31,433 bases of DNA from the IMG/VR virus record IMGVR_UViG_3300025168_000378, positions 1 to 31,433 of that record. One strand, given 5' to 3'. Shown piece by piece: positions 1 to 31,433 of this stretch; position 1 is the stretch's first letter; every line of letters starts with the position of its first letter. The notes below the pieces were generated by a model. The model did no database searches. It saw only the letters and a program-made list of their open reading frames with translations, and had not been told where the DNA came from. The DNA is from a virus. Position numbers and translations under genes: made by a program.

Positions 1-2
1 CA

Positions 3-227
3 AGTTTATTGACTGAAGTAGATGCAGAGGGAAACCCTGTATGCGACTTTTCACAAATCGTAGAGGATAGTCCTGCAACTGTAAGAAAGTCTTTAGATGG
101 TACATTATTTATTGCTAAATTTATGGGCGAAACTCCTACTTTTTTAGAGGGCTTAGACCAATATACTCACGAAGAGATATTAGCAATAGTAAGAGGTACT
201 GATTGGACACCTGAAAATCCTGAGTAA
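3..227 (+). CDS. Small phage protein, 5' end probably outside the window
   Basis: The frame is open to the left edge and ends at TAA 225-227, one base before the ATG of the next gene. The only start inside the window is TTG at 9, giving 72 residues, so the true start may lie upstream. The protein is acidic and soluble, with no membrane segment and no motif I recognise. It lies directly upstream of the terminase genes on the same strand, so a role in packaging or virion assembly is possible, but that is inferred from position only. Confidence 0.6.
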   Translation, partial: SLLTEVDAEGNPVCDFSQIVEDSPATVRKSLDGTLFIAKFMGETPTFLEGLDQYTHEEILAIVRGTDWTPENPE

Positions 228-228
228 T

Positions 229-921
229 ATGCCTTGTTTAGAATGTGAAAACGGATTATGGAGATTTGGAGAAAGTGGCAAGTGCCAATATTCTTCAAAG
301 TCTGAGTGCGAAACTGCTAATGCTGATTATTATGCAGAAGAAACATATAACGACTATCCACAATCTGCAACTAACAATGCTAAAAAAGCTATAAAGTATA
401 AAGAAGAAAACGGTAGTTCTTGTGGGACTAACGTAGGGTGGACTCGTGCAGGCCAATTAGCAAGAAAAGAAAAACTTTCAAGAAGCACTATTGCTCGTAT
501 GGCTTCTTTTAAGAGACATCAACAACACAAAGACGTTCCATACGACGAAGGCTGTGGAGGTATAATGTGGGATTGTTGGGGAGGAACAAGTGGAATTAAT
601 TGGGCAATAAAAAAGTTAGAGCAAATAGATAAAAATAATAATATGGCAGAAAAGAAAAAGTATTACGGAGACGAAGAACACGATTATCATTTTAACTTTA
701 CTACTGATATGATGGAAAAATTACATTCAGAAGGAGAATTAGAAGTAAGAGTTGAAGAAGATGGTAGAGAAATGTTAATTTTATTTACCTTTGAGGGTGG
801 TCGTAAAGAAGAAGAAGAAGTAATAATTGATAAAAATGACGACAAGATGATTACTTCAATGTTAGATGAAGAATTAGATGAGTATATCAATAAATTAACA
901 GACTCTATTAAACAACTGTAA
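229..921 (+). CDS. Conserved Bacteroidota-phage domain protein with acidic C-terminal half
   Basis: 230 residues in two parts. Residues about 40-135 contain YPQSATNNAKKAI, CGTNVGWTRAGQLA, SRSTIARMASFKRH and CGGIMWDCWGGTSGINWA. I associate this pattern (NNAK, GxxRAxQLA, IxRMxSxxRH, CGxxxWxxWGG) with a conserved domain near head or terminase genes in Bacteroidota phages; its biochemical function is not known to me. The N-terminus has CLEC and further cysteines that might bind metal. Residues about 140-230 are highly charged and predicted helical. An internal in-frame ATG near residue 138 (MAEKKKYYGDEE) could start a separate short product. The stop overlaps the next ATG by one base, implying translational coupling with the terminase genes. 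Confidence 0.75.
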   Translation: MPCLECENGLWRFGESGKCQYSSKSECETANADYYAEETYNDYPQSATNNAKKAIKYKEENGSSCGTNVGWTRAGQLARKEKLSRSTIARMASFKRHQQHKDVPYDEGCGGIMWDCWGGTSGINWAIKKLEQIDKNNNMAEKKKYYGDEEHDYHFNFTTDMMEKLHSEGELEVRVEEDGREMLILFTFEGGRKEEEEVIIDKNDDKMITSMLDEELDEYINKLTDSIKQL

Positions 922-1325
922 TGTCAGACGAAGAAAGAAAAAAGTTACAAGAAAAAAACATTAATAAACTCAATCCATATAAGGATAGAGTAAAAAAATA
1001 TTTTCCTAATGGTGGGGAGATTTGTACTGAAGGTAGAAAAAAAGGAACAAAAATAGTTAGAAAAACTACGCAAATTAGCAGAAATGCCTTAACTTGGGCG
1101 TTAGAAGGACATTCAACAAAAATTAGAATGGCATTAGATTCTTTATTTGCTGAAAATCCTGAAGCATATATTAACGCTGTATCTAAATTGCTTAATTACA
1201 CAGTTCCAAAGCTTTCTTCTTCAGAGATAAACGATAACACAACCAAGAAAGTCAAAATTGAACTTAATGATGATGTAAGCATTGAAGATTTAAGAGCAAA
1301 AATTGACGAAATTGACAACAACTGA
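921..1325 (+). CDS. terS: Terminase small subunit (putative)
   Basis: 134 residues. Terminase small subunits recognise the packaging site and recruit the large subunit. Support is mainly position (directly before and overlapping the large subunit by 23 bases), size, and a C-terminal half containing PEAYINAVSKLLNYTVPKL, typical of the helical region in phage small terminases. The N-terminus is very basic with RKKGTKIVRKT, suited to DNA binding. Translation is probably coupled to the gene before (shared base at 921) and to the large subunit after it. A small DNA-binding packaging accessory protein is the alternative. Confidence 0.7.
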   Translation: MSDEERKKLQEKNINKLNPYKDRVKKYFPNGGEICTEGRKKGTKIVRKTTQISRNALTWALEGHSTKIRMALDSLFAENPEAYINAVSKLLNYTVPKLSSSEINDNTTKKVKIELNDDVSIEDLRAKIDEIDNN

Positions 1326-2757
1326 TAACGCACTTAAGTTTGCATTAGAAAAAAAGATTTGCGAACTTTCATTCTACGAATTCTTTAAACAAGCTTGGCA
1401 CATTGTTGAACCTTCTATTGAGCTATCTACTAATTGGCATCATAAATATCTGTGTGACTTATTACAAGAAGAAGCAGAAAGAATAATTGACAATAAACCA
1501 AAGACAAAGGACATTGTAATCAACATACCCTTTCGTTCTACCAAATCACTTTTAGTTACTGTTATGTTTCCTGTATGGGCTTGGATTAAGAATCCTAAGT
1601 TTAGATTTATAACAGCATCATATTCAGCAGAATTATCTATAGAACACGCTACAAGAAGTAGAGATGTAATAAACTCTGAGTGGTTTAAAGACAGGTGGTC
1701 AGATGTGTTTCATATTAAGAGAGACCAAAACTTAAAAGCAAGATACGAGAATAACTTTTTAGGAGTAAGAAGGGCGACATCAGTTGGGGGTACGGTAACA
1801 GGGCAGGGGGGAGATTTTCTATTGGTAGATGACCCTGTATCACCTCAACACGCTGCTTCAGAAGTAGAAAGAGAAAATGCTAACGAATGGTACAGAACAA
1901 CATTCTATTCTCGTTTAAATAACCCATTAACAGGAGTTAGAATTGTTATTATGCAGAGAATACACGATAACGATTTAAGTGGCTTCTTGTTAAGTGGTGG
2001 TGAAAGTAGATTAAAATACAAACACATTTGCATACCTGCAGAATTATCTGATGATTTAAAGCCTAAAATACTAAAAGACAACTATGATGAAGATGGTTTG
2101 TTTTGGACAGATAGATTTAGTAGAAGTATTTTAGATGATTATAAGCAGGCTTTAGGAAGCTATGGATATGCAGGTCAGCTTATGCAGACACCTACACCTT
2201 TAAATTCAGGTATGATAAGGTCAGATTGGTTTAAAATAGATTTATTTAAGCATACTACAGAGCATACAACAGTAGATTTTGTTATAGACCCTGCATATAC
2301 AGCAAATGAGAAGAATGACCCTTCAGCTATGCTTGCCTATACATATAAAGATAATAAGTGGCAAATAATAGATTGTGTGAATGTATATAAAGAATTTCCT
2401 GATTTAGTTAAGTTTATACCTCAATGGGTAGCTAAAAATGGATATACGAACAGAAGTAGAGTATATGTAGAGCCTAAAGCGTCAGGAAAATCTATTGTGC
2501 AGACATTAAAAAAAGAAACAGGCTTAAACGTAAGAGAAGACAAGCCACCATCAAAAGATAAGGTAGCAAGAGTGCAAGATATAAGTGCTTCTTTAGAGAC
2601 AGGAAGGGTTAGTTTATTGAAGGGAGATTGGAACGAAGAATTTTTACAACAGCTAGTTAAATTTCCATCAGCTAAACACGACGATATGGTAGATTGTTTG
2701 GTAATGGCAATCAATAAACATATGTGGAACAACTCTAAAATATTATATTTTTCCTAA
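1303..2757 (+). CDS. terL: Terminase large subunit, ATPase plus nuclease
   Basis: 484 residues; the motor that pumps DNA into the prohead and cuts it. The ATPase half has a degenerate Walker A, IPFRSTKS (about 75-82), a Walker B, FLLVDDP (about 172-178, acidic pair 176-177), and a coupling-type segment MQRIHDNDL (about 218-225). The C-terminal RNase H-like nuclease shows DFVIDPAY (Asp 329), VYVEPKASGKS (Glu 390) and KHDDMVD (Asp 460, 461 and 464), the expected acidic metal-binding cluster. Length is normal. No ATG is available; TTG at 1303 or 1312 must start it, both inside the small-subunit gene, so it is probably translationally coupled. It is followed by about 70 non-coding bases with a hairpin. 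Confidence 0.95.
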   Translation: MTKLTTTDNALKFALEKKICELSFYEFFKQAWHIVEPSIELSTNWHHKYLCDLLQEEAERIIDNKPKTKDIVINIPFRSTKSLLVTVMFPVWAWIKNPKFRFITASYSAELSIEHATRSRDVINSEWFKDRWSDVFHIKRDQNLKARYENNFLGVRRATSVGGTVTGQGGDFLLVDDPVSPQHAASEVERENANEWYRTTFYSRLNNPLTGVRIVIMQRIHDNDLSGFLLSGGESRLKYKHICIPAELSDDLKPKILKDNYDEDGLFWTDRFSRSILDDYKQALGSYGYAGQLMQTPTPLNSGMIRSDWFKIDLFKHTTEHTTVDFVIDPAYTANEKNDPSAMLAYTYKDNKWQIIDCVNVYKEFPDLVKFIPQWVAKNGYTNRSRVYVEPKASGKSIVQTLKKETGLNVREDKPPSKDKVARVQDISASLETGRVSLLKGDWNEEFLQQLVKFPSAKHDDMVDCLVMAINKHMWNNSKILYFS

Positions 2758-2763
2758 AATTTC

Positions 2764-2775
2764 TTGGATTTCCAA
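2764..2775 (+). repeat. Short inverted repeat downstream of terL
   Basis: TTGGA at 2764-2768 and TCCAA at 2771-2775 form a small perfect inverted repeat just after the terL stop. There is no T tract after it, so it is a weak candidate terminator or operator half-site. It is listed because it shares this short gap with a stronger hairpin. Confidence 0.3.
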
Positions 2776-2802
2776 AAACTTCTAGTATAGTAATTAAAAA
2801 AA

Positions 2803-2826
2803 TCTTATAATTGCGAAATTATAAGA
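2803..2826 (+). promoter_or_regulatory. Ten-bp hairpin with GCGA tetraloop just before a start codon
   Basis: TCTTATAATT (2803-2812) and AATTATAAGA (2817-2826) are perfect reverse complements around GCGA, a GNRA-class tetraloop. The stem ends five bases before the ATG at 2832. No T tract follows, so it is not an intrinsic terminator. It could mask or present the start, act as an RNase processing site between terL and the tail operon, or be a DNA operator (a near-palindrome). Confidence 0.6.
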
Positions 2827-2831
2827 ATAAT

Positions 2832-3260
2832 ATGAAGCTGCAAAGTATAAATGAAGAACACGAAGTCTTAATAAGGCGTTATGTAAACTTTATTAAAGGT
2901 GTGGCATACGAAGCTACTGAAGATTGTGAGTATGGTAAGTTTGATGACTATAATGATATTTTAAAAAACATTATTAAGTACACAAATGAGTTTCAAGAAA
3001 TTATTGAACACAATAATAAAACAAAAGAATGGGTGTTTATGTCACCTAATCTAATGTTATACTCTTGTATGGGTTTTTTGACAGGAATAAAAAATAAATA
3101 TAATGATGATAAGATTGATTATTTATCAGAAATACTTTTTGAAAAAACAATAGAAGTTGTAGAAAGAACCTCAGCAATAATTGAAAATTTAGAATACGAG
3201 CAATCTAAAAAAGAAAAAATAGAACTTATAAAAATAAAAAGAAATGAGCATAGTAATTAG
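2832..3260 (+). CDS. Hypothetical protein, helical, start of tail module
   Basis: 142 residues from ATG 2832, chosen over a TTG at 2811 that lies inside the hairpin stem. The protein looks alpha-helical, with a lysine-rich C-terminus (EQSKKEKIELIKIKRNE) and no membrane segment. I do not recognise the family. It overlaps the next gene by 17 bases. Its position between terL and the chaperone-like gene suggests a tail or neck assembly role, inferred from context only. Confidence 0.65.
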   Translation: MKLQSINEEHEVLIRRYVNFIKGVAYEATEDCEYGKFDDYNDILKNIIKYTNEFQEIIEHNNKTKEWVFMSPNLMLYSCMGFLTGIKNKYNDDKIDYLSEILFEKTIEVVERTSAIIENLEYEQSKKEKIELIKIKRNEHSN

Positions 3261-3945
3261 TCTAAAGCAAGGTGATGAGCAGAGAGATGTTACAATCCCA
3301 ACAGAATGGAAGGATATGACATTAGAATATTGGTGTGGAATGACAACAATAATTAAATCACATTTTGATAGAGCTAAACTAAGAAGAAACTCACAAAATG
3401 AAAAGCAAGAAGAAATAGACCATACTGTAGAGTATTTAGAATTTGTAGATAATCAATTAGAGGATTTTCAAAATATACAAATGAATAGAGATTTGTTTGG
3501 CTATATGACAGGCTTAGACAAAGAATCTATGAAGCTAATAGATATTGATAGCGTAAATAAGGTTATAAGCGTTTTAGATGGTCTTGTAGAGGAATACAAG
3601 CCAAAAGGTATGCGTTCTTTTGAGTGTGAAGGAGAAACATACTTTTTTCCATCAGAATTTTTAAGACAAAATACTTATGGAGATTATATAGAGGCTACAC
3701 AGCTTGAGATGTATATAGAATCAATGAAACACGGTAAGTTTGATGTATTGCCTGAGCAGATGGCTATATTATGCAGAAAATTAGAAGAAGAATATGATGA
3801 TGATGTTATTCCTCAAAAAACAGAAATGTTTAAGAAGTTAACAATGGACGTCGTTTGGGAGTTCGGTTTTTTTTTGACTCAGCAAAACATAAAATTAGCG
3901 AAACTTTCAAATATGTATTCGGTGAAAAAAGAGCTAGCGAAATGA
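3244..3945 (+). CDS. Tail assembly chaperone, upstream frame (putative)
   Basis: 233 residues. Tail assembly chaperones coat the tape measure protein while the tail tube polymerises. The central part (MKHGKFDVLPEQMAILCRK, about 159-178) and the C-terminal DVVWEFGFFLT resemble the pattern of an LP-type segment followed by a terminal FFL seen in phage tail chaperones. Nine T residues (3867-3875) code for the GFFL segment near the end, and an open -1 frame starts there, as in gpG/gpGT-type chaperone pairs. The stop TGA (3943-3945) overlaps an ATG at 3942. The tape measure gene is 6.6 kb downstream, farther than usual. The call rests on layout and short motifs. Confidence 0.6.
   Translation: MSIVISLKQGDEQRDVTIPTEWKDMTLEYWCGMTTIIKSHFDRAKLRRNSQNEKQEEIDHTVEYLEFVDNQLEDFQNIQMNRDLFGYMTGLDKESMKLIDIDSVNKVISVLDGLVEEYKPKGMRSFECEGETYFFPSEFLRQNTYGDYIEATQLEMYIESMKHGKFDVLPEQMAILCRKLEEEYDDDVIPQKTEMFKKLTMDVVWEFGFFLTQQNIKLAKLSNMYSVKKELAK
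3867..3875 (+). promoter_or_regulatory. Candidate -1 frameshift slippery site
   Basis: Nine consecutive T. In the frame of the 3244 gene, positions 3867-3873 read T_TTT_TTT, a perfect heptamer for simultaneous -1 slippage. The -1 frame continues open from here to 4178. Slippage would give a fusion of about 311 residues. No downstream pseudoknot was worked out. Confidence 0.55.
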
Positions 3946-4178
3946 TAGTAAAGACCAAAAGCCTATATGACATATATGTAAAGCCATTTGGTTGGCTTAA
4001 CAGCCTTTATATGCTTGCTGAGAAGGGTATATTTAAAACAGAAGGTGTAAATGGTATAGATAGTGTTAAGAATACTAACTTATACAAGGTTTTAAGCTAT
4101 CTAAGTTGGATAACAGCTAAAAACGAATACGAATCTAAGGTGCAAGAAAAAATACACAATCCAAATAAAATAACTTAA
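3942..4178 (+). CDS. Tail assembly chaperone, downstream frame (putative; frameshift product or separate small protein)
   Basis: As an independent gene it starts at ATG 3942 (ATGA overlap with the preceding stop) and encodes 78 residues. The frame is also open back through the poly-T slippery site at 3867-3875, so it may instead be read as the T part of a -1 frameshifted fusion. It is a small helical protein with YDIYVKPFGWLNSLYMLAEKG and LSYLSWITAKNEYE; no membrane segment is obvious. Its stop overlaps the next ATG by one base. Both expression modes are plausible and are not exclusive. Confidence 0.6.
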   Translation: MIVKTKSLYDIYVKPFGWLNSLYMLAEKGIFKTEGVNGIDSVKNTNLYKVLSYLSWITAKNEYESKVQEKIHNPNKIT

Positions 4179-5317
4179 TGGCAATAAGACTAACAGACAT
4201 AGTAACAGTAATGAAAAGCAAATGGACTTATGGGGATAAGTTTTTTGGCTATACAGAAGAATTTAATGATAATCATAATACTCAATATCCATCAATACTA
4301 ATAACTCCACCATCTTCAGTATTTCCTGAAGTATCTTTAGATAATGGTTGGGAGCTTTACACTTTTGAAATATATTTTTCTGATTTATACAACAGGACAG
4401 CACAAGCAAATGTTAATTTAGACCAAAGATGGGATAACTTGCAAGACTTGGGTAATGAGTGGTTAGATATGTTTTTAAAAAATTATCAAGATGACATTGT
4501 TACAGGATTTTTAGAAGGCGAAGATGTTTCTGTAGAAAGAGTTAAAGAGGTTGCTAATGACCAATTAATTCAAATAAGAATGACTTTTACTTGGAAGGTA
4601 TTTAGCAAATGCTTTAGACCTCAATCTGTTTACCCTACAGACGTAGCTAATCTTGTAACTTGGTTAAGAGCAGATAGCGGATTGACCTTTGACATACCTA
4701 CTAAAAAGATTTCTGCTTGGGCAGACTATTCAGGAAGCTATAATAATTTAATACAAGCAACAAAAACTAAACAACCTTTAAGATATACTTATGATGGTGC
4801 TAATGATAAATCAAGAGTAGAGTTTAATGGCACAACAGATTTATTTAATTCTGTAAACAATATACCTATAACATCTGATTTTACAATATTTCAAGTAAGT
4901 AAAAATAGCGGTAATGCATCATCAGATATTTTAAGTTATACAAATTCAGGTAAAATTATAAAATTGTCTTATGCTGCTAATTCAGAATTAGTTGCACAAG
5001 TAAGTGATGGAACAACATCAATAGACGTAACGCTAACAAGCTCTAATGCTTCTAATTATCATATAGGAACATACAGACTACATAACAAAAGATTATATGT
5101 AGACTATGATTCTTTAGGAAGCTCATTGTCAACAAGTGTGCAAGAGTCTGCATATGATAATTCTACAACATTTAATGATGCGGCATATACAATAAGTAGT
5201 GCAACATCACCTATTAATGCTAACTTACAAGAGTTTATAATATTTAACGCATCATTAGACGATTATACTATAGGACAAATAAAAAGTTATTTAAACAAGA
5301 AATACAATATATATTAA
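4178..5317 (+). CDS. Tail completion-like domain fused to LamG/concanavalin A-like domain
   Basis: 379 residues in two parts. Residues about 1-145 (YPSILITPPSSVFPE, then WELYTFEIYFSD and DQRWDNLQDLGNEWLDMF) look like a small alpha/beta tail-completion or tail-terminator domain. From about 155 the sequence changes to LVTWLRADSGL, ISAWADYSGSYNNLIQA, KSRVEFNGT, DFTIFQVSK and a C-terminal LQEFIIFNASLDD, the signature order of a concanavalin A-like lectin/glucanase (LamG-type) domain. Such domains bind glycans on virion surfaces. The fusion suggests a structural tail protein displaying a carbohydrate-binding module. The lectin-like fold is the firmer call; the N-terminal assignment is tentative. 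Confidence 0.7.
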   Translation: MAIRLTDIVTVMKSKWTYGDKFFGYTEEFNDNHNTQYPSILITPPSSVFPEVSLDNGWELYTFEIYFSDLYNRTAQANVNLDQRWDNLQDLGNEWLDMFLKNYQDDIVTGFLEGEDVSVERVKEVANDQLIQIRMTFTWKVFSKCFRPQSVYPTDVANLVTWLRADSGLTFDIPTKKISAWADYSGSYNNLIQATKTKQPLRYTYDGANDKSRVEFNGTTDLFNSVNNIPITSDFTIFQVSKNSGNASSDILSYTNSGKIIKLSYAANSELVAQVSDGTTSIDVTLTSSNASNYHIGTYRLHNKRLYVDYDSLGSSLSTSVQESAYDNSTTFNDAAYTISSATSPINANLQEFIIFNASLDDYTIGQIKSYLNKKYNIY

Positions 5318-5319
5318 TT

Positions 5320-7038
5320 ATGGCAAGATATAAAGGAACAATAATTGCAGGGATACAGCCTTTTGACACAGCTACTTCTAACTTAGCTAATATGAGTTAT
5401 AATTGGAGGGCAAACTATCTAAAGAGTGCGCATACACAAATGCGTTATCAAGTAATATGGAACGGATTAAAAGATGATGAAACTCCTTCGGCTAGTAATT
5501 TTAACTCAAGTAATAATAAAGGAGATATTGTAAATATAGTTTTTAAAATATATGCTACCACTCAATACCCATATCCTGTTACAAATTCAGGGTGGGATTT
5601 AATAGCAACAATAAAAAAATCAAGAGATTTAGCAAACAAAAACTATTTAGCAGGTCAGCCTGCCTTACCAAATCAAAGGTTTACTATAGATATTAGCGCT
5701 TTATGTCAAGACTTGCTTTCTTATAGTTTAGTTCCAATTAAAAAAGGTACTTGGCAAAGTTCTTATTGGGGGGGTATGAATGGAGGAACAGCAGTTCAAG
5801 ATAATGTTACAGAAACAATTAGTAATTATAATGTAACTCCAAATGGCACATATAGGCATATTTTAGTAGAGGCCATTCCTGAGGTTATATTAGCTAATGG
5901 AACTATACAAGAAGTCTCAGGTCAAGGTTATTTATCATTTAATAAAATTGCTGTTATAAATTCTGTTGCTCAATTTGAGAAAGATGCAATATATTATAAC
6001 CTAAAATATATAGTACAAAAATCTTTGTCTAACACAAACAATCCTAAAGGATTTATGAGCTTATGTCCTAATTTTACTCAAACAACTAATGTGCCATTTT
6101 TAAAACAAGTAAGAGAAGATGAAGAAGCTGAGTGGTTATATTGGTGGCAAAAAAATATGGGTAATTCAGGAGACCAAACAGAAAAAGCAAGATTAAAAGT
6201 AGAAACATATTTAAGTAATGGCTCTGCTCAAAACACAATGTATTTAACTGATTTTAATTCTAATTTAGACACAGAAGTACAAGGAACAACAGTTTTTAGA
6301 TTAAATCAAAATAGAGTATGCGTGCAAAATGTTTCGCCTACTTACATAAATGCTAATGCTGTAGATAACTCAGGAAGTACAATTACAAATCAAATAGATA
6401 GCTCTACATCATATTACAAAATACATTTACAATATACAAGTCAGACAAGCGCTGTTATTAGAGCAACAGAATATAGATATTTTGGTATAGATAGAGAAAC
6501 TGCTAATATACCTTATGGCTTTGTAAGATTTTATTGGTTAAATAGAATTGGCGGTATAGATAGTTATACAGCTAAAAGATATGTAACAGAAAGTTTGTCT
6601 GCAAACAAGTCTACAATAGAAACAAAATCTGCAGATAGGACTTGGTATCAAGATGACCAATTATTAGGAGGAACCGCTGTCAATAATGACAACTACATAT
6701 CCAATACAATGAGGGGTGGTAATTTATATAAAGGAGGTAGAGAAGTTCTTAATGTAACAGCACAAAGAAATAATAGTGTGTTTACAGAGCCTTTAAACAA
6801 ACAAACTGCAGAATGGCTAGAAGAAATTATAACATCACCAAATGTTTGGATAGAGATGGATACAGAAGCAACAGCTAGAGGCAATACTGTAAACCCTTTT
6901 CAAAGACCATCAACTAAAGAATACATACCTGTAGTTATAACTAACAACGAGGTAGAGACATTAAATCAAGAATCAGGTTTAGTAAAGTTTAATTTAGAAT
7001 ATACTTTAGCTCATAAAGTACAAACACAAAGAAACTAA
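5320..7038 (+). CDS. Large tail or baseplate protein, unknown function
   Basis: 572 residues, rich in Asn, Thr, Ser and Tyr, with no signal peptide or membrane segment: typical of a beta-rich virion protein. It sits two bases after the lectin-fusion gene and overlaps the next large tail gene by one base. Near the C-terminus TSPNVWIEMDTEA and YIPVVITNNEVETLNQE resemble a folded beta domain ending in EYTLAHKVQTQRN. I do not recognise a named family. A distal tail or receptor-associated role is the likeliest reading from its position. Confidence 0.65.
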   Translation: MARYKGTIIAGIQPFDTATSNLANMSYNWRANYLKSAHTQMRYQVIWNGLKDDETPSASNFNSSNNKGDIVNIVFKIYATTQYPYPVTNSGWDLIATIKKSRDLANKNYLAGQPALPNQRFTIDISALCQDLLSYSLVPIKKGTWQSSYWGGMNGGTAVQDNVTETISNYNVTPNGTYRHILVEAIPEVILANGTIQEVSGQGYLSFNKIAVINSVAQFEKDAIYYNLKYIVQKSLSNTNNPKGFMSLCPNFTQTTNVPFLKQVREDEEAEWLYWWQKNMGNSGDQTEKARLKVETYLSNGSAQNTMYLTDFNSNLDTEVQGTTVFRLNQNRVCVQNVSPTYINANAVDNSGSTITNQIDSSTSYYKIHLQYTSQTSAVIRATEYRYFGIDRETANIPYGFVRFYWLNRIGGIDSYTAKRYVTESLSANKSTIETKSADRTWYQDDQLLGGTAVNNDNYISNTMRGGNLYKGGREVLNVTAQRNNSVFTEPLNKQTAEWLEEIITSPNVWIEMDTEATARGNTVNPFQRPSTKEYIPVVITNNEVETLNQESGLVKFNLEYTLAHKVQTQRN

Positions 7039-9860
7039 TGAATGTAGTTAATATAGAGTTATTAGATTACAAGTATGATGGTGCAGATATAGATTGGAAT
7101 GCAAGTGTTGTTGGTTCTTTAGATGTTTCATTACATTCTGAATTTCCATTAGCACTAACTTTTTCTATTGCAGATATAAAAGATATAGAAGCTCGTAAAG
7201 GAACTTTTAGTAAAACTTTTAAAATCCCTGCTACTAAAAACAATAATTTACTTTATAAAAACATATACCTATCTGAAACATATTCTACAAATAATTTAAC
7301 AAATAAAAAACCTTGTAGAATAATTTTTAATAATTTGTTTTCAATAGAAGGATTTTTACAATTATCTTCTGTTGGTCTTACAGATAATGCTACTCATTAT
7401 TCTTGTGTTTTTTACGGAGATAATATTGGTTGGACTTCTATTATAGCAGACTCTCTTTTAAAAGATTTAGGGACTAATGGAGATGCTTGGGAATATCTAA
7501 ATGACAAAACTACTGATGGTTTAGCTCCTGATGGAACTAATGGCGTGGGTGTAAATTTAAAAATTAATAAAGCAGGCATAAAGTCTACTTGGGATAATGA
7601 TGATGCACAGTATCAAAAAAGGTCTACAACTACAGACTCTACTACTGCTATTGTATATCCTATAACTACTTATGGTGATTTTAATTCTTCAGGAGATGAC
7701 TTTACTATACAATTATTAGACACTTGGTATTCTTATTTTACTGACTACACTTTTTTGACAAACATTCCCGCAACTTATACTTGTTATACAGGTACTGTAG
7801 GGGGTAATGTAATAGGAAATCCTGAGCCTGTTTGTGATTGGAGGCCTTGTATATGGGTTTATGATATTTTTAAAGAAATATTTACACAAGCAGGATATAC
7901 AATAAATTCTGTTTTTATAGAAAGCGAAACATTTAAAAGACTATTATTTGCCTTACCAAATTTTAAATTTAATAATGGTGATTTTAGATATAATGCTTTT
8001 TCTTTACAGCTATATTGGAATTTAGACCCAACTGTAAATGCCTCTAGTCAATTAGTTTACAAGAATCAATACACACAAGTTGTTAGCAATTCTAATGCAG
8101 ATATAATTAGTGAAGATATAGTTTTAGGAACACCATCAGGATTTAATTTATTTTTAAATGGAACAGGAATTCCTGAAGACCCTGCAAATGGTTGGAATTC
8201 TTCTAATAACAAAGAATTTAAAATTTCTGAATATGGAAAATACATTATAAGTATAAATAATTTTTGTGTTCATTTAGCTGCATTTTCTACTGCAGGAACA
8301 AGTATAGGAAACCTTCAGTATAAAACAAAATATGCTAGGGTAGACATATTGGTAAAAACAGTAGGAGATAATCAATTTCATTCTGTTGGTGGCTCAGAAG
8401 GTATGGTAGATTTTGCTTTTAATGTTGGAAGCACAAATGGAGGTTCTAGTTTAAATTTAACAAAAGAATTAGAAGATTCAGAAACTACTTTATATCTTAA
8501 CAAAGGAGATGTTGTCAAATTTAGACTAAAGGTTAGAGGAAAGACTACCGTTCCTGTAAACAATGGAACGACACTAACAGGAGATTGGTATTTGTTTGCT
8601 GATAAAAACATTAGTTCAGGAAGGTCGCATAATGGTAACATAAACATATCTGTAGACCCTGTTCACGCACAATATGGTCAAACTTATGATTTGAAAGACG
8701 TAATAAATAAAGACTATAAACAAATAGATTTTATTAAAGGTATAGCTCATTCATTTAACTTGCAATTTCAAACAGATGAAATGACTAAAACAGTTACTAT
8801 TGAGCCTTTTAATGATTTTTATAGACCCCTGCAAGAGTCTGTTGATTGGACATATAAAATAGATAGGTCTGTTGAATATGTAGACAAGTGGGTAAAGCAA
8901 TCTTTTAAAAGAGATATGGTTTTTAAATACAAAACAGATAGTGCAGATTTAAACGTAGAACAAAGAGGAATAAATTATTTTAATGGAATTTTAGATAACT
9001 ATCCTTATTATGAAACGCTTTCAGATGAATTTGAAAGAGGAACAACAACATTTGAAAATCCCTTCTTTGCAGGAACTATAAGTGTAAAAGATAGAGATTC
9101 AGTCACAGCACAAACAGACCCTCCTTATATTGCTGCTTTATGGCAAGAAAAAGAATCAGGAGGTACTACAAGTCAAAATGATTGGGAAAGACCTGTTAAG
9201 GGTTATAATTTTTTACCTCGTCTATTATATTGGAAAAAATATTCTCCTGATGCAGAGTTTGATGCAACCACACAAAACAGTATTTCACCAAAAAGAGCAA
9301 CAGTACAAAATTGGTCTGTAAATACAGAAACTATAATAGCTAACAGCAATATGCCCGTTCATATAACTTACAACAATCCTGCAGGTGGTGGGGTTTTGTC
9401 TAACGTATATCCGCAAGCAACTTCAGTCAATAGAGACGATAGCAATACTTTATTATTAACTTATGGTAATGTATGGGTTAGAGACTATAACGAGTCTCCT
9501 TCTAGTATTGGAATTTATACTACACCATACACAGTAGGTATGGGATTATATCACAGATATTACAAACAAATGATTGAGATGATTGTAAACAACCCTAGAG
9601 TAAGAACGGTACAGGTTAATTTAAAAATATCTGATATTGTAAATTTAGATATGAGAAAGCTAATATATATAGATGGCTGTTATTGGAGAATTAATAAAGT
9701 TATAGATTATATGCCGCAAGCAAATAAAACTACAAAAGTAGAATTAGTAGAGTGGACAGATATAGGAGAGTCAGCACCATCAACTCCTAATATAAATCAA
9801 AATGACGGAAGTTGGAATCCTGGTGGTGCGCAAACATATGACCCAAATCAAGGTTGGTAA
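7038..9860 (+). CDS. Tail tip / baseplate hub-like protein
   Basis: 940 residues, the largest gene here. An N-terminal segment around 45-70, with IADIKDIEARKGTFSKTF followed by KIPATKNNN, matches a pattern I associate with large tail-tip proteins of Bacteroidota phages (D-IKD..., SKTF-x-IPAT-xxN). The middle is beta-rich and Asn/Thr-rich; the region around 600-640 (IKGIAHSFNLQFQTDE, KTVTIEPFNDFY) resembles hub-like domains that fold back for tail-tip assembly. The C-terminal 30 residues are a low-complexity Asn/Gly/Pro tail. It is expected at the distal tail end, contacting the tape measure protein or receptor. Family-level function is inferred. Confidence 0.7.
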   Translation: MNVVNIELLDYKYDGADIDWNASVVGSLDVSLHSEFPLALTFSIADIKDIEARKGTFSKTFKIPATKNNNLLYKNIYLSETYSTNNLTNKKPCRIIFNNLFSIEGFLQLSSVGLTDNATHYSCVFYGDNIGWTSIIADSLLKDLGTNGDAWEYLNDKTTDGLAPDGTNGVGVNLKINKAGIKSTWDNDDAQYQKRSTTTDSTTAIVYPITTYGDFNSSGDDFTIQLLDTWYSYFTDYTFLTNIPATYTCYTGTVGGNVIGNPEPVCDWRPCIWVYDIFKEIFTQAGYTINSVFIESETFKRLLFALPNFKFNNGDFRYNAFSLQLYWNLDPTVNASSQLVYKNQYTQVVSNSNADIISEDIVLGTPSGFNLFLNGTGIPEDPANGWNSSNNKEFKISEYGKYIISINNFCVHLAAFSTAGTSIGNLQYKTKYARVDILVKTVGDNQFHSVGGSEGMVDFAFNVGSTNGGSSLNLTKELEDSETTLYLNKGDVVKFRLKVRGKTTVPVNNGTTLTGDWYLFADKNISSGRSHNGNINISVDPVHAQYGQTYDLKDVINKDYKQIDFIKGIAHSFNLQFQTDEMTKTVTIEPFNDFYRPLQESVDWTYKIDRSVEYVDKWVKQSFKRDMVFKYKTDSADLNVEQRGINYFNGILDNYPYYETLSDEFERGTTTFENPFFAGTISVKDRDSVTAQTDPPYIAALWQEKESGGTTSQNDWERPVKGYNFLPRLLYWKKYSPDAEFDATTQNSISPKRATVQNWSVNTETIIANSNMPVHITYNNPAGGGVLSNVYPQATSVNRDDSNTLLLTYGNVWVRDYNESPSSIGIYTTPYTVGMGLYHRYYKQMIEMIVNNPRVRTVQVNLKISDIVNLDMRKLIYIDGCYWRINKVIDYMPQANKTTKVELVEWTDIGESAPSTPNINQNDGSWNPGGAQTYDPNQGW

Positions 9861-9872
9861 AAAAAATATAAT

Positions 9873-10055
9873 ATGCCTAATATACAAAATGAAATAAGTG
9901 ATTCAGGAATTGCAGCTACAAGCGGTTTAGAAGTTTATATGACAATAACCATAGACTCTGTTGATTATTTAATTGATATTGTAGCTAATGATAAGTTTGG
10001 TAATTCTCATAAAGTTTTAAGACGAGCTATTAACGATACAATAGAAGAAGATTAG
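9873..10055 (+). CDS. Small hypothetical protein in tail module
   Basis: 60 residues, acidic C-terminus (NDTIEED), with a central beta-hairpin-like stretch VYMTITIDSVDYLIDIVA. It starts 12 bases after the tail-tip gene and ends one base before the gp10-like gene, so it is co-transcribed. No family recognised. Confidence 0.6.
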   Translation: MPNIQNEISDSGIAATSGLEVYMTITIDSVDYLIDIVANDKFGNSHKVLRRAINDTIEED

Positions 10056-10056
10056 T

Positions 10057-10578
10057 ATGGCTGATGAAAATTATCCTATAATAGTTGGTGGTTTAAAAAA
10101 GGTTGGAAACTACTTTATTAAAGAATTAAAATATGAGTTAAAAGAACAAGAGCATATAGCTACAGGAAAACTTTTTAATTCTTTTTATTCAGATATTTAT
10201 GAGCAGTTTGGTAATCTTTATTTAGATGTAACTTCTGATTTAGATTATTTGTGGATAGTAAATGACGGTGCATCAATGGGTGTTGATGTAGATGAAGCAA
10301 CTATAAAAAGTTGGGCAGCAGCAAAAGGAATTAGATTTAACAATCCTAAAGAAGAGGCAAGATTTGCAGAATCTGTTGTAAGACAATTAGCATCACAATA
10401 TTTAACTAAAGGAGGAGAAATGGTTGCTCCTAGAAGATATAATTTTATAGGCTATGCTTTTGCAAGAGCAGAAAGTTCGGGAATAATAGAACAAATAGAA
10501 GAAGATATTTATAATACAGTAGAAAGAGAAATAGGATTAGGTTTATCAGGTAAAGTAATACAATTAACAATTAGTTAG
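10057..10578 (+). CDS. HK97 gp10-like head-tail joining / tail completion protein (putative)
   Basis: 173 residues. The order TGKLFNSFYSDI (about 37-48), VTSDLDYLWIVNDGA (about 58-72), TIKSWAAAKGI (about 81-91) and a C-terminal RRYNFIGYAFARAE matches gp10-like proteins, in which a short N-terminal helix, a TG-xL-xxS turn, a Y-x-x-x-V-x-x-G segment and a late arginine-rich motif recur. These proteins complete the neck between portal and tail. It is directly upstream of the tape measure gene, two bases apart. Confidence 0.65.
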   Translation: MADENYPIIVGGLKKVGNYFIKELKYELKEQEHIATGKLFNSFYSDIYEQFGNLYLDVTSDLDYLWIVNDGASMGVDVDEATIKSWAAAKGIRFNNPKEEARFAESVVRQLASQYLTKGGEMVAPRRYNFIGYAFARAESSGIIEQIEEDIYNTVEREIGLGLSGKVIQLTIS

Positions 10579-10580
10579 AT

Positions 10581-13328
10581 ATGGCATTAAACAAAAAAGT
10601 AGCAATAGAAGTAGAAATCAAAAACATTAAAAAAGTTGCTGATTTAAAAAAAGAGTTAAAAGATTTACGAAAAGAACAGATAGAAGCTGAAAAGTATTCA
10701 AAAACAGGAATGTTTACTTCTAAAAAGCAAGAAAAACAATATTTAAAAAATTCTAGGGCTATAAAAGAAAAGTCTACTCAGTTAAGAAATTTAAACAAAA
10801 ATTTAAAAGAATCTACTACCAATACTACTAAGTCTACTAAGGCTACTAATGGTATGGCTAAACAAATTGTTAAAGGAGCTGCAGCTATTGGTGTTATTGT
10901 TACTGCTTTTAGAACTATTAATAGAGCTGTGTCTTCTGTTGTAAGCACTTTTACTGAGTTTGAATTTGTAATGGCTAAGGTAAATGCTGTTTCAGGAGCA
11001 ACAGAACAAGAGTTTGCTGCACTAACAAGTTCTGCTGAAGAATTAGGTAGAACAACCTTTTTTACTGCAGAGCAGGTAGGTCAATTACAATTAAATTTCT
11101 CTAAGCTAGGTTTTACTGCAGACGAAATTATGAACGCACAACAAGCTACTCTTAATTTAGCAACAGCAACAGGTAGTGATTTGGCTAGAAGTGCAACTGT
11201 CGCAGGTGCTGCTATACGAGGTTTTGGACTAGACGCTAGTGAAACAGAAAGAGTAGTTGATGTTATGGCTGTATCCTTTGCAAGTTCTGCTATGGATATA
11301 GAAAAATTTCAAACATCTATGACTAAAGTTGCTCCTATTGCAAAATCAGCAGGGTTCTCTTTAGAAGATACTACAGCTATTATGTCTAAATTAACAGACT
11401 CAGGTATAGAGGCTTCTATTGCAGGTACATCTTTAAGAAATATATTACTTAAAATGCAAGACCCTTCTTCTGATTTAACTAAATCTTTTGGAAGAACCAT
11501 ACACGGACTAGATGATTTAGTGCCTGCTATGAAAGCTTTTGTTGAACAAGGAGGTAGTATGGCAGATGTTATGGAGGTTGTAGATTTAAGACAAGCGGCT
11601 GCTTTTGAACAAATGATAACTACTGCTGACGGTACTGTAGAGCTAAGAAACGCCTTATTAGATGCAGGTGGTGAAGGTCAAAGAATGGCAGATATTGTTG
11701 GTGATACATTACAAGGTTCTTTCTTAAAATTTAGGTCAGCGCTTGAAGGTCTTGCCATATCTATAATGAAAGATTTTGCAGGAGGACTGCAAAGTGCTAT
11801 AGAAAATTTAGCTACATTTTTTAATATGTTAGCTGAAAATAGCAAAACAATAGTCTCTATAATAACAGGGGTTGCTAAACTAGCTAAAGTTATTGGTATA
11901 TATAAAACTGTTCAATTAGCTGCAAACATAGCTACAGGTGCTTTTGCTGTAGTCACAGGTAATGCAACTACTGCTACAACTCTTTTTATAAATAGATTAA
12001 AGAGTTTGTATGCTACTATGTTGGCTAATCCCTACGTTGCTGTTGGAACTCTGCTTTTAGCTTTAGCAACAGATGTTTTAGGTTTAAGAAAAGAAGTGGA
12101 AGAAACAGATGAAAGTTGGCAAAAAATGAATGAAACTATTTTTGGTGAAGCAAAAAAATATCAAAAAAGAGAAGAAGTTATTGAAGCTTTAAAAAGCGAA
12201 TTGGCAACAGTACAAGATTTGCAAAGAGCAAAAATTGAAATGAATCGTTTAGACCAAGAAATAGCTGCTGCAGGAAAATCAAGACACGCTGCTAAAATAC
12301 AAGCAGAAAAAAATGCTAATGAAATGTTTAGAGAGGGCGAGCAAGCATTAAAAGATGCTTATGTAGCACAAACTATGAGAGATTTTGATACTGATTTAAG
12401 ATTAAAAGAAGAACAAAAACAAAAAATAGAATTTGCTGTTCAAAATAGTAATATTGTTGAAGAAGAAGTTAGGGGTACAAATGCTATTATTGAATCTAAA
12501 AAACAATTAAATGATGTTGAAAGAGAGTTGTTGGCTTTTAAAGTAGAGCAAATGGATTTAGGTTTGACTACTGAAAAAGAAAATGCAGAAATAAGGAGGC
12601 AATTAATACAACAAGAAATAAAAGACATAAAAGAATTATTAAGAACACAATCAGGTTATGTTGTTGATAGAGAGACTATGTTAACAAAACTTAATGAATT
12701 AGAAAAAAAATTAATAAAAGACAACGAAAAAGATAAAACAGCAGCTTTTAAAGAAGATGTAAAAAGAGCTATGCTATCAGGCCAAACAGCGGAAGAAGCT
12801 ATGAAGTCTGTAGTAAGGGCGCAAATTATGGAGGCTGTTGCAGGGTTTATGGCGTCTATATTTGAAAGTGTACCCTTTCCTTTAAACTTAGTTTTAGCAG
12901 CAGGGGCAGGCGCAGTTGTTGGAAGGCTTATTGACCAACAAATTGGTAAGTTTGAAGATGGAGGTATAGTAAATAAATATGCAGATGGAGGTATGGTATA
13001 CGGAAGGTCTCACGCACAAGGTGGAGAGAAGTTTGCAGTAGGAGGTAGGGTGGCAGAGCTTGAAGGCGGAGAAGCTGTTATAAATAAGCGTAGTACAGCT
13101 ATGTTTAAAGGACAGCTATCAGCTATGAACGCAGCAGGTGGTGGTGTTAAATTTGCAGATGGTGGTTTAATGAATATGCCATCTTTTGCTAGCTCACAAT
13201 TTAATGCAACAAGCCAACAAAATATGATGGGAGCTATGAATTCAAATAGCAGGGTAGTAGTGGTTGAGGCCGATATAACAGACAGTCAAAATACCGTAGG
13301 TATAATAGAGGCGGAAGCCACATTTTAA
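10581..13328 (+). CDS. Tail tape measure protein, TP901 family
   Basis: 915 residues; sets tail length and later exits with the DNA. An N-terminal coiled coil (about 15-75, KKELKDLRKEQIEAEK) precedes a Phage tail tape measure (TP901/PhageMinor) core at about 125-330: VMAKVNAVSGATEQEF, TAEQVGQLQLNFSKLGF, ATATGSDLARSATVAGAAI and GIEASIAGTSLRNILLKM are characteristic. Hydrophobic helices follow near 425-500, then a long charged coiled coil (about 510-720). The Gly-rich tail (FEDGGIVNKYADGGMVYG, AELEGGEAVINKRST) is a common ending of these proteins. At roughly 1.5 angstrom per residue the length would suit a tail of about 135 nm, so a siphovirus is inferred. Confidence 0.93.
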   Translation: MALNKKVAIEVEIKNIKKVADLKKELKDLRKEQIEAEKYSKTGMFTSKKQEKQYLKNSRAIKEKSTQLRNLNKNLKESTTNTTKSTKATNGMAKQIVKGAAAIGVIVTAFRTINRAVSSVVSTFTEFEFVMAKVNAVSGATEQEFAALTSSAEELGRTTFFTAEQVGQLQLNFSKLGFTADEIMNAQQATLNLATATGSDLARSATVAGAAIRGFGLDASETERVVDVMAVSFASSAMDIEKFQTSMTKVAPIAKSAGFSLEDTTAIMSKLTDSGIEASIAGTSLRNILLKMQDPSSDLTKSFGRTIHGLDDLVPAMKAFVEQGGSMADVMEVVDLRQAAAFEQMITTADGTVELRNALLDAGGEGQRMADIVGDTLQGSFLKFRSALEGLAISIMKDFAGGLQSAIENLATFFNMLAENSKTIVSIITGVAKLAKVIGIYKTVQLAANIATGAFAVVTGNATTATTLFINRLKSLYATMLANPYVAVGTLLLALATDVLGLRKEVEETDESWQKMNETIFGEAKKYQKREEVIEALKSELATVQDLQRAKIEMNRLDQEIAAAGKSRHAAKIQAEKNANEMFREGEQALKDAYVAQTMRDFDTDLRLKEEQKQKIEFAVQNSNIVEEEVRGTNAIIESKKQLNDVERELLAFKVEQMDLGLTTEKENAEIRRQLIQQEIKDIKELLRTQSGYVVDRETMLTKLNELEKKLIKDNEKDKTAAFKEDVKRAMLSGQTAEEAMKSVVRAQIMEAVAGFMASIFESVPFPLNLVLAAGAGAVVGRLIDQQIGKFEDGGIVNKYADGGMVYGRSHAQGGEKFAVGGRVAELEGGEAVINKRSTAMFKGQLSAMNAAGGGVKFADGGLMNMPSFASSQFNATSQQNMMGAMNSNSRVVVVEADITDSQNTVGIIEAEATF

Positions 13329-13339
13329 AATATAAACAT

Positions 13340-13540
13340 ATGTTTGTTAGTAAAAAAGTAAAGCAAGATAGATTAGATACGTGCAAAAAGTGCGATTTTT
13401 ATAGAAACTTCTTAATGTTAAGATATCCTAAGTGGGATAAAGGAGCAAGATGCGCTAAATGCACTTGCTTTTTAGATGCAAAAGCATCATTAACAAAAAG
13501 GTATAAAGGAGAATGTCCTTTACACAAATGGGAAGAATAA
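13340..13540 (+). CDS. Small zinc-ribbon protein
   Basis: 66 residues. Cysteines at 15, 18, 38, 41, 43 and 59 form CKKC, CAKCTC and GECPLHKW motifs, a pattern common in short phage proteins next to tail genes (CxxC, then CxxCxC-F, then CPxxKW). It probably binds one zinc ion. Function is unknown. It lies 11 bases after the tape measure gene and 15 before the next small gene. Confidence 0.75.
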   Translation: MFVSKKVKQDRLDTCKKCDFYRNFLMLRYPKWDKGARCAKCTCFLDAKASLTKRYKGECPLHKWEE

Positions 13541-13555
13541 TATAAATTAACATTT

Positions 13556-13804
13556 ATGAGTGTTGAAGCTATAGCCAATAAAATAGAACAAGAAAAAAAA
13601 AAAGAAATTATAGAAGCTGTAAAAACTAACAGGAAACATATGGATACTGTTGGTAAGTATCACCCTGACGGTTTAACTTTTTTGTTTAAAGAATGGCATA
13701 GGCATTTTCCACAAATAAAACAAAGAATGGGTTGTATAGGTTGTAGACAGGCGGTTACAATTTTTTGGGAAGATGTAAATAAATTTTGGGAATCTAATAA
13801 TTAA
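13556..13804 (+). CDS. Small conserved phage protein with GCxxCR motif
   Basis: 82 residues; N-terminal lysine-rich helix, then LTFLFKEWHRHFPQIKQ (about 41-57) and MGCIGCRQAVTIFWEDV (about 58-74). The pairing of an aromatic WHRHFP segment with a CxxCR motif is conserved-looking, and the Cys/His residues could bind metal. No function is known to me. It is one base from the next gene and part of the small-gene cluster between tail and head modules. Confidence 0.65.
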   Translation: MSVEAIANKIEQEKKKEIIEAVKTNRKHMDTVGKYHPDGLTFLFKEWHRHFPQIKQRMGCIGCRQAVTIFWEDVNKFWESNN

Positions 13805-13805
13805 T

Positions 13806-14126
13806 ATGGCATCAAGACAAAATAAAGTAGATGTAGTTTATGATTATATAGATTTAGCTGAAACAGAAATTATAAAGAGATGGCACGAGCCTACTACAAA
13901 AGACATATTAAGACACTTAATAGAACGAGGTATAGTAGAGCCTAAGCGGTTAAGAAACTATATGATAATTTATGATTTTGATTGTATGCTCAGAACTAAT
14001 GAAGGTAATAGAACTTATACTTTTATGGACTTATCTATTAAATATAATATTTCTGAAAGGCAAGCACAAAGTATAGTTTATAAAGAAAGAAGAAAGCAAT
14101 CTCCATCTGAAAATATTACATACTAA
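13806..14126 (+). CDS. Small helix-turn-helix protein (putative)
   Basis: 106 residues. The C-terminal half MDLSIKYNISERQAQSIVYKE (about 76-96; the key part is SIKYNISERQAQSIV) has the shape of a helix-turn-helix: a helix, the turn after YNIS, then a recognition helix. The N-terminal part contains EIIKRWHEPTTKDILRHLIE. It is the last gene before the head module and could regulate late transcription or act as a packaging-associated DNA-binding protein; neither is shown. Confidence 0.6.
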   Translation: MASRQNKVDVVYDYIDLAETEIIKRWHEPTTKDILRHLIERGIVEPKRLRNYMIIYDFDCMLRTNEGNRTYTFMDLSIKYNISERQAQSIVYKERRKQSPSENITY

Positions 14127-14144
14127 ATTTTTTTCCTAAAACTG

Positions 14145-14178
14145 CGCAACTTTTTGAAAACTAAAAAATAGTTTTGCG
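14145..14178 (+). promoter_or_regulatory. Inverted repeats with -7-like box before the head module
   Basis: The 55-base gap before the protease gene holds AAAACT (14157-14162) and AGTTTT (14170-14175) as a six-bp stem, plus CGCAA (14145-14149) and TTGCG (14174-14178). TAGTTTTG (14169-14176) fits the TAnnTTTG -7 box but lacks a TTG at the proper -33 distance. It ends six bases before the ATG, so a transcript from it would be nearly leaderless. A late promoter or operator is possible. Confidence 0.35.
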
Positions 14179-14181
14179 TCT

Positions 14182-15183
14182 ATGAATAAAAATTGGTATA
14201 ACATTAAAGCAGAAGCGTCTAGCAAGTCTGCAGACGTTTACATTTTTGATGAAATAGGTACTTTTGGCTTAACAGCTCAAAGTTTCATTGAAGAAATTAA
14301 ATCATACAAAGATACTCCAATGAGCTTACACATTAATTGTGTAGGTGGTGATGTGTTTGAAGGTATGGCAATTTACAATGTTCTTAAAAAAAGAACAGCA
14401 AGAACAACAGTATATATAGAAGGAATAGCTGCAAGTATGGGTAGTGTAATTGCATTAGCAGGTGATGAGGTCGTTATGGCTGAAAACTCACTATTTATGA
14501 TACACAATGCTTGGGGTGGAGCTATGGGTGAGGCAACTGAGATAAGAAAGACTGCTGCATTATTAGATAAAATAAGCGGTGAAATTGCTGACATCTATAC
14601 TAAAAAGACTAATCTACCTTATAACAAGGTAAAAGAAATGATGGACGAGGAAACTTGGTTAAGTGCTGATGAGGCTTTTAATTTAGGATTCATTGACTCT
14701 ATCTCTGACGCTATTAAAGTAGCGGCTAAATATGACGTTTCTAAGTTTAAAAATATAACAGACAAGGAAATTCAAAATAAACTAAGTGTTAATTTAAAAA
14801 GTAAAAAAATGACCGAAGAATTGAAAAATTGGTTTAACGCTAAAGTTGAAGAAATTATTACTAAAGTAAAAGCTAGTAATGAGTCTGAAACTGAAGATGT
14901 TAAAGAGGTAGAGGTGATGATGGCTGATGAAAAAGAAGTTTCTGAGAAACTTACAGGATTTGAAGCTAAAGTTACTGAACTAGATAGTTTTGTTGCTGAA
15001 TTAGTAGGAGAAAAAGAAACTCTTACTCAGGAAGTAGAAAGACTAAACGCTTTATTAAGTAAAGCAGATGCTAAAGGAACTGAGCTATCAACTGATGGTG
15101 ACCCTGTAGTAGTTGATAACAAAAAAGAAGATGAGGATAGTGTATTCTTCAATGCGATAGCAGCAAAATTAAAACAATATTAA
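14182..15183 (+). CDS. ClpP-type (S14) prohead protease with scaffold-like C-terminal extension
   Basis: 333 residues. Residues about 18-180 are a ClpP-like serine protease: LHINCVGGDVFEGMAIYN (substrate-binding GGD strand), GIAASMGS with nucleophile Ser85, and MIHNAWG with His108; Asp137 is a candidate third residue. Phage ClpP-like proteases mature the prohead. From about 205 the sequence becomes acidic and coiled-coil (VTELDSFVAELVGEKE and neighbours), as in scaffolding domains. An in-frame ATG at 14809 (MTEELKNWF), preceded by an A-rich leader, could produce a separate 124-residue scaffold. It is directly followed by the major capsid gene, 24 bases away. Confidence 0.9.
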   Translation: MNKNWYNIKAEASSKSADVYIFDEIGTFGLTAQSFIEEIKSYKDTPMSLHINCVGGDVFEGMAIYNVLKKRTARTTVYIEGIAASMGSVIALAGDEVVMAENSLFMIHNAWGGAMGEATEIRKTAALLDKISGEIADIYTKKTNLPYNKVKEMMDEETWLSADEAFNLGFIDSISDAIKVAAKYDVSKFKNITDKEIQNKLSVNLKSKKMTEELKNWFNAKVEEIITKVKASNESETEDVKEVEVMMADEKEVSEKLTGFEAKVTELDSFVAELVGEKETLTQEVERLNALLSKADAKGTELSTDGDPVVVDNKKEDEDSVFFNAIAAKLKQY

Positions 15184-15186
15184 ATT

Positions 15187-15207
15187 AAAATTAAATAAAT
15201 AAATAAA
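15187..15207 (+). promoter_or_regulatory. TAAA-repeat translation leader of the capsid gene
   Basis: The bases before the capsid ATG are a run of AAAT/TAAA units with no Shine-Dalgarno sequence. Flavobacterial starts favour A-rich leaders, so this probably marks a strongly translated gene. The same arrangement precedes the 24448 gene and, shorter, the 19160 gene. Confidence 0.5.
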
Positions 15208-16326
15208 ATGGCAAATATAGCACAACACCAAGTAGGAATGACTTATGCAGGGTCTTATGCGTCAAAAATCATATTAGAACCAATGTTTCGTTCTGATGAT
15301 ATTATGCGTAATTATACTGTCTATCCTAATGTAAAATATAAACAAAATCTAATGATGGCTCCTAAGCTGTCAGGAATAACTGCACTAAACACAGGCTGTG
15401 GAACAGCTAACACTTGTGACCCTGCAGGATTTTCTATAGAACAAAAAGTAATTACAGTTTCTAATGTTTCTGTAAAACAAGTACAATGTTGGGACGAGTT
15501 TCAAGACCAATTTTTAGTTGAGTCTTACAAATCAGGATTAAATATGCCTGACTTGACAGGAACTCAATTAGCAGATGTAATCTTAAACAGAGTAAGACAC
15601 GGTATCCAATCAGATGTAGTAAGAAATATGTGGGCAGGAAATACTGCTGTAGGTACTGCAAGTGGAGCAACTTGTTCTTACAGATGGGCAGATGGATTAT
15701 GGAAAACATTATCAGCAGGAAATGCAATTATTGCAGGTAGCACAACAATGAGAGCAGTTGCTACAACAACTACAGCCGAAACTAATTTAGTAACTGTAGG
15801 GGCTGCAATAGCAGGAAGTGATGCAATTACTTTATTAACTGAAATTTTTGATACTGCTTCAGCAGAATTACAACAAATTCCAGCTTCAGAAAAAAGAATG
15901 TTTGTAACACCAAATATTTACAATGCTTACTATGGTGCTTTAACAGCAGTTGCAGTTAATGGCGCAGTTGATTTTGGACATTCAGAGGCTCAATCAGGTG
16001 TAAACTACGCTAGATTAAGTTTTAGAGGTGTAGAGTTAGTTCCTATGTATGAGTGGGACGTAGCTTTTGCAGCTTTAACAGGTGCTGATGCTCCTGCATT
16101 ATTTAATCACGCTTCATTTACAGGTGCAAATAAACAAGCAACTCAAGGTTGTATTTATTCTGCAAAAGACAATTTAATTATTGGTTCTAATGTAAATGAC
16201 CCTGATACACAGCTAAAAATGTTCTATGACGAAGTTTCTGAAAATATGTATATCCGTTCTAACTTTACAATGGGATACCAATACGGTTGGAATTCTTTAG
16301 TAAATGGAGGAAGTTTAGTAAGATAA
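15208..16326 (+). CDS. Major capsid protein, HK97-fold (putative)
   Basis: 372 residues, expected to be the most abundant virion protein. It follows the ClpP-like protease/scaffold gene, the usual location. The sequence has an extended N-arm (SYASKIILEPMFRSDDIMRNY), a central spine-helix-like stretch (ADVILNRVRHGIQSDVVRNM), and a C-terminal VELVPMYEWDVAF with late DNLIIGSNVNDPDTQLKMF, resembling capsid proteins of Bacteroidota phages. Length is normal for HK97-fold capsids. Cysteines at CGTANTC (about 63-69) and in the P-domain could form disulfides. The A-rich leader suggests strong expression. Confidence 0.85.
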   Translation: MANIAQHQVGMTYAGSYASKIILEPMFRSDDIMRNYTVYPNVKYKQNLMMAPKLSGITALNTGCGTANTCDPAGFSIEQKVITVSNVSVKQVQCWDEFQDQFLVESYKSGLNMPDLTGTQLADVILNRVRHGIQSDVVRNMWAGNTAVGTASGATCSYRWADGLWKTLSAGNAIIAGSTTMRAVATTTTAETNLVTVGAAIAGSDAITLLTEIFDTASAELQQIPASEKRMFVTPNIYNAYYGALTAVAVNGAVDFGHSEAQSGVNYARLSFRGVELVPMYEWDVAFAALTGADAPALFNHASFTGANKQATQGCIYSAKDNLIIGSNVNDPDTQLKMFYDEVSENMYIRSNFTMGYQYGWNSLVNGGSLVR

Positions 16327-16356
16327 CATAATATTAACTTTAAAAAATAGAATAAA

Positions 16357-16938
16357 ATGGCAATAGATTCAGGATTATTAGTAGCTTGTGCGGATATGAA
16401 CGCAGTAGGTGGTATTAGACAAATTCTTTTAACAGATTTATCTAATGTTGCAACAGTTGCGCCAACTACGCTTAACGCTACACATAGCTTAACAGGCTTA
16501 ACAGTAACTAACCCTTGGGCTAGATTTGAGTTTAAGAATGAAACTGCCTCTCTTACAATAACAGGAGCAAAAGAAGGAGGAAGCACTTCTTATGAGTGTG
16601 CTTTATCTTTTTATATTCCTAATGTTGATGGTGCAAGATTTCACGAATTAACAAATTTGGAAAGCGCTTGTCCTGTAGCTCTAGTAGAGCTAAATTCAGG
16701 AAAAATGCTTGTTGTAGGTTGGAGTTATAGGTATGCTAATCAAGCTCAAGGTTCAACGCCTTGGACTAGAAATCAAACTTATGCAAACTTAACAAGTGTT
16801 GAGGGTGGTAGTGGTGCTGCTTATGCAGACGATAATGGAGTTACAGTTACTTTAACTGCAAGACAATTTGAATTACCTCTTGAGTATTCAGGAGCAATTA
16901 CAGTTGTATCAGGAGACGTAACAGCGACTACATCTTAA
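16357..16938 (+). CDS. Probable major tail (tube) protein; decoration protein is the alternative
   Basis: 193 residues, beta-rich, no membrane segment. MAIDSGLLVACADMNAVGG at the N-terminus, a central beta-sandwich-like core and GKMLVVGWSYRY followed by YADDNGVTVTLTARQFELPL resemble tail-tube proteins, where a G-K-x-x-x-x-G strand pair and a D-x-N-G-x-T-x-T-L hairpin recur. It sits directly after the capsid gene and before a terminator, so it is probably expressed at capsid-like levels. A head decoration protein would fit the position equally well. Confidence 0.55.
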   Translation: MAIDSGLLVACADMNAVGGIRQILLTDLSNVATVAPTTLNATHSLTGLTVTNPWARFEFKNETASLTITGAKEGGSTSYECALSFYIPNVDGARFHELTNLESACPVALVELNSGKMLVVGWSYRYANQAQGSTPWTRNQTYANLTSVEGGSGAAYADDNGVTVTLTARQFELPLEYSGAITVVSGDVTATTS

Positions 16939-16952
16939 TAATTATAGATAAG

Positions 16953-16990
16953 GCAGGGGGTTATTAAAAGCTCCCTGCTAATATCTTTTT
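16953..16990 (+). terminator. Intrinsic terminator after the capsid/tail-tube genes
   Basis: GCAGGGGG (16953-16960) pairs with CTCCCTGC (16971-16978) with one G-U pair around a ten-base loop, followed by a T-rich stretch ending in TTTTT (16986-16990). It is placed 15 bases after the stop of the 16357 gene and ends the highly expressed head operon. Confidence 0.8.
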
Positions 16991-17001
16991 AATATGTGTG
17001 A

Positions 17002-17029
17002 TTGTGAAGTAATAAATATATTATCTTTA
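17002..17029 (+). promoter_or_regulatory. Bacteroidota-type promoter for the portal operon
   Basis: TTG at 17002-17004, a 17-base spacer, and TATCTTTA at 17022-17029, one base from TAnnTTTG. It lies just after the terminator and about 28 bases before the ATG at 17057, so it likely restarts transcription for the portal/connector genes. Confidence 0.55.
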
Positions 17030-17056
17030 CCTTCGTATTTAAAAATATATACTAAA

Positions 17057-17272
17057 ATGTCAAATTACAAAATAAAAGAAGATTACAAAGGGCTAAGAAG
17101 TTCAATATCAAATTTTGGTACTGTTTCTTGGGACGAGGCTTCACAGGAAACTTTAGCTTATCTTTACGAAAAAAGAGGTTTTACATCTATAATTACTAAA
17201 ATATCATCTAATGAAGAAAGCAGTATCAAAAAGACAAACAAAAAAGATAAGTCAGTTAAGAAAGACGACTAA
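17057..17272 (+). CDS. Small hypothetical protein upstream of portal
   Basis: 71 residues from ATG 17057. The in-frame ATG at 16994 is rejected because it would put the promoter box inside the gene. The sequence KEDYKGLRSSISNFGTVSW and ETLAYLYEKRGFTSII looks like small proteins found beside portal or connector genes; the C-terminus is lysine-rich and probably disordered. It overlaps the portal gene by 62 bases, an unusually long overlap. Confidence 0.65.
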   Translation: MSNYKIKEDYKGLRSSISNFGTVSWDEASQETLAYLYEKRGFTSIITKISSNEESSIKKTNKKDKSVKKDD

Positions 17273-18536
17273 GAAAAGTAATACATTTGAGTTTGGGGTT
17301 TTTGATTTAGCTATCCCACCAAATATTACTGAACCAAAAAATTTAAATAATATATCTACTAAGTGGGTTCCATTTGGTAATGATAATTTATTTCCTCAAT
17401 ATTTAGCAGAGCTAAAAAGAAAATCTTCTACACACAGAAGCGTTTTAGCACAAAAAACTGTATTTACAAGTGGAGCAAAGTTTGTTTGTAACAACGAACC
17501 TTTAAGAGAGTTTATAGAAGATGTAAATGCAAACCAAGAATCATTAAGAGATGTATTTAAAAAATTAGCAGATGACTATTATACGTTTGGTAATGCGTAT
17601 ATGGAATGTGTAAAATATGATGGAGGTGTAAACCTTTATCACTTAGACGCTACAACAGTTAGAATGTCTAAATCAAAAAAAGAAGTTTATGTAAATCCTG
17701 ATTGGTGTAAGTATTGGAACAATGAGGATAAAATGTATAGATTACCTATATACCCAAGAGTAGCACATAATAAATTTGTAATACACTTTAAAGATTATGA
17801 GCCTACGTTTAACTTTTATGGGTTACCTGACTATGTTGCTGCGCTAGAGCATATTGCAGTAGATTACGAAATAGGTAAATGGAATCATACTAAGTTTTTA
17901 AATGGCTTTCAACCTTCTGCTATTGTAGAAATTAGTGGAGATATGGGCGAAGAAGAAGCTCAGAAGATGGTTAAGGAAGCACAAAGAAAATTTGTTGGTG
18001 AAGGTAACAATGGTAAAATATTATTTATAGTTAAGAATGGGGACACATCACCTGCTAACGTACAAATAATAAAAGACGACCAAGAAGGAAGTTGGATAGA
18101 GTTACAACAAATTACAGACCAAAATATAATTACCGCTAATAGATGGCAACCATCTTTATCAGGTATAGTAAGTTCAGGAAAAATGAACAATACAGGAAGT
18201 GAAATTAGAATAGCTTACGATTTAGTAATGACTACTGTAATTAGAGATACTTCTGAATTAATATTAAATGGAATAAGAACGGTTCTTTATAATGAAATGG
18301 GCTATGACCCTAAAGATTTAAAAATTCATTATGAGCCGCCAATCTCATACGCTAATGACGTAGACATTAGAGAGGTACTGACTATTAACGAACAAAGAAT
18401 GTTGATAGATGAAGATTTACCTATGTTAGAAGATGGCGATATGTTTGTTGCAGACAGAGAAATTATTGTAACGGAGAGAGATGATGATGGAGATGGTGAA
18501 GTAGATGAATCAAAAGAAATAACACTAGAACAATAA
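17211..18536 (+). CDS. Portal protein
   Basis: 441 residues. Portal proteins form the dodecameric ring at the unique capsid vertex through which DNA passes. Supporting features are KWVPFGNDNLFPQYLAELK (about 51-69), THRSVLAQKTVFTSG (about 74-88), the DDYYTFGNAYMECVK segment (about 121-135), PDYVAALEHIAVDYEIGKWN, and the long helix region with GSEIRIAYDLVMTTVIRDT, in the order seen in phage portals. The N-terminus is basic. The C-terminus is very acidic (ERDDDGDGEVDESKE). Start ATG 17211 lies inside the preceding gene; it ends one base before the connector gene. Confidence 0.88.
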   Translation: MKKAVSKRQTKKISQLRKTTKKSNTFEFGVFDLAIPPNITEPKNLNNISTKWVPFGNDNLFPQYLAELKRKSSTHRSVLAQKTVFTSGAKFVCNNEPLREFIEDVNANQESLRDVFKKLADDYYTFGNAYMECVKYDGGVNLYHLDATTVRMSKSKKEVYVNPDWCKYWNNEDKMYRLPIYPRVAHNKFVIHFKDYEPTFNFYGLPDYVAALEHIAVDYEIGKWNHTKFLNGFQPSAIVEISGDMGEEEAQKMVKEAQRKFVGEGNNGKILFIVKNGDTSPANVQIIKDDQEGSWIELQQITDQNIITANRWQPSLSGIVSSGKMNNTGSEIRIAYDLVMTTVIRDTSELILNGIRTVLYNEMGYDPKDLKIHYEPPISYANDVDIREVLTINEQRMLIDEDLPMLEDGDMFVADREIIVTERDDDGDGEVDESKEITLEQ

Positions 18537-18537
18537 A

Positions 18538-19149
18538 ATGGCAAATACAAAACAATACAAAACATTAGTTACAGCGGGAGAGGTTATTAGCAAGACATTT
18601 ACTAATAAAAATACAGACCCTGTTTTAGTTTCTGAAAATACACTTGTATTGTCTGAGCTAGCACATTTAAGGCCATTGTTAGGTGATAAGTTTTATGAAG
18701 AATTAAAACTACAAAATGACGGAGGAACCTTAAGTACTGCTAATCAAACATTTATGACTTATTATTTAGAAGATTGCTTATCTTGGTTTACAAGATTTGA
18801 AGTTGTGAATGATATAATGAGCAATATTACTTCTAGTGGTGTAGTTCATAATATAGATGAGTTTTCAAGAATAATTACTCCTTCAGACTATAATGCTTTT
18901 AAACAAGACACATATAGAAAAGCAGAGATTTTTGCAAATGATATGATGGATTTTTTAAATGGTGCCGACCAAGCAGGTTTATACCCTACATATAACAGCA
19001 ATAAACCTAACAAGCTAAACAGAACATACAAGAATCACGGTATGATATTTTATGATAGTATATATGGTTATAATGGAGTAGAGGGTTGTTATGGTTGTGG
19101 AACAAGCTATGTAAATAATAGGATTAATTGCGGTTGTAATGATTGTTAA
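18538..19149 (+). CDS. Head-tail connector/adaptor-like protein with Cys-rich tail
   Basis: 203 residues, helical, directly after the portal gene, where head-tail adaptors lie. AHLRPLLGDKFYEELKLQ (about 42-59), TYYLEDCLSWFTRFEVVN and FKQDTYRKAEIFANDMMDFL resemble the helical bundle of connector proteins. The last 20 residues add cysteines at 184, 187, 198, 200 and 203 (CYGC, then CGCNDC), a possible metal site. The head-tail assignment is from fold-like pattern and location. Confidence 0.65.
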   Translation: MANTKQYKTLVTAGEVISKTFTNKNTDPVLVSENTLVLSELAHLRPLLGDKFYEELKLQNDGGTLSTANQTFMTYYLEDCLSWFTRFEVVNDIMSNITSSGVVHNIDEFSRIITPSDYNAFKQDTYRKAEIFANDMMDFLNGADQAGLYPTYNSNKPNKLNRTYKNHGMIFYDSIYGYNGVEGCYGCGTSYVNNRINCGCNDC

Positions 19150-19159
19150 AAATAAATAA

Positions 19160-19798
19160 ATGGCAGCTAACGAACATAAAAATTTAACAGACGTAAATAG
19201 ACACAACCCTAAAGGTTTTGAGTCTGCAAACAATGATACTTTACTTAGCAAAAGTGTAGGAACAGGAACTGCTAATACTGATGGTAGCTTACAATGGATA
19301 GAAAAAAGTGAAATAAAAATAGACAACTATAACATACAGGGTTATGTAACTGCTTCTAATGCTAATTATTATTATGGTTCAGACATGACTGCTGATGTAA
19401 AAGAAAATGCATACACACAAGGTTATGGTGCAGCAGCAATAGGTGGTGCAACTATAGATGGTGGTGATTTTTTTAAGGTTAGGTCTTTAACAATGACAAA
19501 TGCTTGTACTTTAAGAAAAATATTTTTAGCAGGTAATTGCACTACAGGAGCTGTTATAACTGTTGCTTTATGCAAACTATCACTATCAGCTACATCTGCT
19601 CCTGATGCAATAACACCTGTACTTTTAAATGAAATAAGTTTTACAGGATTATCAAGTTTAGACAAGGTTGTAAAAGTAGCTAATTTAACTCCTGAAACTT
19701 CATTAACAAGGGGCGATTTACTTTTTGCTATGGTAAAGTCATCTATAGCATCAACAGCGTTTTTTAAATTAGGAATAGAAGTCGGATATGACAATTAA
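19160..19798 (+). CDS. Virion-associated protein, unknown function
   Basis: 212 residues. The N-terminus (ANEHKNLTDVNRHNPKGFE) resembles the start of head-fiber or tail-associated proteins in marine phages, and is followed by a beta-rich domain (TIDGGDFFKVRSLTMTNA, then KLGIEVGYDN at the end). No membrane segment. It sits between connector and lysis genes, so a capsid fiber or accessory virion role is likely but inferred. Confidence 0.6.
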   Translation: MAANEHKNLTDVNRHNPKGFESANNDTLLSKSVGTGTANTDGSLQWIEKSEIKIDNYNIQGYVTASNANYYYGSDMTADVKENAYTQGYGAAAIGGATIDGGDFFKVRSLTMTNACTLRKIFLAGNCTTGAVITVALCKLSLSATSAPDAITPVLLNEISFTGLSSLDKVVKVANLTPETSLTRGDLLFAMVKSSIASTAFFKLGIEVGYDN

Positions 19799-19811
19799 CA
19801 ACAAACATAAA

Positions 19812-19967
19812 ATGAGAGATACAATAGAAGATACGATACAGGTGGGAATGGCAAATGCAGGGGCAATAGGAATATCTTTAGCAGAAGTAAACGAGGTACT
19901 AACTACAGTGTCTTTAATTATTGCAATAACATTCTCAATTTACAAATTTATAATAACAAGAAAATAA
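19812..19967 (+). CDS. Small single-membrane-span protein, holin candidate
   Basis: 51 residues from ATG 19812 to TAA 19965-19967, one base before the next ATG. Residues about 29-48 (VLTTVSLIIAITFSIYKFII) form a single hydrophobic span followed by a basic TRK end; the N-terminal half is polar with a small amphipathic stretch. Size, topology and position next to the lysis genes fit a small holin or a tail-attached membrane protein. Coding is supported by exact packing between two genes. Confidence 0.65.
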   Translation: MRDTIEDTIQVGMANAGAIGISLAEVNEVLTTVSLIIAITFSIYKFIITRK

Positions 19968-19968
19968 T

Positions 19969-20412
19969 ATGGCAAGTACAGTAACAGCAGCAGATTTAAC
20001 AGTAACAATAACAGAATCTTATACATTAAACAATGTTGCCTATGGTAACACTACAAATAAAGTATTTACATCTAAAGGACAAGTTGACCAAAGAATAATG
20101 AGTGTGGCAACAACAGAAACTGCATTATTTAATTGGGAGGCTGCAGATAGCGCAGGTTCAGGAGTTGCAGCAAATTATGTATATTTTAGAGTTACTAATT
20201 TAGATGATACTAATTTTGTTACTTTAAGACTATATAATGGGGCTGATAGTTTTTGGTTAAAACTTGCAGCAGGAGAAAGTTTGTTGTTAATGAATAATGA
20301 AATGGACGCTATTACAGGTTCTACATTTGGAGCATTAGCTGACATTACTTCTGTATTAGGAAAGGCAGATACAGCAGTTTGTGACGTTGAATTTATAGCA
20401 GTTACTGCATAA
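19969..20412 (+). CDS. Small beta-rich virion protein (putative)
   Basis: 147 residues, Thr/Ala-rich beta protein without membrane span. It contains NYVYFRVTNLDDTNFVTLRL and FWLKLAAGESLLLMNNEMDA (about 103-122), resembling small capsid-associated proteins of environmental phages in which a predicted jelly-roll ends with an L-x-A-G-E-S-x-x-L turn. It lies between the holin candidate and the 42-residue ORF. Decoration or head fiber protein is the likeliest, unproven role. Confidence 0.6.
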   Translation: MASTVTAADLTVTITESYTLNNVAYGNTTNKVFTSKGQVDQRIMSVATTETALFNWEAADSAGSGVAANYVYFRVTNLDDTNFVTLRLYNGADSFWLKLAAGESLLLMNNEMDAITGSTFGALADITSVLGKADTAVCDVEFIAVTA

Positions 20413-20413
20413 T

Positions 20414-20542
20414 ATGGCTAAAAAAAGAAAGCTAAACTCTAAAAATCCAAAGTATATGGACGAGGTTGTTGAGGTTAAAAATACCAAAAAACTTATTAGA
20501 GAAATAAAAGGAGTACGAATTTACGCTATTTTTAATGAATAG
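20414..20542 (+). CDS. Tiny basic protein
   Basis: 42 residues from ATG 20414, one base after the preceding stop, ending at TAG 20540-20542. It is strongly basic at the N-terminus (MAKKRKLNSKNPKYMDE) and ends KGVRIYAIFNE. It overlaps the next gene by eight bases. Position and the tight packing support it as a real gene; its function is unknown. Confidence 0.55.
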   Translation: MAKKRKLNSKNPKYMDEVVEVKNTKKLIREIKGVRIYAIFNE

Positions 20543-20948
20543 TTGTAATTTATTCCTAGTAAGAGATGCTTTTACTGATGTTTCTGTCATTGGTAAGCTT
20601 TATTTAAATGGAGAATTTATAGCACATACACTAGAACTTCCTTGGAAAAACAATCAAAAAGGTATATCTTGCATACCTAAAGGAGTGTATGATTGTAGAG
20701 TTAGATATGCTGATGAAAGCGCAAGTAGAGATTACACACACCTTATTGTAGAGAATGTTCCTGACAGGACATATATACTATTTCACCGTGGTAACTCTGC
20801 AAAAGATAGTAGGGGTTGTATTTTAACAGGAATGATGAGGGGTGATGATGTAATATATCAAAGTAAAAACGCCCACAATCTTCTTATAAAAACAATCATA
20901 GATAATAAGATGGAAAATAAAATTGAATTAGTAATTAAAAATAGATAA
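20535..20948 (+). CDS. DUF5675-like protein, possible cell-wall-acting lysis enzyme
   Basis: 137 residues. The order LVRDAFTDVSVIGKLYLNGE, HTLELPWKNN, SCIPKGVYDCRVR, DRTYILFHRGNSAKDSRGC and ILTGMM matches the DUF5675 family (T-L-E-x-P, C-I-P-x-G-x-Y, I-x-x-H-x-G-N, GCI). The S-x-GC motif with an upstream His recalls L,D-transpeptidase folds, so a role in peptidoglycan processing is plausible but not established. It lies between two small membrane protein genes, the layout of a lysis cassette. No other endolysin-like gene is visible in this window. Confidence 0.75.
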   Translation: MNSCNLFLVRDAFTDVSVIGKLYLNGEFIAHTLELPWKNNQKGISCIPKGVYDCRVRYADESASRDYTHLIVENVPDRTYILFHRGNSAKDSRGCILTGMMRGDDVIYQSKNAHNLLIKTIIDNKMENKIELVIKNR

Positions 20949-20949
20949 A

Positions 20950-21150
20950 ATGAATAAGTTTTTTGAAAAGTTTTTGTTAGGTACAATGTTTAAGAGTAAG
21001 AAATTTTGGTACACAATAATTGGTTGTCTTACTACTTTGTTAAGTGAGCAGTTTGGATTAAACGAAACAGAGGTAAGTAATATTCTTATGAGTATTGCAG
21101 CTTTAGTTTTAGGACAAGGTATTGCTGATACTGCAAAAGCAAAGAAATAA
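20950..21150 (+). CDS. Putative holin
   Basis: 66 residues. A basic N-terminus (FKSKKFWYTIIGCLTTLLSE) leads into a first hydrophobic segment at about 20-34, a short polar loop (QFGLNETEVSN) and a second at about 46-60 (ILMSIAALVLGQGIADTA), ending in KAKK. Two short spans, charged ends and position directly after the DUF5675-like gene fit a phage holin, which permeabilises the inner membrane. It is one base from the previous gene and followed by a promoter/terminator region. Confidence 0.65.
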   Translation: MNKFFEKFLLGTMFKSKKFWYTIIGCLTTLLSEQFGLNETEVSNILMSIAALVLGQGIADTAKAKK

Positions 21151-21151
21151 T

Positions 21152-21181
21152 TTGCGTATTAAATAAATATAGTTAACTTTG
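21152..21181 (+). promoter_or_regulatory. Consensus Bacteroidota promoter
   Basis: TTG at 21152-21154 (within TTTG), a 19-base spacer and TAACTTTG at 21174-21181: an exact match to TTG-N19-TAnnTTTG. Transcription would start near 21188, giving a leader of about 125 bases before ATG 21315 that contains a hairpin terminator. Confidence 0.75.
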
Positions 21182-21229
21182 TAATCCTTCTCTGAGTGTT
21201 TTCATAGTGGGTTTTAGTTAGCAGTAATT

Positions 21230-21281
21230 AAGAGTGAGAGGTTAATAACTTCTCACTCTTTCTATTTATAAGGTTTTTTTT
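21230..21281 (+). terminator. Strong hairpin terminator or attenuator
   Basis: AAGAGTGAGAGG at 21230-21241 pairs with its partner ending at 21260 (CTTCTCACTCTT) with one G-U pair; the pairing can extend through TTA/TAA to fifteen base pairs. TCTATTT follows at once and eight T at 21274-21281. It can end the late transcript from the lysis genes, but it also lies in the leader of the promoter at 21152-21181. Confidence 0.75.
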
Positions 21282-21314
21282 ATTATATATTTACTAAAAC
21301 TAAAATTATAAATT

Positions 21315-22406
21315 ATGCTAGAAAAATTAAAAGGAAAACGATTGAGGCTGTCTGCCGAAGAAGTTGAGCTTATTAATGAGTTCAGAGGCGATAATTTAGA
21401 AAACATTAATGGAAATACTGCGCTAGATATACACTTAAAAGAAAGAGGGATAGATAAGAAAGATGTTGTTAGTGTAAAACATTGGCAAAGTATGAGTGGA
21501 GATTTAAGATTCTCTATTGTCACAAAGGAAGATTTTGGTTTAAACGAAAATCAAATCTTTAAAAAAATAAATAACTTCATAGAAGAATACTCTCCTACTT
21601 ATACAACTATAAAACATACTAAAGGAAATCATCTTCTTGTAATAAATCCTGCAGACATTCACATAGGTAAGTATGCTAACGAGCTAGAAACAGGAGAGCA
21701 ATATGACTGTGAAACTGCTGTAGTTAGAGTATTAGAAGGCATAGAAGGGCTAATACAAAAGTCAAAAGGTTTTGACATTGACAGGGTATTATTTTGTGTA
21801 GGTAATGATGTCTTACACATTGATAATGTGTATAATACAACTACAAAAGGTACTCACCAAGATACTGATGGTAAGTGGTGGGAACACTATGAGATTGCTC
21901 TTATGCTTTATGTAAAGTGTATAGAAACATTAAGACAAATTGCTCCTGTAGATGTTATACATAGTATGAGTAATCACGATTACCAAAGTGGTTTTCATTT
22001 AGCACACACATTAAAAAGTTGGTTTAGAAAAACTGAAGATGTTAGCTTTGATATAACGGTAGCTAACAGAAAATATTATAATTATGGTAACAATCTTATT
22101 GGTTTAGAACACGGAGACGGTGCTAAAATGGATAAATTACCTCTTTTGATGGCGCAAGAAAAGCCTGAGATGTGGAGCAAAAGTAAATTTAGATATTGGT
22201 ATTTACATCACATTCATCACAAAGTAAAACACAAATGGTTAGACGCTAAAGATTATATTGGCGTTACTGTTGAGTATATGAGAAGTCCATCATCTGCTGA
22301 TAGTTGGCACTCACGCAAAGGATTTTGCGGCGCATACAAAGCTTGCGAGGCTTTTGTTCACGATAAAGAAAGCGGTCAGGTAGCAAGATTAACACATTAT
22401 TTTTAA
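21315..22406 (+). CDS. Calcineurin-like metallophosphoesterase
   Basis: 363 residues. The metallophosphoesterase motifs are in order: PADIHIGK (Asp114, His116), VGNDVLHID (Asn164, Asp165), SNHD (Asn220, His221, Asp222), LEHGDG (His266) and HHIHH (298-302). Such enzymes hydrolyse phosphodiesters or phosphomonoesters with two metal ions. The phage substrate is unknown; DNA-end or nucleotide processing is possible. About 105 N-terminal residues precede the catalytic core and contain an LSAEEVELINEF helix. It stands alone between the leader hairpin and a 200-base non-coding stretch. Confidence 0.88.
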   Translation: MLEKLKGKRLRLSAEEVELINEFRGDNLENINGNTALDIHLKERGIDKKDVVSVKHWQSMSGDLRFSIVTKEDFGLNENQIFKKINNFIEEYSPTYTTIKHTKGNHLLVINPADIHIGKYANELETGEQYDCETAVVRVLEGIEGLIQKSKGFDIDRVLFCVGNDVLHIDNVYNTTTKGTHQDTDGKWWEHYEIALMLYVKCIETLRQIAPVDVIHSMSNHDYQSGFHLAHTLKSWFRKTEDVSFDITVANRKYYNYGNNLIGLEHGDGAKMDKLPLLMAQEKPEMWSKSKFRYWYLHHIHHKVKHKWLDAKDYIGVTVEYMRSPSSADSWHSRKGFCGAYKACEAFVHDKESGQVARLTHYF

Positions 22407-22447
22407 CCCTTAAGTAACCCTTTACATAGGGTATTTAATACCCTTAT
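22407..22447 (+). repeat. ACCCTT sites and AGGGTATT inverted repeat
   Basis: Just after the phosphoesterase stop, ACCCTT occurs three times and its complement AGGGT once. AGGGTATT and AATACCCT form an eight-bp inverted repeat around a single T near 22428-22444. It could be a terminator without a T tract, or operator sites for the following promoter. Confidence 0.5.
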
Positions 22448-22450
22448 ATA

Positions 22451-22492
22451 TAAAGATAAAGATAAATATAAAGATAAGGATAAAGATAAATA
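22451..22492 (+). repeat. Seven-copy hexamer tandem repeat (TAARRA)
   Basis: Seven consecutive six-base units: TAAAGA, TAAAGA, TAAATA, TAAAGA, TAAGGA, TAAAGA, TAAATA. It is non-coding, pure A/T apart from single G positions, and ends about 40 bases before the early promoter. Possible roles are a DNA unwinding element or a cluster of protein-binding sites. Confidence 0.8.
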
Positions 22493-22534
22493 CTAGGTTA
22501 AACCGCATTTTTTTAAAAATAACTTATAAATTAT

Positions 22535-22564
22535 TTGGTGTTTACAAAAAAAGCTGTATCTTTG
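22535..22564 (+). promoter_or_regulatory. Consensus Bacteroidota promoter for the early operon
   Basis: TTG at 22535-22537, 19-base spacer, TATCTTTG at 22557-22564: exact match to the Bacteroidota consensus. It precedes ATG 22607 by about 42 bases and probably drives the small-gene operon 22607-24699. Confidence 0.8.
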
Positions 22565-22606
22565 CATAGAATTATCTAACTAAGTATTAACGAAAACACA
22601 TACATT

Positions 22607-22816
22607 ATGGCATATCAAGTAAGCAGTTGTTGTGGCGCAGACTACGAAGAACGTGGAGATTATGATAGATTTAACTTTTACGTTTGTTGTAAATGCGAAG
22701 AAGAATTTGAAGAACCTATTATGGATTATGATTATAGAAACTTTATGATAGATGATAGGAAAGAAGCGGAGGCAGATGAGTACAGAGACAAAATGGCAAG
22801 CATACCATTTGGTTAA
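22607..22816 (+). CDS. Small zinc-ribbon protein, first gene of early operon
   Basis: 69 residues. SSCCGADYEE near the N-terminus and YVCCKCEEEFEEP in the middle give a CC-x-x plus CC-x-C arrangement likely to bind zinc. The rest is acidic (DYDYRNFMIDDRKEAEADE). Early-expressed zinc-ribbon proteins of this size often act on host or phage transcription, but nothing specific is visible here. Confidence 0.75.
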   Translation: MAYQVSSCCGADYEERGDYDRFNFYVCCKCEEEFEEPIMDYDYRNFMIDDRKEAEADEYRDKMASIPFG

Positions 22817-22843
22817 AATTAATTAAATAAAACTAAAACTAAT

Positions 22844-23263
22844 ATGAAGAAAATAAAAAACACACAACCCGAAGTTAAAGAAACTAAAAAAGACGCACTA
22901 AGAAGACTATTCTTAGCAAACAATCTTGTAGAAGAAGATGTATACAAAGACAAAAGAGGCTTTGTTATTATCACAAGAACAGGTATAGATAAGATAGTAA
23001 GCAAACAAAACATACAAGTAGCTTACGAACCTGTTGTAATGGAAAAAGATTGGGTAGTTATGAGAGCTACTGCAAGCCTACAACAAGGTAAAGTAACTAG
23101 AAATATGATGTCTTTTGGTGAAGCATCTGATTCTAATCTAATGGGAGGTGGTAAAAAGTTTCCTGTTGCTATGGCAGAAAAGCGAGCTATGTCAAGAGTT
23201 GTGCTTAAGATAGCAGGATTCTATGAGCAAGGAGTGTTTGGTCAAGATGAAATGGTAGACTAA
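22844..23263 (+). CDS. Conserved phage protein, possible ssDNA annealing/recombination factor
   Basis: 139 residues. TRTGIDKIVSKQNIQVAYEP is followed by RATASLQQGKVTRNMMSFGE and, near the end, FPVAMAEKRAMSRVVLKIAG and YEQGVFGQDE. The block FGEA-x(n)-FP-x-x-MAEKRA-x-x-R-x-x-L-K-x-x-G followed by an E/D-rich end recalls DNA-annealing and recombination proteins of phages, where the MAEKRA helix is conserved. The assignment is from this motif only. It lies in the early operon; the next gene shares one base (TAATG). Confidence 0.55.
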   Translation: MKKIKNTQPEVKETKKDALRRLFLANNLVEEDVYKDKRGFVIITRTGIDKIVSKQNIQVAYEPVVMEKDWVVMRATASLQQGKVTRNMMSFGEASDSNLMGGGKKFPVAMAEKRAMSRVVLKIAGFYEQGVFGQDEMVD

Positions 23264-23424
23264 TGATGGAAAGTGAACACACAGGCATACCTGCAATAGA
23301 CAGAGTTATAGCAACAATACTAGAAGAGGTAGAAGAAGAAGTTGAATATACTTGTTGTGGAGATGAAGTGGTGGGTTGGGTAGAGGACTATAGAATATGT
23401 CCAACCTGCAAAGAACACATTTAA
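23263..23424 (+). CDS. Small acidic zinc-binding protein
   Basis: 53 residues from ATG 23263 (TAATG overlap with the previous gene) to TAA 23422-23424, one base before the next start. CCGDE (Cys31, Cys32) and CPTC (Cys46, Cys49) form a probable zinc site; the N-terminal half is acidic (LEEVEEEVEY). The coupled layout and cysteine pattern support a real gene. Function unknown. Confidence 0.65.
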   Translation: MMESEHTGIPAIDRVIATILEEVEEEVEYTCCGDEVVGWVEDYRICPTCKEHI

Positions 23425-23425
23425 A

Positions 23426-23689
23426 GTGAACACTAATTGGTTTGATGAGGTTGTTGATGGAAAGCCTAAACAAGCAGAATATTGGCAGATAGATTACATT
23501 GACAGCCTCTTACCAAGAACCGCACTACCACTTAACGAACAAGAAGAAATAGCAAATAGAATTTACGATAAAGATTTTAGTGAAATAGAAGCAGACGAAA
23601 TAATAATATTATTAAAAGAAAATGAAGTTAAATCAGACCCCAAAGACCAATACCAACAGTTCGTCAAAAACGGAATGTTTAGTAGTTAG
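23426..23689 (+). CDS. Hypothetical acidic early protein
   Basis: 87 residues from GTG 23426, the first codon after the previous stop; no ATG is available nearby. EYWQIDYIDSLLPRTALPLN and an acidic C-terminal half (SEIEADEIIILLKENE) look helical and soluble. It overlaps the next gene by 68 bases. No family recognised. Confidence 0.6.
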   Translation: MNTNWFDEVVDGKPKQAEYWQIDYIDSLLPRTALPLNEQEEIANRIYDKDFSEIEADEIIILLKENEVKSDPKDQYQQFVKNGMFSS

Positions 23690-23885
23690 CATAATACGAA
23701 ACCCTACAAGAGCATTTACATACTCTGTATGGTACGGAGACAAGTTCTTAGGAGAGTTGATAGAGGACGACATTCAAAGACTGCTAGGTGATGAGACTAA
23801 AAAGTTTTATCAAGACAATCAAACTAATTTTTTAGTTGCTAAAAATAAAATTAAAACCATTATTAATAAAACAAAATACTTTTAA
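23622..23885 (+). CDS. Hypothetical early protein
   Basis: 87 residues from ATG 23622, overlapping the previous gene by 68 bases. VVSIIRNPTRAFTYSVWYGD followed by KFLGELIEDDIQRLLGDETK looks like a small beta-alpha fold; the C-terminus is lysine-rich. No family recognised. A GTG or other start closer to 23680 would reduce the overlap, so the start is uncertain. Confidence 0.55.
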   Translation: MKLNQTPKTNTNSSSKTECLVVSIIRNPTRAFTYSVWYGDKFLGELIEDDIQRLLGDETKKFYQDNQTNFLVAKNKIKTIINKTKYF

Positions 23886-23886
23886 A

Positions 23887-24192
23887 ATGAAAAACAATTA
23901 TGAAAAAGTTAGGGCTTCACGCAATGAGCTAGAAGCTATCCTAAGAATCAGAGGAATATCTAAACAAAAGTTTGGAAGAATATTAAATATAAAAGGCTCA
24001 ACAATAGAAAAATATGTAGAGAAGCCTTATTACTTAAGATACTATCAAATGCAAAGACTTGCTAACTATCTTAACATAGACGTTAAAGATGTGGTAGATA
24101 TAGTTGAGGTAGACTTAGAATCAAATGCTATAGTAGTAGATGGTGAAGAAAACTTTAACGCTATAGAATCTTTGTTGTCTAAAAATGAGTAG
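23887..24192 (+). CDS. XRE/Cro-type DNA-binding regulator
   Basis: 101 residues from ATG 23887, one base after the previous stop; the ATG at 23836 is rejected because it would add a poorly conserved lysine-rich extension. Residues about 12-65 form a helix-turn-helix: ELEAILRIRGISKQKFGRIL, then STIEKYVEKP, then YYQMQRLANYLNIDVKDVV. This is the order of XRE-family repressors (helix, turn at GIS, recognition helix, LA-x-x-L-N-x-x). It probably controls an early or lytic decision, but no partner integrase or repressor pair is visible. Confidence 0.75.
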   Translation: MKNNYEKVRASRNELEAILRIRGISKQKFGRILNIKGSTIEKYVEKPYYLRYYQMQRLANYLNIDVKDVVDIVEVDLESNAIVVDGEENFNAIESLLSKNE

Positions 24193-24197
24193 CATAT

Positions 24198-24428
24198 ATG
24201 ACAGAAGAAGGAATAAATGCTGTTAATTGTTTTTTAGCATTAAAAGAAGAAAGAAAAAACATAAAAAAAAACACAATAGATATGAATGATTATTTTTTAT
24301 ATAGCGGCAGGCAAGAGTATAATAATAAATTAACTTACTTAATTCCTGATTATAGAAACAAACAAGAAGTATTTGTTAAAAATGATATGACAAAATATGT
24401 TTTAAAAAATTACCGAAAATTAAATTAA
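24198..24428 (+). CDS. Hypothetical early protein
   Basis: 76 residues, ATG 24198, five bases after the XRE gene. Lysine-rich, with EERKNIKKNTIDMNDYFLYS and KNDMTKYVLKNYRKLN at the end; no cysteine cluster or membrane span. No family recognised. Confidence 0.55.
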   Translation: MTEEGINAVNCFLALKEERKNIKKNTIDMNDYFLYSGRQEYNNKLTYLIPDYRNKQEVFVKNDMTKYVLKNYRKLN

Positions 24429-24447
24429 CTAAATAAATAAATAAATT

Positions 24448-24699
24448 ATGGCAGATAAAAATTATGTAGCAAGTAGTATCAAGAAAGTTACTACACAGTA
24501 TGGAGACTTGTTTAATGCAAGCTTTAAAGTAGAAGACCTACAAAAGATGGCAAAGAGAGGTTGGGTAAATATTACAATAGCAGAACGTAGAGAAGTTTCT
24601 GAGAAAGGAGCAACTCACTATGCTTATGAGAATACTTACGAGCCACCTAAACCTGACACGGTAGACAATACAAGTACAGAAGGAGATTTACCATTCTAA
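24448..24699 (+). CDS. Small protein with SSB-like acidic C-terminal tip
   Basis: 83 residues. ASSIKKVTTQYGDLFNASFK (about 8-27), GWVNITIAERREVSEKGATH and YAYENTYEPP suggest a small beta-rich core; the last residues TEGDLPF copy the acidic D-x-P-F tip that single-strand DNA-binding proteins use to recruit partners. A full OB-fold is not evident at this length, so an SSB-like or replisome-interacting role is inferred. An AAAT-repeat leader (24429-24447) suggests strong translation. It is the last gene before the structured element at 24702-24770. Confidence 0.55.
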   Translation: MADKNYVASSIKKVTTQYGDLFNASFKVEDLQKMAKRGWVNITIAERREVSEKGATHYAYENTYEPPKPDTVDNTSTEGDLPF

Positions 24700-24701
24700 A
24701 T

Positions 24702-24770
24702 TTTAGAGAGGGGGAAGGCACAACGCCTATGATATAACCTGTATTAAATGTTTTTAACCCCCTCTTTAAA
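24702..24770 (+). ncRNA. Structured intergenic element A (nested hairpins)
   Basis: A 13-bp outer helix (24702-24714 with 24758-24770, one G-U pair) contains an inner AGGC (24716-24719) / GCCT (24725-24728) hairpin with loop ACAAC, then 29 unpaired bases with GATA at 24731. There is only a short T run after it, so it is at best an atypical terminator. It sits between the SSB-tip gene and the promoter at 24797. Element B at 26613-26680 has the same architecture. Confidence 0.55.
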
Positions 24771-24796
24771 TTATCTAAAAACAACTATAAAATTAT

Positions 24797-24827
24797 TTGT
24801 TAGTTTCATATATTATTCTTATATTTG
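24797..24827 (+). promoter_or_regulatory. Consensus Bacteroidota promoter for the peptidase/replication genes
   Basis: TTG at 24797-24799 (inside TTTG), a 20-base spacer and TATATTTG at 24820-24827. The expected start of transcription is near 24834, about 34 bases before ATG 24868. Confidence 0.75.
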
Positions 24828-24867
24828 TATAACTAACTAATTACTAACTAACACTCACAAAAACACT

Positions 24868-25953
24868 ATGACAAAAAAATTACAAAAACGCAAGCAATTA
24901 CTAATAGACACATTATCAGTTCAAACCTCAAGCGGTAAAGAAGAACAGATGATACAGTACATTATTAATTTCTGCATCAAGAACGTCCCCACAGCAAAAA
25001 TAGAAGTAGACAGTAACAACATATATGTAACCAAAGGTGACTCAGACATTTACCCTTGCATTGTTTCGCATACAGATACTGTACACGACATACACAAACA
25101 CTACAAAGTTTATGACGACGACAACTGTTTGTTTGCATTTAATGCAGAATCAGGTACACAAGTAGGTGTAGGTGGTGACGACAAGGTAGGTATATGGCTA
25201 GCACTACAGATGTTATTATCACAAGACATTATCAAGTGTGCTTTCTTTCACTCAGAAGAGATAGGTTGTGTAGGTAGCCGACAAGCTAATATGTCTTGGT
25301 TTAAAGACGTAGGTTATTGCTTGCAAGGTGACAGACGAGGTAACACAGACTTTGTCAACTCTATCAGCGGTACACTATACAGTCTTGCTTTTGCAGAAGA
25401 CATTGTGCCTATCATATCCAAGTACGGTTATCAAGAAACATCAGGTGCTATCACAGACGTAGGTCAGCTAGCAGAGAACGGTATAGGTGTATGTGTAGCT
25501 AATATGTCTTGCGGTTACTTTGCGCCACACTCAGACCAAGAGATTGTAGAGTTCCTAGACGCTAACAACTGCCTAGATATGATTACCCATATTGTCAACG
25601 AGCTAGGTTGTACGCTATACACACACGAATACACTAACAAGTGGAACGACTTAGATTGGGGTGACTTTAGTGGTGCTAGCAGAAACTATTGGTTCCAAGA
25701 TATGCAAAAAGACTCAGAGGTTGTAGTAGGCGAAGATGGTGATGAGACCTGTTACTACTGTGAGGGCGAGCTAAAAGAAAGCGAGTATGGTGATGAGTTT
25801 AGGTTTTGTGGCGACTGCAATAGTGATGTTATAGTAAAGTACGAAGATGATGACTATGATGACTTTGAAGATGTGTCTGACAATTATGATGGCTCTATGG
25901 CTCATAAGCAAATAGTAAACAGCCACCTATCTTCTTACTATAAAAATAAATAA
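24868..25953 (+). CDS. M20-type metallopeptidase (peptidase T-like) with C-terminal zinc ribbon
   Basis: 361 residues. M20 peptidases use two zinc ions to cleave short peptides. The metal and catalytic residues are present in order: SHTD (His68, Asp70), GVGGDDKVG (Asp104), HSEEIG (Glu130, Glu131), QGD (Asp155) and FAPHSD (His221). The layout suits peptidase T or a related aminopeptidase without a clear inserted dimerisation domain. After about 290 a separate zinc ribbon follows: CYYC (295, 298) and CGDC (314, 317), then an acidic tail. This combination is unusual. Codons favour GAC, AAC and TAC more than in neighbouring structural genes, a possible sign of transfer. It has its own consensus promoter. 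Confidence 0.85.
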   Translation: MTKKLQKRKQLLIDTLSVQTSSGKEEQMIQYIINFCIKNVPTAKIEVDSNNIYVTKGDSDIYPCIVSHTDTVHDIHKHYKVYDDDNCLFAFNAESGTQVGVGGDDKVGIWLALQMLLSQDIIKCAFFHSEEIGCVGSRQANMSWFKDVGYCLQGDRRGNTDFVNSISGTLYSLAFAEDIVPIISKYGYQETSGAITDVGQLAENGIGVCVANMSCGYFAPHSDQEIVEFLDANNCLDMITHIVNELGCTLYTHEYTNKWNDLDWGDFSGASRNYWFQDMQKDSEVVVGEDGDETCYYCEGELKESEYGDEFRFCGDCNSDVIVKYEDDDYDDFEDVSDNYDGSMAHKQIVNSHLSSYYKNK

Positions 25954-25954
25954 T

Positions 25955-26605
25955 ATGGCTAAGAGATTTACAGATACAGATAAGTGGAAGAAAGGTTTTA
26001 TCCGTAACCTTCCTACAAAATACAAACTGCTGTGGTTATATATACTAGACGATTGTAACCACGCAGGAGTATGGGAGACAGACTTTGAGGTAGCGTCAAT
26101 TAGAATTGGCAGTAAGATTAGCGAGAAGGAAGCTATAAAACATTTTGCATCACAGATAAGAATCTTTGATGATGGCGAGAGATGGTTTGTTCCAAAGTTT
26201 ATAGAGTTTCAGTATGGCGAGCTAAATGCCAACTCAAGACCTCATCAGGCAGTTATAAAGCTAATAGACAAATACGACCTATATAACATTAAGGGCGTAA
26301 GTGTGGCAGAGATATCAGATTCTGACAAACCTGTCTTAAAACGCTTTAAAAAGCCATCTATGGAGGATTTAGAGCTATATTGTCAGGAAAGACAAAACAA
26401 AGTAGATGTGTTTAAGTTTTTTAACTTTTATGAAAGTAACGGTTGGAAGGTTGGAAAAAACCCAATGAAAGATTGGAAGGCATCAATAAGAACTTGGGAG
26501 TCTAACAGCATAAATAAGACACAAGTTAAAGAAGGCAAACTGCAGAGTCAGATAAATGCTTGGCAGGGAGCAAAGGATATAATTAAACAGCAACTAAATA
26601 AATAA
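25955..26605 (+). CDS. Replisome organiser-like replication initiation protein
   Basis: 216 residues. The N-terminal domain (KWKKGFIRNLPTKYKLLWLY, then DDCNHAGVWETDFEVASIRI) has a winged-helix-like pattern typical of phage replication proteins of this host group. The C-terminal KPSMEDLELYCQERQNKVD, FFNFYESNGWKVGKNPMKDW and KASIRTWE match the P-[ST]-x-E-x-x-x-Y ... F-x-x-Y-x-x-x-x-W ... D-W-K-x-x-[IV]-R-x-W ending of DnaD/replisome-organiser-like proteins that recruit the host helicase. It starts one base after the peptidase stop. No DNA polymerase or helicase is visible, so host machinery is presumably recruited. Confidence 0.75.
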   Translation: MAKRFTDTDKWKKGFIRNLPTKYKLLWLYILDDCNHAGVWETDFEVASIRIGSKISEKEAIKHFASQIRIFDDGERWFVPKFIEFQYGELNANSRPHQAVIKLIDKYDLYNIKGVSVAEISDSDKPVLKRFKKPSMEDLELYCQERQNKVDVFKFFNFYESNGWKVGKNPMKDWKASIRTWESNSINKTQVKEGKLQSQINAWQGAKDIIKQQLNK

Positions 26606-26612
26606 AACAAGT

Positions 26613-26680
26613 TATTACGAGGGAGGGCATAAAGGCATAAGCCAACGATAAGTTAATACTCTTGCCTTCCCTTTGTAATA
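26613..26680 (+). ncRNA. Structured intergenic element B (nested hairpins)
   Basis: Outer helix 26613-26629 with 26663-26680: 17 base pairs, two G-U pairs and a single bulged T at 26672. Inside, GGC (26634-26636) and GCC (26641-26643) close an ATAA loop, then 19 unpaired bases with GATA at 26647. No T tract follows; ATG 26695 lies 14 bases downstream, so it may control translation or mRNA processing. Its architecture matches element A. Confidence 0.6.
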
Positions 26681-26694
26681 TTAAAAATAAAACT

Positions 26695-26964
26695 ATGAAA
26701 GCACAAATAATAAATACTTATGGTGACGTTAAAAGCGTTAAGCCAAAAAATAATAAGACATTCAGCCTTAAAGAGTTACAATCATTTGTAGATGGTTACA
26801 TACAAATTGTAAAGACAAGAGATGATAGGTTAATGATAATGAATGAAGAAGGTAAGATTAACAATTTGCCATACAATGAAATTGCTACAAGCCTATACAT
26901 ATACGGTACTCACGATGTAGTAGTTGGTGATGTGTTAGTAACTGACAAAGAACTTATAAGCTAA
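26695..26964 (+). CDS. DUF3846-like protein
   Basis: 89 residues from ATG 26695. The TTG at 26662 would place the start inside the hairpin arm and is rejected. FSLKELQSFVDGYIQIVKTR (about 23-42), MIMNEEGKINNLPYNEIATS (about 47-66) and VVVGDVLV match DUF3846 (L-x-x-L-Q-x-x-V-x-G-x-I, N-E-E-G-x-x-x-x-x-P-x-N-x-x-A-T, G-D-V-L-V), a widespread family in phages with unknown function. It overlaps the next gene by one base. Confidence 0.85.
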   Translation: MKAQIINTYGDVKSVKPKNNKTFSLKELQSFVDGYIQIVKTRDDRLMIMNEEGKINNLPYNEIATSLYIYGTHDVVVGDVLVTDKELIS

Positions 26965-27326
26965 TGATTATACAACAAGAAAATAAAGACGACTTAACTT
27001 TTAAATGTGTTGACCTTATTAGCAAAACATTTGTAGAGCTAGGACAATCTAAACCTCAAGAGGAAATAGCATTGTTAGCACAATCATTAGCAGAGGATTT
27101 AAAGAGAGACTTTAAGAGTTTAGTTTATACTGATATAGAAAACGCATTTAGAAATGGTGTGCGCAACACAGACCTGTTTGCTCTTAATGTAAAGACATAT
27201 TATAAATGGATAAAAGCTTGGCGTGATATATTGTGGGACGCTGAGTATCAAGTGACTAGCCAAGGCAAAGACCCACAAAATGTATTACACTATAGACCAC
27301 AACCTAAATTACTAACTAATAAATAA
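26964..27326 (+). CDS. Conserved small protein in the replication region, unknown function
   Basis: 120 residues, helical: DLISKTFVELGQSKPQEEIA, ALLAQSLAEDLKRDFKSLVY, then FRNGVRNTDLFALNVKTYYK and WIKAWRD. The NTDLFALNVKTYYKWI segment looks conserved among Bacteroidota-phage replication-region proteins. A helicase-loader or primase-associated role is possible but not shown. It lies four bases before the next gene. Confidence 0.65.
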   Translation: MIIQQENKDDLTFKCVDLISKTFVELGQSKPQEEIALLAQSLAEDLKRDFKSLVYTDIENAFRNGVRNTDLFALNVKTYYKWIKAWRDILWDAEYQVTSQGKDPQNVLHYRPQPKLLTNK

Positions 27327-27329
27327 ATT

Positions 27330-27554
27330 ATGTTATACCTTAATATACTACAGCCTATATTATTAATCACGAGCTGTTTTGCAGTAGGATTTTTTACAGG
27401 ATTTTTTTATTTTTTGTACACTTTTAAATCAGAACAAAACGATTTAGAAAAGAACATAAAAGAATTTGAAAAGAAAACAAATAAATTTCAAACAAGAACA
27501 GGAGGATTAGAAAACGATAGATTAAATGAGAGACCACGAAGAAATAATAAATAA
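27330..27554 (+). CDS. Small membrane-anchored protein
   Basis: 74 residues. One N-terminal hydrophobic span (about 4-30, LNILQPILLITSCFAVGFFT then GFFYFLYTF) is followed by a charged coiled-coil-like region (EQNDLEKNIKEFEKKTN) and a basic end. Probably a membrane protein with a cytoplasmic tail. It overlaps the next gene by 29 bases. Confidence 0.65.
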   Translation: MLYLNILQPILLITSCFAVGFFTGFFYFLYTFKSEQNDLEKNIKEFEKKTNKFQTRTGGLENDRLNERPRRNNK

Positions 27555-27732
27555 AAGCTATAAAGAGAAACTAAAGCTATTAAAAACCTTGCTTAAAGAT
27601 GATTTTTCTACATTTTTATTTGTTTCTAATATGTACTTGACAGACAAAAGTGTAAGCGTAAAAGACTTTAACAAGCTATTTGAAGGAGGATTAAAAAGAA
27701 ATTATAAATTTAACAAACAACAAAATGACTGA
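27526..27732 (+). CDS. Hypothetical small basic protein
   Basis: 68 residues. Basic and helical (EEIINKSYKEKLKLLKTLLK, DDFSTFLFVSNMYLTD). No motif recognised. Overlaps its neighbours on both sides (29 and 8 bases), as is usual in this operon. Confidence 0.55.
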   Translation: MRDHEEIINKSYKEKLKLLKTLLKDDFSTFLFVSNMYLTDKSVSVKDFNKLFEGGLKRNYKFNKQQND

Positions 27733-27988
27733 ACATAATAAATACTACTACCAATTTGACAGAAATACAGACGATACTAAAGAAGACAGTAGAATACCTA
27801 ACTACTATGTAGGCAGGCATCACGGTTACGAAGCTCGTAAGGTTGTAGAAGATTTTGAGCTTTCTTACAACATAGGCACAGCCACTACTTACCTTCTAAG
27901 AAGTTCAAACAAACATAAGTCTCCTCAAGAGTGTATTAAGAAGGCTATAGCACACTTAGAGTTTGAGTTAGAACGACTTAAGTTATAA
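27725..27988 (+). CDS. DUF3310-like protein
   Basis: 87 residues. IPNYYVGRHHGYEARKVVED (about 24-43), LSYNIGTATTYLLRSSNKHK (about 46-65) and ECIKKAIAHLEFELERL fit the DUF3310 pattern (P-x-Y-Y, E-x-x-x-V-x-x-x, N-x-G-x-A-x-x-Y-L-x-R, K-A-x-x-x-L-E-x-E). Members are common near phage nucleotide-metabolism genes; the function is not established. The next gene shares one base. Confidence 0.75.
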   Translation: MTEHNKYYYQFDRNTDDTKEDSRIPNYYVGRHHGYEARKVVEDFELSYNIGTATTYLLRSSNKHKSPQECIKKAIAHLEFELERLKL

Positions 27989-28227
27989 TGGTAAGCCCTA
28001 TCTATAGAGTTATCATAGAGTATGGATACCGTAAAAAAGGTAGCATAAGACGACATCAATTCAAAATAATTGATACATTTGTTACCACAAACAATGTTGA
28101 GTTAATTAAAAAAAACAAAACAATTAGACAAAGAATATTAAGAGACACTAAAACCAAACATAAAGACTTAGACATATTGTTTAAAAATATATATGTAGAA
28201 GGCCAATATGGAAACACAAATTATTAA
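27988..28227 (+). CDS. Hypothetical basic protein
   Basis: 79 residues. Very basic, with RKKGSIRRHQFKIIDTFVTT and ELIKKNKTIRQRILRDTKTK; likely a small nucleic-acid-binding or host-interaction protein, but no family was recognised. ATG 27988 overlaps the previous stop by one base. Confidence 0.5.
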   Translation: MVSPIYRVIIEYGYRKKGSIRRHQFKIIDTFVTTNNVELIKKNKTIRQRILRDTKTKHKDLDILFKNIYVEGQYGNTNY

Positions 28228-28230
28228 ATT

Positions 28231-28470
28231 ATGATTATATTTATGCTACTTATTTTATTTTATACTGTTTATTTAAACATAAAAATCAGAGAGTTTGAAC
28301 AGTTTTTATCAGAAGAAATAGACAACATCTATGTAGAGGCAGAAGAAAATAAATTAGACCTATACAACAAGATGATGGAATGGAGAAAAGAATTAAAGAA
28401 TGAGAAACCAAGAAGAAGAAGTACAAAAAGCAGTCGTAAAGTATCTACAACTAAGGTACCCAAAGATTAA
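28231..28470 (+). CDS. Small membrane protein with basic tail
   Basis: 79 residues. An N-terminal hydrophobic span (about 1-18, MIIFMLLILFYTVYLNI), then an acidic coiled-coil-like stretch (EFEQFLSEEIDNIYVEAEEN), and a basic Arg/Lys/Ser tail (RRRSTKSSRKVSTTKV). It overlaps the next gene by 71 bases, so the basic tail is encoded by DNA that also codes for the start of the nuclease. Confidence 0.6.
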   Translation: MIIFMLLILFYTVYLNIKIREFEQFLSEEIDNIYVEAEENKLDLYNKMMEWRKELKNEKPRRRSTKSSRKVSTTKVPKD

Positions 28471-28774
28471 GTACTGCGCTAGCTTAGGAGGTATTAGAAC
28501 GTCTTTTAAACAGGCTGTGAAAGCCAAGGCCACGGGCTATGTCAAGGGCTTCCCTGACTTGCAGATATGTATGCCTACCTACGAGGGGGGTATAGGAGGG
28601 GGGGGGTACCACGGACTTTTTCTTGAAATAAAAAAAGATAAAAAATCTTATCCAACTAAAGAACAGAAAGAATGGATAGCATATCTAAATGATGTAGGCT
28701 ACTGTGCTAGAGTAACTAAAGGAGTTGATGAGTCTATTCAAACAATAGACGACTATTTAAACAATAAATTATGA
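28400..28774 (+). CDS. VRR-NUC domain nuclease
   Basis: 124 residues, the size of stand-alone VRR-NUC proteins. N-terminal EEEVQKAVVKYLQLR with Glu5-7, KGFPDLQI (Asp53), FLEIKKDK (Glu76, Lys78) and the ending TKEQKEWIAYLNDVGYCARV follow the restriction-endonuclease-like fold (E ... D-x-x ... E-x-K). Such enzymes cut branched DNA or help replication and recombination. The loop between Asp53 and Glu76 contains YEGGIGGGGYHG, encoded by six and nine consecutive G, odd for this AT-rich genome; a slip there would frameshift the enzyme before Glu76. The last four bases overlap the next gene (ATGA). Confidence 0.88.
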   Translation: MRNQEEEVQKAVVKYLQLRYPKIKYCASLGGIRTSFKQAVKAKATGYVKGFPDLQICMPTYEGGIGGGGYHGLFLEIKKDKKSYPTKEQKEWIAYLNDVGYCARVTKGVDESIQTIDDYLNNKL

Positions 28775-28971
28775 GTGTAAATGTATTTGAAAGAAAAGAC
28801 AGACGAGGTGGTGGATATGCTAAACGTAAGTTTACTTACCAAGAGGCGCAACAGATAAGGCTAGACTATCAAAGTGGTACCTATACCCAAGAACAGATAG
28901 CAATTAAGTACAGCGTAAGCCAATCGCTTATAAATAAGATATTAAGACGTAAGACATATATGAAAGAATAA
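28771..28971 (+). CDS. Small helix-turn-helix protein
   Basis: 66 residues. TYQEAQQIRLDYQSGTYTQE (about 22-41) and QIAIKYSVSQSLINKILRRK (about 42-61) form a clear helix-turn-helix: an I-A-x-x-Y-x-V-S-x-S-x-I-x-x-I-L-R-R recognition segment. The N-terminus is basic (DRRGGGYAKRK). Resolvase- or homing-endonuclease-type HTH domains look similar. It is the last gene of this operon, followed by a terminator. It may bind the repeats downstream. Confidence 0.7.
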   Translation: MSVNVFERKDRRGGGYAKRKFTYQEAQQIRLDYQSGTYTQEQIAIKYSVSQSLINKILRRKTYMKE

Positions 28972-29002
28972 AAGATTTGTTTTTGTTTTTGTGTGAAAAA
29001 AA

Positions 29003-29035
29003 GTCAGTAGCTAAAAAAGTTGTTGGCTTTTTTTT
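29003..29035 (+). terminator. Intrinsic terminator of the early operon
   Basis: GTCAGTAGC (29003-29011) pairs with GTTGTTGGC (29019-29027), with several G-U pairs, and is flanked by an A tract before (28996-29002) and eight T after (29028-29035), which can extend the stem. It ends the operon that closes with the helix-turn-helix gene. Confidence 0.7.
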
Positions 29036-29043
29036 ATTTTGCT

Positions 29044-29094
29044 CTGAAACTGCCAACGCCCTGAAACTGCCAAGGCCCTGAAACTGCTAGGTAT
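29044..29094 (+). repeat. 17-bp direct repeats (iteron-like)
   Basis: CTGAAACTGCCAACGCC (29044-29060) and CTGAAACTGCCAAGGCC (29061-29077) are head-to-tail copies with one mismatch; a third, partial copy CTGAAACTGCTAGG begins at 29078. Contiguous 17-bp repeats of this kind resemble replication iterons. Confidence 0.85.
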
Positions 29095-29126
29095 GCTTAC
29101 TACCTATATATGGTATTTTTGATTTC

Positions 29127-29167
29127 CTATGCGTGCATAGTATTTTACTGTGCGTGCATAGTATTTT
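29127..29167 (+). repeat. Two palindromic direct repeats spaced 21 bases
   Basis: TGCGTGCATAGTATTTT occurs at 29130-29146 and 29151-29167, a 21-base period equal to two helical turns. The first copy extends to a perfect inverted repeat, CTATGC-GT-GCATAG (29127-29140); the second has CTGTGC in the left arm. Good candidates for dimeric protein binding. Confidence 0.85.
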
Positions 29168-29171
29168 CATT

Positions 29172-29216
29172 ATTTAACATAATAATTATTATAAGACAAC
29201 AATTTAACATAATAAT
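29172..29216 (+). repeat. Two 15-bp AT-rich direct repeats
   Basis: ATTTAACATAATAAT at 29172-29186 and again at 29202-29216, an exact repeat with a 30-base period. This AT-rich stretch could be a DNA unwinding element next to the iteron-like repeats. Confidence 0.8.
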
Positions 29217-29407
29217 AAAATTATCCATTTTAAGGGCCTCTAAGCCTATTTCATATAGCTGTAACATACTGATATTAAAAGTTTTTATTATTGCAATAGG
29301 CGAATTTTACTAGAGAAGGAATTTTCAAGTTTTGACTAATTAACAAATAAATGTTAATATTATATATAAATTATTTATATATAATAGTATATTTAATTAT
29401 AAAAGTG

Positions 29408-29415
29408 TATATTTG
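29408..29415 (+). promoter_or_regulatory. -7 box TATATTTG upstream of the membrane protein gene
   Basis: TATATTTG matches TAnnTTTG exactly, 26 bases before ATG 29442, but no TTG is visible about 19 bases upstream, so it may need an activator. Only the -7 part is supported. Confidence 0.45.
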
Positions 29416-29441
29416 TATATTATTAAACTAAAAAAAAAATT

Positions 29442-29669
29442 ATGAACTTTATATTAAAAAACATCACTACAGGAGTAAAAGAAAATTTGACGTATTCCGA
29501 GTTAATGACTAGATTAAACAAAAACAGACAAGACTTTTTTAATACTTATAGAATTGAAACGGTTAATAAAAAATCTAATATTGAAAAATTATTATTAGTG
29601 TTATTCTTTGGCGTTTTTTCTTTGGCGATGGGCGCAATATTATTAGAGACAATAACACAAATTTTTTAA
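29442..29669 (+). CDS. Small membrane protein with conserved N-terminus
   Basis: 75 residues. ILKNITTGVKENLTYSELMT (about 4-23) and RLNKNRQDFFNTYRIE resemble a small conserved phage domain; about 46-71 is a hydrophobic span (IEKLLLVLFFGVFSLAMGAI). Probably an inner-membrane protein with a cytoplasmic N-terminal domain, made early from the -7-like box upstream. Confidence 0.65.
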   Translation: MNFILKNITTGVKENLTYSELMTRLNKNRQDFFNTYRIETVNKKSNIEKLLLVLFFGVFSLAMGAILLETITQIF

Positions 29670-29693
29670 TCTTTTAAACTAAAACCCAAACCA

Positions 29694-30860
29694 ATGAAAA
29701 CACAAAAACAAAATATTATTTTAGATAGTATAAATTATTTAAAAATCTTTTTGCCTCTACATAAAGAATTTAACACATACAAACATATAGGGCAAGCGAT
29801 AAGCGACCCTTTAAAGGTCTCATATATATCACAGGGCAAAATTAACGGTATTGCAGAAAATACAGGCGTTAAAATAGGTAATATACCAACAGACGAACAG
29901 CGCAACAAATATTTCACAGCGACCTCAATCGAAAAATTATTAAAAAAATTGTTTGTTGTTAATACATCTGATGAAAGCAAAAAAATGTATGATGTTGTAA
30001 ATAATATAGACGATTATCTAAAACAAAATTTAGATTATAATTTCTTTTCTGATGATGATGTAAGCGGCTTTTATTCCAATGAGCCCGAAAATTATAACGG
30101 TTCATGCATGGCGGGAAAGTTTGAAAGCTATTTTGAATTATATGATTATATAAATGACCACCACACTAATAACGTAACGGTCAAAATAGTTGGTTTCAAA
30201 ACCCAGGATTTAGTCCTAGCGAGGGGTTTATTGTGGTGTAAAACATATAACAAAAATACTATTTGCGAGAATACAGGCGAAATTCTAAAAACTGTAACAA
30301 CAAAACAATATTTTTTAGATAGAATATACATACATAATAAATTACAAAATTCTAGCTTTGCAAAATTACAGTTTGAATTATATCAGACGATTAGAAAATA
30401 TTACAAAGCGGACGAATTAAGAGCTTTTAATAAAACACAGATAGAAAGTTATATTTTAAATAAGTATGATAACACAGAAAAATTTATATTTAAATGCAAA
30501 CTTTCTTATCCTTCTTTTGCTGTTAATATTGAAGGTTACGAAGATACACTTTCTAAATATCCTTATATGGATACATTCAAATTTATTGATGATAGCGAGA
30601 TTTTAAGCATAGACGACAGCGACACAGTAAAAATTCTAGACCAAACAAACGGAGAATATACAAATTCTAATTCTTGCTGTTGTGATGAATGCGGGGATTA
30701 TTTTGACGAGGAGGACATGAGATACTCAGACTTAGACAACGAAAATCTTTGTGAAGATTGCCGAGAATATATAGACGAGCGCGACGAATATGTAAACGCA
30801 AATAATGCGGTTTACAACAACTATTCGGGTTCTTTTCATTATGCCGATGACATACGATAA
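29694..30860 (+). CDS. Large conserved phage protein with C-terminal zinc ribbon
   Basis: 388 residues. The middle has NGSCMAGKFESYFELYDY (about 135-152), ARGLLWCKTY (about 176-185) and FLDRIYIHNK (about 208-217), a motif order (SCM ... aR-x-LLW ... x-DR-[IV]-Y) I associate with a conserved family in environmental phages whose function is unknown. The C-terminal CCCDECGDYFDEEDM and LCEDCREYIDERDEY form a zinc ribbon; the ending NNYSGSFHYADDIR is acidic. GCG, CGC and CGA codons are more frequent than in the structural genes, which may reflect a different origin. Start ATG 29694; the next gene is a 28-residue peptide. Confidence 0.7.
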   Translation: MKTQKQNIILDSINYLKIFLPLHKEFNTYKHIGQAISDPLKVSYISQGKINGIAENTGVKIGNIPTDEQRNKYFTATSIEKLLKKLFVVNTSDESKKMYDVVNNIDDYLKQNLDYNFFSDDDVSGFYSNEPENYNGSCMAGKFESYFELYDYINDHHTNNVTVKIVGFKTQDLVLARGLLWCKTYNKNTICENTGEILKTVTTKQYFLDRIYIHNKLQNSSFAKLQFELYQTIRKYYKADELRAFNKTQIESYILNKYDNTEKFIFKCKLSYPSFAVNIEGYEDTLSKYPYMDTFKFIDDSEILSIDDSDTVKILDQTNGEYTNSNSCCCDECGDYFDEEDMRYSDLDNENLCEDCREYIDERDEYVNANNAVYNNYSGSFHYADDIR

Positions 30861-30894
30861 AAATAAAATTAATACTAACTAAAATCACTAGCCT

Positions 30895-30981
30895 ATGAGC
30901 AAAAACAATTTTGATTCAATACCATTTAACGATTATACAATTACATTTTTATTTCTTTTGTTTCTCGTTTTAGGGTGTTAA
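30895..30981 (+). CDS. Tiny single-span peptide (tentative)
   Basis: 28 residues from ATG 30895 to TAA 30979-30981: MSKNNFDSIPFNDYTITF then a hydrophobic run LFLLFLVLGC. A short polar head and one hydrophobic span are typical of small phage membrane peptides. It lies 34 bases after the large gene and directly before a terminator. It may be real but is too short for certainty. Confidence 0.4.
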   Translation: MSKNNFDSIPFNDYTITFLFLLFLVLGC

Positions 30982-31025
30982 ATAATAAGCGGCAGAGACT
31001 AAAAACCTCTGCTGCAAATTATTTT
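30981..31025 (+). terminator. Intrinsic terminator at the end of the right-hand gene group
   Basis: GCGGCAGAG (30989-30997) pairs with CTCTGCTGC (31007-31015), one G-U pair. Outer AATAAT (30981-30986) pairs with ATTATT (31018-31023) across symmetric AA/AA mismatches. A short T stretch follows. Confidence 0.7.
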
Positions 31026-31433
31026 AAAAGATTAAAATTAATTTCTATAAAAGTTTGTTATTTGGTTGCTTTTTCTCTTGGTTTACACAAGTTTTTGCGC
31101 TAAAAGTTACTAACAAAGCAAAAAAAGTCTTAAAAAAAAGTAATTTCGTCAGATTTAGGTAAAAAAATAATTATTTAGGGTAATTTTTGCAAATTCCGTA
31201 ATTTTTAGAAAATCCCTTTCTTATACCAACACACACCCGTACAAGGAACCTAAATCCAATTTCATAATTAGATATTATAGGTTATTTTGGGTGGGAGTAG
31301 TTGTATAGTTAGTTTACCAATTTTAAACTTAAACATAGTATTGATTTTATGAGAAGGTTATCAAATATGCTAGTTGCGATATGAGCAACAGTATATTCTA
31401 TAGGAATCCAAAGGTATAGTAAAATAATTGGAA
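31026..31433 (+). other. Right-end stretch without a convincing gene
   Basis: No ORF with an ATG start and coding character was found in these 408 bases. The only structure seen is a set of nested inverted repeats at 31234-31293: CACCC/GGGTG outside, AACCTA/TAGGTT inside. It is AT-rich with A and T runs, and is probably regulatory or part of the gap before the first gene of the window if the molecule is circular. Confidence 0.5.

Follow-up and report, generated by a model that had tools for sequence, protein, structure and literature searches.

The lambda nut and HK022 put sites are phage antitermination RNA sites, structured elements of early mRNA that are recognized in cis, and nut also contains a short hairpin (boxB). 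T7-type RNase III sites are stem elements located between early phage cistrons, while the MS2 coat operator and the T4 gp32 and RegA sites are folded targets of a binding factor, located close to a start codon and provided with conserved unpaired bases. Outside model phages, few compact phage-specific structured RNAs have been described. The two intergenic elements analyzed here, A and B, resemble each of these systems in part. They are structured sites in early phage mRNA as nut and put are, and boxB of nut is likewise a short hairpin, but they lie within operons rather than regularly right behind an early promoter, and a boxA-like element is not established. With T7-type RNase III sites they share stems between early cistrons; those sites, however, occur one per cistron, whereas A and B are single copy and have long conserved unpaired cores. 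They would work like the MS2 coat, T4 gp32, and RegA sites, although A and B are larger, possess a long closing helix, and have a partner protein that is only a candidate. The families in Rfam 15 are the same kind of object, structured RNAs kept by covariation, but none of them matches. Selection keeps A and B as RNA amid changing surroundings, so that their function should be testable with 70–90-nt constructs, and both point to gene control or host interaction at a level not yet explored.

The DNA under study (the window) is a single viral record of 31,433 bases from an uncultured marine phage. Its relatives at the DNA and protein levels are nearly all uncultured IMG/VR contigs (L numbers below), and only distant proteins are held in common with named phages, including Cellulophaga phages. 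The promoters of the window fit the consensus TTG-N20-TAnnTTTG, which we take to be the Bacteroidota form; together with the Cellulophaga phages among the distant protein relatives, they make a Bacteroidota host likely. ARAGORN detects no tRNA or tmRNA genes in the window. A replication-origin signal at the region was considered and rejected, as the sign of the GC skew stays the same throughout it. The features of the region are collected in Table 1.

Table 1 Features of the A and B region (window coordinates)
Feature	Position	Strand	Basis or remark
"YFxYSG" small protein gene	24198..24428	+	family often directly 3′ of A or B in other phages
Small protein gene, SSB-like acidic tip (EGDLPF)	24448..24699	+	A comes after its stop codon
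A outer helix P1, 5′ strand, purine-rich	24702..24714	+	predicted fold; 10/10 long-form P1 pairs change on both sides
A hairpin P2 (GGC ACAAC GCC)	24716..24728	+	predicted fold
A AU-rich hairpin P3	24730..24746	+	predicted fold; long form is GG-nUAAGAA-CC
A conserved strand UAUUAAAUGUUUU, just 5′ of P1 closing strand	24742..24754	+	relatives compared
A outer helix P1, 3′ strand	24758..24770	+	predicted fold
Bacteroidota-type promoter (TTG-N20-TAnnTTTG)	24797..24827	+	29 nt 3′ of A, for peptidase operon; consensus from general knowledge
DUF4373-type gene	25955..26605	+	upstream of B; name from annotation of BLAST matches, without Pfam match
B outer helix (P0 UAUUACG + P1 AGGGAGGGCA), 5′ strand	26613..26629	+	predicted fold; covariation
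B invariant CAUAAAGGC	26628..26636	+	19/19 aligned sequences
B hairpin P2 (GGC AUAA GCC)	26634..26643	+	predicted fold
B conserved GUUAAUACUCUUG	26652..26664	+	core UUAAUACUCUUG invariant 19/19, partly through choice of search pattern
B outer helix, 3′ strand	26663..26680	+	predicted fold
DUF3846 protein gene	26695..26964	+	Pfam PF12957, E 6e-13; ATG 14 nt 3′ of B

The first-pass annotation had described nested-hairpin folds at A and B, and folding places both where it had put them. A is predicted to form a 13-bp outer helix around a GGC/GCC hairpin with a minimum free energy (MFE) of −26.4 (z −3.62), equalled by 1 of 200 shuffles. B has a 17-bp outer helix with one bulge and a GGC-AUAA-GCC hairpin, and its MFE of −26.4 (z −4.34) is equalled by none of 200. 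The minus strands fold more weakly (z −1.76 for A and −1.46 for B), and a scan of the whole sequence in 4,180 windows ranks both elements among the top intergenic fold signals. The same annotation had assigned each element a single-stranded 3′ segment, a description that has to be amended for A, where part of the segment pairs as the predicted hairpin P3. The GATA that it had found in both is a chance resemblance: relatives have CAATAACC (A) and CATAACAG (B) at that spot.

B lies directly behind the DUF4373-type gene in the window's clade, and a DNA pattern of its core retrieved copies from phages with unrelated surroundings. There it follows the DNA polymerase gene (L094, L126, L130, L132, L135, L137, and L139), and it is also present in L092, L093, and L097. 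Members of the family share an outer helix, a conserved CAUAAA, a short GGC/GCC hairpin with the loop AUAA, AUUU, or CUUU, and a conserved GUUAAUACUCUU. The constancy of CAUAAAGGC and UUAAUACUCUUG stems partly from the search pattern, which required both; in the independently found L149 and L154 they are slightly relaxed, with U in place of C within CAUAAAGGC and a U-A closing pair. Searching a non-redundant set with a covariance model of nine members (R1) gives 22 B loci with E-values of 1e-10 or lower, spread over several phage groups, and in a larger set the best other match, reverse complements of true sites aside, has an E of 0.15. Columns assigned to helices are 96.5% paired and hold 37 two-sided changes compared to 10.3 in shuffles, and their covariation score lies above that of every one of 500 shuffles; the alignment was fitted to the structure, which makes the counts lean towards it. 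Shifting the partner by one to three columns lowers pairing to 43–63%. Between groups the outer helix is nonetheless visibly rewritten (GGACGGGC/GUCCGUCC, GGGGUGAGC/GCUCACCC, and GGGGUGAAC/GUUCACCC). A constant core in unrelated contexts, together with compensatory changes, shows that the B copies form one family of structured RNA. A stop-codon read-through element behind the DNA polymerase gene was considered and discarded; by eye, the post-stop frame is open through B in L094 and closed in L130.

A occurs in two forms. The short form of the window stands behind the SSB-like gene throughout the window's clade, and in L025 and L019 it keeps to that gene although the next gene there is another. 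A covariance model of nine clade members (R2) led to divergent copies elsewhere (L008:6571-6654 and L092:2249-2332), which have AAUAUUAAAUGUU in common, and a search with AAUAUUAAAUGUU gave further members. In this long form, P2 stacks directly on P1 and is followed by a linker of about 10 bases, P3 with a UAAGAA loop, UAAUAUUAAAUGUUU, and the closing strand. The P2 stem changes from GGC/GCC to GCAC/GUGC in L014 and to GGAC/GUCC in L020, with the ACNAC loop unchanged, and UUAAAUG is kept in nearly all members, L020 being the clear exception. A model of three long forms (R3) recovers the other long forms with E-values from 1e-15 to 1e-6. It matches short forms more weakly at the element's coordinates, from E 0.0016 in L019 down to E 2.6 in the window, while R2 detects the long copies in L008 and L092 with an E of 0.005. 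Each model thus locates the other form at the right place, and the two constitute one family; the window copy by itself falls within noise for R3, and the link between the forms runs via L019, L007, and L025. Long forms show 54 two-sided changes compared to 16.8 in shuffles, the covariation score being reached by none of 500. All ten P1 pairs change on both sides, a hand-made alignment agrees, and shifting the pairing partner abolishes the signal in A as in B. A pseudoknot between linker and P3 loop (CUUA/UAAG) fits L149 and L140 but, by eye, lacks covariation in L152, and was rejected.

Because the base pairs of A and B are kept by compensating mutations, the RNA fold itself matters, and both are almost certainly genuine structured RNAs. 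Covariance searches, which the first-pass annotation had proposed as a check, thus bring out covariation and further examples for both elements, neither of which is in Rfam. Its idea of one repeated RNA survives as far as both are structured, covarying, and found in many further phages, but not in the identity of the two. R1 has no match to A, R3 has none to B, and R2 yields only noise on B (L092/L095, E 5). Since the models do not cross-detect, we interpret A and B as separate families built alike: in each, a long helix closes the element, a short GGC-like hairpin lies inside it, and a conserved A/U-rich strand immediately precedes the 3′ strand of that helix. An identical hairpin, GGCAAUUUUGCC, occurs in L008 A and L135 B, and in L149 and L154 B follows immediately 3′ of A, where R1 detects it at E 3e-18 and 2e-16, neither locus being in the training set. 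The proposed bracketing of the peptidase by A and B is particular to the window's clade: L025 has A before the DUF4373-type gene and no peptidase, the A copy of L008 is found 1.3 kb 3′ of its B, and L149 and L154 have the two side by side.

Paired columns contain 47 G-U and no A-C combinations in B and 25 and 1, respectively, in A. As the opposite strand would give the reverse, the selected molecule is very probably RNA in the gene sense. A and B sit between early or replication-cluster genes and at many loci occupy the whole gap, starting 0–9 nt after a stop codon and ending 11–28 nt before a start codon. A Bacteroidota-type promoter precedes A in L140, L146, and L152, which places A in a 5′ leader there. 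Each element occurs once per contig, even in contigs of 36–82 kb, whereas a mobile repeat of the REP, MITE, or IS200/605-like kind would be present in several copies per genome.

The only DNA match between the window and L092/L095, over about 13 kb compared, spans 26602-26691 on the plus strand (93.3% identity over 90 bases) and comprises B with short flanks, which indicates that B travels as a cassette of about 90 bp. The A copies of L092 and L154 are 94% identical over 52 bases. A and B thus move between phages, apparently separately. The exact B pattern has no match in 84,980 bacterial and archaeal genomes, a search that variants would escape; within that limit, the result favors restriction of B to phages. 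Blastn against named phages gives only chance-level matches for both elements. Searches with Rfam 15 place nothing over A or B, either in the window (all 4,227 families, E ≤ 5; a single irrelevant eukaryotic scaRNA match lies elsewhere) or in the relatives (E ≤ 1), and none of the titles and abstracts returned by a literature search concerns them. As judged from sequence comparison, A and B are previously unlisted families of phage structured RNA. Lineage counts behind these comparisons are small and non-independent, several contigs are fragments, some models derive from few sequences, and the E-values are rough.

What these RNAs do is a more tentative matter, although the regulatory role suggested in the first-pass annotation is plausible. 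We favor, with a probability of about 0.4, factor-binding cis-acting structured RNAs of uncultured, probably Bacteroidota phages. A and B would lie in the sense strand of early or replication-cluster mRNAs and span the space from stop to start codon, with the long helix closing a conserved, mostly unpaired core that could serve as the landing site for a trans-acting factor, either a phage or a host protein. Once bound, this factor would control the flanking cistrons at the level of translation, stability, or read-through, and A and B may respond to one factor or to two linked ones. We infer cis action, a protein rather than a metabolite ligand, and the effect on flanking cistrons: cis action is favored by positions inside operons, a cis element fits the combination of movable placement and single copy, and the conserved unpaired core makes a simple terminator or nuclease site less likely. 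Counting against this reading, the gene 3′ of the element differs between clades, and a look for alternative pairings brought up none.

Several of the same observations can be read otherwise. Were A a regulated terminator or attenuator, with P1 as the terminator stem, the core deciding its formation, and B a separate, non-terminating element, one would expect its location in the window between a gene end and a promoter. Five or more T follow the closing strand in 6 of 17 A members (L014, L025, L092, L144, L147, and L152) compared to 4.6% of background sites, and A in L146, L147, and L152 has a promoter or promoter-like site on one side and the start codon on the other. The window copy, however, continues with TTTAAATT and no U-run, a scan allowing only loops of 3–8 finds no terminator-like site in the window, and the members with U-runs are not all independent. 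B lacks a U-run in 15 members. We consider this account of A unlikely. Another possibility is that early mRNAs are cut between cistrons at A and B, either by the elements themselves as self-cleaving ribozymes or by a nuclease that processes them there. Intercistronic positions flush with stop and start codons and a conserved core within a helix would suit this; no Rfam ribozyme matches, though, and about 20 conserved unpaired bases are needless for a simple double-strand nuclease site, which renders this possibility quite improbable.

The conserved unpaired core, variable closing helix, and tandem placement are also what small-molecule riboswitches of early phage genes would display. Yet the downstream genes change, with no consistent gene or pathway, which disfavors a classical metabolite riboswitch; no Rfam riboswitch matches, and neither alternative pairing nor an expression platform was identified in A or B, so that we hold such a switch to be very doubtful. 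We give equally little credence to the idea that early mRNAs contain a trans-acting phage RNA (a decoy, anti-defence, or small RNA), or that the elements are selfish cassettes of RNA. Single copies, changing neighbors, a unit of about 90 bp moving between unrelated phages, and the promoter of its own before A in three loci agree with this, but most copies lie inside operons without their own promoter or terminator, 11–28 nt from the next ATG, and a selfish element should be present more than once. Chance folding of GC-rich intergenic sequence comes to mind for an AT-rich genome, in which any GC-rich inverted repeat is conspicuous. It is already refuted by the covariation in both elements, and recurrence in unrelated contexts and matches of E ~1e-16 and better to loci not used for training also speak against it, leaving its likelihood negligible.

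If A and B are factor-binding cis-acting sites, position would nominate the YFKYSG protein or the SSB-like protein as the candidate partner. The YFKYSG gene is next 3′ of A or B in about six lineages (L094/L130/L135/L139, L140/L146, L147/L152, L149, and L154, with L097 162 nt away), and the family accounts for 12 of the 231 genes in these loci (~5%). Its motif D.YF.YSG..E (YFKYSG..E), often accompanied by NDMSKYKL, occurs in the window and in L094, L097, L130, L135, L140, L146, L147, L149, and L154. The association with the elements is partly shared synteny. In the window the YFKYSG gene lies upstream of A, with the SSB-like gene in between, and not beside B. The protein belongs to no confident Pfam or PHROG family, tblastn against named phages returns only chance-level matches, and its AlphaFold2 model of two helices (pTM 0.29) is uninformative.

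Further stem-closed elements recur among the relatives. Element C (GGAAGNACAAAGGUCAGGUUAAUUCUUGAGCC), a third kind, is found in L006 (1418-1467), L021, L067, L116, L017, and L111, in most cases right after the peptidase promoter, and its outer stem is rewritten as GAGAGG/CCUCUC, AAGUGG/CCACUU, and GGGAGG/CCUCCC; AAAGG...GGUUAAU.CUUG is common to C and B. Element D (GCAAACAnUGnACA ... CGUAAACU) occurs in L067 (about 6050-6130), L111, and L117 with differing outer stems, and in L111 and L117 C is nested within D. Element E, of ~105 nt, is located in the ssb-peptidase spacer or behind an ssb-like gene (L017, about 9870-9985; L036, about 2550-2660), and its outer stem is GGGAGG/CCUCCC or GGGGGG/CCCCCC. 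The ssb-peptidase spacer (window 24700-24867) differs between relatives: it may hold A, C, D, or E, whose 5′ stem strand is rich in purines, or be empty; other simple stems are seen there in L016 and L023 and none in L008. This spacer appears to be a fixed slot for interchangeable RNA modules. Uncultured, probably Bacteroidota phages might more generally carry a set of interchangeable RNA cassettes that move horizontally (at least three further kinds besides A and B), each with its own conserved core and placed in fixed early intercistronic slots, as a phage-specific layer of RNA control or counter-defence without a described counterpart, a broader proposal that we regard as speculative and somewhat unlikely.

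Elsewhere in the window, a gene gap at 29126-29160 contains the near-perfect palindrome CTATGCGTGCATAGTATTTTACTGTGCGTGCATAG, which folds with a z of about −5.4 on the plus strand. At 21230-21290 and 16951-16990 there are strong hairpins of an ordinary kind that, with T-rich stretches behind them, resemble terminators.
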